Of a stretch of DNA of 64,000 bases, positions 1-64,000 are shown in pieces. The stretch covers positions 1,674,001 through 1,738,000 of the forward strand of contig NZ_CP059987.1 in NCBI RefSeq assembly GCF_014483895.1. The letters run 5' to 3'. The position numbers and the translations under genes are program-made. A model generated the notes under the pieces. That model was not told the origin of the DNA and searched no databases. It worked only from the letters and a program-made list of their open reading frames with translations. The DNA comes from Protaetiibacter sp. SSC-01 (lineage in GTDB: Bacteria > Actinomycetota > Actinomycetes > Actinomycetales > Microbacteriaceae). How positions within the stretch are numbered: the first letter of the stretch is position 1; every line of letters begins with the position of its first letter.

Positions 1-1187
1 CCGTCCGCGAACGACAGGGTCGGGAAGGTGCGCCGCGCGGTCTCCCCCGCAGCCGGGTCGAAGACCGAGACCTGGGCGCCGCGGAGGTGCAGGGCCGCCG
101 CGACGTTGAGGGCCGGCGAGTCGCGCACGTCGTCGGTGAGGGGCTTGAAGGCCGCACCGAGCACTCCCACGCGCGCGTTGAGCACCGATCCCCCGCACGC
201 CTGCAGCGCGAGGTCGACGACGCGCTGACGCTGGGACATGTTGATCTCGTCGACTTTCTGCATGAGGCCGACGACCTCGCGCGCTCCGAGCTCGCCGGCG
301 CGGTGCATGAGGGCACGGATGTCCTTCGGGAGGCAGCCGCCGCCGAAGCCGAGGCCGGCGTCGAGGAAGCGGCGCCCGATCCGTCCGTCCAGGCCGATCG
401 CGTCGGCGAGGGCGTTGACGTCGGCGTCGGCCGCCGTGCAGAGCTCGGCGATCGCATTGATGAACGAGATCTTGGTGGCGAGGAACGCGTTCGCGCTCAC
501 CTTGACGAGCTCGGCGGTCTCGAGACCGACCGTGAGGAACGGCGCGCCCTCGGCGATCGGCGCGGCGTACACCTCGCGCATGGCGGTCTCGGCCGCATCC
601 GACGCCCCGCCGATCACGACCCGGTCGGGGTGCAGCGTGTCGTCGACCGCCTTGCCCTCGCGCAGGAACTCGGGGTTCCAGATGAGCTCCGCCTCGATCC
701 CGGCGGGCGCGAGCGCGCCGAGCAGCTCGCGCAGACGCGCGGCGGTGCCGACCGGCACCGTCGACTTGCCGACGACGATCCCGTCGTGGCTGAGCGCCCG
801 GGCGATTCCGGCGACCGCCGACTCGACGAAACGCAGGTCGGCCGCGTGGCTCGTCGCCTGCTGCGGGGTGCCGACGCACACGAAGTGGATGTCGCTCATC
901 GCGACGGCCTCCGCGAGGTCTGTCGTGAACCGCAGGCGCCCCGACTCGAGGTGCGTCGCGATGAGCTCCTCGAGGCCGGGCTCGTAGAACGGCACCCGGC
1001 CGCGCGAGAGCGCCTCGATCTTCGCGGGGTCCGTGTCGACGCCCACGACGTCGAAGCCGAGCTCCGCCATCGCCGCGGCGTGCGTCGCCCCGAGGTAGCC
1101 CGTGCCGATGACGCTCACCCGCGGCCGCGGCGCTCCAGCCCCCTGCGCGCCCGACGTCTCGGCGTCGTCCCTCATCATCCCGAACAT
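1..1187 (-). CDS. ugd: UDP-glucose 6-dehydrogenase, 3' end outside window
   Basis: NAD-dependent oxidation of UDP-glucose to UDP-glucuronate, the precursor for acidic polysaccharides. The reading frame stays open from the ATG at 1187 to the window edge, so the C-terminal end is missing. Visible features are an N-terminal Rossmann motif VIGTGYLGATHAAAMAELGF, the segment FVCVGTPQ, a conserved NPEFLREG stretch, and the catalytic-cysteine motif FGGGCLPKDIRAL, followed by the start of the C-terminal domain (GVLGAAFKPLTDDVRDSPA). The start is chosen because GGAGGAG lies 6 bases upstream; two more in-frame ATGs follow at 1178 and 1175. It lies 27 bases downstream of the GH26 gene in the same direction, so it is probably the third gene of that operon and supplies the sugar donor. 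Confidence 0.93.
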   Translation of the reverse strand, partial: MFGMMRDDAETSGAQGAGAPRPRVSVIGTGYLGATHAAAMAELGFDVVGVDTDPAKIEALSRGRVPFYEPGLEELIATHLESGRLRFTTDLAEAVAMSDIHFVCVGTPQQATSHAADLRFVESAVAGIARALSHDGIVVGKSTVPVGTAARLRELLGALAPAGIEAELIWNPEFLREGKAVDDTLHPDRVVIGGASDAAETAMREVYAAPIAEGAPFLTVGLETAELVKVSANAFLATKISFINAIAELCTAADADVNALADAIGLDGRIGRRFLDAGLGFGGGCLPKDIRALMHRAGELGAREVVGLMQKVDEINMSQRQRVVDLALQACGGSVLNARVGVLGAAFKPLTDDVRDSPALNVAAALHLRGAQVSVFDPAAGETARRTFPTLSFAD

Positions 1188-1214
1188 CCGCTTCTCCTCC
1201 CGTGTGCGGTGCCG

Positions 1215-2627
1215 TCAGCCGAGCGGCTGCGTCTGGATCCGGCCGCCGAGCCCCGCGAGCCCCTCGCGGAATGCCGCGAGCGAGTCGGCGCGCGAGTCGA
1301 TGCGCCAGTCGTTGGTGGCGCGCTCGCCCTGCACGTACGTCGTGATGGCGAGGCTGAACCACGAGAAGCCGACGATGTCGTCGTTGGCGGGATCGGCGAG
1401 CCCCTCGAAGAAGCTCTGCACCCATTCCGCCTTGTGGCCCTCGATCTCGGATGCTCCCACCTCGGCGAGGACGATCGGCTTGTCGGTGAGGTCGCGCAGC
1501 TGGGCGAGGGTCGCGCCGAACGTCGAGTCGAAGGAGATGTCCTCGCCGTTCCGGAACGGCGGCCTCAAGTAGCCGGACATGCCGACCCAGTCGACGTACT
1601 CGTCGCCGGGATAGAGGCTCGCGAGGTGCTCGGGCGAACGCAACACGCCGGGGAGCTTGTCGATGCGGTTGGGCGCCCACACCCAGATGACCAAATCGTT
1701 CGCACCCTCCTGCTCGAAGATGTCGTGCACGTAGCGCCACACCGCCGCATAGTCGCCCGGGCGGTTGCCGTTGATCGAGGAGCCCGACTCCCGTCGCTCC
1801 GACCACGGGTACCACGTGCCGTTCATCTCGTGGTTGAGCCGGATCGCGAGGGGCAGTCCCGTCTGCGCGATCGACTGCGCGTAGCGGCGGAGGTAGTCGT
1901 CGAAGGCCCCGTCGAGAATGCGCGGGAGCGAGTACTCGGGCTCCTCGACGACGTCGTTCTGCGCGGCGATGGGCCGCGACTCCCACGTGAGCAGGGGCAG
2001 CATCCCGCGCGACCACGCGCGTGTCACGGCATCCGGGCGGAAGTCCTGGTCCCAGCCGCCGAAGTAGCCCACCATGCTCGGCAGCGCGCCGACCTTCGTC
2101 GACGTCGCGTCGAACGTCGCCCAGTTGTGCGGCGCCTGCTCCGTGTACATGCCGTAGTACATCGCGTTCGGTGCCACGAGCTCCGCCCGGGTCGGCGCCG
2201 TGACCTGCACAGGCGCGGGCGCCGCCTTCGCGGGCGGCTGCGGCTTCGGGGCGGCCGGCACGCCGTTGCGGTTCGCGGGCGCATCCCGCAGGAGCGCGAG
2301 CTCCTTGAGCGCCGCCTGGAGCGCGCCGTCGTTCTCCGCGAGGGCCTGCTCGGCGTCGATCTTGCCCTCGGTGACGGATGCGACTTCCGCCTCGAGCGCG
2401 TCGATCCGGGCGAGCAGGTTCTCGCGCTCCTTCGCCGCGGCGTTCGCCTTCTGCACCTCCTCGGCGGCGCGGATCGTCTGCTGCACGGGCGAGATCTCGG
2501 GCGAGGTCCAGACGACGACGCTCACGGCGGTGAGGGTGAGCACGAGCACGGCCGCGGCGACCGCGGTGACGCGCGAGCGCTTCGGGGAGTCGGCCCACCA
2601 CGTGCGGGCTGCGGTGGCGCTAGACAA
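1215..2627 (-). CDS. Membrane-anchored GH26-type glycoside hydrolase
   Basis: Predicted 470-residue type II membrane protein. It has a short cytosolic stretch, one transmembrane helix (about residues 22-45), a coiled coil of about 70 residues, a Pro/Ala linker, then a glycoside hydrolase family 26-like TIM barrel. The likely acid/base Glu is in IRLNHEMNGTWYPWS and the likely nucleophile Glu in PIVLAEVGASE. Family members are endo-beta-mannanases, lichenases or related beta-glycanases; the substrate here cannot be read. The start is a TTG at 2627, 9 bases after GGAGG; it overlaps the end of the glycosyltransferase gene by 8 bases, so the two are translationally coupled. No in-frame ATG or GTG fits. 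By analogy with BcsZ beside BcsA, it may trim or release the polymer made by its neighbour (inference). Confidence 0.82.
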   Translation of the reverse strand: MSSATAARTWWADSPKRSRVTAVAAAVLVLTLTAVSVVVWTSPEISPVQQTIRAAEEVQKANAAAKERENLLARIDALEAEVASVTEGKIDAEQALAENDGALQAALKELALLRDAPANRNGVPAAPKPQPPAKAAPAPVQVTAPTRAELVAPNAMYYGMYTEQAPHNWATFDATSTKVGALPSMVGYFGGWDQDFRPDAVTRAWSRGMLPLLTWESRPIAAQNDVVEEPEYSLPRILDGAFDDYLRRYAQSIAQTGLPLAIRLNHEMNGTWYPWSERRESGSSINGNRPGDYAAVWRYVHDIFEQEGANDLVIWVWAPNRIDKLPGVLRSPEHLASLYPGDEYVDWVGMSGYLRPPFRNGEDISFDSTFGATLAQLRDLTDKPIVLAEVGASEIEGHKAEWVQSFFEGLADPANDDIVGFSWFSLAITTYVQGERATNDWRIDSRADSLAAFREGLAGLGGRIQTQPLG

Positions 2628-4107
2628 GGAGCATCGCCTCCAGTGCGAAGATCGTGAACCCGATGAGGTACGGGATGGCGGCGAGCGGGTTGAGCCGGCG
2701 CCGCCGCCGCGGCCGTGCGGACGGGTCGCTCGGGCTGAGCGCCGTGATGGATGCGACCCCCACGGGGGCGGCGGCCGCGCGCGTGAGCACGGCGGTCGCG
2801 CGGCTCGGAGCGGCGGGCGGGAGCACGGCGCGCTCCGGCGCGGGCTCGATCGCGGGATCTCCGCCCGCGTACGCACCCGCGCGTGTGCCCCATCCGCTCG
2901 CGTGCGCCATCCGGAAGAACCCGAGCAGGCGGATCGGCATCAGGAACAGCGTCGACACGAGGATGAACACCGGCAGTCGCAGGAAGTCGCTCGGCTTCTC
3001 CGAGAGGTGCCGCAGCTGCCGGATGGCCATGCTCAACACCGACGACACGATCATGAGCGCGGCCACGAGCACGACGCCCGACTGGATGCCGTACTGCTCG
3101 AGGAACCCCGCATAGAAGTTGTAGCCCTGCCCCGTGAGCGCGCGATACGTCCAGCCGGCGATGACGCCCCACAGCAGGAAGGGCAGCAGGATGTCCATGA
3201 CGAAGAAGAGCGCGAGCACGGGCGCGTGCCCGAGCATCCAGGGGAGCATCCGGAGCGTGTTGTACTGGCTCCCCCGCGCCCAGCGCAGCTGCTGCTTGAA
3301 GAGCTTCTTCACCTTGAGCGGCGCATCCGTGTACACGAGGCTCGTGTACTGGTACACGGTGCGGTAGCCCGCCTTGAGCGTCAGGTTGGTGAGGGTGCGG
3401 TCGTCGGACACCTCGAGGAAGACGCCGAGGAACCGCTGCGTCATGAAGTCGTGCATGACCCGCATGAGGATCGAGCGGCGGAACGCGATCGTGCGTCCCG
3501 GGAGGCAGCCCACCTGGCCGAGCACGCTCTGCGCGGGCATCGAGTAGAGCGCTCGCGAGTTCTCGAGCCAGTCGGCCCAGCGGGTGATCCAGCTGCGCGT
3601 GGGCTCGAGGATGCGCTGGCGCGTCGTGACACCGCCGACCGTCTCGTCGGCGAAGGGCTTCACGAGCTCCGCGAGCGTGCCCTCCGTCCACACCGTGTCG
3701 GAGTCGACGAGCACCGTGATGTCGCCCGACGAGAGCTCGGTGCCGATCCGGACGGCGTTCCGCTTGCCGGGAATGGGCGTGTGCACCCAGCGCACGAGCG
3801 GCGCGAACTCCTCGCACACCTCGACGAGCGCGTGGTTGGGGGCGCCGTTGATGACGACGATGATCTCGTGAGGCCGCTGCTCGACCATCCGCCCGATCAC
3901 GTCACGGAAGAGGTCGACCGGCTCGTCGACGACCGGGACGACGACGCTCGCCGTGCCGTGGAACTCGCCCGTGAAGGGGCGGTAACGCGACGAGAGCACG
4001 ACCTTGAGAACCCAGAGCCCCCAGATGAGCGCCGAGTACACGGCGAACAGGTAGAGCTCGGGATGCCCCTCCGTCATGTGGCGCAACTGCAGCAGGAAGA
4101 TGAACAT
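2620..4107 (-). CDS. Processive family 2 glycosyltransferase (hyaluronan/cellulose synthase-like)
   Basis: 495-residue membrane glycosyltransferase. One N-terminal transmembrane helix (about residues 15-37) precedes a GT-A domain carrying LVDSDT (donor/metal Asp), VSDDRTLT (catalytic Asp region) and KQQLRWARG, the QxxRW motif of processive synthases. Four hydrophobic segments follow, with an 80-residue Ala/Pro-rich loop before the last one. This is the architecture of hyaluronan, chitin and cellulose synthases that polymerise and extrude a beta-glycan. The start has a purine-rich GAGGGGA 5-11 bases upstream. It is the first gene of a run with the GH26 protein and UDP-glucose dehydrogenase, which suggests a glucuronate-containing extracellular polymer. 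The exact sugar is not readable from sequence. Confidence 0.88.
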   Translation of the reverse strand: MFIFLLQLRHMTEGHPELYLFAVYSALIWGLWVLKVVLSSRYRPFTGEFHGTASVVVPVVDEPVDLFRDVIGRMVEQRPHEIIVVINGAPNHALVEVCEEFAPLVRWVHTPIPGKRNAVRIGTELSSGDITVLVDSDTVWTEGTLAELVKPFADETVGGVTTRQRILEPTRSWITRWADWLENSRALYSMPAQSVLGQVGCLPGRTIAFRRSILMRVMHDFMTQRFLGVFLEVSDDRTLTNLTLKAGYRTVYQYTSLVYTDAPLKVKKLFKQQLRWARGSQYNTLRMLPWMLGHAPVLALFFVMDILLPFLLWGVIAGWTYRALTGQGYNFYAGFLEQYGIQSGVVLVAALMIVSSVLSMAIRQLRHLSEKPSDFLRLPVFILVSTLFLMPIRLLGFFRMAHASGWGTRAGAYAGGDPAIEPAPERAVLPPAAPSRATAVLTRAAAAPVGVASITALSPSDPSARPRRRRRLNPLAAIPYLIGFTIFALEAMLLV

Positions 4108-4538
4108 CCGATCCCCTCTCTCGTCGTCCGCCCGCTCGGCCCACGGGGGGCCTTACGGGGATCCGCGACTCTGGGGACCATGTCCTGTCAGTTCGTGGCT
4201 CGATTCTGAGCGCGCTCTCATGGCCCCCGCAAGAGGGTCATGGACGAGGCGGATGAGCGCGCTCTCATAGATGACGGCTGCTCGTCTCGCTGTGTCGGCA
4301 GAATGACCGACACGCTCCCGCGGTGCGTGAACCGCCCGAGGCGGGTGCGCCTCCACGTTGCAGATGGCCCGGTCAGAGGGCCCTTCCGCGCCGCACGTCG
4401 CGCGACCGGCCGCGCGTCGTCTGGGAGGTCTCCGCGGGCACGAGGCACGCCGATCGGGGTACAGCCGAGCGAGCGTCGTTCTTCTCATCTTCCGGCTCGC
4501 CCGCCTCGGCGTGTCGCGCCGGGCCGTCGGCGTGTCGG
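4108..4538. other. Long intergenic region without a supported gene
   Basis: 431 bases between the start of the glycosyltransferase gene and the end of glnE. No open frame here has both a ribosome site and a protein-like composition. It holds the paired operator-like repeats described separately, a perfect 7-base inverted repeat GTGTCGG/CCGACAC at 4292-4298 and 4307-4313, and, on the minus strand, a weak TATGAG -10-like box overlapping the distal operator. The remainder (about 4320-4538) is GC-rich with nothing I recognise. Confidence 0.6.
4207..4267. promoter_or_regulatory. Paired LacI-type operator-like sites upstream of the polysaccharide operon
   Basis: The 14-mer TGAGCGCGCTCTCA occurs exactly twice, at 4207-4220 and 4254-4267, 47 bases apart. 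Each is an imperfect dyad (6 of 7 base pairs) with a central CG, which is the form of LacI/GalR-family operators (TGnGAGCGCTCnCA type in actinobacteria). On the minus strand the distal copy overlaps TATGAG, a possible -10, so the pair may allow repression by looping or a roadblock of the GT2-GH26-ugd operon. No regulator gene is within the window next to it. Confidence 0.5.
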
Positions 4539-10408
<5,870 letters not shown>

Positions 10409-10411
10409 AGG

Positions 10412-11089
10412 ATGCCGAGAGTCCCGCTGCTGCTGGGGGCGTTCGCGCCCTTCTTCGCGGTGTCGGGATTCCACCTCGCTGTCAAGCTCGCGGGTCTCGT
10501 CGAGCTCGACAGGGCGACGAAGGGCCTCACGATCCCGGCGCTCCTGCTGGGCACGCTGGCCGTGCTGTGGTTCGGGCGCCTCGCGCTGCGGCCGCCCGTG
10601 CTCGCGCTCCTCGTGGCGGGGCTCGGGCTCTCGTGGCTCGGCGACCTGACGCTCGCGTTCTTCGAGCTCGGCGTCGTGCTCTTCCTCGCGACGCAGTTGG
10701 TCTACGCGGCGCTATTCCACGTCGCGTTCCTGCGACGGCCCTCGTGGTGGGCGATCGGCCTCGTGCCCTGGTACGCGGGGCTCCTGCTCGCGCTATGGCC
10801 CTACCTCGGCGACCAGGTCGCGATCGTCGCCGTCTACGGCGCCGCGCTCGCCTACATGGCGGCTGCTGCGACGCGCGGCAACTCGCTCACGACGATCGGC
10901 GGCGCCCTCTTCGTCGGCAGCGGATCGCTCATCGCCTTCCGCATGTTCACGCCGCTCTTCCAGACCCCCGGCGAGGACGCCCTCATCATGGGCCTCTACC
11001 TCGCGGCGCAGTTCTGCGTCGTCGCGGGAGTGCTGCGCACGGCCGTGCGGCGGGCGCCGCGTCGGAGGGATGCCGCGCGTCCGGCCTAG
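10412..11089 (+). CDS. YhhN/TMEM86 family membrane protein (lysoplasmalogenase-like)
   Basis: 225-residue integral membrane protein with about eight hydrophobic segments. It has the YhhN-family pattern, including the conserved acidic loop SWLGDLTLAFF between two helices and a second region near GNSLTTIGGALFVGSGSLIAF. Eukaryotic and some bacterial members cleave the vinyl-ether bond of lysoplasmalogens; the bacterial role is mostly unproven. The ATG is 3 bases after the gdhA stop, so it is co-transcribed and probably coupled to gdhA, although no metabolic link is obvious. Confidence 0.75.
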   Translation: MPRVPLLLGAFAPFFAVSGFHLAVKLAGLVELDRATKGLTIPALLLGTLAVLWFGRLALRPPVLALLVAGLGLSWLGDLTLAFFELGVVLFLATQLVYAALFHVAFLRRPSWWAIGLVPWYAGLLLALWPYLGDQVAIVAVYGAALAYMAAAATRGNSLTTIGGALFVGSGSLIAFRMFTPLFQTPGEDALIMGLYLAAQFCVVAGVLRTAVRRAPRRRDAARPA

Positions 11090-11092
11090 ACT
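11087..11092 (+). promoter_or_regulatory. -10 box for leaderless panB transcript
   Basis: TAGACT ends 6 bases before the panB ATG at 11099, so transcription would start at or one base from the start codon. The box overlaps the stop codon of the upstream gene. Confidence 0.55.
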
Positions 11093-11098
11093 GGCGAA

Positions 11099-11914
11099 AT
11101 GGCAGACGAGGTCGTCAAGAAGGTACGCACCCGGCATTTCCACAATGCCAAGGCCAACGGCATCAAGATCACGGGGCTCACGAGCTACGACCAGCTGACC
11201 GCTGCGATCTTCGACAAGGCGGGCATCGACTTCCTCCTCGTCGGCGATTCGGCGGGCAACAACGTCTTCGGCTACGACACGACGCTTCCGGTCACGATCG
11301 ACCAGCTCATCCCGCTCACGCGCGCCGTCGCGGGCGCCGTGAAGCGCGCATTCGTCGTCGCCGACATGCCGTTCGGGTCGTATGAGACCGGCCCCGACGA
11401 GGCACTCCACACTGCGTTCCGCTTCATGAAGGAGACGGGGGCCCACGCGGTCAAGCTCGAGGGCGGCGTGCGCTCAGCCGAGCAGATCCGGCGCATCGTG
11501 TCGGCCGGCATCCCCGTCATGGCGCACATCGGCTTCACACCGCAGAGCGAGCACCAGCTCGGCGGCCACGTCATCCAGGGCCGCGGCGAGCAGGTCGAGC
11601 AGCTGCTCGCCGACGCGCGGGCCGTGCAGGACGCGGGCGCGTTCGCCGTCGTGCTCGAGATGGTGCCCGCGGAGGCCGCGAAGCGCGTCACGGAAGAGCT
11701 CGCCATCCCGACCATCTCGGTCGGGGCGGGCCCGCACACCGACGGCCAGCTCCTCGTCTGGACCGACTGGGCAGGGCTCACGACGGGACGCATCCCGAAG
11801 TTCGTCCAGCAGTACGCCAACCTCGCCGAGGTGCTCACGGATGCCGCGAAGGCCTGGACGGCCGACGTCGCGGCGGGCGTGTACCCGGGCCCCGAGCACT
11901 CCTACGAGGACTAG
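11099..11914 (+). CDS. panB: 3-methyl-2-oxobutanoate hydroxymethyltransferase
   Basis: First committed step of pantothenate biosynthesis: transfers a hydroxymethyl group from methylene-tetrahydrofolate to 2-oxoisovalerate, giving ketopantoate. 271 residues, the standard family length. Conserved segments are [40 protein letters not shown] (metal-binding Asp), [32 protein letters not shown] and [17 protein letters not shown]. The start has no ribosome site but sits 6 bases after a TAGACT box, so the mRNA is probably leaderless. panC and panD are not in the window. Confidence 0.96.
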
Positions 11915-11929
11915 CCCGCCACGGGCCCG

Positions 11930-12085
11930 TCAGCCGAGCGAGAACAGCGCCACGATCGCTGCGAGGGCGACGAGCAGCGAGTTCGTGCCGAGCACGACTC
12001 CCGCCGTCGTGAGGCCCCTGCCCGGCACGGCGATCCCGCGCCGCGCGTACTCCCCGGCCTCCCCCGTCCGGTGGACGCAGACCGA
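11930..12085 (-). pseudogene. Possible remnant of a small membrane protein (DUF4190-like tail)
   Basis: On the minus strand the last 32 codons before the stop at 11930 (from GTG 12028) read as a glycine-containing hydrophobic helix, GLTTAGVVLGTNSLLVALAA, preceded by basic residues. This resembles the C-terminal helix of DUF4190-type membrane proteins. No ribosome site or N-terminal half is present, and the frame upstream runs antisense into the DUF72 gene. It may be the degraded end of a gene or a chance hydrophobic frame; I favour a remnant only weakly. Confidence 0.25.
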
Positions 12086-12106
12086 AGCGGGGTTCAGGAT
12101 GGGACG

Positions 12107-12922
12107 ATGGCGACCGCGCGGGTGGGCATCTCCGGGTGGACCTACGCGCCCTGGCGGGGCGTCTTCTACCCGAAGGGACTGCGCCAGGCCGACGAGCTGA
12201 GCTACGCCGCCGGACGGATGACCTCGATCGAGCTCAACGGCTCGTTCTACTCGCTGCAGAAGCCCACGAGCTGGCGCAAGTGGCGCGAGGAGACCCCGGA
12301 CGACTTCGTGTTCGCGATCAAGGCGCCGCGGTTCCTGACCCACATCCGGCGGCTGGAGGACGTCGAGGAGCCGCTCGCGAACTTCCTCGCGTCCGGCCTG
12401 CTCGGCCTGGTCCCGAAGCTCGGTCCCATCCTCTGGCAGCTCCCGCCGAACCTCGACTACGACCCCGAGCTGCTCGCCCGGTTCCTCGCTCTGCTCCCCC
12501 ACGACACCGAGGCCGCGGTCGAGGTCGCACGCGGCCGAGGCGAGCGGATGCGCGGCAAGGAGCTGCTCGATATCGATGAGCCGCGCCCGTTGCGACACGC
12601 GATCGAGCCCCGCGCCCAGAGCTTCGACGACCAGGAGTTCGCCGACCAGGCCGCCGCATCCGGGGTCGCGGTGGTGCTCGGCGACTCCGCGGGTCGCTGG
12701 CCGCGGCTCGACTGGGTCACCGCCGACTTCGCCTACGCGCGCCTTCACGGCGACAAGGAGCTCTACACCTCGGGCTACGACGAGGCGGGCCTCGATCAGT
12801 GGGAGGAGTGGACGCGCGACCATCTCGACCATGACCGCGACGTCTACGTCTACTTCGACAACGATCAGAAGGTGCGTGCTCCCGTGGATGCCATGGCTCT
12901 TCTGCAACGATTGGCGAGATGA
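12107..12922 (+). CDS. DUF72 family protein
   Basis: 271-residue member of the DUF72/YecE family, predicted TIM-barrel proteins of unknown biochemical role. Recognisable segments are RVGISGWTYAPWRGVFYPKG at the N-terminus, SIELNGSFYSLQKPTSWRKW, FAIKAPRFLTH, LGPILWQLPPN, and the C-terminal FAYARLHGDKELYTSGY followed by DVYVYFDNDQK. The start at ATG 12107 begins directly before the first conserved strand; another in-frame ATG lies 36 bases upstream. The last four bases overlap the next gene (ATGA), so they form an operon. Confidence 0.88.
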   Translation: MATARVGISGWTYAPWRGVFYPKGLRQADELSYAAGRMTSIELNGSFYSLQKPTSWRKWREETPDDFVFAIKAPRFLTHIRRLEDVEEPLANFLASGLLGLVPKLGPILWQLPPNLDYDPELLARFLALLPHDTEAAVEVARGRGERMRGKELLDIDEPRPLRHAIEPRAQSFDDQEFADQAAASGVAVVLGDSAGRWPRLDWVTADFAYARLHGDKELYTSGYDEAGLDQWEEWTRDHLDHDRDVYVYFDNDQKVRAPVDAMALLQRLAR

Positions 12923-13536
12923 CCACCACCGTCGACCCCAACGCCCCCTCGCCCTTCCGGCTGCCGCCTGCACCCGCCGACCTCCGACTGGAGACGGAGC
13001 GGCTGGAGCTCCGCCTGCTCGAGGAGTCCGACTTCGAGGCCATGACGGTCTACCGCGGAGACCCCGAGGTGTGCCGCTTCCTGCCGTTCCCTCCGCAGAG
13101 CGTCGACGACATCCGCGGTCGCATCGGTCGTGCGATCGGCAGCACCAGCCTCGAGGTCGAGCCCGGAGCAGTGACCGTGGGCATCGTGCGCCGCGAGGAC
13201 GGCCTGCTCATCGGCGACCTCGTGCTCTTCCACCTCCAGCCCGAGCACGGCACCGCCGAGGTCGGCTGGGTCATGCGCCCCGACGTGGCCGGCCGCGGCT
13301 ACGCGACGGAGGCCGTGCGCGCGCTGCTCGGCGCCGCTTTCGGCGTGTACGGCCTGCGGCGCATCGTCGCGCGCATCGACGCCGAGAACACGGCATCCGC
13401 GCGCCTCGCGGAGCGTCTCGGGATGCGACTCGAGGCGCACCTCGTCGAGAACGAGTGGTACAAGGGGCGCTGGGGCGACGAGCTCGACTACGCGATCCTG
13501 GCGCGCGAATGGGCTGCCGGCGCCCCCGTCGCGTAA
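12919..13536 (+). CDS. GNAT family N-acetyltransferase (RimJ/RimL type)
   Basis: 205-residue acetyl-CoA-dependent acetyltransferase. The N-terminus has LRLETERLELRLLEESDFEA, typical of the RimJ/RimL subgroup, and the acetyl-CoA binding loop is GWVMRPDVAGRGYATEAVRA. The C-terminal strand LRRIVARIDAENTASARLAE and the ERLGMRLEAHLVENEWYKG ending are also characteristic. The substrate is unknown; relatives acetylate ribosomal proteins or small amines. It is coupled to the DUF72 gene by a 4-base overlap. Confidence 0.88.
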   Translation: MTTTVDPNAPSPFRLPPAPADLRLETERLELRLLEESDFEAMTVYRGDPEVCRFLPFPPQSVDDIRGRIGRAIGSTSLEVEPGAVTVGIVRREDGLLIGDLVLFHLQPEHGTAEVGWVMRPDVAGRGYATEAVRALLGAAFGVYGLRRIVARIDAENTASARLAERLGMRLEAHLVENEWYKGRWGDELDYAILAREWAAGAPVA

Positions 13537-13565
13537 CGGTCGCACGCGCGGCGGAGAAGATGCGC

Positions 13566-13601
13566 TAGCCTCAGTTCGCTCCCGCCGTGGGAGCGCTCCC
13601 A
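13566..13601 (+). promoter_or_regulatory. -10 box followed by a perfect CebR-type operator
   Basis: TAGCCT (13566-13571) is followed at 13588-13601 by TGGGAGCGCTCCCA, a perfect 14-base palindrome. From memory this is identical to the operator of the Streptomyces cellobiose repressor CebR (LacI family). It lies just downstream of the expected transcription start and 27 bases before the ATG of the unknown gene at 13629, an ideal position for a roadblock repressor. Confidence 0.7.
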
Positions 13602-13628
13602 TCCACCGCAACAGAAGGCCATCCCCCC

Positions 13629-14033
13629 ATGACCGAACCCACCCCGCTCTCCGACTGGCTCAAGGCGCAGACCGACACCTTCGAGACGAAGAAGCGCCTG
13701 CTCGTCTTCACCGACATCATCCACAAGCCCACGGGCGAGAAGGTCGTCGAGGGGTTCCGCTACTTCCACGCCGACATCGACGACCTCGTGGCCGCCTTCG
13801 ACGCGGATGACGTGGACGCGATCCGCGCCCTCCCCTACGCCGTCGACGACGAGGGCGATGTCGACACGAGCGCCGTGTGCCTGCTCGTCGCCTACACGCC
13901 GAGCGGCGCGTTCCTCGCGGCGCAGCCGCAGGTCTACGTCGACTACGTGCCCACGCTCGTGCGCGAGCCGAAGTACCTCACGGTCTCGCAGCCCGTGCGC
14001 GAACTCGCGGCGGCGATCGACCAGTCCGCCTGA
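13629..14033 (+). CDS. Uncharacterised 134-residue cytosolic protein
   Basis: I do not recognise a family. The protein is acidic and soluble with no signal peptide or membrane helix. It has the segments [40 protein letters not shown] and a C-terminal [20 protein letters not shown]. The ATG is preceded by AGAAGG 9-14 bases upstream; an in-frame ATG at 13587 lies inside the operator and is less likely. It is a single-gene unit between a CebR-type operator and a strong hairpin terminator, so it may respond to a sugar signal (inference). Confidence 0.8.
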
Positions 14034-14039
14034 GGCGTC

Positions 14040-14069
14040 GGCTGTGCGGCGCTCCGGCGTCGCACAGCC
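14040..14069. terminator. Hairpin between convergent genes
   Basis: GGCTGTGCGGCG (14040-14051) pairs with CGTCGCACAGCC (14058-14069), 12 base pairs with one G-U and a 6-base loop. It lies between the end of the 134-residue gene and the end of the opposite 56-residue gene and may serve both directions. There is no U-tract, as is usual in actinobacteria. Confidence 0.65.
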
Positions 14070-14089
14070 TGACCCGGGCGGGTCGCCGA

Positions 14090-14260
14090 TCAGCGCTCGG
14101 CTTCCTCCTCGGCCGCCCACTTCCTGGCGCGCTCGCGCGCGATCTCGGGGGCGCGCGCCGCCTCCTCGCGCGTCGCGAAGGGTCCGTCGCGGTCCGAGCC
14201 GAGCGACTGCGGACCCTCCTCGACCTCGCCGGTCCTGTGGTTGTACCACCACTCGGTCAT
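14090..14260 (-). CDS. Small conserved actinobacterial protein (56 residues)
   Basis: Starts [19 protein letters not shown] and continues with a [12 protein letters not shown] segment, then a charged helix ending in EEEAER. This N-terminus (YWYN..TG.VE.G, then GPY.TREEA) recurs in small actinobacterial proteins sometimes labelled SPOR-like; its function is unknown to me. It has a strong GGAGGAG ribosome site 5 bases before the ATG. It is divergent from map with only 33 bases between starts. Confidence 0.8.
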
Positions 14261-14280
14261 CGGCTCCTCCTTCGGCTCGG

Positions 14281-14286
14281 TACGCT
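14281..14286 (+). promoter_or_regulatory. -10 box for leaderless map transcript
   Basis: TACGCT ends 7 bases before the map ATG (14294). No ribosome site is present between them, so a leaderless mRNA is expected. Confidence 0.5.
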
Positions 14287-14293
14287 TGAGCCT

Positions 14294-15178
14294 ATGCCTC
14301 GCGACGCCGCCGGTCACCTCATCCCGGGCCGGATCTCACCGCCGCGGCCGGTGCCGAAGTCCATTCCGCGACCCGAGTACGTGGGTCGCCCCGGGCCCCG
14401 CCCGTTCGACGGATCGGACGTCTACACACCCGAGGAGATCGAGCGCATCCGCGTGAGCGCCCGCATCGCCGCCCAGGCGATCGACGCCGTCGGCGCCGCC
14501 ATCCGCCCCGGCGTCACGACCGACGAGCTGGACGCCGTCGCGCACGAGTTCCTCGTGGCCCACGACGCCTACCCGTCGACGCTCGGCTACCGCGGCTACC
14601 CGAAGTCGTCGTGCACCTCGGTCAACGAGGTCATCTGCCACGGCATCCCCGACGACACGGTGCTCGAAGACGGCGACATCATCAACATCGACATCACGGC
14701 GTACCACGACGGCATGCACGGCGACCTCAACGCGACCTTCCTCGTGGGCGACGTCGCGCCCGAGGTCCGCGACCTCGTCGACCGCACGCGCGAGGCGCTC
14801 AACCGCGGCATCAAGACCGTCGCGCCCGGTCGTCAGGTCAACGTCATCGGCCGCGCGATCGAGAGCTACGCGCGCCGCTTCGGCTACGGCGTCGTGCGCG
14901 ACTACACCGGACACGGCGTCGGGCGCGCCTTCCACACGGGGCTCATCATCCCCCACTACGACGCGGCGCCCGACTACGACACCGTCATGGAGCCGGGCAT
15001 GGTCTTCACGATCGAGCCCATGCTCACCCTCGGCACGCCCGAGCAGCCCGGCACGATCGCATGGGACGCGTGGGACGACGACTGGACCGTCGTCACGCGC
15101 GACCGCAGCATCACCGCGCAGTTCGAGCACACTCTCGTCGTCACCGAGTCGGGCGCCGAGATCCTGACCCTGCCCTGA
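14294..15178 (+). CDS. map: Methionine aminopeptidase, type I
   Basis: Removes the initiator methionine from nascent proteins. 294 residues, with a 40-residue N-terminal extension rich in Pro ([18 protein letters not shown]) typical of actinobacterial MapB-type enzymes. Metal ligands are in [20 protein letters not shown] (two Asp), the [11 protein letters not shown] loop (His) and [11 protein letters not shown] plus [10 protein letters not shown] (two Glu). The start is taken at ATG 14294 because a TACGCT box lies 7 bases before it and the known N-terminal extension begins there. Confidence 0.96.
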
Positions 15179-15200
15179 CCGCACACGCACGGAGGACCCC

Positions 15201-15959
15201 ATGAGCACGCTCGCCGTCGGAATCGACATCGGAGGAACCGGCATCAAGGGCGCCCTCGTCGACGTGTCGACGGGCGAGCTCGTGAGCGACCGCGTCAAGG
15301 TCGCGACGCCCGAGGGCGGTGACCCGGATGCCGTGCTCACCGCTGTCGCGGAGCTCGTCGACGGCTTCGGTGCGACCGCCGACGGGGTGCCGCTCGGCGT
15401 CTGCTTCCCCGCGATCGTGCGCCACGGCCGCACGATGTCGGCCGCGAACGTCTCGAAGCGCTGGATCGGCCTCAAGGCGGAGCGCCTCTTCGAGCAGACG
15501 CTCGGCCGCGACATCCACTTCGTCAACGACGCGGATGCCGCGGGCGTCGCCGAGGTCCGCTTCGGCGCCGCGGGCGGCTCCGACGGTCTCGTCATCATGA
15601 CGACCCTCGGAACGGGCATCGGGAGCGCCTTCATCCACGACGGCGAGCTCATCCCCAACACCGAGCTCGGCCATCTCGAGCTCGACGGCGTCGACGCCGA
15701 GACCCGCGCCTCGTACGCAGCGAAGGAGCGGGAGGACCTCGACTGGACGTCGTGGGCCGCGCGTCTGCAGCGCTTCTACGCGCACGTCGAGTTCCTCTTC
15801 TCCCCCGAGCTGTTCATCGTCGGCGGCGGCGTCTCGAAGCACCACACCGAGTTCCTGCCCCTGCTCGAGCTCGCGACGCCCATCGTGCCGGCCGTGCTGC
15901 GCAACAACGCGGGCATCCTCGGGGCGGCGTGGCTCGCCGCGGGACCCGGCCGCGCCTGA
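15201..15959 (+). CDS. ppgK: Polyphosphate glucokinase
   Basis: ROK-family sugar kinase that phosphorylates glucose using inorganic polyphosphate (and usually ATP), a hallmark of actinobacteria. 252 residues. The phosphate-binding loop is GIDIGGTGIKGALVD; the second loop is IMTTLGTGIGSAF; NTELGHLELDG carries the sugar-binding Glu-His region; and KEREDLDWTSWAARL is the segment characteristic of polyphosphate glucokinases. IVGGGVSKHHTEFLP forms the adenosine region. It lacks the CxCGxxGC zinc motif of ROK repressors. GGAGG lies 7 bases before the ATG, 22 bases after map. Confidence 0.95.
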   Translation: MSTLAVGIDIGGTGIKGALVDVSTGELVSDRVKVATPEGGDPDAVLTAVAELVDGFGATADGVPLGVCFPAIVRHGRTMSAANVSKRWIGLKAERLFEQTLGRDIHFVNDADAAGVAEVRFGAAGGSDGLVIMTTLGTGIGSAFIHDGELIPNTELGHLELDGVDAETRASYAAKEREDLDWTSWAARLQRFYAHVEFLFSPELFIVGGGVSKHHTEFLPLLELATPIVPAVLRNNAGILGAAWLAAGPGRA

Positions 15960-16024
15960 GCCCGTTTCGTTTCAGTTCGATGAAATCTGTCGAAACCCTC
16001 TGCCGGGGGGCACGGCACGTGCAC

Positions 16025-16057
16025 TAAGTTGGGCAGACGCCCCCGGGTTGGGGGGCG
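16025..16057 (+). promoter_or_regulatory. Promoter and 5' leader hairpin of the cold-shock gene
   Basis: TAAGTT (16025-16030) is a possible -10. It is followed at 16038-16057 by a GC hairpin, CGCCCCC/GGGGGCG with loop GGGTTG, inside the leader and 25 bases before the ATG; AGAAGAAAG serves as ribosome site. The AT-rich stretch upstream (15964-15995) contains TTTCA/TGAAA and TTCGA/TCGAA inverted repeats. Confidence 0.45.
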
Positions 16058-16081
16058 CTTGCACCAGAAGAAAGCAGTCAC

Positions 16082-16285
16082 ATGCCCAGTGGAACCGTGA
16101 AGTGGTTCAACGCCGAAAAGGGATTCGGCTTCATCACCCCCGACGACGGAGCTCAGGACGTATTCGCCCACTACTCGGCGATCGACTCCAAGGGCTACCG
16201 GACCCTCGAAGAGGGCCAGCGCGTCGAGTTCGAGGTCACCGAGGGCCAGAAGGGCCCGCAGGCCGCGAACATCCGCCTCTCCTGA
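16082..16285 (+). CDS. cspA: Cold-shock domain protein
   Basis: 67-residue single-stranded nucleic acid binding protein with an OB fold. It holds both RNP motifs: [10 protein letters not shown] (RNP1) and DVFAHYSAI (RNP2). The N-terminus [18 protein letters not shown] is standard for the family. Length is full. It probably acts as an RNA chaperone in the cytosol. It is a single-gene unit, ended by the strong hairpin 35 bases downstream. Confidence 0.97.
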
Positions 16286-16319
16286 GGCGTTCCCGCCTTC
16301 CCGGAGGCGGATCCACCAT

Positions 16320-16359
16320 GAGGAAGCGCCTCCGGGGACGATCCCGGGGGCGCTTCCTC
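16320..16359 (+). terminator. Strong hairpin terminator after the cold-shock gene
   Basis: GAGGAAGCGCCTCCGGG (16320-16336) pairs with CCCGGGGGCGCTTCCTC (16343-16359): 17 base pairs with a single G-U and a 6-base loop. It sits between cspA and the 3' end of rnpB on the opposite strand, so it may stop both. Confidence 0.8.
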
Positions 16360-16366
16360 GATGGGG

Positions 16367-16760
16367 CGAACGGGCCGGCCGATACGCCGGGTTCTGTCAG
16401 TCGACGTGAGCCGACCGGACGGCCATCTCTCTCGGGGCTACGTTGCCGCAGCCCTCTAGCGGTCTACCCGGTGCCTCGGCGAGCAACCTCAACGGCACCT
16501 GTCTGACCTTGCTCCGGGCGAGGTTTACCCAGCGAGCCCGATCACTCGGGCCCCTGGTGGTCTCTTACACCACCGTTTCACCCTTACCCCGCCGCTTGCG
16601 CGACGTGGCGGTCTGCTCTCTGTTGCACTTTCTCGCGGATCACTCCGGGTGGGCGTTACCCACCACCCTGCTCTGCGGAGCCCGGACGTTCCTCGGCGCG
16701 CACACGGCGCCTTCGAGAGGCACCGGGCACGCGACGCGACCGTCTGGCCGACCCGTTCGC
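16367..16760 (-). ncRNA. rnpB: RNase P RNA (type A)
   Basis: Catalytic RNA of ribonuclease P, which removes 5' leaders from tRNA precursors. On the minus strand the universal elements appear in order: GAGGAACGTCCGGGCTCC near the 5' end, GGGTGGTGGGTAACGCCC, GAAAGTGCAACAGAGAGCAG, GGTAAGGGTGAAACGGTGG with GTAAGAGACCACC, and the 3' ACAGAACCCGGCGTA. The ends are set by the P1 helix, CGAACGGGTCGGCC near 16759 pairing with GGCCGGCCCGTTCG near 16367. Length about 394 bases. No protein gene overlaps it. Confidence 0.97.
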
Positions 16761-16767
16761 GACCCTC

Positions 16768-16773
16768 AGCGTA
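16768..16773 (-). promoter_or_regulatory. -10 box of rnpB
   Basis: TACGCT on the minus strand, 7 bases before the predicted 5' end of RNase P RNA at about 16760. The distance fits direct transcription of the mature 5' end. Confidence 0.55.
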
Positions 16774-16785
16774 GCGCGTCGTGCG

Positions 16786-17526
16786 TCAGAGGCCGGATTC
16801 GGCGGTGCGCACGAGAATCGCGCTCGACTCCGGGCACAGCAGCACATCGTCGGGTGCGGCCGCGCGCACGACGCCGAGGTCGCTCGCGTTGAGGGCCACG
16901 CCGCTCGCGCTCGAGACGCCACCGCGCAGGTGCGACGCACCGACACCGTAGCGGGCGCGCTGCTTCTCGTAGAGGGCGAGCAGCTCCTCGGGCACGCGCG
17001 CGGCGACCGTCGCGCGGTCCTTGGCGACGTGCGCCTTCTCCTGCTCGATGGATGCGGCACTCGCGTCGCGCGAGGACGTCGCCTCGGCGATGCGCGCGTC
17101 GAGCGCGGCGAGGGCCTCGCGGGCGGTGGCGACCGCACCCTCGAGCTCCTCGACGCGCTCCATGACGACGAGCTCGATCTCCTCGAGCTCGTCGCGGCGA
17201 CGCGCGAGGGCGGCGAGCTCCTGCTCGAGCGCCTGCACGTCCTTCACCGACGACGTCGCCTGCAGGCGGTCCCTGTCGCGTTCGATGCGCGCCTCGACGA
17301 CCTTGACATCCGCCTCGACGCGCCCGAGCTCGGCCTGCGCGTCCTCGAGGGTGCCCGTGCGCTCTACGACGTCGCGGCGCAGCGTCTCCGACTCCTTGGC
17401 GAACTCGGCGAGCTGGGCCGTCTCGGGGAGCGTGCGCAGCCGGTGGCCGAGCTGCTGCAGTCGGGTGTCGAACTCCTGCAGCTCGAGCAGCAGCGCCTGG
17501 TCTTCGGGTGCGGCCTTGAGGCCCAT
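16786..17526 (-). CDS. Coiled-coil protein of the zinc-ribbon (zf-RING_7) family, metal site lost
   Basis: 246 residues: a long antiparallel coiled coil (about residues 10-180) and the C-terminal segment of the actinobacterial C4-type zinc-ribbon family (CT398/CdsZ-like). In that family the tail normally carries two CxxC pairs. Here the first pair reads GGVSSAS and the second CPESS, leaving a single cysteine in the whole protein. The surrounding ending, DLGVVRAAAPDDVL and AILVRTAESGL, is well conserved. The function is unknown; the fold may persist without zinc. It is followed by rnpB and preceded by the NIF3 gene, the usual neighbour in actinobacteria. Confidence 0.85.
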   Translation of the reverse strand: MGLKAAPEDQALLLELQEFDTRLQQLGHRLRTLPETAQLAEFAKESETLRRDVVERTGTLEDAQAELGRVEADVKVVEARIERDRDRLQATSSVKDVQALEQELAALARRRDELEEIELVVMERVEELEGAVATAREALAALDARIAEATSSRDASAASIEQEKAHVAKDRATVAARVPEELLALYEKQRARYGVGASHLRGGVSSASGVALNASDLGVVRAAAPDDVLLCPESSAILVRTAESGL

Positions 17527-17553
17527 GCGGTTTCCGTTCTGTCGTGTCGTGAG

Positions 17554-18372
17554 TCAGACGAGGGCGAAGTCCCACGGGTCGGTGCGCAGCTCGCTCACCG
17601 TGACCGTGAGTTCGGGGAGCGCCTCGCGCAGAGCCGTGGCGGCGGCGTCGAGCCACAGCCACTCGGACGCCCAGTGCGAGACGTCGAGGAGGGCGGGGCC
17701 GCCCGCGACGCGCGCCTCCTCGCGAGCCTCCGAAGCGGGATGGTGCCGGAGGTCGCTCGTGATGTAGACGTCGGCGCCGCGCACCTCGGGGTGCACGAGG
17801 AGCGAGTCGCCCGCGCCCGCGCACAGCGCGACGCGGCGTACTTCGCCGAAGTAGTCGCCGGCGCCGCGGATGCCCTGGGCGGTGGGCGGGAGGATCTCCT
17901 GGAGTCCGCGGGCGAGCTCCCCGAGCGTCATCGGCTCCGGCAGCTCGCCGACGCGCCCGAGGCCGAGGGCGGGGTCGTCCGAGGACGGCACGAGAGGGCG
18001 CGCCTCGCGCAGCCCGAGGCGGGCGGCGAGCACCGCGGAGGTGCCGTCGGCGACGATGTCGGCGTTCGTGTGTGCCGCGAGCAGCGCGCAGCCGCCGCGG
18101 ATGAGCCGCGCGAGCACGGCGCCCTTGTAGCGATCCTCCGCGATCGAGGTGACACCGCGCAGCAGGAGGGGGTGGTGCACGAGCAGCAGCTGCGCGCCGC
18201 GCTCGACGGCCTCCTCGGCCGTCTCGACGACCGCGTCGACCGCGAGGTGCACGGACGAGATCTCGGATGCGGGGTCGCCCGCGACGAGTCCGGGCGCGTC
18301 CCACGCCTCGGCGCCCGAGAGCGGCCACAGGGTGTGCGCGACCTCGGTCACGCGCGCGAGAGTGGGGGCCAC
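17554..18372 (-). CDS. NIF3-like (DUF34) dinuclear metal protein
   Basis: 272-residue member of the NIF3/YbgI/DUF34 family, hexameric proteins with a dinuclear metal site and unclear enzyme activity (suggested metal chaperone or GTP cyclohydrolase-like role). Metal ligands are in LLLVHHPLLLRG, LLAAHTNADI and the C-terminal LLDVSHWASEW, with TSDLRHHPASEA in between. Length is standard for the short form. GTG start 6 bases after a TAGACT box, so it is likely leaderless, although it also lies 4 bases after the permease stop. Confidence 0.93.
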   Translation of the reverse strand: MAPTLARVTEVAHTLWPLSGAEAWDAPGLVAGDPASEISSVHLAVDAVVETAEEAVERGAQLLLVHHPLLLRGVTSIAEDRYKGAVLARLIRGGCALLAAHTNADIVADGTSAVLAARLGLREARPLVPSSDDPALGLGRVGELPEPMTLGELARGLQEILPPTAQGIRGAGDYFGEVRRVALCAGAGDSLLVHPEVRGADVYITSDLRHHPASEAREEARVAGGPALLDVSHWASEWLWLDAAATALREALPELTVTVSELRTDPWDFALV

Positions 18373-18376
18373 GGCC

Positions 18377-21300
18377 TCAGTCTACGAGGGGCGCGGCGAC
18401 CGTCCCGGCCGGGGCGGCATCCGTCTCCTCGCGGTCGCGCTCCTGCCTGCGGATCGCGGGGATGCCGGCCACGAGCGGGAGGACGATGCCGAGCGCGAGC
18501 GCGATGAGCACACCGACATCCGTGCCCGCGAGCGGGTCGCCCGCCGCGACGCCGAGCGGCCCGAAGAGGTAGCCCTGCCACGTGAAGCCCGCGAGCTCGG
18601 CCGAGGTGAAGCCGTAGCCGACGGCCGTGATGACGAAGAGCCCGACGAGGTTCACCCAGCGCACCGCCGGGTAGACCCCACCCGGCGCGAGGAGCGACGG
18701 GGCGTGGAAGCGACGGAGGCGGATCATCATCTCGGCGCCGAAGATGCCGGTCCACGCCGCGACGGGCACGGCGACGGTCGTCGCGATGTCCGCGACGATG
18801 TCGCGCGTGTCGGCGCCGATGAGCAGCACACCCGCGGCGACCGCGGGCACGAGTACCGCGGCGATGACGGCCCCGACAGGGCGCGGAGCACGCAGGCCCG
18901 TCGCACCGAGCGCGAGGCCTGCCGAGTAGATCGCGACGATCGCCCCCGCCACGAGCCCGAAGGCCGCCGCAGCGAAAAGCGGGATGACGACGACGGCCGG
19001 CACGAGATCGAGGAGCGTCGCGAGGGGCGCGCTCGCGAGGTCGCCCGCGAGCTCGGGGTCGGATGCCGCGAGCACCGCGCCCCACGAGATGATCGCGAGG
19101 GTCGGCACGATCGCGCCGAAGCTCCCCCACAGCATGTTCGCCGCACCCGACCCGGCGGGGTTCTGGTAGCGCGCGAGGTCGGAGCTCGACTGCGCCCACG
19201 CGAGGCCCACGACGCTGAAGACCGTCACGACGCCGCCCAGGGCGAGAAGCCACGATCCGTCGTCGGTGCGCAGGGCGACCTCGATGTCGACGTGCGACGC
19301 GGTGAAGCCGATGACGACGATGAGGAGCACGGTCGACAGGATGCCGAGCACGCGCTGCACGCGGTGCAGCAGGCCGTACCCGAGCACGGCGACGATCGCC
19401 GCGACCACGGCACCCACGGCGAGCGCGACGAAGGCGGTGGCGCCCGCGCCCTCGCCCGGCGCGAACATCGCACCGGCGGTCGCGGCGAGCAGCCACAGCA
19501 GCACGCCGCCCCACAGCACGCGGCCGACGACCGCGAGCACGGCGGGCACGATGTTGCCGACGAGCCCGAACGTCGCGCGCGAGACGACCATGGTCGGCTG
19601 ACCGCTCCACTTGCCCGCGAGCGACCCGAGGCCGAGCGGCAGCGCCGAGAGCGCGACGCCGGCGACGACGGCGACGAGCGCCTGGCGCAGGCTCATGCCC
19701 GCGGCGAAGAGGGTCGCGCCGACGGCGAGGGTCACGATCGACGAGTTGGCGGCGAACCACAGCCAGAACAGGCGGGCGGCGTGGCCCGCGCGCTGCTCGA
19801 CGGGGGTGGGCTCGACTGACGTCGCCTCGACCGCCATCGCGGGCGGGTCGCTCGGTGCCTCGGGCGCGAGCGGCTCGCCGACGGCCACGACGGTCGCCGT
19901 CGACAGCGGGACGGGCGCGACGGATGCCACCCCGGTCTCGTCGACGGGGATGGGCGCCGGCAGGTCCGCGCGGTCGAGCGGGTCGATGCCCTCGACGTCC
20001 GGGTCGGCGTCGTACGGCGCGGGCGCGCCCGTGAGCACGATCGCCTCCGCGGGCGGCGGGGGCGCATCCTGGAACCCGGCGGGCGCGACGTCGACCGCGT
20101 GCGCCGTCGGCGGGGGCAGCTGCGAGACGTCGACGGGACCGTCCGGACCGTCCACGGTCGTGACGGGCGGCGGCAGCACGGGCGCCGGGAGCTCGGAGAC
20201 CGGCGGCGGGGTGAGCGTCGTCGCGTCGAGGGGGACGGGGGCCGGTGCCGGGGGCTCGACGAGCGGAGGCGGTGCGAAGGTGGGCGGCGGCGCGCTGAGC
20301 CACGCCTGGTCGTCGCCGGCGGGCGTTGCGGGGGCGGCGGACGCCTCGACGTGCAGCTCGTACGCCGGCGCGCTCGGCGCGGGCTCCTCCACCGGCAGCT
20401 CGTACACGGGCGCGTCGGCCGCGGGCGCCTCGACCGGCTCGGGGAGCGACGGCGCAACGGTCGGCTGCGAGGGCCCGAGGTCCCACACGGGCGCCGCGAC
20501 CGTCTCGGCGGCGGGCGCCGCGAACGCGTCGAGGCTCTCGCCCTCGCGCGTCGGGTCGGGGGCGTCGATCCAGCCGGGGGGCGCGGCGGTCGGGGCCGCG
20601 GCGAACGCGGCGGCGCCGAAGACGGCTCCGACCTCGGCGGGAGGAGCGCTCGTCTCCTCGGCGGGCGGCAGTCCCTGGCGGCGGCGCAGCTCGTTCTCCA
20701 GCAGCAGGATCGCGTCGAGCGTCGAACCCGCCGCGACCTCCTCCTCGATCGTGCGGCTCAGGTCGTCGTCGGCGAGCGGCGGCTCGGACGTGGGCTGCTG
20801 CACCTCGACCGCGGGCGCCTCGTATGCAGGCGCAGGCGGCTCGTACGAGGGCGCGGCGGGCGCCTCGTACGAGGGCACAGGGGCCGCCTCGTAAGCGGAC
20901 GCCTCGTACGCGGGCGGCGCGGATGCGGCGGGCGTCACGTCGACGGGCGCCGTGAACTCCGACGGCGCGGGCCACTCGGCGGCGGGCGGAGCGGCGTCGG
21001 CGACGACCTCGGGGTCGGAGGCGACAACATCCGGCGCGATGTACTCGGGCGCAGGCGGCGGAGGCGGCACGGGCACGGGCGGGAGTGCGGGCTCGTGGGC
21101 GACGGGAGGCTCGGATGCCGGCGCCGCGGGCTCGGGTGCGAAGTCCGGCTGCGCGACGGGCTCGGGGGCGCTCTCCGCGGGAGGCGGCGGCACGTCGCTC
21201 TGCACCTGGCCGGGGTCGGGCCGGAAGGCGGGATCGGAGTTGAGCACGGGGATCGTGATGGGTCCCGTGTACATCGCCGTCTGCGCGGCGAGCGCCGCAG

Positions 21301-21433
21301 CGAGCTCGTCGTCGCTCACCGTGGGCGTCGCAGCGCCGTACGGCGGCGGGTAGCCCGCAGCGGCGGGAGCTCCCTCGGGGGCGGCTCCGTCGGCATCCTC
21401 CCGCGGCGGCTCGCCGCCCGGCACCTCGGTCAT
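18377..21433 (-). CDS. NCS1-type nucleobase permease with a ~550-residue disordered N-terminal domain
   Basis: 1018 residues. The C-terminal part (about 550-1000) has 12 predicted helices of the purine-cytosine permease/NCS1 family; ANSSIVTLAVGATLFAAGMS is the usual first helix, and LAWAQSSSDLARYQNP is the family's substrate-site loop. The N-terminal half is low-complexity Pro/Ala/Glu sequence with tyrosine repeats (PSYEAP, PAYEAP around residues 170-207). It contains one ordered helix, SRTIEEEVAAGSTLDAILLL. NCS1 proteins are normally about 450-500 residues, so the extension doubles the protein. The ATG overlaps the EamA stop (ATGA), and a TAGACT box 7 bases upstream gives it an extra leaderless promoter. 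Substrate unknown. Confidence 0.85.
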   Translation of the reverse strand: MTEVPGGEPPREDADGAAPEGAPAAAGYPPPYGAATPTVSDDELAAALAAQTAMYTGPITIPVLNSDPAFRPDPGQVQSDVPPPPAESAPEPVAQPDFAPEPAAPASEPPVAHEPALPPVPVPPPPPAPEYIAPDVVASDPEVVADAAPPAAEWPAPSEFTAPVDVTPAASAPPAYEASAYEAAPVPSYEAPAAPSYEPPAPAYEAPAVEVQQPTSEPPLADDDLSRTIEEEVAAGSTLDAILLLENELRRRQGLPPAEETSAPPAEVGAVFGAAAFAAAPTAAPPGWIDAPDPTREGESLDAFAAPAAETVAAPVWDLGPSQPTVAPSLPEPVEAPAADAPVYELPVEEPAPSAPAYELHVEASAAPATPAGDDQAWLSAPPPTFAPPPLVEPPAPAPVPLDATTLTPPPVSELPAPVLPPPVTTVDGPDGPVDVSQLPPPTAHAVDVAPAGFQDAPPPPAEAIVLTGAPAPYDADPDVEGIDPLDRADLPAPIPVDETGVASVAPVPLSTATVVAVGEPLAPEAPSDPPAMAVEATSVEPTPVEQRAGHAARLFWLWFAANSSIVTLAVGATLFAAGMSLRQALVAVVAGVALSALPLGLGSLAGKWSGQPTMVVSRATFGLVGNIVPAVLAVVGRVLWGGVLLWLLAATAGAMFAPGEGAGATAFVALAVGAVVAAIVAVLGYGLLHRVQRVLGILSTVLLIVVIGFTASHVDIEVALRTDDGSWLLALGGVVTVFSVVGLAWAQSSSDLARYQNPAGSGAANMLWGSFGAIVPTLAIISWGAVLAASDPELAGDLASAPLATLLDLVPAVVVIPLFAAAAFGLVAGAIVAIYSAGLALGATGLRAPRPVGAVIAAVLVPAVAAGVLLIGADTRDIVADIATTVAVPVAAWTGIFGAEMMIRLRRFHAPSLLAPGGVYPAVRWVNLVGLFVITAVGYGFTSAELAGFTWQGYLFGPLGVAAGDPLAGTDVGVLIALALGIVLPLVAGIPAIRRQERDREETDAAPAGTVAAPLVD
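18379..18384 (-). promoter_or_regulatory. -10 box for leaderless NIF3 transcript
   Basis: TAGACT on the minus strand ends 6 bases before the GTG at 18372 and overlaps the end of the permease gene. Confidence 0.5.
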
Positions 21434-22347
21434 GCCTCGGAGTCTAGGGCTGCTCGCGTCTCCGACCGGGGAGGACGAGCCGTCACGAGCACGATGATGC
21501 CCGCGAGGATCGCGGCGACCCCCGCCCATGCGAGCGGCTCGAGCCGCTCCCCCACGACGGCGACGGCGAGCACGGTCGCGAACACCGGCTCGAGCAGCGC
21601 GATCGTCGTCACGGTCGACGAGCGAAGCATGCGCAGGGCGACGCCGACGAGCAGGTACGCGATGAGCGTGGGGCCGAGGGCGAGGTAGGCCGCGATGCCG
21701 ACCGACCGCGCATCCGCGAGCAGCGGACCGCCCAGCACCGCGAGCACGGGCAGCAGGAGCAGGGCGCCGCATCCGAACATCGCACCCATCGCGCCCCGCG
21801 AGCTCGCGCCCGTGGTGATGACGCGTCCCGAGGCGTACGTGTACAGACCGTAGGCGATGCCCGCGAGCAGCCCGAGCAGCACGCCCGGCAGCACCGCGCT
21901 GCCCTCCTCACCCGGGTGACGCACGGTCGACACGAGCACCATGCCCCCGAGCGCGAACGCCGTGGCGACCATCCAGCGCACGGAGAGCGGATGCCGCTCC
22001 ACGAGCCACTCGAGCAGCGCGGTCACGATGGGGCCGGTGCCGAGGGCGACGACGTTGCCGATCGCGACGCCTGCGAGATCCATGCCCGAGTAGAAGGCGA
22101 GCGGGTAGACGAAGACCCCGATGCCGCCGATGATCGCCCACCCGCGCGTCGCGGGGTCGCGGAGCACGCCGAGGCTCAGGCGCGGCGCGGTCGCGAAGAG
22201 GAGGAGGCCTCCGACGCCCATCGTCGCGGCGCCCGTCGCGAGCGGGCTCACGCTGTCGGGGAGGAAGGTCGCGGCCGTGCCGGTGGTTCCCCAGAAGAGG
22301 GACGCGAGGACGATCGCGAGCGCGGCTCGCCCTCTTCCGATCTGCAC
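21430..22347 (-). CDS. EamA/DMT family transporter
   Basis: 305-residue integral membrane protein with ten predicted helices in two EamA repeats. The first begins LAIVLASLFWGTTGTAATFL and the second VLLGLLAGIAYGLYTYASGR, both typical of RhaT-type drug/metabolite exporters. The start is a GTG at 22347, only two bases after the mature 3' end of tRNA-Val and without a ribosome site. No better start lies downstream before the first helix, so translation may depend on tRNA processing, or the start region may be wrong (see the adapter-like 12-mer at 22332-22343). Coupled to the permease by ATGA. Confidence 0.85.
   Translation of the reverse strand: MQIGRGRAALAIVLASLFWGTTGTAATFLPDSVSPLATGAATMGVGGLLLFATAPRLSLGVLRDPATRGWAIIGGIGVFVYPLAFYSGMDLAGVAIGNVVALGTGPIVTALLEWLVERHPLSVRWMVATAFALGGMVLVSTVRHPGEEGSAVLPGVLLGLLAGIAYGLYTYASGRVITTGASSRGAMGAMFGCGALLLLPVLAVLGGPLLADARSVGIAAYLALGPTLIAYLLVGVALRMLRSSTVTTIALLEPVFATVLAVAVVGERLEPLAWAGVAAILAGIIVLVTARPPRSETRAALDSEA
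21441..21446 (-). promoter_or_regulatory. -10 box for leaderless permease transcript
   Basis: TAGACT on the minus strand ends 7 bases before the permease ATG (21433), inside the last codons of the EamA gene. Confidence 0.5.
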
Positions 22348-22349
22348 GT

Positions 22350-22421
22350 GGGCGCTGAGGGACTCGAACCCCCGGCATCTTCGGTGTAAACGAAGCGCTC
22401 TACCAGCTGAGCTAAGCGCCC
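22350..22421 (-). tRNA. tRNA-Val (anticodon TAC)
   Basis: 72-base cloverleaf on the minus strand. Acceptor GGGCGCT pairs with AGCGCCC; the D arm is GCTCAGCTGGTAGAGC; the anticodon arm CTTCG-TTTACAC-CGAAG gives TAC; the T arm is GGGGGTTCGAGTCCCTC-like. CCA is not encoded. It lies directly before the EamA gene. Confidence 0.95.
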
Positions 22422-22450
22422 GGACCTCCCGATGCTATCGGGGAGCGGGG

Positions 22451-22468
22451 CGCCCGGATCGCCGGGCG
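22451..22468 (-). terminator. Hairpin after the peroxiredoxin gene
   Basis: CGCCCGG-ATCG-CCGGGCG, a perfect 7-base stem with a tetraloop, starting 3 bases after the peroxiredoxin stop and before tRNA-Val. Confidence 0.6.
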
Positions 22469-22470
22469 GG

Positions 22471-22944
22471 TCAGACGGAGACGGGAAGCACGTCGTCGAG
22501 CGCCGCGCGGTACTCCTCGATCGAGCGCGCCTGGCCGGGCGCCGTGATGAAGGACGCGCGGATGATGCCCTTCGCGTCGATCACGAAGGTCGCGCGGTTC
22601 GCGAAGCCCTTCTCCTCGAGGAACACGCCGTACTCCTTGGCGACGGCGCCGTGCGGCCAGAAGTCGGCGAGGAGGGTGAAGTCGTAGCCCTCCTGCTCGG
22701 CCCAGGCGCGGAGCGCGGCCTTCGAGTCGACCGAGATGCCGATGAGCTCGACGCCGTGCCGCTGGAACTCCGCGAGGTTGTCGCGCAGCACGCACAGCTC
22801 GCCCGTGCAGGTGCTCGAGAAGGCGAGCGGGAAGAAGACGAGGGCGACCGGCTTGCGGCCACGGAAGTCGCTGAGTCGGACGTGCTCGCCGTACTGGTTC
22901 GGCAGGTCGAAATCGGGGGCCTGCGTGTCATTCTCCAGAGCCAC
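22471..22944 (-). CDS. Peroxiredoxin (AhpE/BCP type)
   Basis: 157-residue thiol peroxidase that reduces hydroperoxides. The active site reads [15 protein letters not shown], with the peroxidatic cysteine at residue 46 and a second cysteine at 51, the spacing of atypical two-cysteine BCP enzymes; AhpE of mycobacteria, otherwise similar, has only the first. Other conserved pieces are [19 protein letters not shown] and [12 protein letters not shown] start with a TATGAT box 8 bases upstream, so leaderless. The gene faces away from aceE across a region of under 100 bases. Confidence 0.92.
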
Positions 22945-22952
22945 GAGCGACG

Positions 22953-22958
22953 ATCATA
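22953..22958 (-). promoter_or_regulatory. -10 box of the peroxiredoxin gene
   Basis: TATGAT on the minus strand, 8 bases before the GTG at 22944; a near-consensus box in GC-rich surroundings. Confidence 0.55.
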
Positions 22959-23022
22959 CGCCGCACTCCGCGGATGCGCCGGTGCGGATGCGGGGTGGCG
23001 GTATCGGACGGCCTCCCGGGCC

Positions 23023-23028
23023 TAGACT
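23023..23028 (+). promoter_or_regulatory. -10 box upstream of the aceE leader peptide
   Basis: TAGACT ends 5 bases before ATG 23034, which opens the 11-codon frame in front of aceE. Confidence 0.55.
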
Positions 23029-23033
23029 CGACG

Positions 23034-23069
23034 ATGGCCATGACACGATCAGGAAGAGGTCAAGGGTGA
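23034..23069 (+). CDS. Putative 11-residue leader peptide of aceE
   Basis: ATG 23034 opens a frame [11 protein letters not shown] that stops at 23067-23069. It would be translated from a leaderless mRNA because a TAGACT box lies 5 bases before it. Its stop codon TGA overlaps the first aceE start codon (GTGA), and the aceE ribosome site AGGAAGAGG (23051-23059) lies inside it. This arrangement suggests translational coupling to aceE. It is too short to recognise by similarity and could be a by-product of a promoter close to aceE. Confidence 0.45.
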
Positions 23070-25789
23070 CGGTGAACGACCAGGATCCGTACTCGGTGAA
23101 CAACACCGATCAGGACCCGGAGGAGACCGCCGAATGGCAGGAGTCCCTCGACGCGCTCGTCGAGGAGAAGGGACACCAGCGTGGTCGCGAGATCATGCTG
23201 AGCCTGCTCAAGCGATCGAAGGATCTGCACCTGGGCGTGCCCATGGTGCCGACGACGGACTACATCAACACGATCGCGCCGGAGAACGAACCGGAGTTCC
23301 CGGGCGATGAGGAGCTCGAACGCCAGTACCGCCGCTGGATCCGCTGGAACGCGGCCGTCACGGTGCACCGCGCGCAGCGTCCCGGCATCGCGGTCGGCGG
23401 GCACATCTCGACCTACGCGTCGAGCGCGTCGCTCTACGAGGTCGGACACAATTGGTTCTTCCGCGGACAGGACCACGCCTCGGGCGGCGACCAGATCTTC
23501 TACCAGGGCCACGCCTCCCCGGGCATGTACGCCCGTGCGTTCCTCGAGGGCCGCCTCACCGAGGAGCACCTCGACGGGTTCCGCCAGGAGAAGTCGCGCG
23601 CACCGTACGGGCTGAGCTCGTACCCGCACCCGCGCCTCATGCCGGAGTTCTGGCAGTTCCCGACGGTCTCGATGGGCCTCGGCCCGATCAACGCCATCTG
23701 GCAGGCGCAGAACAACAAGTACCTCACCAACCGCGGGATCGTCGACCGCTCCGACAGCCGCGTCTGGGCGTTCCTCGGCGACGGCGAGATGGACGAGGTC
23801 GAGAGCCGCGGTGCGCTCCAGTGGGCAGCGAACGAGAAGCTCGACAACCTGACCTTCGTCATCAACTGCAACCTGCAGCGTCTCGACGGTCCGGTGCGCG
23901 GCAACGGCAAGATCATCCAGGAGCTCGAGAGCTTCTTCCGCGGTGCCGGCTGGAACGTCATCAAGGTCATCTGGGGTCGCGAGTGGGACGACCTGCTCGC
24001 GCGCGACAACGGCGCCCTCGTCAAGCTCATGAACGAGACGCCCGACGGCGACTACCAGACCTACAAGGCCGAGGACGGCGCCTTCGTGCGCGAGAACTTC
24101 TTCGCCCGCGACCCCGAGGCCCTCAAGCTCGTCGACGGCTACAGCGACGAGCAGATCTGGAACCTCAAGCGCGGCGGCCACGACTACCGCAAGGTCTACG
24201 CAGCATTCAAGGCCGCGGTCGAGCACGAGGGTCAGCCGACCGTCATCCTCGCGAAGACGATCAAGGGCTACGGCCTCGGCAAGAGCTTCGAGGGCCGCAA
24301 CGCGACCCACCAGATGAAGAAGCTCACGCTCGACAACCTCAAGCAGTTCCGCGACGAGCTCCGCATCCCGATCACGGACGCGCAGCTCGAGGAGAACCCG
24401 TACCTGCCGCCGTACTACCACCCGGGTGAGAACGACCCGGCGATCCAGTACCTGCAGGAGCGCCGCCGCGAGCTCGGCGGCTACCTGCCGGAGCGCCGCT
24501 CGAAGTATGTCGACCTCAACCTCCCGGGCGACTCGGCCTACGAGATCGCCCGCAAGGGGTCGGGCAAGCAGGAGGTCGCCACGACGATGGCGTTCGCCCG
24601 CCTGCTCAAGGACCTCCTGAAGGATCCGGGCATCGGCCAGCGCATCGTGCCGATCATCCCGGATGAGGCGCGCACCTTCGGCATGGACGCCTACTTCCCG
24701 ACGGCGAAGATCTACAACCCGAACGGCCAGCACTACACCTCGGTCGACCGGGAGCTGCTCCTCGCCTACAAGGAGAGCCCGCAGGGCCAGATCGTCCACG
24801 TCGGCATCAACGAGGCGGGCGCGTTCGCGGCGTTCACCGCGATCGGCTCCTCGTACTCGACGCACGGCGAGCCGCTCATCCCGGTCTACGTCTTCTACTC
24901 GATGTTCGGCTTCCAGCGCACGGGCGACGCCATGTGGGCTGCGGGCGACCAGATGGCGCGCGGCTTCGTCATCGGCGCGACCGCCGGACGCACGACGCTC
25001 ACGGGCGAGGGCCTCCAGCACGCCGACGGCCACTCGCCGCTCATCGCGTCGACGAACCCCGCGGTCGTCTCGTACGACCCGGCATACGGCTACGAGATCG
25101 GGCACATCGTGCGGGCGGGCCTCGACCGCATGTACGGCGGCCAGCACCCCGACCCGAACGTCATGTACTACCTCACGGTGTACAACGAGCCGATCGTGCA
25201 GCCGGCCGAGCCCGAGGACCTGGATGTCGACGGACTGCTCCGCGGCATCTACAAGCTCAAGGACGCCACCATCCGCGGGCCGAAGGCGCAGATCCTCGCC
25301 TCGGGCGTGTCGGTGCCGTGGGCCCTCGAGGCGCAGGAGCTGCTCGCGAAGGACTGGGGCGTCGCCGCCGATGTCTGGAGCGTCACCTCGTGGGCCGAGC
25401 TGCGCCGCGACGGCATCGCCGCCGACGAGCACAACTTCCTCAACCCGACCCAGCAGCCGCACGTGCCCTACGTGTGGCAGAAGCTGAGCGGGGCGGAGGG
25501 TCCGTTCCTCGGCGTCACCGACTACATGCACGCCGTGCCGGACCAGATCCGCGCGTGGGTGCCCGGTGAGTACGCGACGCTCGGCGCCGACGACTTCGGC
25601 TTCAGCGACACGCGTCCGGCCGCACGACGCCACTTCAAGATCGACGGTCCGTCGATCGTGGTGCGCATCCTGCAGTCGCTCGCTCGTCGCGGCCAGGTCG
25701 ACCCGGCGTACGTGCTGCAGGCGATCGACAAGTACAAGCTGCACGACGTGAACGCCGGCACGACCGGTTCCGCGGGCGGCGAGAGCTAA
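23066..25789 (+). CDS. aceE: Pyruvate dehydrogenase E1 component, homodimeric type
   Basis: Thiamine-diphosphate-dependent decarboxylation of pyruvate, first step of the pyruvate dehydrogenase complex. About 907 residues, as usual for actinobacterial AceE. Signatures are [37 protein letters not shown], the TPP/Mg motif [10 protein letters not shown] through [28 protein letters not shown] and [20 protein letters not shown]. Two GTG starts compete, 23066 (after AGGAAGAGG) and 23072 (after AAGG); I use the first. The E2 and E3 genes are not in the window; actinobacteria commonly share E2 with the 2-oxoglutarate complex. Confidence 0.95.
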
Positions 25790-25802
25790 GTCGACACCGA
25801 AG

Positions 25803-26981
25803 GTGCCGGAGAGGACGAAGGCGCAGACGCTCGCCTGGCTGCGGACGCTGTCAGGCGAGCTCGCGACCACGACGCTCAAGCGTCTCGACGAGACGCTGCC
25901 CTGGTACCGCGAGATGCCGCCCGGGCGACGCAGCGCCGTCGGCCTCGTCGCCCAGGCGGGCATCACCTCGTTCATCTCCTGGTACGACGACCCGAGCTCG
26001 ACGCCGTGGATCGCAGCGGACGTCTTCGGCGCCGCGCCGCGTGAGCTGCTGCGTTCGGTGAGCCTGCAGCAGACACTGCAGCTCATCCGGGTGACGGTCG
26101 AGGTCGTCGAGGAGCGGGTCACGAGCTCGAGCGACGAGCTGCGGGAGGCGGTCCTGCTCTACTCGCGCGAGATCGCGTTCGCGGCCGCCGACGTCTACGC
26201 CCGCGCCGCCGAGGCGCGCGGTCTCTGGGACGCGCGCCTCGAGGCGCTCGTCGTCGACTCGATCCTCACGGGCGAGTACGACAGCGAGCTGCCGAGCCGC
26301 GTCGCGGCGCTCGGCTGGAACGGCCACGGAGCGGTGTCGGTGCTCGTCGGCACGGCCCCGCGGATGCTCGACGTCGACCAGCTGCGTCGCACGGCGCGTC
26401 ACCTCGACGCCGACGTGCTCATCGGCGTGCAGGGCTCGCGCCTCGTGCTCGTCATCGGCCGCGTCGAGCCGCGCGAGGACGAGGAGGCGCGCGAGCCGCT
26501 CCCCTTCAGCGACATCGCGCGCCAGCTCGAGCCCGGCTTCGGCCCCGGTCACCTCGTGCTGGGCCATGAGGTGCCCTCGCTCGTCGACGCGGCCCGCAGC
26601 GCGCGTGCCGCCCTCGCGGGTTTCGCCGTCGCGAAGTCGTGGCGCGGCGCCCCGCGTCCCGTGCTCGCCGACGATCTGCTGCCCGAGCGAGCGCTCGCGG
26701 GCGACGCCCTCGCGCGCCAGACCCTCATCGCGCGCATCTACCAGCCGCTCAAGGACCACTCGGGCGAGCTACTCCTCACGCTGTGGTCGTACCTCGACAA
26801 CGGCCGCTCGCTCGAGGCGACGGCCCGCGAGCTCTTCGTGCACGCCAACACCGTGCGCTATCGCCTCAAGCGCATCAGCGAGATCATCGGCTGGGATGCG
26901 ACCGGCGCACGCGAGGCGCTCATCCTGCAGACCGCGCTCATCGTCGGGTCGATCGCCGACACGGGCCGCAAGCACGACTGA
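25803..26981 (+). CDS. fasR: PucR/CdaR-type transcriptional regulator (FasR-like)
   Basis: 392-residue DNA-binding regulator. An N-terminal ligand or regulatory part is followed by a GGDEF-like degenerate middle domain and the C-terminal PucR helix-turn-helix, ARELFVHANTVRYRLKRISE, the HTH_30 signature. Location directly before fabD matches FasR of Streptomyces coelicolor, an activator of the fabD-fabH-acpP-fabF genes; that role here is inferred from synteny. The start is GTG 25803, 13 bases after aceE, so it may be co-transcribed with aceE and link acetyl-CoA supply to fatty acid synthesis. Confidence 0.85.
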   Translation: MPERTKAQTLAWLRTLSGELATTTLKRLDETLPWYREMPPGRRSAVGLVAQAGITSFISWYDDPSSTPWIAADVFGAAPRELLRSVSLQQTLQLIRVTVEVVEERVTSSSDELREAVLLYSREIAFAAADVYARAAEARGLWDARLEALVVDSILTGEYDSELPSRVAALGWNGHGAVSVLVGTAPRMLDVDQLRRTARHLDADVLIGVQGSRLVLVIGRVEPREDEEAREPLPFSDIARQLEPGFGPGHLVLGHEVPSLVDAARSARAALAGFAVAKSWRGAPRPVLADDLLPERALAGDALARQTLIARIYQPLKDHSGELLLTLWSYLDNGRSLEATARELFVHANTVRYRLKRISEIIGWDATGAREALILQTALIVGSIADTGRKHD

Positions 26982-26990
26982 TGTAGGCAT

Positions 26991-27054
26991 CCGCCAAGGT
27001 CGCGCCGGATTTCTCGTGGACCATATGCCGCCGCCGCGGCCGCATCTTGGCAGG
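26991..27054. promoter_or_regulatory. Inverted repeat in the fasR-fabD gap, possible regulator site
   Basis: TCCGCCAAG at 26990-26998 and CTTGGCAGGA at 27046-27055 form an imperfect inverted repeat (GCCAAG/CTTGGC core), 47 bases apart, immediately before fabD. It may bind the FasR-like protein encoded next door; the FasR site is not known to me well enough to compare. Confidence 0.3.
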
Positions 27055-27062
27055 ATGGACGG

Positions 27063-27989
27063 GTGACCGTCGTGATCGTCGCGCCCGGACAGGGCTCGCA
27101 GACCCCCGGATTCCTCGAGCCGTGGCTCGCCGAGCCGCACTTCGCCGACCACCTCGCCGAGCTCTCGGATGCGGCAGGCGTCGACCTGCGCGCGCACGGC
27201 ACGGTGTCGGATGCCGACACCATCCGCGACACCGCGGTCGCTCAGCCGCTCATCGTCGGCGCCTCGCTGCTCTCGCTCGCGGCCGTGCTCGACGGCCGCC
27301 GCGACAAGGTCGCCGGCATCGCGGGCCACTCGGTCGGCGAGGTCGCCGCGGCGGCGGGCGCCGGCATCCTGAACGAGGCCGACGCCATGCGCTTCGTCGC
27401 CGCGCGCGGACGCTCGATGGCGGATGCCGCCGCGATCACCGAGACCGGCATGAGCGCCGTCATCGGCGCCGGCGAGGCGGAGCTGCTCGCCGCGCTCGAG
27501 CCGCTCGGCCTCTCCCCCGCCAACATGAACGGCGGCGGCCAGATCGTCGTCGCGGGTGAGCTGCACGCCCTTGCCGCCCTGCAGGCGAACCCGCCGGCGG
27601 GTGCGCGCGTCATCCCGCTGCAGGTCGCCGGCGCGTTCCACACGCGCTTCATGGAGCCGGCGGTCGACACGATGCGCGAGGTCGCGTCGGGCATCGTCGC
27701 GGAGCATCCTCAGCTGCGCATCTGGACCAACCGCGACGGCTCCGTCGTCGACGACGGCCCCCGCTACCTCGAGCTGCTCGTCGGGCAGATCGCGTCGCCC
27801 GTGCGCTGGGACCTCGTCATGGAGTCCTTCGCCGCGAACGGCGTCACGGGCATCGTCGAGCTGGCACCCGCGGGCGCCCTCGTCGGCCTCGCGAAGCGCG
27901 CCCTCAAGGGTCTTCCGACGGTGGCCGTGAAGACGCCCGACGACATCCCCGCCGCACACGCCCTGATCGACCAGGAGGCCGCCGCGTGA
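27063..27989 (+). CDS. fabD: Malonyl-CoA:ACP transacylase
   Basis: Loads malonyl groups on acyl carrier protein for type II fatty acid synthesis. 308 residues. APGQGSQTPGFL is the N-terminal glycine motif, GHSVGEV holds the catalytic Ser90, and VAGAFHTRFM holds the catalytic His. GTG start with AGGATGG 6-12 bases upstream. It overlaps fabH by 4 bases (GTGA). Confidence 0.95.
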   Translation: MTVVIVAPGQGSQTPGFLEPWLAEPHFADHLAELSDAAGVDLRAHGTVSDADTIRDTAVAQPLIVGASLLSLAAVLDGRRDKVAGIAGHSVGEVAAAAGAGILNEADAMRFVAARGRSMADAAAITETGMSAVIGAGEAELLAALEPLGLSPANMNGGGQIVVAGELHALAALQANPPAGARVIPLQVAGAFHTRFMEPAVDTMREVASGIVAEHPQLRIWTNRDGSVVDDGPRYLELLVGQIASPVRWDLVMESFAANGVTGIVELAPAGALVGLAKRALKGLPTVAVKTPDDIPAAHALIDQEAAA

Positions 27990-28987
27990 CCGTCCACCTC
28001 AAGCAGGCGCAGGGAGCGCCCGGCAGCCGCATCCTCGCCCTCGGCGCCGCCCGCGGCGACCTCGTCGTGCCGAACGACGACCTCGTCGGGCCGATCGACT
28101 CGAGCGACGAGTGGATTCGTCAGCGTACCGGCATCATCACCCGCAAGCGGGCCTCGAAGGGCGTTGACGCGATCGACCTCGCCGAGACGGCGGGCCGTGA
28201 GGCCATCGAGAAGTCGGGCATCGACCCGTCGCGCATCGGCGCCGTGCTCGTGTCGACCATCAGCAACGTCGCCGTCACGCCGTCGATGTCGACGCTCCTC
28301 GCCGAGCGGCTCGGCGTCGCCCCCGCGCCCGCCTATGACATCGGCGCCGCGTGCGCCGGCTACACCTACGCGATCGCGCAGGCCGACGCCCTCATCCGCG
28401 CCGGTGCCGCCGAGTACGTGCTCGTCGTGGGGGCCGAGAAGCTCTCGCAGTACGTGCACCCCGAAGACCGCTCCATCTCCTTCCTGCTCGGCGACGGCGC
28501 GGGCGCCGCGGTGCTCGGCCCCTCGGACGAGCCCGGCGTGTCGAAGACGGTGTGGGGCTCCGACGGATCGAAGTGGGACGCCGTCGGCATGAACGCGACG
28601 TTCGAGGAGTACCTCGACAAGATCAAGCCCTGGCCGACGATGCGCCAGGACGGTCAGACGGTCTTCCGCTGGGCTGTCTGGGAGATGGCCAAGGTCGCGC
28701 GTCAGACGCTCGAGGAGGCCGGGGTCGCCCCCGAGGACCTCGCCGCCTTCATCCCGCACCAAGCGAACATGCGCATCATCGACGAGCTCGCGAAGCAGCT
28801 CAAGCTGCCCGAGCACGTCGCCATCGGCCGCGACATCGAGACGACGGGCAACACCTCCGCCGCCTCCATCCCCCTCGCGACGCACCGTCTGCTCGAGGAG
28901 CACCCCGAGCTCTCGGGCGGACTTGCCCTGCAGATCGGCTTCGGCGCGGGCCTCGTCTTCGGGGCCCAGGTCGTGCGCCTCCCCTAA
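27986..28987 (+). CDS. fabH: 3-oxoacyl-ACP synthase III
   Basis: Starts fatty acid chains by condensing an acyl-CoA with malonyl-ACP; in actinobacteria it usually prefers branched primers. 333 residues with the Cys-His-Asn triad: Cys123 in GAACAGYTY, His258 in IPHQANMRI, Asn289 in TTGNTSAASIP. LLGDGAGAAVLG is the usual dimer/active-site loop. GTG start overlapping the fabD stop. Confidence 0.96.
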   Translation: MTVHLKQAQGAPGSRILALGAARGDLVVPNDDLVGPIDSSDEWIRQRTGIITRKRASKGVDAIDLAETAGREAIEKSGIDPSRIGAVLVSTISNVAVTPSMSTLLAERLGVAPAPAYDIGAACAGYTYAIAQADALIRAGAAEYVLVVGAEKLSQYVHPEDRSISFLLGDGAGAAVLGPSDEPGVSKTVWGSDGSKWDAVGMNATFEEYLDKIKPWPTMRQDGQTVFRWAVWEMAKVARQTLEEAGVAPEDLAAFIPHQANMRIIDELAKQLKLPEHVAIGRDIETTGNTSAASIPLATHRLLEEHPELSGGLALQIGFGAGLVFGAQVVRLP

Positions 28988-29028
28988 ACTTGTCCCCGGT
29001 CACTCGACACCCCTAGGAGAAAACGAAC

Positions 29029-29277
29029 ATGGCACTGTCCACCGAAGAAGTCCTCGCCGGCCTGGCTGAGCTCATCAACGACGAGACCGGCATCGCGGCG
29101 GACACCGTCGAGCTCGACAAGTCGTTCACGGATGATCTCGACATCGACTCCATCTCGATGATGACCATCGTGGTCAACGCCGAGGAGAAGTTCGACGTGA
29201 AGATCCCCGACGAGGAGGTCAAGAACCTCAAGACCGTCGGCGACGCCGTCACCTACATCGTCAACGCCCAGGCCTGA
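29029..29277 (+). CDS. acpP: Acyl carrier protein
   Basis: 82-residue carrier protein; Ser41 in DDLDIDSISMM carries the phosphopantetheine arm (DSI in place of the commoner DSL). Acidic four-helix protein of standard length. AGGAGAAAA lies 6 bases before the ATG. Third gene of the fab operon; a strong hairpin follows directly. Confidence 0.97.
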   Translation: MALSTEEVLAGLAELINDETGIAADTVELDKSFTDDLDIDSISMMTIVVNAEEKFDVKIPDEEVKNLKTVGDAVTYIVNAQA

Positions 29278-29281
29278 CGTC

Positions 29282-29311
29282 GAGCGGGGGCGGATCGCTC
29301 CGCCCCCGCTC
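29282..29311 (+). terminator. Strong hairpin between acpP and fabF
   Basis: GAGCGGGGGCGGA (29282-29294), loop TCGC, TCCGCCCCCGCTC (29299-29311): a perfect 13-base-pair stem starting 5 bases after the acpP stop. It could be a partial terminator or a 3' stabiliser that makes acpP mRNA more abundant than fabF mRNA. Confidence 0.7.
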
Positions 29312-29376
29312 TCTCACCTCTCCCGTTCCGCACACCCCCGCGGAGCGTGTTCCACCACCCCCTCGGAGTTCCTCGA

Positions 29377-30612
29377 ATGACCAAGAAGATCGTCGTCACC
29401 GGTATCGGCGCGACCTCGCCGCTCGGAGGCACCGCCTCCGACAGCTGGAACGCGCTGCTCGCCGGCGAGTCGGGCACGAAGGCCCTCACCCACGAGTGGG
29501 TGTCGCAGTACGAGCTGCCCGTCACGTTCGCCGCCGAGGCAAAGGTGCGCCCCGAGGAGGTGCTCGAGCGCCAGGAGATCAAGCGTCTCGACCCCTCGAG
29601 CCAGTTCGCGCTCATCTCGGCGCGCGAGGCGTGGGCGGATGCGGGCGCGCCCGACGTCGCCCCCGAGCGTCTCGGCGTCGACTACTCCACGGGCATCGGC
29701 GGTGTCTGGACGCTGCTCGACGCGTGGGACACGCTCAAGGAGAAGGGCCCGCGTCGCGTCCTGCCGATGACGGTCCCCATGCTCATGCCGAACGCGGCGG
29801 CCGCGGCCGTCTCGATGGCCCTCAACGCACGTGCCTTCGCCCGCACCGACGTCTCGGCGTGCGCGTCGAGCACCGAGGCGATCGCGAACGCCTACGAGCA
29901 CCTGCAGCTGGGGCTCGCCGACGTCGTCCTCGCCGGTGGAACCGAGTCGGCCATCCACCCCATCACCGTCGCCTCGTTCGCCTCGATGCAGGCGCTCTCG
30001 AAGCGCAACGACTCCCCCACGACCGCCTCGCGCCCCTACGACGTCACGCGTGACGGCTTCGTCATGGGCGAGGGCGCGGCGACGCTCGTGCTCGAGACCG
30101 AGGAGCACGCGAAGGCGCGCGGTGCGCGCATCTACGCCGAGCTCGCCGGCACGGGCGTCACGAGCGACTCGTACCACATCACGGCCCCCGACCCCGAGGG
30201 CTGGGGCGCCTCGCGCGCCGTGCGTGCCGCGCTCCTGCAGGCAGGCGCCTCGCCCGACGACGTGACGCACGTCAACGCGCACGCGACGAGCACCCCCGTC
30301 GGCGACATCGCCGAGTACAGGGCGCTGCTGGCCGTGTTCGGCGACCGCGCCCACGAGATCCCCGTGTCGGCCACGAAGGCGTCGACGGGCCACCTGCTCG
30401 GCGGCACGGGAGCGCTCGAGGCGATCTTCGCCATCCTGGCCGTTCAGCAGCGTCTCGCGCCGCCGACGATCAACCTGACGGAGCAGGACCCGGAGATCCC
30501 GCTCGACGTCGTGACGTCGCCGCGTGCGCTCGGGGACGGCCCGCAGCTCGCGATCTCGAACTCGTTCGGCTTCGGCGGCCACAACTCGGTCGCCGCGTTC
30601 CGCTCCGTCTAG
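29377..30612 (+). CDS. fabF: 3-oxoacyl-ACP synthase II
   Basis: Chain-elongating condensing enzyme. 411 residues, full length. Catalytic Cys162 in DVSACASSTEAIANAY, His residues in NAHATSTPVGD and KASTGHLLGG, and the C-terminal SNSFGFGGHN motif. The start is ATG 29377 after GGAG; an in-frame ATG at 29347 lies further up with no ribosome site. The stop codon overlaps the stop of a small opposite gene. Confidence 0.96.
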   Translation: MTKKIVVTGIGATSPLGGTASDSWNALLAGESGTKALTHEWVSQYELPVTFAAEAKVRPEEVLERQEIKRLDPSSQFALISAREAWADAGAPDVAPERLGVDYSTGIGGVWTLLDAWDTLKEKGPRRVLPMTVPMLMPNAAAAAVSMALNARAFARTDVSACASSTEAIANAYEHLQLGLADVVLAGGTESAIHPITVASFASMQALSKRNDSPTTASRPYDVTRDGFVMGEGAATLVLETEEHAKARGARIYAELAGTGVTSDSYHITAPDPEGWGASRAVRAALLQAGASPDDVTHVNAHATSTPVGDIAEYRALLAVFGDRAHEIPVSATKASTGHLLGGTGALEAIFAILAVQQRLAPPTINLTEQDPEIPLDVVTSPRALGDGPQLAISNSFGFGGHNSVAAFRSV

Positions 30613-30761
30613 GAGATGACGCGGCAGCCGTCGTGCTGTGTGCACACTCCGTCGAAGTCGTCGTCGGCCTCCTGAGCCTCGACGACGTCCTCGACGTGGA
30701 TGAGCGGTTCCTCGAGCTCGTCGAGGATCGCGCGCAGGTCGATGTCCCCTGTCTTCAGCAT
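30609..30761 (-). CDS. Uncharacterised 50-residue acidic protein
   Basis: MLKTGDIDLRAILDELEEPL at the N-terminus, then an acidic helix with EADDDFDG, and a C-terminal cysteine pair CTQHDGC before RVIS. No membrane helix. It has a good ribosome site (GAGGAAG 6 bases before the ATG) and a codon pattern like its neighbours. The TAG stop shares two bases with the TAG of fabF in a CTAG palindrome, so the two genes converge with overlapping stops. I do not recognise a family; the two cysteines spaced by five residues could form a disulfide or bind metal. Confidence 0.75.
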   Translation of the reverse strand: MLKTGDIDLRAILDELEEPLIHVEDVVEAQEADDDFDGVCTQHDGCRVIS

Positions 30762-30826
30762 TGGAACTTCCTCTCTGTGTCTGTCCGATGGACGGCGCGA
30801 CCACGCTCGGGCCGTACATCGGCACC

Positions 30827-30848
30827 GCGCCGCGGATTATCGCGGCGC
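30827..30848 (-). terminator. Hairpin after the DUF3145 gene
   Basis: GCGCCGCG (30827-30834), loop GATTAT, CGCGGCGC (30841-30848), a perfect 8-base stem 20 bases downstream of the DUF3145 stop on the minus strand. Confidence 0.5.
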
Positions 30849-30867
30849 CAGCCGACAGCGCGCGGCG

Positions 30868-31371
30868 CTAACCAACCTTGTGCAGCCAGATGACCGGGCT
30901 GTCCTCGCCCGCGTAGCGGAAGGGTTCGAGCTCGTCGTCCCACGCCTGGCCGAGCGCGAGTCGCAGCTCACGGTGCAGCTCGAAGGCGTCCGAGCCGGCG
31001 GTCTCCATGGCGGCACGGATGCGGTCCTCGGGCACGACCATGTTGCCCGCGGTGTCGGTCTGCGCGTAGAAGATGCCGAGGTCGGGCGTGTGCATCCAGC
31101 GGCCGCCGTCGGTGCCGAGCCCGGCATCTTCGGTGACCTCGTAGCGGAGGTGCTCCCAGCCGCGGAGGGCGGAGGCGAGGGCGGCGCCCGTGCCTCGCGG
31201 GCCCTCCCAGTAGTACTCGGTGCGCTGGGCGCCGGGCAGTACGGGCTGGGGCCGCCAGTCGAAGTTCACGGCGCGCCCGAGCGCTCGTCCCGCGGCCCAC
31301 TCGACATGCGGGCAGAGAGCACGAGGAGCGGAGTGGACGTACACCACTCCGCGCGACATCGCAGCAGCCAC
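30868..31371 (-). CDS. DUF3145 protein
   Basis: 167-residue member of DUF3145, an actinobacterial family of unknown function. Typical segments are GVVYVHSAPRALCPHVEWA at the N-terminus, TEYYWEGPRGTGAALASAL, HTPDLGIFYAQTDTAGN and VIWLHKVG at the end. GTG start with GGAGAG 6 bases upstream; an in-frame ATG follows at 31359. The family often lies near fatty acid synthesis genes in actinobacteria, as here. Confidence 0.9.
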   Translation of the reverse strand: MAAAMSRGVVYVHSAPRALCPHVEWAAGRALGRAVNFDWRPQPVLPGAQRTEYYWEGPRGTGAALASALRGWEHLRYEVTEDAGLGTDGGRWMHTPDLGIFYAQTDTAGNMVVPEDRIRAAMETAGSDAFELHRELRLALGQAWDDELEPFRYAGEDSPVIWLHKVG

Positions 31372-31488
31372 TTTTCTCTCCGTTCGTCAGATGCGACTTC
31401 CCCATCGACCTGACGTACGTACGCTGTTGCTTGTTGCGATTATGCCCGGTCGGAGGCCGGAATGACAAGCGTGTGATGCGGGTGTCGG

Positions 31489-33138
31489 CTACTTCGCGTC
31501 GGCGTAGCTGTCGACGACGGCGACCGTGACGGGGAACTCGACGGGAGCGGTGCCGAAGAGGATGCGGCCCGCCTCCGCTGCGGCCGCCCGCATCGCATCT
31601 GCGGCCGCGTCGGCGAGCTCCGCGGGCGCGTGCACGATGAGCTCGTCGTGGAGGAAGAACACGAGGTGCGGTCGCTCGGTGAGCGGGCGCGCGTCGGCGT
31701 CTCCCCCGCCGAGCTGCCACAGCATCCGGCGCAGCGACCCCATCCAGCACAGCGCCCACTCGGCCGCCGTGCCCTGCACGACGAAGTTGCGCGTGAAGCG
31801 GCCCCACGCGCGCCCGTCGCTGCGGGCGCGGGCCCGCTCGGCGTCGGTGCGGGTCTCGTCGTAGGCGGCGTCTCGGCCCGGCGGCGAGGTGCGGCCGAGC
31901 CACGTGCTGACGACGTCGCCCGCCTCGCCCGCTCGTGCGGCGGCCTCGACGTACGCCATGGCGCGCGGGAAGGCGCGCTCGATGCGAGGGCGCATCCGTC
32001 CCGACTCCCCCGTGGTGCCGCCGTAGATCGCGCCGAGCATGCCGTACTTCGCCTGCTCGCGGGTCTCGACCGCGCCCGAGTCGACCATGCCCTGGTAGAG
32101 GTCGTGCGCCCGCCCCGCACGCGCCATCGCCACATCGCCCGACATCGCCGCGAGCACGCGCGGCTCCAGCTGGGCCGCGTCGGCCACGACGAGCTTCCAG
32201 CCCGGGTCGGGCACGACGGCCGCGCGCACCTGCTTCGGCAACTGGAGCGCCCCGCCGCCGTCGGACGCCCAGCGTCCGGTCACGACGCCCGCGGGCACGT
32301 AGACCGGGCGGAAACGGCCGTCGCGCACCCACTCGCCGAGCCACGCCCATCCGTTGGCCGTGTAGAGGCGCGCGAGCTTCTTGTAGGCGAGCAGCGGCGC
32401 GACCGCGGGGTGGTCGATGCCCTTGAGCTCCCAGCGGCTCGTGCTGCCGACGCGGAGGCCCGCGCGCTGCAGGCTCTTGAGCAGGGCAGGGGGCGAGTCG
32501 GGGTTCACGTCGGGGTCGTCGAGGGCTGCGCGGATCTCGGCTGCGAGCGTCTCCATATGCGCGGGGCGGGCGCCCGGCATCCGCTCGCCGAGCAGCTCGA
32601 CGAGGATGCGGTCGTGACGCGCCGGGTCCCACGGGAGTCCGGCGTGCTCGAGCTCGACGGCCACGAGGGCGCCGACGCTGTCGGCGGCCGTGAGCAGCGA
32701 GAGGCGACCCGGAGAGGTGCTCGCGGCGATCGCGGCGCGCTGCCGGCGCAGCTCCTCGGCGGGGTCGTCGTCTGGCTCGGGCTCCTCGAGCTCGAAGAGG
32801 GCGTCGGAGGCGGCGGAGGCCGCGTGCGCGGGCCCGTCCCAGCGGTCGCGGGGCGCCCGTGCGAGCTCCGTGCCCGCGGCGGCGGACGCGGTGCGCAGGA
32901 TGAGGCGGCACATCCGCAGGTCGATGCAGCGCTCGACGCGCACGCCCGCACGGAGCAACGCCGGATACCAGCGCTTGGTGTCGGACCACACCCACCGGGG
33001 GTGCGCGCGTTCCTCCTCCGCGGCCCACGCCGCGAACCGATCGCGCGGGATGAGCTCGCGGGAGACCTCAGCACCGTCGGCGTCGAGCCGCACCACCTCG
33101 ACGAGGTCGGGCGCGGGGGCGCTCACGGCGAGGAACAC
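31489..33138 (-). CDS. DNA polymerase I-like protein with degenerate exonuclease domain
   Basis: 549-residue family A polymerase of the type annotated as bifunctional 3'-5' exonuclease/DNA polymerase in actinobacteria; too short to be PolA and lacking the 5' nuclease. Polymerase motif A is VVADAAQLEPRVLA, the fingers O-helix is REQAKYGMLGAIYGGTTG, and motif C is FFLHDELIVHA, all intact. The first 190 residues occupy the exonuclease position but I see no DxE motif. The start is GTG 33138 with GGGAGG upstream; the frame extends further upstream without a better start. Its role (repair or translesion) is unproven. Confidence 0.87.
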   Translation of the reverse strand: MFLAVSAPAPDLVEVVRLDADGAEVSRELIPRDRFAAWAAEEERAHPRWVWSDTKRWYPALLRAGVRVERCIDLRMCRLILRTASAAAGTELARAPRDRWDGPAHAASAASDALFELEEPEPDDDPAEELRRQRAAIAASTSPGRLSLLTAADSVGALVAVELEHAGLPWDPARHDRILVELLGERMPGARPAHMETLAAEIRAALDDPDVNPDSPPALLKSLQRAGLRVGSTSRWELKGIDHPAVAPLLAYKKLARLYTANGWAWLGEWVRDGRFRPVYVPAGVVTGRWASDGGGALQLPKQVRAAVVPDPGWKLVVADAAQLEPRVLAAMSGDVAMARAGRAHDLYQGMVDSGAVETREQAKYGMLGAIYGGTTGESGRMRPRIERAFPRAMAYVEAAARAGEAGDVVSTWLGRTSPPGRDAAYDETRTDAERARARSDGRAWGRFTRNFVVQGTAAEWALCWMGSLRRMLWQLGGGDADARPLTERPHLVFFLHDELIVHAPAELADAAADAMRAAAAEAGRILFGTAPVEFPVTVAVVDSYADAK

Positions 33139-33198
33139 GCATCCATCCTCCCGCGCGCTGCCGACATCGCGCGCACGATGCAGCTTGGCGCCGCCCCG

Positions 33199-33204
33199 TA
33201 GCCT
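33199..33204 (+). promoter_or_regulatory. -10 box for leaderless VanZ-like gene
   Basis: TAGCCT ends 6 bases before GTG 33211; no ribosome site lies between. Confidence 0.5.
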
Positions 33205-33210
33205 GGTCGA

Positions 33211-33663
33211 GTGCGCACCCTTCTGCTCCGGATCGTGTTCGCCGCGTACCTCGTGGCGCTCGGGTTCCTCGTGTGGTCGCCGCAGCCGCTCGGCGGCGAG
33301 TCGAGCATCCTCGCCGTGCCGGCGCGGTGGATCGCGTCGTGGGGCGTGCCGTACCGGCTCGCCTACGACGTGCTCGAGGTCGGCGGGAACATCGCGCTCT
33401 TCGTGCCGTTCGGCGTGTTCGCCCTCACCGCCTACCGCTGGATGCGGGTGTGGTCGGCGACGCTCGCGGGCCTCGTCACGAGCGGGATCATCGAGGGCGT
33501 GCAGCTGTTCCTGCCGACGCGCTTCTCGACGGTCTCCGACCTGATCGCCAACACCTCGGGCGCGCTCCTCGGCGCGCTCCTCGTGGCGGGCGGGCGCCGC
33601 ATCCGGGACCGCCGCGACGAGCGCGACGCGGCGCTCAGTGCAGCGGCGAGCCGTCCTTCTTGA
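33211..33663 (+). CDS. VanZ-like membrane protein
   Basis: 150 residues with four predicted helices and the VanZ-family signatures NIALFVPFGVF and STVSDLIANTSGALLG. VanZ proteins are small membrane proteins, one of which lowers teicoplanin binding in enterococci; most have no known role. GTG start behind a TAGCCT box. Its last 29 bases overlap the end of the opposite DUF1684 gene. Confidence 0.85.
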   Translation: MRTLLLRIVFAAYLVALGFLVWSPQPLGGESSILAVPARWIASWGVPYRLAYDVLEVGGNIALFVPFGVFALTAYRWMRVWSATLAGLVTSGIIEGVQLFLPTRFSTVSDLIANTSGALLGALLVAGGRRIRDRRDERDAALSAAASRPS

Positions 33664-34474
33664 GCGGGAGCTTCTCCCCCGCCTCGATCGCGAACGGGAA
33701 CCGGTTCTGCTTCGGCGGCAGCGGGCAGTTGAACGCGTAGCTGAAGGCGCACGGCGGCAGCACGGCGCGGTTGAAGTCGAGCGTGATCGTGCCGTCGGGG
33801 TTCGGTGCGACGTACAGGAACCGGCCGACGCTGTAGGTGCTGTCGCCGTTCGTCGCATCCGCGAACACGAGCTGCAGCGCGCGGCCCGACTTGAACGCCG
33901 CGAGGTCGTAGTCGACGCCGTCGCGCGTGAAGGTGATGCGGCCCGGCACGACCTCGTCGCGCGTCTTGCCGTCGTCTTTGAGGTGCTCGAAGCCGAGGGT
34001 CGTGCCCTCGGGATTGAGCGACCAGTCGGCCGTGATGACCCACTCGGGGTCGTAGGCGAACGCGTCGATCTGCCCGAACTCCTGGATGGCCTCCGACTCG
34101 GCGTCGAACACGCGCACCGCGTAGAGGCCGCCCTCCTGCGAGATGACGAAGCCCGTGACCGTGTCGCTGAAACGGATGTCGGACGGCTTCGCGTCGTCCT
34201 TGCCGCGCACCTCGACGGTGCCGTCGACGAGCGCACCGTCGACGCGGATGCCGTCGGAGGCCGCCGCGGTGAGCAGCACGCCCGAGCCGCCGTCGGTGCG
34301 CGGAGCCCACGTTCCCGGCACGCCCCACACGGTCTGCTCGGCGTCGATCACCTGCGTCGTCGTGAGCGCGAGGCTGCCCTGCGGCTGCACGACAGCGAGC
34401 TCCCGGCGCGAGTGGAAGAACGCGAACTGCTCCTCCGGGGTCTGCGGGGCGGCGGGTGCTGCGGTGTCGGTCAT
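33635..34474 (-). CDS. DUF1684 protein
   Basis: 279-residue soluble protein of the DUF1684 family. Conserved stretches are EEQFAFFHSRRELAVVQPQG near the N-terminus, GRFLYVAPNPDGTITLDFNR, and the family's ending PCAFSYAFNCPLPPKQNRFP. The function is unknown. ATG 34474 follows GGAG by 4 bases; ATG 34483, three codons upstream, is possible. It converges with the VanZ-like gene, overlapping by 29 bases. Confidence 0.88.
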   Translation of the reverse strand: MTDTAAPAAPQTPEEQFAFFHSRRELAVVQPQGSLALTTTQVIDAEQTVWGVPGTWAPRTDGGSGVLLTAAASDGIRVDGALVDGTVEVRGKDDAKPSDIRFSDTVTGFVISQEGGLYAVRVFDAESEAIQEFGQIDAFAYDPEWVITADWSLNPEGTTLGFEHLKDDGKTRDEVVPGRITFTRDGVDYDLAAFKSGRALQLVFADATNGDSTYSVGRFLYVAPNPDGTITLDFNRAVLPPCAFSYAFNCPLPPKQNRFPFAIEAGEKLPLKKDGSPLH

Positions 34475-34602
34475 GGTCTCCATCCTGGTCGACTCCCGAG
34501 GTGCAACCGCGCGGGACACGGGAGTATTTCGTCACACGACGTCCGACGCGCGATCCATCCCCATCAGCCTCGCGGATGACGAGCGTCGCTCGCTCCTCTC
34601 AC

Positions 34603-34608
34603 TAGGCT
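34603..34608 (+). promoter_or_regulatory. -10 box for the large polytopic membrane protein
   Basis: TAGGCT ends 6 bases before ATG 34615, giving a leaderless transcript. Confidence 0.5.
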
Positions 34609-34614
34609 CCGACC

Positions 34615-37600
34615 ATGACCTGGACCGACGACGTCGCGCGCTTCGTGCTCGACGTGGACGCCTGCCCGCGCTGTCACACCCGCACCTGGGGCGGTCTCCC
34701 GGCCCTCCGCGATGGGGTCTGCGCGCGGTGCGGCGCGGATGTGCGCGAGGCCGGCGCCGAGCTCTGGGAGGCGTCCCAGGAACTCGTCGCGGCGGCACGG
34801 CGGCGCCAGGCCATCGTCGACGCGCTCCCGACCGCGGTGGCGGCCGCGGCATCCGCTTCCCCTGTTGCGACGGCGGCTGCGGCGGCACCCCCTGCGGTCG
34901 CCGGGGCCGCGCCCGTCGCGAAGCCCGTCGAACGCCCCCGCTCCGCCGTGAGCCTTCAGTCGGTGCTCGCCGTCGTCGGCGCGGGGCTCCTCGCGGTCGC
35001 GGCGATCGTCTTCACCTTCCTCAACCCCGACCTCACCGACTTCTCGACGCGCACGACGATCATCGGAGTCGTCACCGCCGTGTTCCTGGGCGGCGCGTGG
35101 CTGCTGCACAGCCGCCGCCTGCAGTTCTCGGCCGAGGCCGTCGGCGCGCTCGGCATGGTGTTCCTCGCGCTCGACGTCTGGGCGTTCTCGCGCGTCGCCC
35201 CCGACGGGCTGAGCGCCTGGTTCTTCGGCGCGCTCGGCCTCGCCGTGAGCGGCGCCGTCATGGTGGCCGTCGGTGCGTGGCTTCGGATGCGCACCTGGCT
35301 GTGGTCGGGGCTCGTCGGCCTCGCGCTCGTGCCGGCCCTCGTCGGCTACGGCTTCGACGAGCTGCGTGTGTTCTCCCCCGCCGACGTCGCGACGGCGTGG
35401 GGCCACGTCGCCGTCCTGCTCGTCGGATGGGGCCTCATCGAGCTCACGCGCCCGCTCGGGCGGCGGATGGCGTCGCCGCTGCGCGCGGACCGCGTGGCGA
35501 TCACGGTGCTGCAGCTGCTGGCGATCCTCCTCACGCTCGTCATCGCGGCCACCTGGATGTTCCGCGGCGACGACCTGCGGCTCGCGAGCGCTGCCGTGCT
35601 CGGGGCGCTCGCCGTGGGCGCGCTCCTCAGCACCCGAGGTGTCGCCCCCGTGCTGTGGAGCATCGTCTCGGGCCTGCTCGTGTCGGGCGCCCTCGTCCAG
35701 CTCGCGCTCACCGTGCCCGTGCGCGACGGCTGGCAGCCCGTCTCCCTCGCCGTCGCCGTGACGCTCCCCGTCGTCGCAACGGCGGTCATCCGCCGGATGG
35801 GCAGCATCAACCGCTCGGCTCTGCTCGTGACCCAGCTGATCGTCGCCGCCTTCCTCGCGCTGCCCGCGATCGTGCTGATCCTCGCGTACGGGGCGACCGC
35901 ACTCGCCCTCACGTGGATGTCGCGCCGCGAGCCCTGGGTCGTCGAGCCCGTGACCGCGGAGGGCGCACTCGTCGCGGTGATCTCCCTCGGCGTCATCGCG
36001 ACGGGCGTCTGGGCGGCCTCGCGCGGCGTGCGCACCCCCGCAGCCGCCGGGCTCCTCGCAGCCACGGCGCGCTGGGTGCTCGTGCCGGCCGCCGCGGGGC
36101 TCCCCCTCGTCGCCCCCGCTCACGTCGCCGCCGTCGTCGCCATCTCGCTCGGGCTGTCGGCGGCGTCGTCGCTCGCGCTCCTGTTCGTGCCGCGCGTGCG
36201 CGACTCGCGGCTCACCCTGCGGGCGCCCATCGCCATGGTCGCCTACGGCGGCGTCGTCGAGGCCATCGGGTTCTCGTGGCCGCATGCCGAGCTCGCGGGC
36301 GTCGCGGGAGCCCTGGCGGTCGGGGCGATCGCGCTCGCGGCCCGGTCGGCGTCGCCCCGCATCCGCCCCCTCCACACGGGGCTCGGCTTCGGCTACGCCA
36401 TCATCGCGGGCGCCGCGGCGCTCAGCCTCACCGAGCTGGGCACGCTGCCGGTGCTGTGCCTGCTCACGAGCGGCGCCGCACTCGTCGCGATCGCGGCATC
36501 CGTCACCTCGTGGCTGCCGGTCGGCAGCTGGTACGCCGTGCTCGGCGTGACCGCCGTGCCGTTCGGCATCGGCGTCTTCTCGGTTCTCACCGAGCGCAGC
36601 GGCTGGACAGCGCTCTCGACGGGCGTCATCCTGCTGCTCGCCGTGACGCTCCTGCTGACGCGGCGCACGGGTGCGGGGCTGCTGCTGCGCGCGGGGGCGG
36701 CGGCGCTCATCGTGCCGACGCTCGCCGTCGTCGTCGTGTGCCTCACGGCGCAGCTGCTGACCGTGAGCGGCTCGCCGTACGCGCTCGTCATCATCGCGGT
36801 GCTCGTCGCGTGCGCGCTGCCCACCACGGGCCTCGTGCGCGCCGGTCTCTTGCGTTACGGCATGCCGGAGCCGATCGCGGACGCGGTGCGGCTCGCGATC
36901 GAGGCGTCGTCGCTCGTCACGGGGGCGATCGCCGTCGTGCTCGCCCTTGTGCGTGCCGCCGCGGGCCTCGAGATCGCTTTCGTCGTGCTGCTCGTGCTCG
37001 GCATCGGCGCCGCGGCCACGGCCCTCTGGATGCGGCGACGCTACGGCTGGTGGACGGCCGCGGCATCCTGGACGGGCGCCCTGTGGTGCGCGTGGGCGCT
37101 CGCGGGCGTCACGGTCGTCGAGCCCTACCTGCTGCCGCCCGCCCTCGCGGCGATCACGGTCGGCACGATCCTGCTCGCGCGCCGTCGCACCGCGGCTCCG
37201 CGCTCAGCGGCGGCGCTCGTCGCGACGGGCCTGGGCATCGCCGTCGTGCCGTCGCTCGCCCTGCTGGCGATCACGGGCAACGGCACGGGCACCTCGTTCG
37301 AGGCGGCGTCGGAGCTGTGGCGCGCCTACGCGCTCCTCGCGGGCGGTGTCGTGCTCGTCGTGCTCGCAGCGCTCGTGACGCGCCCCGCGGGAGTCGTGCC
37401 GACGCGCTTCGAGAGCATCCGTCCGGCCCTGCTGCTCGCCGCCGTCGTGGCGGGCGCCGCCGGCACGGTGCAGGGGGTGCGCCTCGCCTGGGAGGTCGAC
37501 GCGCTGCCGATCGCCGACATGCACCAGATGGCGCAGGTGTTCGGCTTCGCGATCCTCGGCGCGGGTATCGCGGGCGCGGCTGGTGTGCTCGCCGTCACGG

Positions 37601-38325
37601 CGGGCACGCGCTCGCGCTGGGTGTTCGCGCCCGCGTTGCTCTTCCTCGCGATCGGACCGATGGCGGCGATCCGCAACGACCCCGCCGCGATCTGGACGCT
37701 GTGGGGCCTCGAGCTCGCGCTCCTGCTCGCCATGATCGCCACCGTATGGCGGGCGCGCGAGGGTGCCGTGCACCTGCCGCCCGTGTGGTTCCAGTGGGCG
37801 CTCGCGTGGACGGTCGCCGTGACGGCGTGGAGCCAGCGCGAGATCCTGCGCGTCGAGGGCTTCTCGATCCCGCTCGGCATCGCGCTCGTCATCGTCGGCG
37901 CGATCGCGTTCGCGCGGGGGCGACGCGACAGCGAGCCCCGCACGCTCCACACGTGGCCGATCGGCTTCTCCGGCTCCTGGGCGACCCTCGCGCCCGGCAT
38001 CATCGCGACGCTCCTGCCCTCGGTCATGGCGACCTTCACCGACCCGCAGACGTGGCGCGCCATCCTCGTGATCGCGTTCGCGCTCATCGCGGTGCTCGTG
38101 GGCGCCCGCAAGACGCTCGCGGCGCCGTTCATCCTCGGGATCTCGGCGCTCCCGCTCGAGATCCTCGTGGTGTTCCTCGTGCAGCTCGGCGACACGATCA
38201 ACCCGCTCCTGTGGTGGATCACGCTCGCGACGGCGGGCATCGTGCTGCTCGTCATCGCGGTCGGCTGGGAGCGCCGGACGGGAGCGGATGCGTCGCTCGC
38301 CGCCCGCATCCGCGACCTGCGGTAG
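34615..38325 (+). CDS. Very large polytopic membrane protein with N-terminal zinc ribbon (SCO7613-like)
   Basis: 1236 residues. A four-cysteine zinc ribbon lies at the N-terminus (Cys17, 20, 36, 39: ACPRC and VCARC). An Ala/Pro linker of about 60 residues follows, then some 30 or more hydrophobic segments without long soluble domains, such as VLAVVGAGLLAVAAIVFTFL. This layout matches actinobacterial proteins called SCO7613 C-terminal domain-containing membrane proteins, whose function is unknown. Internal helix pairs look repetitive, suggesting growth by duplication. ATG 6 bases after a TAGGCT box, monocistronic. It is neither a transporter nor an enzyme family that I can name. Confidence 0.8.
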   Translation: MTWTDDVARFVLDVDACPRCHTRTWGGLPALRDGVCARCGADVREAGAELWEASQELVAAARRRQAIVDALPTAVAAAASASPVATAAAAAPPAVAGAAPVAKPVERPRSAVSLQSVLAVVGAGLLAVAAIVFTFLNPDLTDFSTRTTIIGVVTAVFLGGAWLLHSRRLQFSAEAVGALGMVFLALDVWAFSRVAPDGLSAWFFGALGLAVSGAVMVAVGAWLRMRTWLWSGLVGLALVPALVGYGFDELRVFSPADVATAWGHVAVLLVGWGLIELTRPLGRRMASPLRADRVAITVLQLLAILLTLVIAATWMFRGDDLRLASAAVLGALAVGALLSTRGVAPVLWSIVSGLLVSGALVQLALTVPVRDGWQPVSLAVAVTLPVVATAVIRRMGSINRSALLVTQLIVAAFLALPAIVLILAYGATALALTWMSRREPWVVEPVTAEGALVAVISLGVIATGVWAASRGVRTPAAAGLLAATARWVLVPAAAGLPLVAPAHVAAVVAISLGLSAASSLALLFVPRVRDSRLTLRAPIAMVAYGGVVEAIGFSWPHAELAGVAGALAVGAIALAARSASPRIRPLHTGLGFGYAIIAGAAALSLTELGTLPVLCLLTSGAALVAIAASVTSWLPVGSWYAVLGVTAVPFGIGVFSVLTERSGWTALSTGVILLLAVTLLLTRRTGAGLLLRAGAAALIVPTLAVVVVCLTAQLLTVSGSPYALVIIAVLVACALPTTGLVRAGLLRYGMPEPIADAVRLAIEASSLVTGAIAVVLALVRAAAGLEIAFVVLLVLGIGAAATALWMRRRYGWWTAAASWTGALWCAWALAGVTVVEPYLLPPALAAITVGTILLARRRTAAPRSAAALVATGLGIAVVPSLALLAITGNGTGTSFEAASELWRAYALLAGGVVLVVLAALVTRPAGVVPTRFESIRPALLLAAVVAGAAGTVQGVRLAWEVDALPIADMHQMAQVFGFAILGAGIAGAAGVLAVTAGTRSRWVFAPALLFLAIGPMAAIRNDPAAIWTLWGLELALLLAMIATVWRAREGAVHLPPVWFQWALAWTVAVTAWSQREILRVEGFSIPLGIALVIVGAIAFARGRRDSEPRTLHTWPIGFSGSWATLAPGIIATLLPSVMATFTDPQTWRAILVIAFALIAVLVGARKTLAAPFILGISALPLEILVVFLVQLGDTINPLLWWITLATAGIVLLVIAVGWERRTGADASLAARIRDLR

Positions 38326-38369
38326 CCGCCTACCCTGGAAGCATGCCCTGCTCTGAGGCGCGTCCGCGA

Positions 38370-38612
38370 TCAGGCCCGCGAGGTGCGGGCCGTGCGCCGA
38401 CTCAGCGGCAGCCCGACGAGCAGCCAGGCGAGCGCGCCGACGACGGGAGCGACGACGATCGTGGCCGTCCAGATGATGAGGTGAAGGGGCGCCATCCGGT
38501 CGCGGGCCCCGACGAGCGTCGCGATCGCCGCCACGAAGAGCACGCAGAGCAGCACGACCGCGATGCTCCAGACGATGTCGTACCCGCTCGGCAGCAGGGG
38601 GTTCGTGTCCAT
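38370..38612 (-). CDS. PLDc_N-type small membrane protein
   Basis: 80 residues with two transmembrane helices (about residues 12-33 and 45-68). The segment PLHLIIWTATIVVAPVVGAL is similar to the phospholipase D N-terminal (PLDc_N) domain found alone in many Gram-positives. There is no catalytic domain. No strong ribosome site is seen before the ATG. It lies 19 bases downstream of tRNA-Met on the same strand. Confidence 0.75.
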   Translation of the reverse strand: MDTNPLLPSGYDIVWSIAVVLLCVLFVAAIATLVGARDRMAPLHLIIWTATIVVAPVVGALAWLLVGLPLSRRTARTSRA

Positions 38613-38631
38613 GGCAGCACCCGCTTTCTCG

Positions 38632-38705
38632 TAGGGCGGACGGGACTTGAACCCGTGACCGACGGATTATGAGTCCGCTGCTCTAACCGGCTGAGCTACC
38701 GCCCC
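38632..38705 (-). tRNA. tRNA with CAT anticodon (elongator Met, possibly Ile2)
   Basis: 74-base cloverleaf on the minus strand: acceptor GGGGCGG pairing with CCGCCCT (one G-U), D arm GCTCAGCCGGTTAGAGC, anticodon arm GCGGA-CTCATAA-TCCGT, T arm ACGGGTTCAAGTCCCGT. CTCATAA occurs both in elongator tRNA-Met and in tRNA-Ile2 modified by TilS; it lacks the three G-C pairs of an initiator. Confidence 0.92.
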
Positions 38706-38714
38706 GCGACAACG

Positions 38715-40055
38715 CTACCGGCTGAGCGGGTCGTCGCCGGTCAGGCCGCGGCGGGCGCGCTCACCCGCAGCCTCGACGAGCCACTCGACGCGGCGCGCGT
38801 GGGCGCGGCGGCGGGCGATCCAGCCCCACAGCGCGAGGGCGCTCAGGGCGACACCGACGATCGTCGCGGCGACGCCGACGGGCACGGGACCGTAGCCCTG
38901 GGCGAGCGCCACGGGACCGCCGATGACGGCGAAGAACGCGACGATCGCGAGCACCATGAGACCCACGGCGCCCATGCGACCGCCGGGCGCCCGCAGCCAG
39001 GCCGCGTGGAACGCGTCGGGCAGGCCCCGACGGCGCTGCGCCTCGGATGCGAACGCGAGCCAACGCTGCGACTCGGCACGGCGGCGCGCGTCGTCGACGT
39101 CGGCGGCTGTAGCCCACGCGATGCCGGCGAGCAGGGCGACACCGATCGCGATCGACATCGCCGCTGTGAGCGGGTCCTCGTCGGCGGCGCCGAAGTCGAC
39201 GCCCGTGCTCTCCATGACGACGAGCAGCGCGAGGAGCCCGGCCGCACCGAGGGTCGCGACGGCGAGCACCCAGAACGCGATGCGGCGCGCGAGCGCGGTC
39301 GAGCGGGTCGCAGCAGCGAGCTCGCGCTCGACCGCGGTGTCGTCGACGGGCTGAGCGGAGGAAGCGGACGCGGCAGCGGTCTCCGGCGCGGACGGCGCGA
39401 CGTCGAGCACCGCGGCATCCACGGCATCCGCGGCATCCGCTGCGTCCGCGAGCGGCTCCTCGACCCCGAGCCCCGCGAACCGCACTCCGCGCAGCTCGTC
39501 GAGCTCGCGCAGCACGAGCCCGCGGTCGACATCGACGCGGCGGCCGCTCGCGAGCACGTTCTCGCTCAGGAAGGCCCGCTCGCTCTCCGAGGTGCGCACG
39601 ACGGGGATCGCGGACGCGGCGACGACCTCGCGAAGGACACCGAGCTGCGCGGGGTCGAGCCCGCGGATCGGCACACCCGCGACGAGCACGCGGATGCCGC
39701 GCCCGGCATCCGTGCGCAGCGTCAGCACGAGATACGCAGAGCCGCCGCCCGCGGACACGGAGCGGCGCGCGGCGACGATCTCGGACGGCCGAACGACGCG
39801 GCCGCGCACGCGGAGCGCCCCGTCCGCATCCGCGACCACGCGCGGGTACGCGGCCGAGAGGCCGAGCACGACCGCCGCGACGATCGGCACGGCGATCGCG
39901 ACGAAGACGAGCACACGCGGCGTGCCGTCGGGAAGGAGCTCCGCGACGGGCTCTTGCAGCACGACGCTCAGCACGAGCACGGCGACGACGATGGGCGCGA
40001 TCGCCCGACGCCACGCGGCCGGTTGCAGCACGCGAGGCGTCGCCGAGGCGCTCAC
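38715..40055 (-). CDS. Uncharacterised membrane protein coupled to a glycosyltransferase
   Basis: 446 residues, no family recognised. Two N-terminal helices (about 16-38 and 45-68) precede a soluble middle region of about 190 residues, with a PH-like strand pattern (GGGSAYLVLTLRTDAGRGIR) and an Ala/Asp-rich linker. Then come two pairs of helices and a basic tail. GTG start overlaps the stop of the glycosyltransferase gene by four bases (GTGA), so both are translated together; it may help place or regulate that enzyme at the membrane (inference). Confidence 0.78.
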   Translation of the reverse strand: MSASATPRVLQPAAWRRAIAPIVVAVLVLSVVLQEPVAELLPDGTPRVLVFVAIAVPIVAAVVLGLSAAYPRVVADADGALRVRGRVVRPSEIVAARRSVSAGGGSAYLVLTLRTDAGRGIRVLVAGVPIRGLDPAQLGVLREVVAASAIPVVRTSESERAFLSENVLASGRRVDVDRGLVLRELDELRGVRFAGLGVEEPLADAADAADAVDAAVLDVAPSAPETAAASASSAQPVDDTAVERELAAATRSTALARRIAFWVLAVATLGAAGLLALLVVMESTGVDFGAADEDPLTAAMSIAIGVALLAGIAWATAADVDDARRRAESQRWLAFASEAQRRRGLPDAFHAAWLRAPGGRMGAVGLMVLAIVAFFAVIGGPVALAQGYGPVPVGVAATIVGVALSALALWGWIARRRAHARRVEWLVEAAGERARRGLTGDDPLSR

Positions 40056-41278
40056 CGGGTGAGCTCCCCCTCGGTGTCGGGGTCGACGACGGTCTCGCCG
40101 CGGTAGAGGGCCTCGAAGATGTCGAGCGTGCGCTGGATGTCGTGCGGCTCGACGGTGCGCAGGGCGCCCCGGCGCAGGCGGTCGAGCTCCTCGGGGGTCG
40201 CCGTGAGCACGGCGCGCAGGTGGCGCGCGAACTCGTCGACGTCGCCGGGCTGGTACAGGTAGCCGTTGAGCCCCGGGTGCACGAGGTGCGGCAGCGCCAT
40301 GGCGTCGGCGGCGACGACGGGCAGACCCGACGCGAGCGCTTCCATCGTCGCGATCGACTGCAGCTCGGCGCGCGACGGCATCGCGAAGACGGATGCGCCG
40401 GTGAGCTCGCGGCGCAGCTCGTCGTCGGAGACACGGCCCGTGAAGCGCACGCGGTCGGTGACGCCGAGCTCTCGCGCACGCGCCTCGAGCCGCGGGCGCA
40501 TCTCGCCGTCGCCGATGATGACGAGCTTCGCGTCGAGGTCCTGCAGCTTCGCGACGGCCTCGATGGCCTCGTGGATGTACTTCTCCTCGTCGAGGCGCCC
40601 GAGAAAGGCGACGATGTTCTCCTCGCGCGGCGAGAAGTCGGGCGTGTAGAAGCTCATGTCGATGCCGCACGAGATCGCGTGCACGCCCGTGAGGCCCGTG
40701 CCGCGCTCGAAGAAGTCGGCCGCACGGCGCGTGGGCGCGGTGATCGCCTCGGCCATCTCGAACCACTTGCGTGCGGCGCGCCACTGGATGCGCGCGAGCC
40801 AGTCGAGGGTCGCCTTCGGCAGCACCTCGACGTGCTGGAGGATGTTCTCGGGCATCGTGTGGTTCGTTCCCACGAGACGGATGCCGTGGCGCTTCGCCGA
40901 GGTCGCGAGCCCGCGGCCCACGACGATGTGCGACTGGAAGTGGATGGCATCCGGCTTCACCTCGCGCACGATGCGCTCGGCGTTCGCCTTGACCCGCCAC
41001 GGCAGCATGAAGCGCAGCCACGGGTGCGGGAGCCAACGCCAGGAGTACACGCGGTGCACGGTCATCGGCACGCCTTCGTGGACCTCGGTGAACGTTCCGG
41101 CGGCCCCCTTCTGGGCGGGCGCCATGACGTGCACGTCGTGCCCGCGCGAGGCCAGCCCGGCCGCGAGGTTGCGGCTGAACGTCGCGGCACCGTTCACATC
41201 GGGGGCGAACGTGTCGCACCCGATGAGGATGGTGAGGCGGGCTTCGGTGGGGGGCGTCGACGACGGTGCGTCGGTCAC
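40052..41278 (-). CDS. Family 4 glycosyltransferase
   Basis: 408-residue GT-B glycosyltransferase. The N-terminal domain opens ILIGCDTFAPDVNGAATFSR, the acceptor loop of PimB/MgtA-type mannosyltransferases. The C-terminal domain carries FLGRLDEEKYIHEAIEA and the donor motif PSRAELQSIATMEALASG (E-x7-E). Probably transfers mannose or glucose from a nucleotide donor to a lipid or glycan of the envelope; the substrate is uncertain. GTG start with GAGGGA upstream; a TAACTT box at 41315-41320 is a plausible -10. Confidence 0.87.
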   Translation of the reverse strand: MTDAPSSTPPTEARLTILIGCDTFAPDVNGAATFSRNLAAGLASRGHDVHVMAPAQKGAAGTFTEVHEGVPMTVHRVYSWRWLPHPWLRFMLPWRVKANAERIVREVKPDAIHFQSHIVVGRGLATSAKRHGIRLVGTNHTMPENILQHVEVLPKATLDWLARIQWRAARKWFEMAEAITAPTRRAADFFERGTGLTGVHAISCGIDMSFYTPDFSPREENIVAFLGRLDEEKYIHEAIEAVAKLQDLDAKLVIIGDGEMRPRLEARARELGVTDRVRFTGRVSDDELRRELTGASVFAMPSRAELQSIATMEALASGLPVVAADAMALPHLVHPGLNGYLYQPGDVDEFARHLRAVLTATPEELDRLRRGALRTVEPHDIQRTLDIFEALYRGETVVDPDTEGELTR

Positions 41279-41317
41279 TCGATCAGTCCCTCGGTCGGCG
41301 GAAAGAACCCCTCTAAG

Positions 41318-42271
41318 TTACCGCAGCGGGGCGAACTCGCCCGGCTCATCGCGCCGGTGGGTCTGGGGGTGGTGCTTCGCGAGCTGGAAGACGCCGAAGA
41401 TCGCGACGCCGCCGGCGACGATCCACACGAGCGCCGCCCAGAGCGGGGTGTTCGAGGCCTCGCCGAGCACGAAGATGCCGATCGCGACGGCGACGAGCGG
41501 GTCGATGACGGTGAGGCCCGCGATCACGAGGTCGGGAGCGCCCACCGAGTACGCGGTCTGCACGAAGTAGAAGCCGAGACCGAGCGCGAGCAGCAGGGCG
41601 ATGCCGCCGACGACCGTGACCCAGTCGAGGTTGCCGGTCAGGATGCGGTTGATGACGACCTTCGCGATCGACGCGACGAAGCCGTACAGGATGCCGCCCG
41701 CGGCGATGTAGAAGAGCGCGTTGACGCGCTTGCGGAAGAAGGCGAACGCGGCGCCGAGCGCGAGGAGCACGACGCCGAGGATCGCGAGCACGATGATGAG
41801 CTGCGTCTCCTTGAGCACGTGCTCGGTCGCGTAGAACGCGGCGACCGTGACGAAGACGCCGATCCCGACGACGCACATGAGGATCGCCGTGATCGCGGGG
41901 CGCTCGAGCTTCACCTTCGAGACGCGCGCGTTGAGGATCGAGGTGAGCACGAGGGCGACGATGCCGATGGGCTGCACCACGATGAGGGGCGCGAAGCCGA
42001 GGGCGACGAGCTGGAAGACGATCGCGAGGCCCAGCATGAGCGTGCCGAAGAGCCAGCTCGGGCGGGCGAGGAGGCGCACGAGCTGACCGCCGGAGAGACC
42101 CGCCTTCTGTCCGGAGCCGTGCGAGGCCTCGACCTTCTCGACGCCGCGATGCTGCAGCTGGGCGCCGAGCGACAGGAACACGGCGCCCACGATCGCGATG
42201 AGGATGCCGATGGGCGCGGAACCCTCGAAGAGTCGCACGACGTCGTCGGCGAGCGGAAGGACGTCAGGCAC
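41318..42271 (-). CDS. DMT superfamily transporter
   Basis: 317-residue integral membrane protein with about nine helices. It has the drug/metabolite transporter pattern APIGILIAIVGAVFLSLGAQ and LGFAPLIVVQPIGIVALVL, the latter close to the NIPA-like subgroup of putative magnesium transporters. A histidine-rich tail, LAKHHPQTHRRDEPGE, ends it. GTG start 6 bases after TAGATT, so leaderless. It is divergent from def with 40 bases between start codons. Confidence 0.82.
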   Translation of the reverse strand: MPDVLPLADDVVRLFEGSAPIGILIAIVGAVFLSLGAQLQHRGVEKVEASHGSGQKAGLSGGQLVRLLARPSWLFGTLMLGLAIVFQLVALGFAPLIVVQPIGIVALVLTSILNARVSKVKLERPAITAILMCVVGIGVFVTVAAFYATEHVLKETQLIIVLAILGVVLLALGAAFAFFRKRVNALFYIAAGGILYGFVASIAKVVINRILTGNLDWVTVVGGIALLLALGLGFYFVQTAYSVGAPDLVIAGLTVIDPLVAVAIGIFVLGEASNTPLWAALVWIVAGGVAIFGVFQLAKHHPQTHRRDEPGEFAPLR

Positions 42272-42277
42272 CCGACG

Positions 42278-42305
42278 AATCTACCCGTCCCGACGCCGAT
42301 ATCCT
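42278..42305. promoter_or_regulatory. Back-to-back -10 boxes for the DMT transporter and def
   Basis: TAGATT on the minus strand (42283-42278) lies 6 bases before GTG 42271, and TATCCT on the plus strand (42300-42305) lies 6 bases before ATG 42312. Both would give leaderless mRNAs, and their -35 regions lie over each other's gene starts. Confidence 0.6.
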
Positions 42306-42311
42306 GTGCGA

Positions 42312-42878
42312 ATGGCCGTTCTCCCGATCCGGATCACCGGGGACCCCGTGCTGCACGAGCGCGCCCAGGAGGTGGAGGAGATCGACGAGGGCCTCTCCGC
42401 CCTCGTGCACGACATGGAGGACACCATGTCGGCCGCACCGGGCGTGGGCCTCGCGGCGCCGCAGGTCGGCATCCCGCTGCGCCTCTTCGTCTACAACTGG
42501 CGCGACGAGGACGGCGTGCTGCACGCCGGCACCGCCATCAACCCGCAGCTGCTCATCTCCCCTCCGCCGGTCGGCATCGCCGACCCCGACGAGGACTCCG
42601 AGGGCTGCCTCTCCATCCCGGGCGAGCGCTTCCCGCTGCTGCGCTCGCACACGGCGCTCCTTCGCGCCGTCGACCTCGACGGCAAGCCGTACGAGATCCT
42701 CGCGACGGGTTGGCTCGCGCGCATCTTCCAACACGAGTTCGACCACCTCGACGGCGTGCTCTACGCCGACCGGCTCGCCGACGCGCACGGGCGCGCCGCA
42801 GCACGGGCGGTGCGCCGCAACAAGTGGGGCGTGCCGGGCAAGTCGTGGCTTCCGGGCCGCGACCACCTCGAGGACTAG
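42312..42878 (+). CDS. def: Peptide deformylase
   Basis: Removes the formyl group from N-terminal formyl-methionine. 188 residues. The three motifs are GVGLAAPQVG, EGCLSIPGE (metal Cys) and FQHEFDHLDGVLY (HEFDH metal site). ATG 6 bases after a TATCCT box. It ends 3 bases from the end of dnaE, which runs the opposite way. Confidence 0.96.
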   Translation: MAVLPIRITGDPVLHERAQEVEEIDEGLSALVHDMEDTMSAAPGVGLAAPQVGIPLRLFVYNWRDEDGVLHAGTAINPQLLISPPPVGIADPDEDSEGCLSIPGERFPLLRSHTALLRAVDLDGKPYEILATGWLARIFQHEFDHLDGVLYADRLADAHGRAAARAVRRNKWGVPGKSWLPGRDHLED

Positions 42879-42881
42879 CCC

Positions 42882-45800
42882 TCAGACGACGCAGTTGGGC
42901 CCGAGGAGGCTCTTGAGCTCGCCGTAGAGGTCGGCGGTCACCGACACCGGGTACGGGATCTCGAAGAGCCGCGCCGTGTCGCCGCGCACGAGGCGCAGCC
43001 GCACCTCGTTGTCGCCGCGGTGGCGGATGAGCACGTCGCCGAGCGCCGAGACGACCTCGGTGGTCGCGCGGTGCTCGGGCACCTGGATGACAAGCGGACC
43101 CGAGCCGAGGCTCTGACCCGTGTCGGGCATGAACATGCTCTGCGCGTGCAGGCCGATGCCGTCGTCGCGCTGGCTCACGCGCGCCTTGATGACGGCGATG
43201 CTGTCGCCCTGCAGGCCCGGCGCGAACTCCTGGTAGGTCTTGCCGAGGAACATGACGCTCACCTCGCCGGTGAAGTCCTCGATCGTGACGACGCCGTACG
43301 GGTTGCCCGACTGCCGCGCCGTGCGGTGCTGCACGCTCGTGAGGAGGCCCGCGACCGTGACCGACTCGCCGTCCTGGATGCTGTCGGACGCGAGCAGGTC
43401 GCCGACCGTGATCGACGCGTGCTTCGCGAGCAGCACCTCGAGGCCGTCGAGCGGATGCTCGGAGACGTAGAGGCCGAGCATCTCGCGCTCGAAGGCGAGC
43501 TTGTCCTTCTTCGACCACTCGGGCCGCTCGGGCACGTGGTCGACGGCAGCGGGCTCGTCCCAGAGCGAGTCGAAGTCGAACCCGACCTGGCCGTTGGCCT
43601 CGTTGCGCTTGACCGAGACCGCCGACTCGACGGCCTCCTCGTGGATCTCGATGAGCGCGCGGCGGGTCGTGCCGAGCGAGTCGAAGGCGCCCGCCTTGAT
43701 GAGCGACTCGATCGTGCGCTTGTTGAGAGCCGCGAGCGGCACCTTGCGCAGGAAGTCGTGGAAGGACGTGAACTTGTCCTTCTCCTCGCGCGCTGCCCGG
43801 ATCTGGTCGACGACGCCGAAGCCCACATTGCGCACGGCGCCGAGACCGAAGCGGATGTCCTCCCCGACGGCCGCGAAGAAGCCGATCGACTCGTTGACGT
43901 CGGGCGGGAGCACCTTGATGCCCATGCGGCGGCACTCGTTGAGGTAGACGGCGAGCTTGTCGCGCGCGTCGCCGACGCTCGTGAGGAGGGCCGCCATGTA
44001 CTCGGCCGGGTAGTGCGCCTTGAGGTACGCCGTCCAGTAGCTCAGCACGCCGTAGGCGGCCGAGTGCGCTTTGTTGAACGCGTAGTCGGAGAAGGGCAGC
44101 AGGATGTCCCACAGCGTCTTGATGGCCGTGTCGGAGAAGCCGCGCTCCTTCATGCCCGCGCTGAAGCCCTCGTACTGCTTGTCGAGCTCGGACTTCTTCT
44201 TCTTGCCCATCGCGCGGCGCAGGATGTCGGCTTGGCCGAGCGAGAAGCCCGCCACCCGCTGCGCGATCGCCATCACCTGCTCCTGGTAGATGATGAGGCC
44301 GTAGGTCGTGTCGAGGATGTCCTTGAGGGGTTCCTCGAGCTCCGGGTGGATCGGCACGATCGGCTGCTGCCCGTTCTTGCGCAGCGCGTAGTTCGTGTGC
44401 GAGTTCGCACCCATGGGGCCGGGACGGTAGAGCGCGATGACGGCGGAGATGTCCTCGAAGTTGTCGGGCTTCATGAGGCGCAGGAGCGCGCGCATGGGCC
44501 CGCCGTCGAGCTGGAACACGCCGAGCGTGTCGCCGCGGCCGAGGAGCTCGTAGGCGGCCGGGTCGTCGAGGGCCAGTTCCTCGAGCACGGGCCGGAAGCC
44601 GCGGTTGGCCTCGATGTTGTCGAGGGCGTCGTCGATGATGGTGAGGTTTCTGAGCCCCAGGAAGTCCATCTTGATGAGGCCGAGGGCCTCCGCCGCGGGG
44701 TAGTCGAACTGCGTGACGATCTGGCCGTCCTGCTCACGGCGCATGATCGGGATGATGTCGATGAGCGGCTCGCTCGACATGATGACGCCTGCGGCGTGCA
44801 CACCCCATTGGCGCTTGAGGCCCTCGAGGCCGCGCGCCGTCTCGAAGACCGTGCGCGCCTCCGCGTCGGTGTCGAGGATGGCGCGGAAGTCACCCGCCTC
44901 CTTGTAGCGGTCGTGGGCGGGGTCGACGATGCCCGAGAGCGGGATGTCCTTGCCCATGATCGCGGGCGGCATCGCTTTGGTGAGCTTCTCGCCCATCGAG
45001 AACGGGAAGCCGAGCACGCGGCCGGAGTCCTTGAGTGCCTGCTTCGCCTTGATCGTGCCGTAGGTGACGATCTGCGCGACGCGCTCCTCGCCGTACTTCT
45101 CGGTGACGTACTTGATGACCTCGCCGCGGCGACGCTCGTCGAAGTCGACGTCGAAGTCGGGCATCGAGACGCGGTCGGGGTTGAGGAAGCGCTCGAAGAT
45201 GAGGCCGTGCTGGAGCGGGTCCAGGTCGGTGATCTTCATGGCGTACGCCGCCATGGAACCGGCACCCGAGCCGCGGCCGGGGCCGACGCGGATGCCGTGG
45301 TCCTTCGACCAGTTGATGAAGTCGGCGACGACGAGGAAGTAACCCGGGAAACCCATCTGCGTGATGACGCCGACCTCGTACTCGGCCTGCTTGCGCACGT
45401 CGTCGGGGATGCCGGCCGGGTAGCGCTCGTGGAGGCCGCGCTCGACCTCCTTGATGAACCAGCTCTCCTCGGTCTCACCCTCGGGCACCGGATAGCGCGG
45501 CATGTAGTTGGCGCTCGTGTTGAACGTCACGTCGCAGCGCTCGGCGATGAGGAGCGTGTTGTCGCACGCATCCGGGTGGTCGCGGAACAGCTGCCGCATC
45601 TCGGCGGGCGACTTGAGGTAGAACTCCTGCGAGTCGAACTTGAACCGCTTCGGGTCGGCGAGCGTCGAGCCCGACTGCACGCACAGCAGGATCTCGTGCG
45701 CCGAGGAGTCGTGCGCGTGCGTGTAGTGCAGGTCGTTCGTGGCGACGAGCGGGAGGCCGAGGTCTTTCGACAGCCGCACGAGGTCGGTCATGACGCGGCG

Positions 45801-46394
45801 CTCGATGCCGAGGCCGTGGTCCATGATCTCGACGAAGAAGTTGTCCTTGCCGAAGATGTCGCGGAACTCGGCGGCCGCCTCGCGCGCGAGCTCGTACTGA
45901 CCGAGGCGCAGGCGCGTCTGCACCTCGCCCGACGGGCATCCGGTGGTCGCGATGATGCCCTTGCCGTAGGTCTGCAGCAGTTCGCGGTCCATACGTGGCT
46001 TGAAGTAGTAGCCCTCGATCGACGCGAGGCTCGAGAGACGGAAGAGGTTGTGCATGCCCTCCGTGTTCTCGGCCCACATCGTCATGTGGGTGTACGCGCC
46101 GGAGCCCGAGACGTCGTCCTCTCCCCCGTCGCCCCACCGCACGCGCGTCTTGTCGGTGCGGTGGGTGCCCGGCGTGAGGTAGGCCTCGGTGCCGATGATC
46201 GGCTTGACGCCCGCGTTGTTCGCCTGCGACCAGAAGTCGAAGGCGCCGAAGTTGTTGCCGTGGTCGGTGATCGCGATGCCCGGCATGCCCTGGGCCGCGA
46301 CCTCCTTCATGAGGTCGGACACGCGGGCAGCGCCGTCGAGCATGCTGTATTCGCTGTGCACGTGCAGGTGCACGAAGGAATCGCTGCTCGTCAC
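42882..46394 (-). CDS. dnaE: DNA polymerase III alpha subunit
   Basis: 1170-residue replicative polymerase. The N-terminal PHP domain (HLHVHSEYSMLDG, TDHGNNFGAFDF) keeps its histidine/aspartate ligands and may proofread in actinobacteria. The palm has GPGRGSGAGSMAAY and the catalytic triad MPDFDVDFDERRR. The finger region includes HSAAYGVLSYWTAYLK, followed by the beta-clamp binding and OB-fold domains (VTVAGLLTSVQHRTA). GTG start with GGAGAAGG upstream. Length is typical of actinobacterial DnaE1. Confidence 0.97.
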   Translation of the reverse strand: MTSSDSFVHLHVHSEYSMLDGAARVSDLMKEVAAQGMPGIAITDHGNNFGAFDFWSQANNAGVKPIIGTEAYLTPGTHRTDKTRVRWGDGGEDDVSGSGAYTHMTMWAENTEGMHNLFRLSSLASIEGYYFKPRMDRELLQTYGKGIIATTGCPSGEVQTRLRLGQYELAREAAAEFRDIFGKDNFFVEIMDHGLGIERRVMTDLVRLSKDLGLPLVATNDLHYTHAHDSSAHEILLCVQSGSTLADPKRFKFDSQEFYLKSPAEMRQLFRDHPDACDNTLLIAERCDVTFNTSANYMPRYPVPEGETEESWFIKEVERGLHERYPAGIPDDVRKQAEYEVGVITQMGFPGYFLVVADFINWSKDHGIRVGPGRGSGAGSMAAYAMKITDLDPLQHGLIFERFLNPDRVSMPDFDVDFDERRRGEVIKYVTEKYGEERVAQIVTYGTIKAKQALKDSGRVLGFPFSMGEKLTKAMPPAIMGKDIPLSGIVDPAHDRYKEAGDFRAILDTDAEARTVFETARGLEGLKRQWGVHAAGVIMSSEPLIDIIPIMRREQDGQIVTQFDYPAAEALGLIKMDFLGLRNLTIIDDALDNIEANRGFRPVLEELALDDPAAYELLGRGDTLGVFQLDGGPMRALLRLMKPDNFEDISAVIALYRPGPMGANSHTNYALRKNGQQPIVPIHPELEEPLKDILDTTYGLIIYQEQVMAIAQRVAGFSLGQADILRRAMGKKKKSELDKQYEGFSAGMKERGFSDTAIKTLWDILLPFSDYAFNKAHSAAYGVLSYWTAYLKAHYPAEYMAALLTSVGDARDKLAVYLNECRRMGIKVLPPDVNESIGFFAAVGEDIRFGLGAVRNVGFGVVDQIRAAREEKDKFTSFHDFLRKVPLAALNKRTIESLIKAGAFDSLGTTRRALIEIHEEAVESAVSVKRNEANGQVGFDFDSLWDEPAAVDHVPERPEWSKKDKLAFEREMLGLYVSEHPLDGLEVLLAKHASITVGDLLASDSIQDGESVTVAGLLTSVQHRTARQSGNPYGVVTIEDFTGEVSVMFLGKTYQEFAPGLQGDSIAVIKARVSQRDDGIGLHAQSMFMPDTGQSLGSGPLVIQVPEHRATTEVVSALGDVLIRHRGDNEVRLRLVRGDTARLFEIPYPVSVTADLYGELKSLLGPNCVV

Positions 46395-46442
46395 GCCTTC
46401 TCCGCCTCGATCCGGACTCGTGGGAAGGTCCGGGGTTCCAGA

Positions 46443-47360
46443 CTAATCCGCACGGAGGACGTCGAGCGCGTGCTGGAGATCGTCGGGGTACCGTGTCTCG
46501 AACTCGACGTACTCCCCCGACCCGGGGTGGCGGAATCCGAGCCGCACGGCGTGCAGCCACTGCCGCGCGATGCCGAGCCGCGAGGCGAGCGTCGGGTCCG
46601 CGCCGTAGAGGATGTCGCCGACGCACGGGTGGCGCTGGGCCGACATGTGCACGCGGATCTGGTGCGTGCGTCCCGTCTCGAGGTGGATCTCGAGGAGGGT
46701 CGCCGCGCGCATCGCCTCGAGCGTGTCGTAGTGGGTGACGGCGTGCTTGCCGTCGGCCGTGACCGCGAACTTCCAGCTGGATCCCGGATGCCGTCCGACG
46801 GGCGCGTCGATCGTGCCCGAGAACGGGTCGGGGTGCCCCTGCACGACGGCGTGGTAGATCTTGTCGACCTCGCGGTCGTGGAACTGCCGCTTCATCTCGC
46901 TGTAGGCGCGCTCGCTCTTCGCGACGACCATGAGTCCGCTCGTGCCCACGTCGAGCCGGTGCACGATGCCCTGCCGCTCGGCGGATCCGGATGTCGCGAT
47001 GCGGTACCCGGCGCCCGCGAGGGCTCCCAGCACGGTCGGCCCGTCCCATCCGCTCGCGGGGTGCGCGGCGACGCCGACGGGCTTGTCGATCACGACGATG
47101 TCGTCGTCGTCGTGCACGACGTGGAAGCCGGGCACGAGCTGCGGCACGACCGCGGGCTCGAGCTTGGGCGCCCACTCGACCTCGAGCCAGCCGGGGCGCA
47201 CGCGGTCGGACTTACCGAGCACGGCGCCGTCGAGCGTCACCCCGCCGGCCTCGAGCACCTCCTGAGCGAAGGTGCGCGAGAACCCGAGCAGGCGGGCGAC
47301 CGCGGCATCCGCTCGATCGCCGACGAGCCCGTCGGGGATCGGCATCCCACGACGCTCCAT
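46443..47360 (-). CDS. rluD: RluA-family 23S rRNA pseudouridine synthase
   Basis: 305 residues: an N-terminal S4-like RNA-binding domain ([20 protein letters not shown]) and a catalytic domain with the nucleophilic Asp in [31 protein letters not shown] is a further family motif. Probably modifies helix 69 of 23S rRNA (RluD role inferred from synteny). ATG with AGGAGAG 8 bases upstream. It sits in the invariant lspA-rluD-dnaE order of actinobacteria. Confidence 0.94.
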
Positions 47361-47385
47361 CAGCGCTCTCCTGTCACGGATGCCG

Positions 47386-47967
47386 TCACTCGTCGGCGGC
47401 GGGCGGCGTCGGAACCCGCTCGATCGTGTCGGAGGCCCTCGTGCCGTCGAGGTGCACGCCGCGGAGCGTCAGCAGCAGGAACAGCCCCATCGCGGTGGAG
47501 ATCGCGATGTCGGCGATGTTGAAGATCGCCGGGAAGCCCCACACCCGGATGAAGTCGATGACGTGCCCCTGGCCGAAGCTCGGCTCTCGGAACAGGCGGT
47601 CGGTCACGTTGCCGAGCGCTCCGCCGAGGAGGAGGCCCAGCATCCAGGCCCACGCGGCGGACTTGATGCGCTTCGCGAGCACGATGATCGCGACGATGAC
47701 GCCGACGGCGACGATCGAGAGGATCCACGTGAACCCGCTCGCGAGCGAGAACGCCGCGCCCGAGTTGCGCACGAAGTGGAACTGGAGCAGCTGCCCGATC
47801 ACCTCGATCGACTCGCCCTCCTCGAGGTTGGCGACGATGAGGAACTTCGCGAGCTGGTCGAGGGCGAGGATCCCTGCCGCGACGACGCCGAGCAGCACGA
47901 GGGCGCGCACGCTCACGCGCGCGCGCCCCGTGAGGTCCGGCGTGCCCTGCGGCTCAGTTGCCGCCAA
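47386..47967 (-). CDS. lspA: Lipoprotein signal peptidase (signal peptidase II)
   Basis: 193-residue membrane aspartyl protease that cleaves lipoprotein signal peptides after lipidation. Four helices; the catalytic Asp residues are in GNVTDRLF and FNIADIAIS; the conserved [14 protein letters not shown] loop is present. The first possible start is TTG 47967, inside the last codons of divIVA (14-base overlap); GTG at 47916, nearer to the first helix, is an alternative. Coupled to divIVA. Confidence 0.93.
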
Positions 47968-49039
47968 AACCGGGGAACTCGGTGTTGCGCTGCGAGTACG
48001 CGGGGTACTCGGGCTGCTGCGAGGACTGCTCGGGCTGCGAGGCCGGGTACTCGTTCGTCACCTGCGGCGCCGGGAAGCCGGCGTACGCGGGGGGCGTCGA
48101 GCCGCTCGCGGGCTGCGGGGCGGGAGCCTGGCTGTAGTCGCCGCCGTAGGCGGGCGCCGCGAACTCCTGCGGAGCGGGCTGCTCGGCGGGCGCGGCATCG
48201 GCCGGGGCCTCGTACGACGGCGGGTTCTCGACGACGGGCGACTCGTACGACGGGGCCTCGTAGCTCGGGGCCTCGTACGACGGCGGGTCGTAGCTGGGCG
48301 CCGCGAACGCGGGGGCCTCGGATGCCGGGGCCTCGGATGCGGGCGCGCCGAAGACGGGGCCGGCGGAGCCGAGCGCCGGCTGAGCGGCAGCCTCGGGCGC
48401 CGAGATCGGCGCGGCCGACTCAAGCTCACGCAGCTGACCCTCGATGTAGCCCTTGAGCTGGTCGCGGTACTCCGACTCGAAGATGCGGAGCTCCTCGATG
48501 CGGCGCTCGAGGCCCGACTTCTCTGCCTCGAGGGCCTCGATCGCGGTGCGCTGCTGCGTCTCCGCCTCGGACACGAGACGTGCGGCCGTCGCGTGGCCCT
48601 CGGCGATCAGCTGGTCGCGCTTCTCCATGCCCTCGCGCACGTGCTCCTCGTGGAGGCGGCGGGCGAGCTGGAGCAGGTTGTTGGTGTTGCTCTGGTCCAT
48701 CGAGCCGTCCTGCTGGCCGAGGTCGGCGGCGGGAGCCGGAACCGGGGCGGGAGCGGGGGCCGCGACGGGCGCGGGCATCGCGGCGGGCGCCGGCGCCGGG
48801 ACGGGGGCGACGCTCGGAGCGGCCGGCGCGGGAGCCTGGCTCGCGGAGCGCTGCAGCTCGCTCACGCGGGCGTCGGCGGCCACAAGGCGCTGGCGCAGCT
48901 CCTCGTTCTCCTGATTGAGGCGCCGGAGCTCGACGACGACCTCGTCCAGGAAGTCGTCGACCTCGTCCTGGTCGTAACCCTCACGGAACTTCGTGGGATT
49001 GAAACGCTTGTTGACGACATCTTCCGGCGTCAGAGCCAT
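47954..49039 (-). CDS. divIVA: DivIVA/Wag31 polar growth protein
   Basis: 361-residue coiled-coil protein that marks cell poles and septa and directs peptidoglycan growth in actinobacteria. The N-terminal membrane-binding domain LTPEDVVNKRFNPTKFREGY and QDEVDDFLDEVVVELRRL is followed by a Pro/Ala linker, a second coiled coil (about 115-215) and a long disordered tail. The tail holds tandem PSYEAP-type repeats (residues about 246-283) and ends in Gln/Tyr-rich sequence. Such a tail is longer than in Bacillus DivIVA. A TACGGT box at 49085-49090 is a possible -10. Confidence 0.95.
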   Translation of the reverse strand: MALTPEDVVNKRFNPTKFREGYDQDEVDDFLDEVVVELRRLNQENEELRQRLVAADARVSELQRSASQAPAPAAPSVAPVPAPAPAAMPAPVAAPAPAPVPAPAADLGQQDGSMDQSNTNNLLQLARRLHEEHVREGMEKRDQLIAEGHATAARLVSEAETQQRTAIEALEAEKSGLERRIEELRIFESEYRDQLKGYIEGQLRELESAAPISAPEAAAQPALGSAGPVFGAPASEAPASEAPAFAAPSYDPPSYEAPSYEAPSYESPVVENPPSYEAPADAAPAEQPAPQEFAAPAYGGDYSQAPAPQPASGSTPPAYAGFPAPQVTNEYPASQPEQSSQQPEYPAYSQRNTEFPGFGGN

Positions 49040-49221
49040 GACCGCACCTCGATTGCTTTCCTCATCCGGTTGGCGAATCCATCAACCGTAGCAAGGTTCA
49101 GGCCCCGGTTGAGAGTCGCGCGGTGACCAGATTACCGCCGTGCGGCTGAGAGGACGCTGCCCCCCGTTCGGTTGCCAGTGTGACTGGTGTGACTCGTGAG
49201 GAAAGCGGATGCCGGGAGGGC

Positions 49222-49698
49222 TCAGTGGGTCTCGAAGAAGCCCGCGTCGACCTCGGCGTCGGCCTCGGCCTGGTCGCCGCTCACGGCCACGTGCTCGGGC
49301 GAGAGCAGGAAGACCTTGTTGGTGACGCGCTCGATCTTGCCGTAGAGGCCCATCGAGAGGCCGCTCGCGAAGTCGATGAGGCGACGAGCCTCGGGCTCGC
49401 TCATCTGCGAGAGGTTGATGATGACCGGCACGCCCTCGCGGAAGCTCTCGGCGATCGTCTGCGCGTCCTTGTAGTGGCGCGGGTGCACCGTGAGGATCTC
49501 GTTCATGCCCGAGGGGGCCGTCCGGGGCGCGGCGGCGCGACGCAGCGGCGTCACGGGCGCGGGGCGCGAGTTCACGGGAGCGGACGCGGCAGCGGCCGTC
49601 TCGCGGGGCGCGGGCGCCGCCTGCTCGGGCGCGACGTCGTCGTACTCCTCATCGGCCAGGCCGAGGTAGACCATCGTCTTGCGCAGCGGGTTCGCCAT
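49222..49698 (-). CDS. sepF: Cell division protein SepF
   Basis: 158 residues. SepF tethers FtsZ to the membrane and is essential in actinobacteria that lack FtsA. An N-terminal amphipathic helix ([20 protein letters not shown]) and an Ala/Pro linker precede the core domain [20 protein letters not shown] with [20 protein letters not shown]. It lies between yggS and divIVA. The 182 bases between it and divIVA have no gene, so the yggT gene usual at this place is absent. Confidence 0.95.
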
Positions 49699-49733
49699 GA
49701 CATCCTCCGGATCGTGCGGTTCTGTTCCCGAGA

Positions 49734-50417
49734 TTAACCGCGGTCCGGACGCTTTCCCGTGATTGCCGTGCCGATCCGCAGGTGTGTCGCGCCTTCGAGG
49801 ATGGCCTCGGCGTAGTCGCCGGACATGCCCGCCGAGATGCGGTCGGCATCCGGCGCGAGCGACCGCACGCGCTCCGAGAGGGCGCGCAGACGCGCGAACG
49901 CGGCGCGCGGCTCCTCCCCGAGCGGCGCGACCGCCATGACGCCCACGAGACGGATGCCCGCGGTGCCGAGCACGCGCTCGGCGAGCCGTTCGGCGTCGGC
50001 CGGGTCGGCCCCGCCGCGTCCGGGCTGCCCCGAGAGGTCGATCTCGAGGAAGACGTCGACGGGGTCGTGGTCGGGGCCGGCGAGGGCGTCGACGAGCGAG
50101 TCGCGGTCGACGGAGTGGATGGCCCTCGCGTAGCGCCGCACGGCACGCGCCTTGTTGCTCTGGAGCTGGCCCACGAAGTGCCAGCTCAGCTCGAGGTCGG
50201 CCGTCTCGGCGGCCTTCGCCTGCGCCTCCTGGTGGCGGTTCTCCCCCACGTCGCGCACACCGAGGGCGGCGAGTTCGCGCACGAGGGAGGCGGGGTGGAA
50301 CTTGGTGACGACGATGCGCGTGAGCTCGCCGGGGTCGCGGCCTGCGGCGCGTGCCGCATCCGCGATCCCGGCGTCGACCGTCGCGAGCCGCTCGGCGAGC
50401 GGGGCGTCGGCGCTCAT
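49734..50417 (-). CDS. yggS: YggS-family PLP homeostasis protein
   Basis: 227-residue PLP-binding TIM-barrel protein (PROSC family) that buffers pyridoxal phosphate. The PLP lysine is in IVVTKFHP; other motifs are [25 protein letters not shown] and the phosphate-binding [10 protein letters not shown] with [12 protein letters not shown] 3 bases after ftsZ ends, so it follows ftsZ directly without the yfiH/pgeF gene often found between them. Confidence 0.95.
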
Positions 50418-50420
50418 GGG

Positions 50421-51569
50421 CTACTTCAGGAAGTCGGGGATGTCGAGGTCGCCCTCGTCGTCGAAGTCGTCGAGCGACGCGACGACGGGCACCTCGGGCT
50501 CACGTGCCCAGCCCTCGGGCGCGGCCGGGGCTGCGCCCTCCTCCGTCGACGCGGCGACCGCGACGGGCACGGGGGCCTCGACGAAGTTGCTGCGACGCTC
50601 GGTCTGCGGCTTCGGGGCGGGCTCGCCTCCGTCGAAGCCCGCGGCGATGACGGTGACGCGCACCTCGTCGCCGAGGGTGTCGTCGATGACGGCGCCGAAG
50701 ATGATGTTCGCCTCGGGGTGCACGGCCTCCTGCACGAGGCGCGCGGCGTCGTTGATCTCGAAGATGCCGAGGTTCGAGCCGCCCTGGATCGAGAGGAGCA
50801 CGCCGTGGGCGCCGTCGATCGAGGCCTCGAGCAGCGGGCTCGCGACGGCGAGCTCGGCCGCCTTGATGGCGCGGTCGGCTCCCCTGCTCGCCCCGATGCC
50901 CATGAGCGCCGAGCCCGCGCCCTGCATGACCGACTTGACGTCGGCGAAGTCGAGGTTGATGAGGCCGGGAGTCGTGATGAGGTCGGTGATGCCCTGCACA
51001 CCGGCGAGGAGCACCTGGTCGGCGGTCGAGAACGCCTCGAGCATCGAGATGCCGCGGTCGCTGATCTCGAGCAGGCGATCGTTCGGCACGACGATGAGGG
51101 TGTCGACCTCGTTCTTGAGGGTCGCGACGCCGATCTCGGCCTGCGCCTGGCGGCGCTTGCCCTCGAAGCCGAATGGCTTCGTGACGACACCGATCGTGAG
51201 GGCGCCGATGGACTTCGCGATGCGGGCCACGACGGGCGCGCCGCCGGTTCCCGTGCCGCCGCCCTCGCCCGCGGTGACGAAGACCATGTCGGCGCCCGCG
51301 AGGGCCTCCTCGATCTCCTCCGCATGGTCCTCGGCGGCGCGACGGCCGACCTCGGGGTCGGCGCCGGCGCCGAGTCCGCGGGTCAGCTCACGCCCCACGT
51401 CGAGCTTGACGTCGGCGTCGCTCATGAGCAGCGCCTGAGCGTCGGTGTTGATGGCGATGAACTCGACGCCGCGCAGGCCGAGCTCGATCATCCGGTTCAC
51501 CGCGTTCACGCCACCGCCGCCGATACCGACGACCTTGATGACGGCGAGGTAGTTCTGGTTCGAAGTCAC
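50421..51569 (-). CDS. ftsZ: Cell division protein FtsZ
   Basis: 382-residue tubulin homologue forming the Z-ring. The N-terminal [16 protein letters not shown] and the GTP-binding signature [13 protein letters not shown] are intact, as is the T7 loop [11 protein letters not shown]. The C-terminal tail ends in [11 protein letters not shown], the peptide that binds SepF. The start is GTG 51569, 6 bases after GGGAGG; an in-frame ATG at 51596 lies upstream of that ribosome site. A small inverted repeat lies in its leader. Confidence 0.97.
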
Positions 51570-51590
51570 GTCCGGCCTCCCGGAGAAAAC

Positions 51591-51609
51591 CCTCAACCTC
51601 TACTTGAGG
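51591..51609. promoter_or_regulatory. Inverted repeat in the ftsZ leader
   Basis: CCTCAA-CCTCTAC-TTGAGG, a 6-base dyad about 22 bases upstream of the ftsZ start and just before its ribosome site (minus strand). It may form a weak RNA hairpin or be an operator; the 138-base ftsQ-ftsZ gap is the longest inside the division cluster and probably holds an ftsZ promoter. Confidence 0.3.
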
Positions 51610-51707
51610 TTTGGAGTCTTTCTCAGTACTCTTGTGTGCCCTCACGGTAAGCGCGGCGACCCGCACCCTCGGCGCGACACCCCGCGTGTCGCGAAACGGA
51701 GCAGCGC

Positions 51708-52748
51708 TCAGCCCGCGTTGAAGACCGCGGTGCCCGGAGCGGACACGTCGTAGGTGCCCGGGCCGGAGCCGCCGTGGATCGCGACGAGCGCCGCGAGCAC
51801 GCGCGCCTTGTGCTCCGAGTCGTCGGCGCTCCCCCACACGACCCGCTGCGTCGAGCCCGCGAGCGTGAGGGTCACGTCGTCGCGCGTCGTCGCCGAGATC
51901 GCATCGAGCTGGTCGCGCACGGACGTCGGCAGCACGAGCAGCACCTCGGCGATCGAGCCGAACGCGGCCCCGCCGACATCCGAGGCCTCGAGGTCGATGA
52001 GCGGCAGCCCCGCGGGACGCTGCGGGCTCGTCGCGAGCACGACGCCCGCCGCATCGACGATCTGGAACCTGCTGCCCTTCACCATCGCGCCGACGGGTGT
52101 GCGCTCGACGACGTGGATGATGAGCGTGCCCGGCGGCAGGATCTCGGTCGAGTAGCTGCGGATGAGCGTGAACTCGCCGAGCTGGTCGCGCAGCTCGCCC
52201 TCGTCGAGGAGCGCGAGGGGCGTGCCGAGCTGCCCGTCGACGGCGTCGACGATCTGCGCCGGGTCGAGGCTCGTCGTGCCCTCGACGCGGATGTCGCGGA
52301 GGGCGAGGAGCGGCGAGTAGACGGCCATGAGGCTGATGCCGACGAGGCTCCCGACGAGAGTGAGCCCGATCGCCCACGCGATGCGGCGGCGGCGCACGCG
52401 GCGCGTGAAGCGGCGCAGCTCGCGCTTCTCGGCGCGCTTGCGGGCGCGCTCCGCGGCGCGCAGCTCGGCCTCGGCGACGCGGCTCGCGGATGCGCGGCGC
52501 AGCCTGCGCGGGGGCTGGGTCGTGCGGGGTCGCTCGGGGTCGGTCGCCTCGACGGGCTTCGGCTGTCGCGGGGGCTTCGGCTGCTTCGCGGGCTTCGTCG
52601 GCTTCGGCTTCGCCGACTTCGGCTCCGTGGGCGGCTTCGGGCGCGCCTGCGCGGACGGCTTCGGGAGCCCGCGGCGCTTCGGCTCCGCGGATGCCGCGCT
52701 CGGCACCTCGGCGCGGGCCGGCTCGTCGAACCCCTCGGGCCGCCTCAT
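51708..52748 (-). CDS. ftsQ: Cell division protein FtsQ/DivIB
   Basis: 346 residues. A cytosolic N-terminus of about 120 residues rich in Lys and Pro (SAKPKPTKPAKQPKPP) and then Arg precedes a single helix (IAWAIGLTLVGSLVGISLMA) and an extracellular POTRA domain (LALRDIRVEGTTSLDPAQIV). It links divisome synthases to the ring (FtsQ-L-B complex). The cytosolic part is unusually long and basic. ATG 13 bases after murC. Confidence 0.92.
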   Translation of the reverse strand: MRRPEGFDEPARAEVPSAASAEPKRRGLPKPSAQARPKPPTEPKSAKPKPTKPAKQPKPPRQPKPVEATDPERPRTTQPPRRLRRASASRVAEAELRAAERARKRAEKRELRRFTRRVRRRRIAWAIGLTLVGSLVGISLMAVYSPLLALRDIRVEGTTSLDPAQIVDAVDGQLGTPLALLDEGELRDQLGEFTLIRSYSTEILPPGTLIIHVVERTPVGAMVKGSRFQIVDAAGVVLATSPQRPAGLPLIDLEASDVGGAAFGSIAEVLLVLPTSVRDQLDAISATTRDDVTLTLAGSTQRVVWGSADDSEHKARVLAALVAIHGGSGPGTYDVSAPGTAVFNAG

Positions 52749-52761
52749 CCGTCCCGCCCGG

Positions 52762-54159
52762 TCACGTCCGGTCGGCCGCGAGGGCGTCGAGCACCTGCGG
52801 GATGATGCGGTAGACGTCGCCGCAGCTGAGCGTCATGACGAGGTCGCCCTCGCGCGCGATCTCGGCCACGCGGTCCGCCGCGGCCTGCCAGTCGGGCAGG
52901 AAGTCGACGCGCGACGGGTCGGTGAAGCGCTCGGCGACGAGCGCGCCGGTGACACCGGGCTCCGGGTCCTCGCGGGCGCCGTAGACGTCGAGCACGACGG
53001 TGTGGTCGGCGAGGCGCTCATAGACCTCCGCGAAATCGCCCGCCATGAGGCGCGTACGGCTGTAGAGATGCGGCTGGTGGATCGCGATGACGCGACCCGA
53101 GCCGACGACCGAGCGCGCGGTCGAGAGCGCGGCCTCGACCTCCGTGGGGTGGTGGGCGTAGTCGTCGTACACGCGCACGCCGCGCACCTCGTCGTGGAGC
53201 TCGAAGCGGCGACCCGTGCCGGCGAAGGCCTCGAGACCGCGCACGACGGCCTCGGGGTCGTGGCCGAGGGTCACGAGCACCGCGAAGGCGCCCGCGGCGT
53301 TGAGGGCGTTGTGCGCTCCCGGGATCGCCATCTGCACGCGGTACTCGCGGCCCGCGTAGGCGATCGCGAAGGAGACCGGGCCCTCTGCGACGACGGAGTG
53401 CACGCGCACCTCGGCGTCGTCGGCGAGGCCGAAGCTCACGATGCGCTTGCCATCGAGGCGGCGCGTCACCGCGAGAGTGCCCGCGTCGTCGCTCGAGGCG
53501 ACGACGAACTCGGTCGCCTCCTGTGCGAAGCGCACGAAGGCGTCCTCGAACGCCTTCTGCGTGCCGTAGTGGTCGAGGTGGTCGGCGTCGACGTTCGTGA
53601 TGAGCGCGACCGCCGTGTCGTAGAGCAGGAAGGATCCGTCGGACTCGTCGGCCTCGACGACGAACAGGTCGTCCGAGCCGTAAGCCGAGCTGCGACCGTA
53701 GCCCGCGATGACGCCGCCGTTGACGAAGCCCGGGTCGGCGCCGATCTCGCGCAGCGCCGTCACGATCATGCCCGTCGACGTGCTCTTGCCGTGGGCACCC
53801 GCGACCGAGACGACGCGGTGGCCGCGGATGAGCCAGTTGAGCGCGAGCGAGCGGTGCAGCACGGGGATGCCCTCGGCGAGGGCGCGCTGGTACTCGGGGT
53901 TGTCCTCCCACAGGGCGCCCGTCACGACGACCGTGTCGGCGTCGCCGACGTTCGCCGCGTCGTGCCCGATCGCGATCGTCGCGCCCGCCTTGCGCAGCTC
54001 GGCCACGGCATCCGACTCCCGCGCGTCCGACCCCGTCACACGGTGGCCGGCCTCGAGCAGCAGACGCGCGATCCCGCTCATGCCGGAGCCGCCGATGCCC
54101 ACGAAGTGCACGGCGCCGAGCTCCTCGGGGAGCTCCTGGTCGAGGTCGGGCTTGATCAT
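52762..54159 (-). CDS. murC: UDP-N-acetylmuramate-L-alanine ligase
   Basis: Adds the first amino acid to UDP-MurNAc. 465 residues. Motifs are [18 protein letters not shown] (nucleotide-sugar), the P-loop [34 protein letters not shown] and [13 protein letters not shown]. The start is ATG 54159, 10 bases after murG; the stop codon region of murG contains TAGCGT at a spacing that could also give a leaderless start. The usual THGKTTT is AHGKSTS here, still a valid P-loop. Confidence 0.96.
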
Positions 54160-54169
54160 CCTGTCAACG

Positions 54170-55279
54170 CTACCCGTCCGCCCCGGGTGCCGCCGACGCG
54201 GCCGGGTGCTCACGGAGGGCCCGCTCGACGAGGTCCACGAGGCGGTCGGCGCCATCGCGGCGGCCCGTCTGCGCCATGCGCGCAGCCATGTCGGCGACGA
54301 GCGCCGGGTCGTCGAGAAGACGCTGGAACGGGCCGCGCACCCACTCGGCGTCGAAGTCGGCGTCGGCCACGAGCAGCGCGCCGCCCGCGTCGACCGACTC
54401 GCGCGCGTTGAGCGCCTGCTCGCCGTTGCCGACCGCGTAGGGCACGAACACCGCGGGGATGCCGAGGGCCGCGAGCTCGCTCACGGTCGCCGAGCCGGCC
54501 CGCGAGATCGCGAGGTCGGCGGCGGAGAGGGCGAGGTCCATGCGGTCGCAGTAGGTGAGGATGCGGTAGCCGGGCAGCCCGGGATCCTCGACGGGTGCGC
54601 GGTCGCCCGTGATGTGCAGCACCTGCCAGCCCGCGGCCAGCACGGAGTCGACGGCGCCGGAGACGCCCTCGTTGAGGCGACGCGCGCCGAGCGATCCGCC
54701 CGTCACGAGAAGGGTCGGGCGCCCCTCCGCGAGGCCGAGCTCCGCGAGGGCCTGGGGGCGCACGGCGAAGCGGTCGAGCGCCTCGATCTCGCGCCGGAGC
54801 GGAAGGCCGACGACCTGGCCGTTCCGCAGCCGCGTGCCGGGGAACACCGTGCCGACGTAGCGGGTGCGGAGGGCGCCGTAGCGGTTGGCGATGCCGGGCC
54901 GTGCGTTGGCCTCGTGGATGACGAGCGGAAGCCCCGCGCGGTGGGCTGCGGCATAGGCGGGCGCGGCGACGTAGCCGCCGAAGCCGACGACGGCGTCGAC
55001 GTGGCGCTCACGCAGGATGCGCTCGACCTCCTCGACCGTCGCGCGCCAGCGCTTGGGGAAGCGCAGCGCATCCGTGTTCGGGCGGCGCGGGAACGGCAGC
55101 CGCGCGACCGTCACGAGCTCGTAGCCGCGCTGCGGCACGAGCCGCGACTCGAGCCCCTCGGCCGTGCCGAGCACGAGCACCTCGGCGTCGGGCTGGCGCT
55201 CGCGGATGCGGTCGGCCGTCGCGAGCAGCGGGTTGACGTGGCCCGCGGTCCCGCCGCCGGCCATGAGGTACACGGTCAC
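54170..55279 (-). CDS. murG: UDP-GlcNAc:lipid I N-acetylglucosaminyltransferase
   Basis: Makes lipid II at the inner face of the membrane. 369-residue GT-B enzyme with the glycine loop [16 protein letters not shown], the [15 protein letters not shown] loop, [14 protein letters not shown] and [22 protein letters not shown] start overlapping the ftsW stop (GTGA). Confidence 0.97.
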
Positions 55280-56538
55280 GACAGCACGCTACCCGGGGCG
55301 TCGACGCGGCGCGGGTCGCGGCGGGCGAACGACAGCACGATGCCGACCGCGAGGAGCGTCGTCACGAGCGAGGAACCGCCCGCGGAGATGAACGGCAGCG
55401 GCACGCCGAGCACCGGCAGGAGTCCGAGCACGACCGCGATGTTGACGAGCGCCTGGCCGATTATCCACACCATCGCGATGCTCGTCGCGAGCCGCGCGAA
55501 CGGGTCGACCTGGCGGCGCACGATGCGCACGAAGCACACGGCGAGCACGAGGAAGAGCGCGACGACGAGGAGCGCGCCGACGAGGCCGAGCTCCTCGCCG
55601 ATGACGGCGAAGATGAAGTCGGTCTCGGCCTCCGGCAGCCAGTTCCATTTCGCCTCGGAGTTGCCGAGACCCAGGCCGAAGAGGCCCCCGTTCGCGAGCG
55701 CCTGCCATCCGTGCAGCGGTTGGTAGCAGAAGCGCCCGATGAGCTGCGGATCGCCCTCGAGGCAGCCCGTGAGCCACGCGTCGATGCGGTCGCTGCGCGA
55801 GTCGCTGATGCGGATCGCGACGAAGGCCCCGAGGGCGAGCAGCGTCGTGATGACGCCGATGATGCGCAGGCGCACTCCCCCGAAGAAGAGGGCGCCGAGC
55901 ACCATGGCCGTGAGGATGATGGTCGTGCCGAGGTCGTTGCCGAGCATGACGAGCATCAGCGCGCCGCCCGCGACGGGCACGATCGGCAGCACGTACTGGC
56001 GCCACTCGCTGGTGCGCCAGTCGTTGATGGCGCCGACCTTGCGCGTCACGATCATGCCGAGCCAGATGACGAAGCCGAGCTTGATGAACTCCGACGGCTG
56101 GAACGAGAACCCGCCGACGCTCAGCCAGTTGTTGTTGTAGCCGCCCGAGCCGATCGCGACGACGAGCACCTGCAGGGCGAGCGCGCCGATCATGAGGTGC
56201 CACGCCCAGCGCTTCCAGAAGATCGCGGGCGCGCGCGCGGCGATGAGCATGAGCGGGATGCCGATCGCGGCGAGGATCGCCTGACGCGTCGCGCGCGCGA
56301 AGAAGTCGTTGTCGGACACCCACGACTCGATCGACGACGACGAGAGCACCATGACGAGCCCGAAGACGACGAGGAAGAGCGTCGTGCCGAGCAGCAGGAA
56401 GTACTCCGGCGTCTCCGCCGCGAAGATGCGACGCACGCCGACGACGGCCGCGCGGCCCTGCCGTCCCTTCGACGGCTCGGGGTCAGGCGCGGGGTCCGCT
56501 CCCGGGCGCGGTCGGGCCGGGGGTCTGGTCGTCGTCAT
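55276..56538 (-). CDS. ftsW: Peptidoglycan glycosyltransferase FtsW
   Basis: 420-residue SEDS-family polymerase of septal peptidoglycan with ten helices. Typical segments are GGYNNNWLSVGGFSFQPSEF (catalytic-loop region), LVMLGNDLGTTIILTAMVLG and the C-terminal GVPLPFISAGGSSLVTTLLA. The N-terminal 35 residues are Pro/Arg-rich. Its first 56 bases overlap the end of murD. Confidence 0.96.
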   Translation of the reverse strand: MTTTRPPARPRPGADPAPDPEPSKGRQGRAAVVGVRRIFAAETPEYFLLLGTTLFLVVFGLVMVLSSSSIESWVSDNDFFARATRQAILAAIGIPLMLIAARAPAIFWKRWAWHLMIGALALQVLVVAIGSGGYNNNWLSVGGFSFQPSEFIKLGFVIWLGMIVTRKVGAINDWRTSEWRQYVLPIVPVAGGALMLVMLGNDLGTTIILTAMVLGALFFGGVRLRIIGVITTLLALGAFVAIRISDSRSDRIDAWLTGCLEGDPQLIGRFCYQPLHGWQALANGGLFGLGLGNSEAKWNWLPEAETDFIFAVIGEELGLVGALLVVALFLVLAVCFVRIVRRQVDPFARLATSIAMVWIIGQALVNIAVVLGLLPVLGVPLPFISAGGSSLVTTLLAVGIVLSFARRDPRRVDAPGSVLS

Positions 56539-58048
56539 GCGCCGCCTCTCCCAGGTGCCTCCGCACCGCCTCGGCGAACCGCCTGCCGCGATCCGCGTAG
56601 TCCGTGAACTGATCCATCGACGCCGCCGCCGGGGCGAGCAGCACCACGTCGCCCGGCAGGGCGACGGATGCGGCCGCGCTCACCGCGGCGGACATCACGT
56701 CCCCAGTCTCCGATTGCTCCACCTCGAGCACCCGCACGTGGGGCGCGTGTCGCTGGAACGCGGCGCGCAGGGCGTCGCGGTCGACGCCGATGAGCACCGC
56801 GGCGCGCAGACGCGACGCGTGGCGCTCGACGAGCGGCGCCGGGTCGACGCCCTTGAGCAGTCCTCCCGCGATCCACACGACGCTCTCCGCGGCCCGGAGC
56901 GACGCATCCGCCGCGTGCGCGTTGGTGGCCTTCGAGTCGTCCATCCACACGACCCCCGACGCGACGGCGACGACCTCGGTGCGGTGCGCATCCATCCGGA
57001 ACCCGGCGATCGCCGAGCGGATGCGGTCGGGCTCGACCCCCGCGGCGCGCGCGAGGGCGGATGCCGCGAGCACGTTCTGCACGGAGTGCGGCGCCGCGAG
57101 TCCCGCCGCCGCGAGCTCCTCGAGGGTCGTGAGTTCGAGCGCCGAGTTCCTGCGGTCGTCGAGGAAGGCGCGGTCGACGAGGATGCCCTCGATGACGCCG
57201 AGCGCGCTCGGTGAGGGCACGCCCACGCCGAAGCCGATCGCGCGGCATCCCTCCTGCACCTCGGCGTCCTCGACGAGGTGCATCGTGGCGTCGTCGGCGA
57301 GGTTGTAGACGCACGCGATGCGCGTGTTCTCGTAGACGCGGCCCTTCGCCGCGACGTAGGCCTCGCGCGAGCCGTGCCAGTCGAGGTGGTCGTCGGCGAT
57401 GTTGAGGCACACGCTCGCGAGCGGGGCGAGCTCGCCGCCCGCGTTGCGGTGGCTCCAGTGCAGCTGGTAGCTCGAGAGCTCGACGACGAGCACGTCGAAG
57501 CCCGCGGGGTCGCGCACGGCGTCGAGCACGGGGATGCCGATGTTGCCCGCGGGCGCCGCGCGGAGGCCGCCCTCGACGAGCATGTGCGCCGTCAGCTGGG
57601 TCGTCGTCGTCTTGCCGTTCGTGCCCGTGACGAGGATCCACTCCATGGGCGTGCCGTCGGGTCGCAGCACCTTGTCGCGCACGCGCCAGGCGAGCTCGAT
57701 GTCGCCCCACACGGGGATGTCGGCATCCGCCGCCCACATGAGCAGCGGGTGGTCGGGGTGGTAGCCGGGCGACACGACGACGAGGTCGGGCCCGAACGTC
57801 AGGAGCTCTTCGGGCACGCCCGCGTCGTCGGCGTGCTGCAGGAAGCCCGCGCCGATGACGCTCAGCAGCTCACGGTGCTCCTCGCTGCCGCGCGCCGCGA
57901 CGACGAGGACGTCGGCCCCGAGCTCCACGAGGGTGTCGGCGACCGAGAACCCGGTCACCCCGAGCCCGAGCACGGCGACGCGGAGGCCCGACCAGTCGGC
58001 ACGCCAGCTGGTCAGCTCCGCGAGCGGCGCGCTCAGCGGACCGCCCAT
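56483..58048 (-). CDS. murD: UDP-N-acetylmuramoylalanine-D-glutamate ligase
   Basis: Adds D-glutamate to UDP-MurNAc-L-Ala. 521 residues. [20 protein letters not shown] is the N-terminal Rossmann motif, [20 protein letters not shown] the ATP loop, [13 protein letters not shown] the central motif and [18 protein letters not shown] the C-terminal lysine motif. ATG 58048 overlaps the mraY end by 16 bases; the ribosome site is weak. A disordered tail of about 25 residues overlaps ftsW. Confidence 0.95.
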
Positions 58049-59145
58049 TCCAGGTAGAACGTGCCGACGCCCGCGGCGACGCACAGAGCGCCGATGAGCC
58101 AGAAGCGCACGACGACCGTGATCTCGGCCCACCCCTTGAGCTCGAAGTGATGGTGCAGCGGGCTCATGAGGAAGATGCGTCTGCCCTGCCCGAATCTCCA
58201 CTTCGTGACCTTGAAGTAGGCCCTCTGCAGGATGACGGAGCCGGTCGTGATGATGAAGAGGCCGCCCGTGAGCACGAGCAGCAGTTCCGTGCGGCTGAGG
58301 ATCGCGAGGGCCGCGAGGGCGCCGCCGAGCGCGAGGGAACCCGTGTCGCCCATGAAGAGCTGCGCGGGCGAGGTGTTCCACCAGAGGAAGCCGACGAGGC
58401 TGCCGGCGATCGCCGCGGCCACGACCGCGAGGTCGATGGGGTCGCGCACGGTGTAGCACTTGTAGAGCACGTCGGCGTCGATGTTGGGGTTGAAGCACGA
58501 CTGGTTGAACTGCCAGAACCCGATGAAGATGTAGGCCGAGATCGCGAACATCGACGCGCCCGTCGCGAGACCGTCGAGACCGTCGGAGACGTTGACGCCG
58601 TTCGACGCCGAGATGCTGATGATGTTGACCCACAGCAGGAACAGGATGACGCCGACGACGGGCCCGAAGGTGAAGAGGTCGAGCCACGGGATGTCGCGCA
58701 CGCCCGAGATGTAGGTCGAGGCGGGCGTGAGGCCGTTCTCGTCGGGGAAGTTGAGCGCGAGCACGGCGAAGACCGTCGCGACGATCGCCTGGCCGACGAC
58801 CTTCGACCATCCGCCGAGGCCCAGGCTGCGCTGCTTGCGGGTCTTGAGGAAGTCGTCGACGAAGCCGACGAGGCCGAGCCCCACCATCATCCCGAGCACG
58901 AGTGCGCCGACGCCCGTCCACGGCACGTCCCACAGGAGGTGCCCGACGATGTAGCCGAGCACGGTGCCGAGGATGAAGACGATGCCGCCCATCGTGGGCG
59001 TGCCGCGCTTCGTGTGGTGCGACTCCGGACCGTCGTCGCGGATGAACTGGCCCCAGCCGAGCCTCTTGAAGAGCCGGATCCAGAGCGGCGTCGTGAGGAG
59101 CGTGAAGACGAGCGAGAAGCTCGCGGCGGTCAGGAGGACGATCAC
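58033..59145 (-). CDS. mraY: Phospho-MurNAc-pentapeptide translocase
   Basis: Makes lipid I from UDP-MurNAc-pentapeptide and undecaprenyl phosphate. 370 residues, ten helices. Signature motifs are [44 protein letters not shown] and the cytosolic loop [15 protein letters not shown] start overlapping the murF stop (GTGA). Confidence 0.97.
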
Positions 59146-60557
59146 GGCTGCTCCCCCACTCCCGCGAGGCGGTCACCGAGCAGGCGCAGTCCCGCGGAGT
59201 TCGACGACTTCACGAGCACGATGTCACCGGGACGCAGCTGCTCACTCAGCACATCGTAGGCCGCGTCCTGGTCGGGCACGAGCATCGACTCCCCGTCCCA
59301 CGACCCCTCGAGGCCCGCGGCGGCGTGGATGTGGCGGGCGCCCTGGCCGACGACGACGAGCTGGCGGATGTCGAGGCGCACGACGAGACGCCCGATGCGG
59401 TCGTGCTCCTCCTGCGCGAACTCGCCGAGCTCGGCCATCTCGCCGAGGACGGCGACCGTGCGGCGCCCCTCGTCGCGGCCGAGCTGCGCGAGGGTCTTGA
59501 GGGCGGCGGCCGTCGAGTCGGGGCTCGCGTTGTAGGCGTCGTTGATGACGATGACGTCGTCGCCGCGCTCGAGCAGTTCCATGCGCCAGCGCTCGGCGCG
59601 GGGCACGCCCGCGAGGGCGGCGACGGCGCGGTCGAGGTCGACGCCGAGCTCGCGCGCGACCGTGAGCGTCGCGAGCGCGTTCATGACGTGGTGCTCGCCG
59701 AGGATGCGCAGCTGCACGCGCCAGCGCTCGCCGTCGGCGACGAGCGTGAAGGCCGTGCCGCGCACGCTCGTCTCGACGTCCTCCGCGCGCACCTCGGCAT
59801 CCCGCGAGAGGCCGAAGCCCACGACGCGGGCGGCCGTGCGCCCCGCCATGCGGGCGACGCGCTCGTCGTCGACGTTGAGCACGGCGACATCCGTGGGGAG
59901 CAGGTCGGTGACCATCTCGGACTTCGCGGCCTCGGTCGCCTCGATGCCACCGAACTCGCCCGCGTGGGCGAGGCCCACCTTGAGCACGACCGCGACGTCC
60001 GGCCGTGCGATGCGCACGAGCCGCGAGATGTCGCCGGGGGCGCCGGCGCCCATCTCGGCCACGAGATAGCGCGTGCCCTCGTCGATGCGCAGCATCGTGA
60101 TGGGCGCACCGACGTGGTTGTTGAAGGAGCCCTGCGGCGCGACGGTCGGGCCCTCGGCCTCGAGCACGGCGCGCAGCAGGTTCTTGGTCGTCGTCTTGCC
60201 GTTCGAGCCCGTGATGCCGATCACCTTGAGCCGCCCGAGCGACCGGACGCGCGTGACGACCTCGTGCGCGAGGGATGCGAGGGCGGCGTAGCCGTCGGCG
60301 ACGACGAGCTGCGGCACCGAGAGTCCGAGGTCCTCGCGGCAGACGACGAGCGCCGCGCCGTTCTCGACCGCGACGGGCGCGAAGAGGTGCCCGTCGGTCT
60401 GCTCGCCGGGGAGGGCGAAGAAGATCGACCCGTCGGTCACGCGGCGCGAGTCCGTCTCGACCGTGCCGGAGACGATCGCATCCGCCGCGACGCCCGGCGG
60501 GAGCACGAGCTCACCGTCGAGGATGCCCGCGAGCTCCTCGAGACGCAGCGGGATCAT
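59142..60557 (-). CDS. murF: UDP-MurNAc-tripeptide-D-alanyl-D-alanine ligase
   Basis: Adds D-Ala-D-Ala to complete the stem pentapeptide. 471 residues. [20 protein letters not shown] (uridine-binding motif), [20 protein letters not shown] (ATP loop), [17 protein letters not shown] and [18 protein letters not shown] are the family motifs. ATG overlaps the murE stop (ATGA). Confidence 0.97.
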
Positions 60558-62116
60558 GCCCAGCCCGCCTCGCGGAGGGCGGCGCGAGCCTCCTCGCGCG
60601 CCGAGTACGGGGTGCGGACGCCCTGGATGTCGCGGTAGTCCTGGTGGCCGGGGCCCGCCCAGAGGATCGAGTCCCCCTCCTTCGCGAGGCCGACCGCGAC
60701 GCGGATGGCCTGCTCGGGCGGGCTGACCTCGTGGATCTCCGGCTTGTTCTGGGCGAGCGCCGCACCCTCGAGGAGCGTCTTGCGGATCGACTCCGGGTCC
60801 TCGAAGCGCGGGTGGTGGTCGGTGATGACGAGGATGTCGCACCCCTCGGCGGCGACGCGCGCCATGTCGTGCCGCTTCGTGGTGTCGCGGTCTCCGTCGG
60901 CGCCGAACACCATGATCGTGCGACCTGTCGTGAATTGCCGCACGGCCGCGAGGGTGTTCTCGAAGGCGTCGGGGCTGTGACCGAAGTCGACGTAGACGCT
61001 CGGACCGCGGTCGCCCGACACCCGCTCGGTGCGGCCGGGGAGGTAGGCCTCGATGCCGCCGTCGGCGTCGAGCGCGGCGCCGATCGCCTCGAGCTCGAAG
61101 CCCGCCTCCACGAGCATGACGATCGCGAGGGCCGCGTTGGCCGCCATGTGCCAGCCGATGAGCGGCTCGCGCGTGACGAGCTCGCGCCCGTCGGGGCCCG
61201 TGAGCCGGAACTCGGTGTACGCGGCGGTCTCGTCGAGGATGTCGACGCGCCACTCGGCGGATGCGACGTCCTCGTCGCTCGCGTGGCCGACCGTCGCGAT
61301 CGTCGTGACGGGGATGCGCGACCCCTCGACCACGCGGCGTCCGTACGCGGTATCGAGGCACACGACGCCGCGGCGCGCGTGTTCGGGCGTGAAGAGCGGG
61401 AGCTTCGCCTGGAAGTACTCCTCCATGTCGGCGTAGTCGTCGAGGTGGTCGTGGCTGAGATTCGTGAAGCCCGCGACGTCGAACACGAGGCCGTCGACGC
61501 GGTGCCGCGAGAGGGCCTGAGCGCTCACCTCGACGGCGACCGCGCGGACGCCGGCCTCGCGCATCCGGGCGAGCAGGGCGTGCATCTCGCTCGCCTCGGG
61601 CGTCGTGAGGAGGCTCACGACCGAGAGCTCGCCGATGTGGCGCTCGGCCGTCGTCGAGAGGCCCGTCACGAGACCGAGCTGGCGGAGGACGGCCTCGAGC
61701 AGGTAGCTCGTCGAGGTCTTGCCGTTGGTGCCCGTCGTCGCGAACAGGAGCGGTGGGTCGTCGTCGGTGCGGTAGACCCACGCCGCGATCTCGCCGAGCG
61801 CCGCGCGGGGCGACGGCACGAGCACGACGGGGAGTCCGCTCTCGGCGGCGAGCTCGGCACCGGCCTCGTCTGTCACGATCGCGACCGCGCCGCCCTCGGC
61901 GGCCTTGGTCGCGTAGGCCGCGCCGTGCTGCTTCGCGCCCGGCACGCCGACGAACAGGTCACCCGGATGCAGGTCGCCCGTCGCGAGGGTCACACCCGTG
62001 ACCTCGACGCCGTCCAGGTCGCCTCGGTACTCGAGCCCGAACTCCTGGACGAGGGTCGCGAGCGGTCGCGGGGTGGGGTGCTCGGGGCGGAGGATCGGAG
62101 GGATCCGTGAGCTCAC
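60554..62116 (-). CDS. murE: UDP-MurNAc-dipeptide ligase adding the third stem residue
   Basis: 520-residue Mur ligase. Motifs are VTGVTLATGDLHPGDLFVGV, LFATTGTNGKTSTSYLLEAV, EVSAQALSRHRVDGLVFDVA, and TNLSHDHLDDY. The motif that selects the third amino acid reads ITDHHPRFEDP instead of DNPR found in diaminopimelate-adding enzymes. This fits Microbacteriaceae, whose group B peptidoglycan carries diaminobutyrate, ornithine, lysine or homoserine at this position, so the substrate is probably not meso-diaminopimelate. GTG start 55 bases after ftsI. Confidence 0.95.
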   Translation of the reverse strand: MSSRIPPILRPEHPTPRPLATLVQEFGLEYRGDLDGVEVTGVTLATGDLHPGDLFVGVPGAKQHGAAYATKAAEGGAVAIVTDEAGAELAAESGLPVVLVPSPRAALGEIAAWVYRTDDDPPLLFATTGTNGKTSTSYLLEAVLRQLGLVTGLSTTAERHIGELSVVSLLTTPEASEMHALLARMREAGVRAVAVEVSAQALSRHRVDGLVFDVAGFTNLSHDHLDDYADMEEYFQAKLPLFTPEHARRGVVCLDTAYGRRVVEGSRIPVTTIATVGHASDEDVASAEWRVDILDETAAYTEFRLTGPDGRELVTREPLIGWHMAANAALAIVMLVEAGFELEAIGAALDADGGIEAYLPGRTERVSGDRGPSVYVDFGHSPDAFENTLAAVRQFTTGRTIMVFGADGDRDTTKRHDMARVAAEGCDILVITDHHPRFEDPESIRKTLLEGAALAQNKPEIHEVSPPEQAIRVAVGLAKEGDSILWAGPGHQDYRDIQGVRTPYSAREEARAALREAGWA

Positions 62117-62171
62117 GCTGCGTGGCCTCCTGTGTCTCGAATCGTCCGCCCGTTCGCCCCGCTCTGCGGAC

Positions 62172-63950
62172 TCACCAGGTGAGCGGGTTGTCCGGTGCGG
62201 GGACCGTCGACGGGGTCACCCGGTAGGTCTTGATGACCTGCTTGATGATCGCGTTGAAGGTCGGAACCGCCGCAGCCGATGTCTTCATCGTAACGGGCTT
62301 CGCGAAGGTCACGACAACGGCGTACTGCGGGTCGTCGACCGGGAACATGCCCGCCATCGACACGATGCGGTCGGTGCCGTAGGCGTTGCCCGAGGCCACC
62401 TCGGCCGTTCCCGACTTGGCGGCGATGCGGTAGCCCGGCACGGCGAGCTGGGACGCGTACGGGTGCTGGGTCGTCATGCCCTCGAGCATCGTCACGACGT
62501 CGTCGGCGGCCTGCTCCGACACGACGCGCGTGCCCTGCGGGTCGGGAACGCCCGTGTACGTGCCGTCGGGCAGCTCGCATCCCTCGACGAGCGTGAGCGG
62601 GATGCGCACGCCGCCGTTCGCGAGGGTCTGGTAGAGGCTCGCGACCTGCGCGCTCGTCGCCGTCATGCCCTGCCCGAACTGCTGCGCGACCGCCGTCACC
62701 GGGTCGCTCTCCGAGACGGATCGCACGAAACCCTTGCTCTCGCCGAGGAAGTCGGCCCCGGAATACTGGCTGCCGAAGCCGAAGGCCTTGAGGTACTCGA
62801 TGCGGCGCTCGAGCGGCATGAGCTCCGACATCTGCGCGATGCCGATGTTGGAGGAGTTCACGAGGATGCCGGCCGTCGTGTAGTTGACGTCGCCGTGCCA
62901 GAAGGAGTCGGTGATGCGCGTCCCCGTGCCGGGCACGGTGTAGCTCGACTTCACGGTGAAGGGCGTCGTGCGGCTGATGAGCCCCGCGTCGAGGAGGGAT
63001 GCGACGGTCGCCGCCTTGATGACGGAGCCCGGCTCGAACGGGGCCACGAAGCTGCGCGCGCCCGCATCCTCCGCCGAGGCGGAGTTCAGGTCGTTGGGGT
63101 CGACCGCAGGCCAGTCGGCGGCCGCGCGGATCTTGCCGGTCTTGACCTCGACGACGAAGGCCGTGGCCCACTCCGCGCCGATCGCCGCGCCCTGCTCGGC
63201 GAGGGCCTGCTGCGCGAACCACTGCAGGTCGGAGTCGATCGTGAGGTGCACGGTGCCGCCGTTCGTGGCGGGCTGCTCGACGACCTCCGAGCCCGGCATG
63301 CGCACGCCGTCCTCGCTCATCGTGTAGCTGACCTGGCCGTTCTCGGAGGCGAGGCACTCGTCCCACTGCAACTCCGTGCCCGAGAGCGGGCGATCGCGTC
63401 CCATGAGGCCTACGAGGTTGCCCGCGATCGCTCCGTTCGGGTAGCTGCGAGCCGGCTGCGGCTCGCTGTACACCCACGGGATGCCGAGCTTCTTGACCTT
63501 CTTGAACGCCTCGAGGTCGACGGCCTTCACGAGCAGCGCCCAGGGCGCGTCCGGATCGGCGGTGAGCGCGTCGAACATGGCCTGCACGTCGGCGCCGCCC
63601 ACGGCATCCGAGATCTCGCCGAGTGCCTCCATGACGCCCACGTGCTCGGTGCGCTTCTCGCCGTCGACCTCGATGCGACGGTAGAAGCCCTCGAGGTCGA
63701 CGTTGATGGGCGCGGCCGTGATGTTGAAGCGGTCGACGCTCGTCGCGAGCACCGTGCCGTTGGCGTCGACGATGCTGCCGCGCGTGCCCCACAGGGTGGC
63801 CGAGTAGTAGTTCGAGCCGGCGGCCTCGCGGTAGGTGTCGGCGCGCACGAGCTGGATGTCGACGAGCCGGATCGAGAACACGGCGACGATCGCGAAAACC
63901 GCGAGCACGGCCACCGCGAGCCGTCGACGGGATCTGCGGGCTTCGATCAC
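62172..63950 (-). CDS. ftsI: Septal penicillin-binding protein (transpeptidase FtsI/PBP3)
   Basis: 592 residues. One N-terminal helix (RLAVAVLAVFAIVAVFSIRL) precedes a dimerisation domain (ATLWGTRGSIVDANGTVLAT) and a transpeptidase domain. The active-site serine is in PFEPGSVIKAATV (SxxK); SSN is in LVNSSNIGIAQM; KSGTAE is the KTG box. It cross-links septal peptidoglycan with FtsW. GTG start with GGAGGATC directly upstream. First complete gene of the division cluster in this window. Confidence 0.96.
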   Translation of the reverse strand: MIEARRSRRRLAVAVLAVFAIVAVFSIRLVDIQLVRADTYREAAGSNYYSATLWGTRGSIVDANGTVLATSVDRFNITAAPINVDLEGFYRRIEVDGEKRTEHVGVMEALGEISDAVGGADVQAMFDALTADPDAPWALLVKAVDLEAFKKVKKLGIPWVYSEPQPARSYPNGAIAGNLVGLMGRDRPLSGTELQWDECLASENGQVSYTMSEDGVRMPGSEVVEQPATNGGTVHLTIDSDLQWFAQQALAEQGAAIGAEWATAFVVEVKTGKIRAAADWPAVDPNDLNSASAEDAGARSFVAPFEPGSVIKAATVASLLDAGLISRTTPFTVKSSYTVPGTGTRITDSFWHGDVNYTTAGILVNSSNIGIAQMSELMPLERRIEYLKAFGFGSQYSGADFLGESKGFVRSVSESDPVTAVAQQFGQGMTATSAQVASLYQTLANGGVRIPLTLVEGCELPDGTYTGVPDPQGTRVVSEQAADDVVTMLEGMTTQHPYASQLAVPGYRIAAKSGTAEVASGNAYGTDRIVSMAGMFPVDDPQYAVVVTFAKPVTMKTSAAAVPTFNAIIKQVIKTYRVTPSTVPAPDNPLTW

Positions 63951-63963
63951 GATCCTCCCCCGG

Positions 63964-64000
63964 TCAACGCGTCGTCGGCGACGGTAGCGTGCCGGATGCT
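63964..64000 (-). CDS. C-terminal end of an upstream gene, probably ftsL
   Basis: The frame ending at TGA 63966-63964 gives only ASGTLPSPTTR before the stop, 13 bases ahead of the ftsI start. In actinobacterial division clusters this position holds the small FtsL-like protein, so that is the likely identity; nothing in these 11 residues proves it. Confidence 0.4.
   Translation of the reverse strand, partial: ASGTLPSPTTR

Follow-up and report, generated by a model that had tools for sequence, protein, structure and literature searches.

The window, the 64,000-nucleotide stretch of Protaetiibacter sp. SSC-01 DNA that was analysed, begins within a set of three minus-strand genes encoding a processive GT2 synthase, a GH26 hydrolase and a UDP-glucose 6-dehydrogenase (UGD) (Table 1). 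The identity, order and overlap of these genes are established from the sequence, and their coordinates confirm the succession and the 8-base overlap of the original prediction. The interval of 1-4300 that it gave to the module misjudged its extent, because the module is 229 bases longer at the window start and 4108-4300 is intergenic. GGAGG lies just upstream of the TTG start of the hydrolase gene. The GT2/GH26 overlap is again 8 bases in 17 of 24 loci (L003-L032, both ends read), and 14 or 17 bases in the remaining seven under a scripted choice of start; the annotated overlap of a Curtobacterium plasmid copy is also 8 bases.

Table 1. Features of the GT2-GH26-UGD locus; positions refer to the window except where locus L002 is indicated.
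Feature	Position	Strand	Details
GT2 processive synthase	2620..4107	-	495 aa, ATG start
GH26 hydrolase	1215..2627	-	470 aa, TTG start; membrane anchor, predicted helical stalk, lichenase-like barrel
UDP-glucose 6-dehydrogenase (UGD)	1..1187	-	first 395 codons inside the window
Whole UGD gene	L002 9772-11187		471 aa; extends 229 bases beyond the first base of the window
Overlap between the end of GT2 and the TTG start of GH26	2620..2627	-	8 bases
Intergenic region, glnE to synthase	4108..4538	-	431 bases, presumed regulatory
glnE	4539-7514	-	context, outside the module; gene start provisional
glnA2	7451-8788	-	context, outside the module
glnA1	L002 8248-9684	+	context, downstream; matched in profile searches

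The site is framed on one side by the genes at 4539-7514 and 7451-8788, which we take to be glnE and glnA2, and on the other by glnA1. In the intergenic region upstream of the operon, we found no riboswitch or other Rfam match up to an E value of 1, no match to a sigma-70-like promoter, and one terminator-like match as compared with 0.6 expected in shuffled sequences.

Among the genomes of the family (Microbacteriaceae), all 50 that have the synthase contain GH26 directly after GT2 on the same strand, with UGD next in 49, and both genes follow GT2 in 76 of the best 80 named loci, the four incomplete loci all lying near contig ends. The conserved GT2-GH26-UGD neighbourhood that the original prediction proposed to search for is thus present, and the objection that the genes are not conserved together fails; the proposal of a synthase-dependent acidic polysaccharide operon with a dedicated hydrolase of an unusual family is supported. 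GT2 and GH26 are also neighbours in the four further members of the order that exceeded 50% identity when the order was searched with the synthase, and a search of the class with the hydrolase found the pair in another order (G485). Locations of the cassette include the glnE/glnA1 site, other chromosomal sites (in Leifsonia, Cellulomonas and Pseudactinotalea) and one plasmid (Curtobacterium), and in a congener devoid of it (G127) about 120 bases separate glnA1 and glnE. The cassette appears to be common to many soil and plant actinobacteria.

Two genomes, G003 and G302, carry the synthase-hydrolase pair but lack a UGD within the 15-16 kb of sequence read, suggesting that glucuronate may be dispensable for the core pair. 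When the flanks (up to 1.5 kb) of 25 non-own hydrolase matches were inspected, a GT2 match occurred only in G485, L204 (28% identity, 90 bits) and L189 (22%, 38 bits), indicating that a GH26 homologue alone is no mark of the system. A mirror-tree analysis of 56 loci gave no co-variation of GT2 and GH26 beyond descent (partial r -0.017, a value that 580 of 1000 permutations also reached). An apparent GT2-GH26 fusion in G222 (L058) was discarded, since the joined frame crosses unknown bases at an assembly gap.

The synthase contains the D135/D137, D235/D236 and QxxRW (272-276) residues of processive GT2 enzymes and five hydrophobic segments, at approximately 20-38, 298-316, 344-362, 380-398 and, after a variable linker, at the C-terminus (477-495). 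Its motifs DSDT (135-138), SDDR (234-237), QQLRW (272-276) and WGTR (406-409) are invariant in the 29 family members aligned. The best solved relatives are hyaluronan synthases and the best NCBIfam profile is NodC; none of the six NCBIfam profiles matched at E 0.001 is a BcsA model. The description of this enzyme as hyaluronan-synthase-like proved correct for the catalytic core, with W406-R409 in 29/29 sequences and GDDR reading SDDR, but not for the acceptor site. The accessible part of a study of XlHAS1 assigns Y288, F292, C307, W382, S385, D342 and R343 to the acceptor collar, and R287 and R296 to channel arginines near GlcA (PMC11750622). Five of these nine positions are replaced in the synthase, three in the collar (Y288 by E182, F292 by A186 and S385 by G279) and both channel arginines (R287 by L181 and R296 by M190), whereas C201, W276, D236 and R237 are kept; the replacements extend to all 29 members, with A in 26 and S in three at position 186. 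As a control, a GT2 from a Lactococcus plasmid, mapped identically, keeps all collar and channel residues. Structure prediction of the synthase with AlphaFold gave a mean pLDDT of 52.9, too poor for use.

Assignment of the hydrolase to GH26 follows from its PF02156 match (52 bits, cut-off 20), HE motif and barrel fold. One transmembrane segment (approximately 20-38) and a predicted 68-residue helix (47-114; modest confidence, block pLDDT of approximately 53-74) lie ahead of the barrel, in agreement with the GH26-type glycosidase on a transmembrane segment and stalk that had been proposed. The assigned acid/base E267 and nucleophile E389 occur in all 76 cassette hydrolases, and H266 in 75. These catalytic residues and the anchor, like the conservation of the set, are established at the sequence level. 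The nearest solved relative, by sequence and by fold, is the lichenase CtLic26A, a beta-1,3-1,4-glucanase (phmmer, 1e-25 versus 6e-7 for the next GH26; Foldseek, 4e-22 versus 1e-11), with a VIA-align Z of 30.7 as compared with 24.5 for the mixed-linkage xylanase AlXyn26A and 23.4 for the mannanase CjMan26A. Lichenase activity is a tentative prediction, since a nearest relative at an identity of approximately 28% does not fix the specificity of a GH26 enzyme. Residues F207 and D261 of BoMan26B, whose conservation across the mannanase branches (A/B) is 97% or more according to the available part of PMC6556568, correspond by motif spacing to Y273 and S351; position 273 is Y in 76/76 hydrolases, and position 351 is S in 73, T in two and D in one.

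Arg355, two residues past the -1 tyrosine, is present in 76/76 cassette hydrolases of the named loci, many of them from closely related Curtobacterium, as well as in G485 and in the window's own hydrolase. This column holds neither Arg nor Lys in 23 unlinked homologues, a sample that includes L189 and L204 and omits L201, which overlaps L187, and CtLic26A has Trp at the position. The arginine is also missing in both synthase-linked hydrolases with no neighbouring UGD (n=2), although this contrast could mark lineage instead. The distribution of Arg355 fits a carboxylate-reading subsite. Arg218 likewise seemed specific to the cassette when the first 30 sequences were compared, but was rejected because it is R in only 41/76.

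The dehydrogenase is of the three-domain, UDP-glucose type and not of the GDP-mannose type, matching the solved UDP-glucose dehydrogenase 4a7p with E 2e-99 as against E 6e-56 for the GDP-mannose dehydrogenase 1mfz, and UDP-glucose is its predicted substrate. Operon UGDs are 67-90% identical to that of the window, and other UGDs among the matches listed show at most 60% identity, save for G066 (76%), itself adjoining glnE. At least two UGDs occur in 46 of the 50 synthase-bearing family genomes.

Several polymers could be made by such a set. Hyaluronan, or a close GlcNAc/GlcA polymer, would be in line with the nearest solved synthases, the top NodC profile, the retained DxD, DDR, QxxRW and WGTR motifs and the adjoining UGD; we consider it unlikely, because the XlHAS1 collar residues and channel arginines kept by the Lactococcus protein are replaced in 29/29 members, and no GH26 enzyme acting on GlcNAc/GlcA chains is known to us. 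A poly-glucuronate or other GlcA-rich homopolymer, favoured by UGD being the sole precursor gene of the set, is very unlikely, given that no GH26 cleaving uronate-uronate bonds is known to us and that the second synthase module of the genome has a lyase-like protein instead.

A minor possibility is that the synthase builds a neutral chain from UDP-Glc, either a mixed-linkage beta-glucan or one resembling cellulose, that a true lichenase trims this chain and that UGD acts in another pathway. CtLic26A as nearest hydrolase is compatible with it, as are G003 and G302, which manage with no adjacent UGD, and a Romboutsia ilealis GT2 that in yeast yields (1,3;1,4)-beta-glucan, as described in the accessible part of PMC10374906. 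Nevertheless, UGD is next in 49 of 50 genomes even though 46 own at least two, and Arg355 sets the cassette hydrolases apart. As for a glucuronate-bearing beta-mannan cut by a GH26 mannanase, mannanases do make up the large branches of the GH26 tree in the available part of PMC6556568. These enzymes, however, rank clearly below the lichenase in sequence and fold, their F207/D261 pair is Y273/S351 here, the dehydrogenase is of the UDP-glucose type and no mannose-activating gene is found among the three contiguous genes. The original prediction of a beta-mannan- or mixed-glucan-like polymer with glucuronate was therefore narrowed, the beta-mannan being most improbable and the mixed-linkage glucan type favoured.

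On balance, we lean slightly towards a three-gene synthase-dependent operon for a mixed-linkage, glucuronate-bearing glucan-type polymer with its own lichenase-like trimming or release enzyme, a reading in which substrates, linkage, action of the hydrolase on the operon's polymer and cellular role are inferred. UGD would convert UDP-glucose to UDP-glucuronate, and the membrane GT2 would polymerise UDP-Glc with UDP-GlcA, either in alternation or in part, pushing the growing chain outward via its own channel. GH26, on one transmembrane helix and a helical stalk of approximately 10 nm, would then cut or release the chain as it emerges, within the wall or beyond it. The likeliest product is a mixed beta-1,3/1,4-linked glucan-type chain with glucuronate, of the type 3 capsule (cellubiuronan) kind and maybe not identical to it. 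An acidic polymer from GT2, with GH26 directed to this product, is highly probable; a mixed-linkage Glc/GlcA composition is held only tentatively. More doubtful is the wider proposal that this actinobacterial cassette is mobile and that its lichenase-type GH26 was re-tooled, by Arg355 and two new loops, for glucuronate in the polymer of its own synthase, giving soil and plant bacteria a cellubiuronan-like capsule with built-in control of length or release.

If correct, this would establish an acidic exopolysaccharide widespread in Microbacteriaceae and Cellulomonas, of which we found no study in the open PMC literature, and GH26 would join the hydrolases wired into synthase-dependent export, offering a natural enzyme for mixed-linkage glucuronoglucans and perhaps for pneumococcal type 3-like polymers too. 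The three-gene set is small enough for whole expression and testing. We found no description of the GT2-GH26-UGD trio in the open PMC literature, in keeping with the earlier statement that the set was not known as characterised.

To our knowledge, the pneumococcal type 3 locus has no hydrolase, unlike the cassette with its GH26. The likeness between them, drawn from described chemistry, is that of a single synthase in the membrane that uses both UDP-Glc and UDP-GlcA (Cps3S, with Cps3D as UGD, for cellubiuronan), which forms beta-1,3 and beta-1,4 linkages according to the accessible parts of PMC12220298 and PMC3912152; such a mixed product would suit a lichenase-like enzyme. The hyaluronan synthases CvHAS and XlHAS1 have in common with the cassette synthase the GT2 core, DxD, DDR, QxxRW and WGTR, from which the latter departs by its replaced collar and channel arginines and its GH26 partner, and the UGD-GT2 pairs on Lactococcus and Enterococcus faecium plasmids likewise have UGD as a neighbour. 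CtLic26A, from Clostridium thermocellum, shares with the hydrolase the barrel, HE motif, both catalytic glutamates, WYPW and the -1 tyrosine, but not the membrane anchor and stalk, Arg355 in place of Trp, the inserts at approximately 219-231 and 425-438 or the biosynthetic-operon setting. Synthase-dedicated hydrolase systems such as Bcs (BcsA with BcsZ), PelA and PgaB, as covered in the available part of PMC7112194, resemble the cassette in having a dedicated hydrolase, whereas the cassette differs from Bcs in its synthase with no BcsA profile match, its other hydrolase family and the added UGD. Finally, the wps-1 exopolysaccharide cluster of the actinobacterium Actinoplanes missouriensis includes the GH26 protein WpsE, and its authors, in the accessible part of their report, know of no characterised cluster of that kind with GH26 (PMC13390465); wps-1 is Wzx/Wzy-dependent, unlike the synthase-dependent cassette.

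Profile and solved-structure matches agreed with the original prediction in assigning the three genes to a GT2 synthase, a GH26 hydrolase and a UDP-glucose 6-dehydrogenase (UGD). The synthase exceeded the cut-off of the GT2 Pfam models, with hyaluronan synthases as its best solved relatives (about 59-63 bits), the hydrolase scored 52 bits against a GH26 cut-off of 20, and the dehydrogenase, above the cut-off of the general nucleotide-sugar dehydrogenase model, best matched solved UDP-glucose dehydrogenases (E 2e-99). NodC was the best NCBIfam profile for the synthase, yet we rejected this identity because its 115 bits lie far below the model's cut-off, 550.

The window (G000:C1:1674001-1738000) belongs to a source genome of 2.96 Mb in one contig. 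Coordinates confirmed the predicted row of minus-strand genes with an 8-base overlap, and GGAGG precedes the hydrolase start. The GT2 and GH26 genes share 2620-2627. An overlap of this length recurs in 17 of the 24 loci read from L003-L032, with 14 or 17 bases in the remaining seven (start codons picked by script), in a Curtobacterium plasmid as annotated, and, from a mechanical ORF call, in G485, a genome of another order. TTG was the start in all 11 hydrolase genes listed, preceded by GGAGG in 10 and GGAAGG in one. Upstream, 431 bases separate the operon from its neighbour, which we take to be glnE, followed by glnA2; profile matches place a convergent glnA1 downstream. In the region upstream of the operon, neither an Rfam match nor a promoter pattern was detected.

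Features of the window operon and of a second synthase module in the source genome
Feature	Location	Strand	Length	Remarks
GT2 synthase	2620-4107	minus	495 aa	
GH26 hydrolase	1215-2627	minus	470 aa	TTG start
UGD	1187 to past window edge; L002 (source-genome locus with whole gene) 9772-11187	minus	471 aa	
Second module, whole	G000:C1:1364197-1369970 (locus L169 7197-12970)			outside window
Second module GT2	within L169 7197-12970			about 33% identical to window's synthase
Second module protein			627 aa	right-handed beta-helix, hydrophobic ends
Second module protein			366 aa	beta-helix, close to solved alginate lyase 6kfn (E 8e-44)
Second module UGD	within L169 7197-12970			

The search suggested in the original prediction, for conserved GT2-GH26-UGD neighbourhoods in Microbacteriaceae, found them. 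In a family sample of 299 genomes, GH26 relatives occurred in 81 (E 0.001), synthases in 50 and UGDs in 247 (both E 1e-60). GH26 followed the synthase on the same strand in 50/50 synthase genomes, with local matches at most about 1 kb apart, and UGD came next in 49, the exception (G003) having the lowest synthase identity of the 50 (57%). In the order, the synthase matched 22 of 198 genomes at E 1e-30, adding four with more than 50% identity (G384, G449 and G433, 74-75%; G302, 59%), and GH26 adjoins the synthase in all four. UGD was not found within the 16 kb read around the G302 pair; the other three loci stop short of the UGD position and have no bearing on its presence. In the class, the hydrolase matched 20 of 148 genomes at E 1e-15, source genome counted; of the others, only G485 has all three genes together.

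A contig scan of named genomes covered the best 80 of 297 relatives, including Leifsonia, Curtobacterium, Salinibacterium, Frigoribacterium, Cellulomonas, Pseudactinotalea and others. GH26 and UGD come after the synthase in 76 of these 80, and the four misses (L126, L132, L133, L141) have 0.2-1.3 kb from synthase match to contig end. The 80 loci are not independent, since L118 and L119 share one assembly and many are Curtobacterium.

glnE lies upstream of the set in 58 of these best 80 loci; the flanks read in Leifsonia, Cellulomonas and Pseudactinotalea showed neither glnE nor glnA, and plasmid pTCL of Curtobacterium sp. TC1 bears the set. What follows glnE varies between genomes (loci L222, L223, L224): congener G127 has nothing between glnE and glnA1 (gap about 120 bases), congener G269 has alcohol-dehydrogenase-like and transporter-like ORFs (by eye), and G066, with no synthase or hydrolase match in genome searches, has UGD alone directly after glnE. 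The set is therefore gained and lost there. At glnE-linked loci it tracks descent closely, with no GT2-GH26 co-variation beyond descent (56 loci, partial r -0.017) and a GT2-UGD value of 0.42 in the same analysis. A 60-residue stretch 83% identical to the synthase (match H90), reported on Methylocapsa plasmid NZ_CP136863.1 (145734-145913), is either a recently transferred fragment or a contaminant.

The predicted GH26 enzyme on a transmembrane stalk was recovered as one transmembrane helix and a charged helix rich in alanine and leucine ahead of the barrel; the spacing between membrane helix and barrel is 117 to 164 residues (26 of 30 aligned members measurable by pattern), and a stalk of this kind could carry the barrel into the wall or past it. 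The AlphaFold barrel is good: from residue 141 onward, pLDDT reaches 90 or more in 24 of 33 blocks of ten residues. The Clostridium thermocellum lichenase CtLic26A was the nearest solved structure in Foldseek (4e-22 versus 1e-11 for the next enzyme; top chain 6zpl_C is also CtLic26A) and in VIA-align (Z 30.7, rmsd 2.6, 277 aligned), ahead of the mixed-linkage xylanase AlXyn26A (Z 24.5) and the mannanase CjMan26A (Z 23.4). Of the two backbones first proposed, the mixed-glucan-like one with glucuronate is better supported and the mannan-like one unlikely.

The hydrolase retains the catalytic and -1 residues checked. Arg355, two residues past the -1 tyrosine, occurs in 76/76 cassette hydrolases, and its column holds no Arg or Lys in 23 operon-less homologues, some gapped there; Asn224, within an insert, and the Gly434 loop each occur in 76/76 versus 1/23. 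Arg355 is present in the window's enzyme and G485 and missing in G302 and G003, both without a neighbouring UGD; with this contrast at n = 2, we infer from sequence that it may bind the glucuronate carboxylate. Two GH26 loci, a divergent ORF overlapping an acyltransferase/SGNH-like ORF by eye (L208 852-3481, G087) and a GT2-GH26 pair beside a Pfam acyltransferase-SGNH gene (L170 6003-11306, G302), are possibly other polysaccharide clusters.

Synthase residues were placed onto the hyaluronan synthase XlHAS1 using residues named in the available text of PMC11750622 and PMC12987647. The predicted QxxRW motif of a processive GT2 is kept, with DxD, DDR, WGTR and the GKR lysine, so the hyaluronan-synthase likeness holds for catalytic and nucleotide residues; it fails at the acceptor collar, where E182, A186 and G279 stand in place of Y288, F292 and S385, and in the channel, where L181 and M190 replace R287 and R296. 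A Lactococcus plasmid GT2 (198 bits to the hyaluronan synthase CvHAS; UGD neighbour), mapped likewise as positive control, keeps all these residues. The synthase is therefore a hyaluronan-synthase-type machine with a different acceptor, probably other than GlcNAc; such an acceptor would be in keeping with a chain in which glucose alternates. UGD-GT2 pairs occur on Lactococcus and Enterococcus faecium plasmids (L143 6663-9080, L144 6663-9080); the Lactococcus pair, with all acceptor residues checked present, is a candidate plasmid-borne capsule of hyaluronan or similar.

The second module (Table) has both beta-helix genes near its GT2 in 11/11 loci read (L169, L171-L177, L179-L181), six with a UGD more than 50% identical, and looks like an alginate-like synthase and lyase/epimerase set built on glucuronate.

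In the window operon, UGD would provide UDP-GlcA, the synthase would polymerise and extrude the chain, and the coupled, anchored hydrolase would encounter it outside and trim, release or edit it. From the lichenase-like enzyme and UGD, a mixed-linkage Glc/GlcA chain is the best consistent product. The pneumococcal type 3 polymer, as described in the accessible parts of PMC12220298 and PMC3912152, is a characterised mixed-linkage Glc/GlcA polymer made from two precursors; the likeness to the predicted product concerns polymer structure and precursors.

The operon is real, conserved and transferable, and, as far as we have seen, uncharacterised. The original prediction knew of no characterised set of this kind, and the open PMC literature, in the portions available, yielded no description of it. 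The nearest described case is Actinoplanes wps-1, whose authors, in the text available, are aware of none among characterised Wzx/Wzy clusters that contains a GH26 (PMC13390465). Like the operon it has GH26; unlike the operon it is a Wzx/Wzy cluster. We place the operon among the acidic polysaccharide systems that depend on a synthase, as a variation and not as a category of its own.
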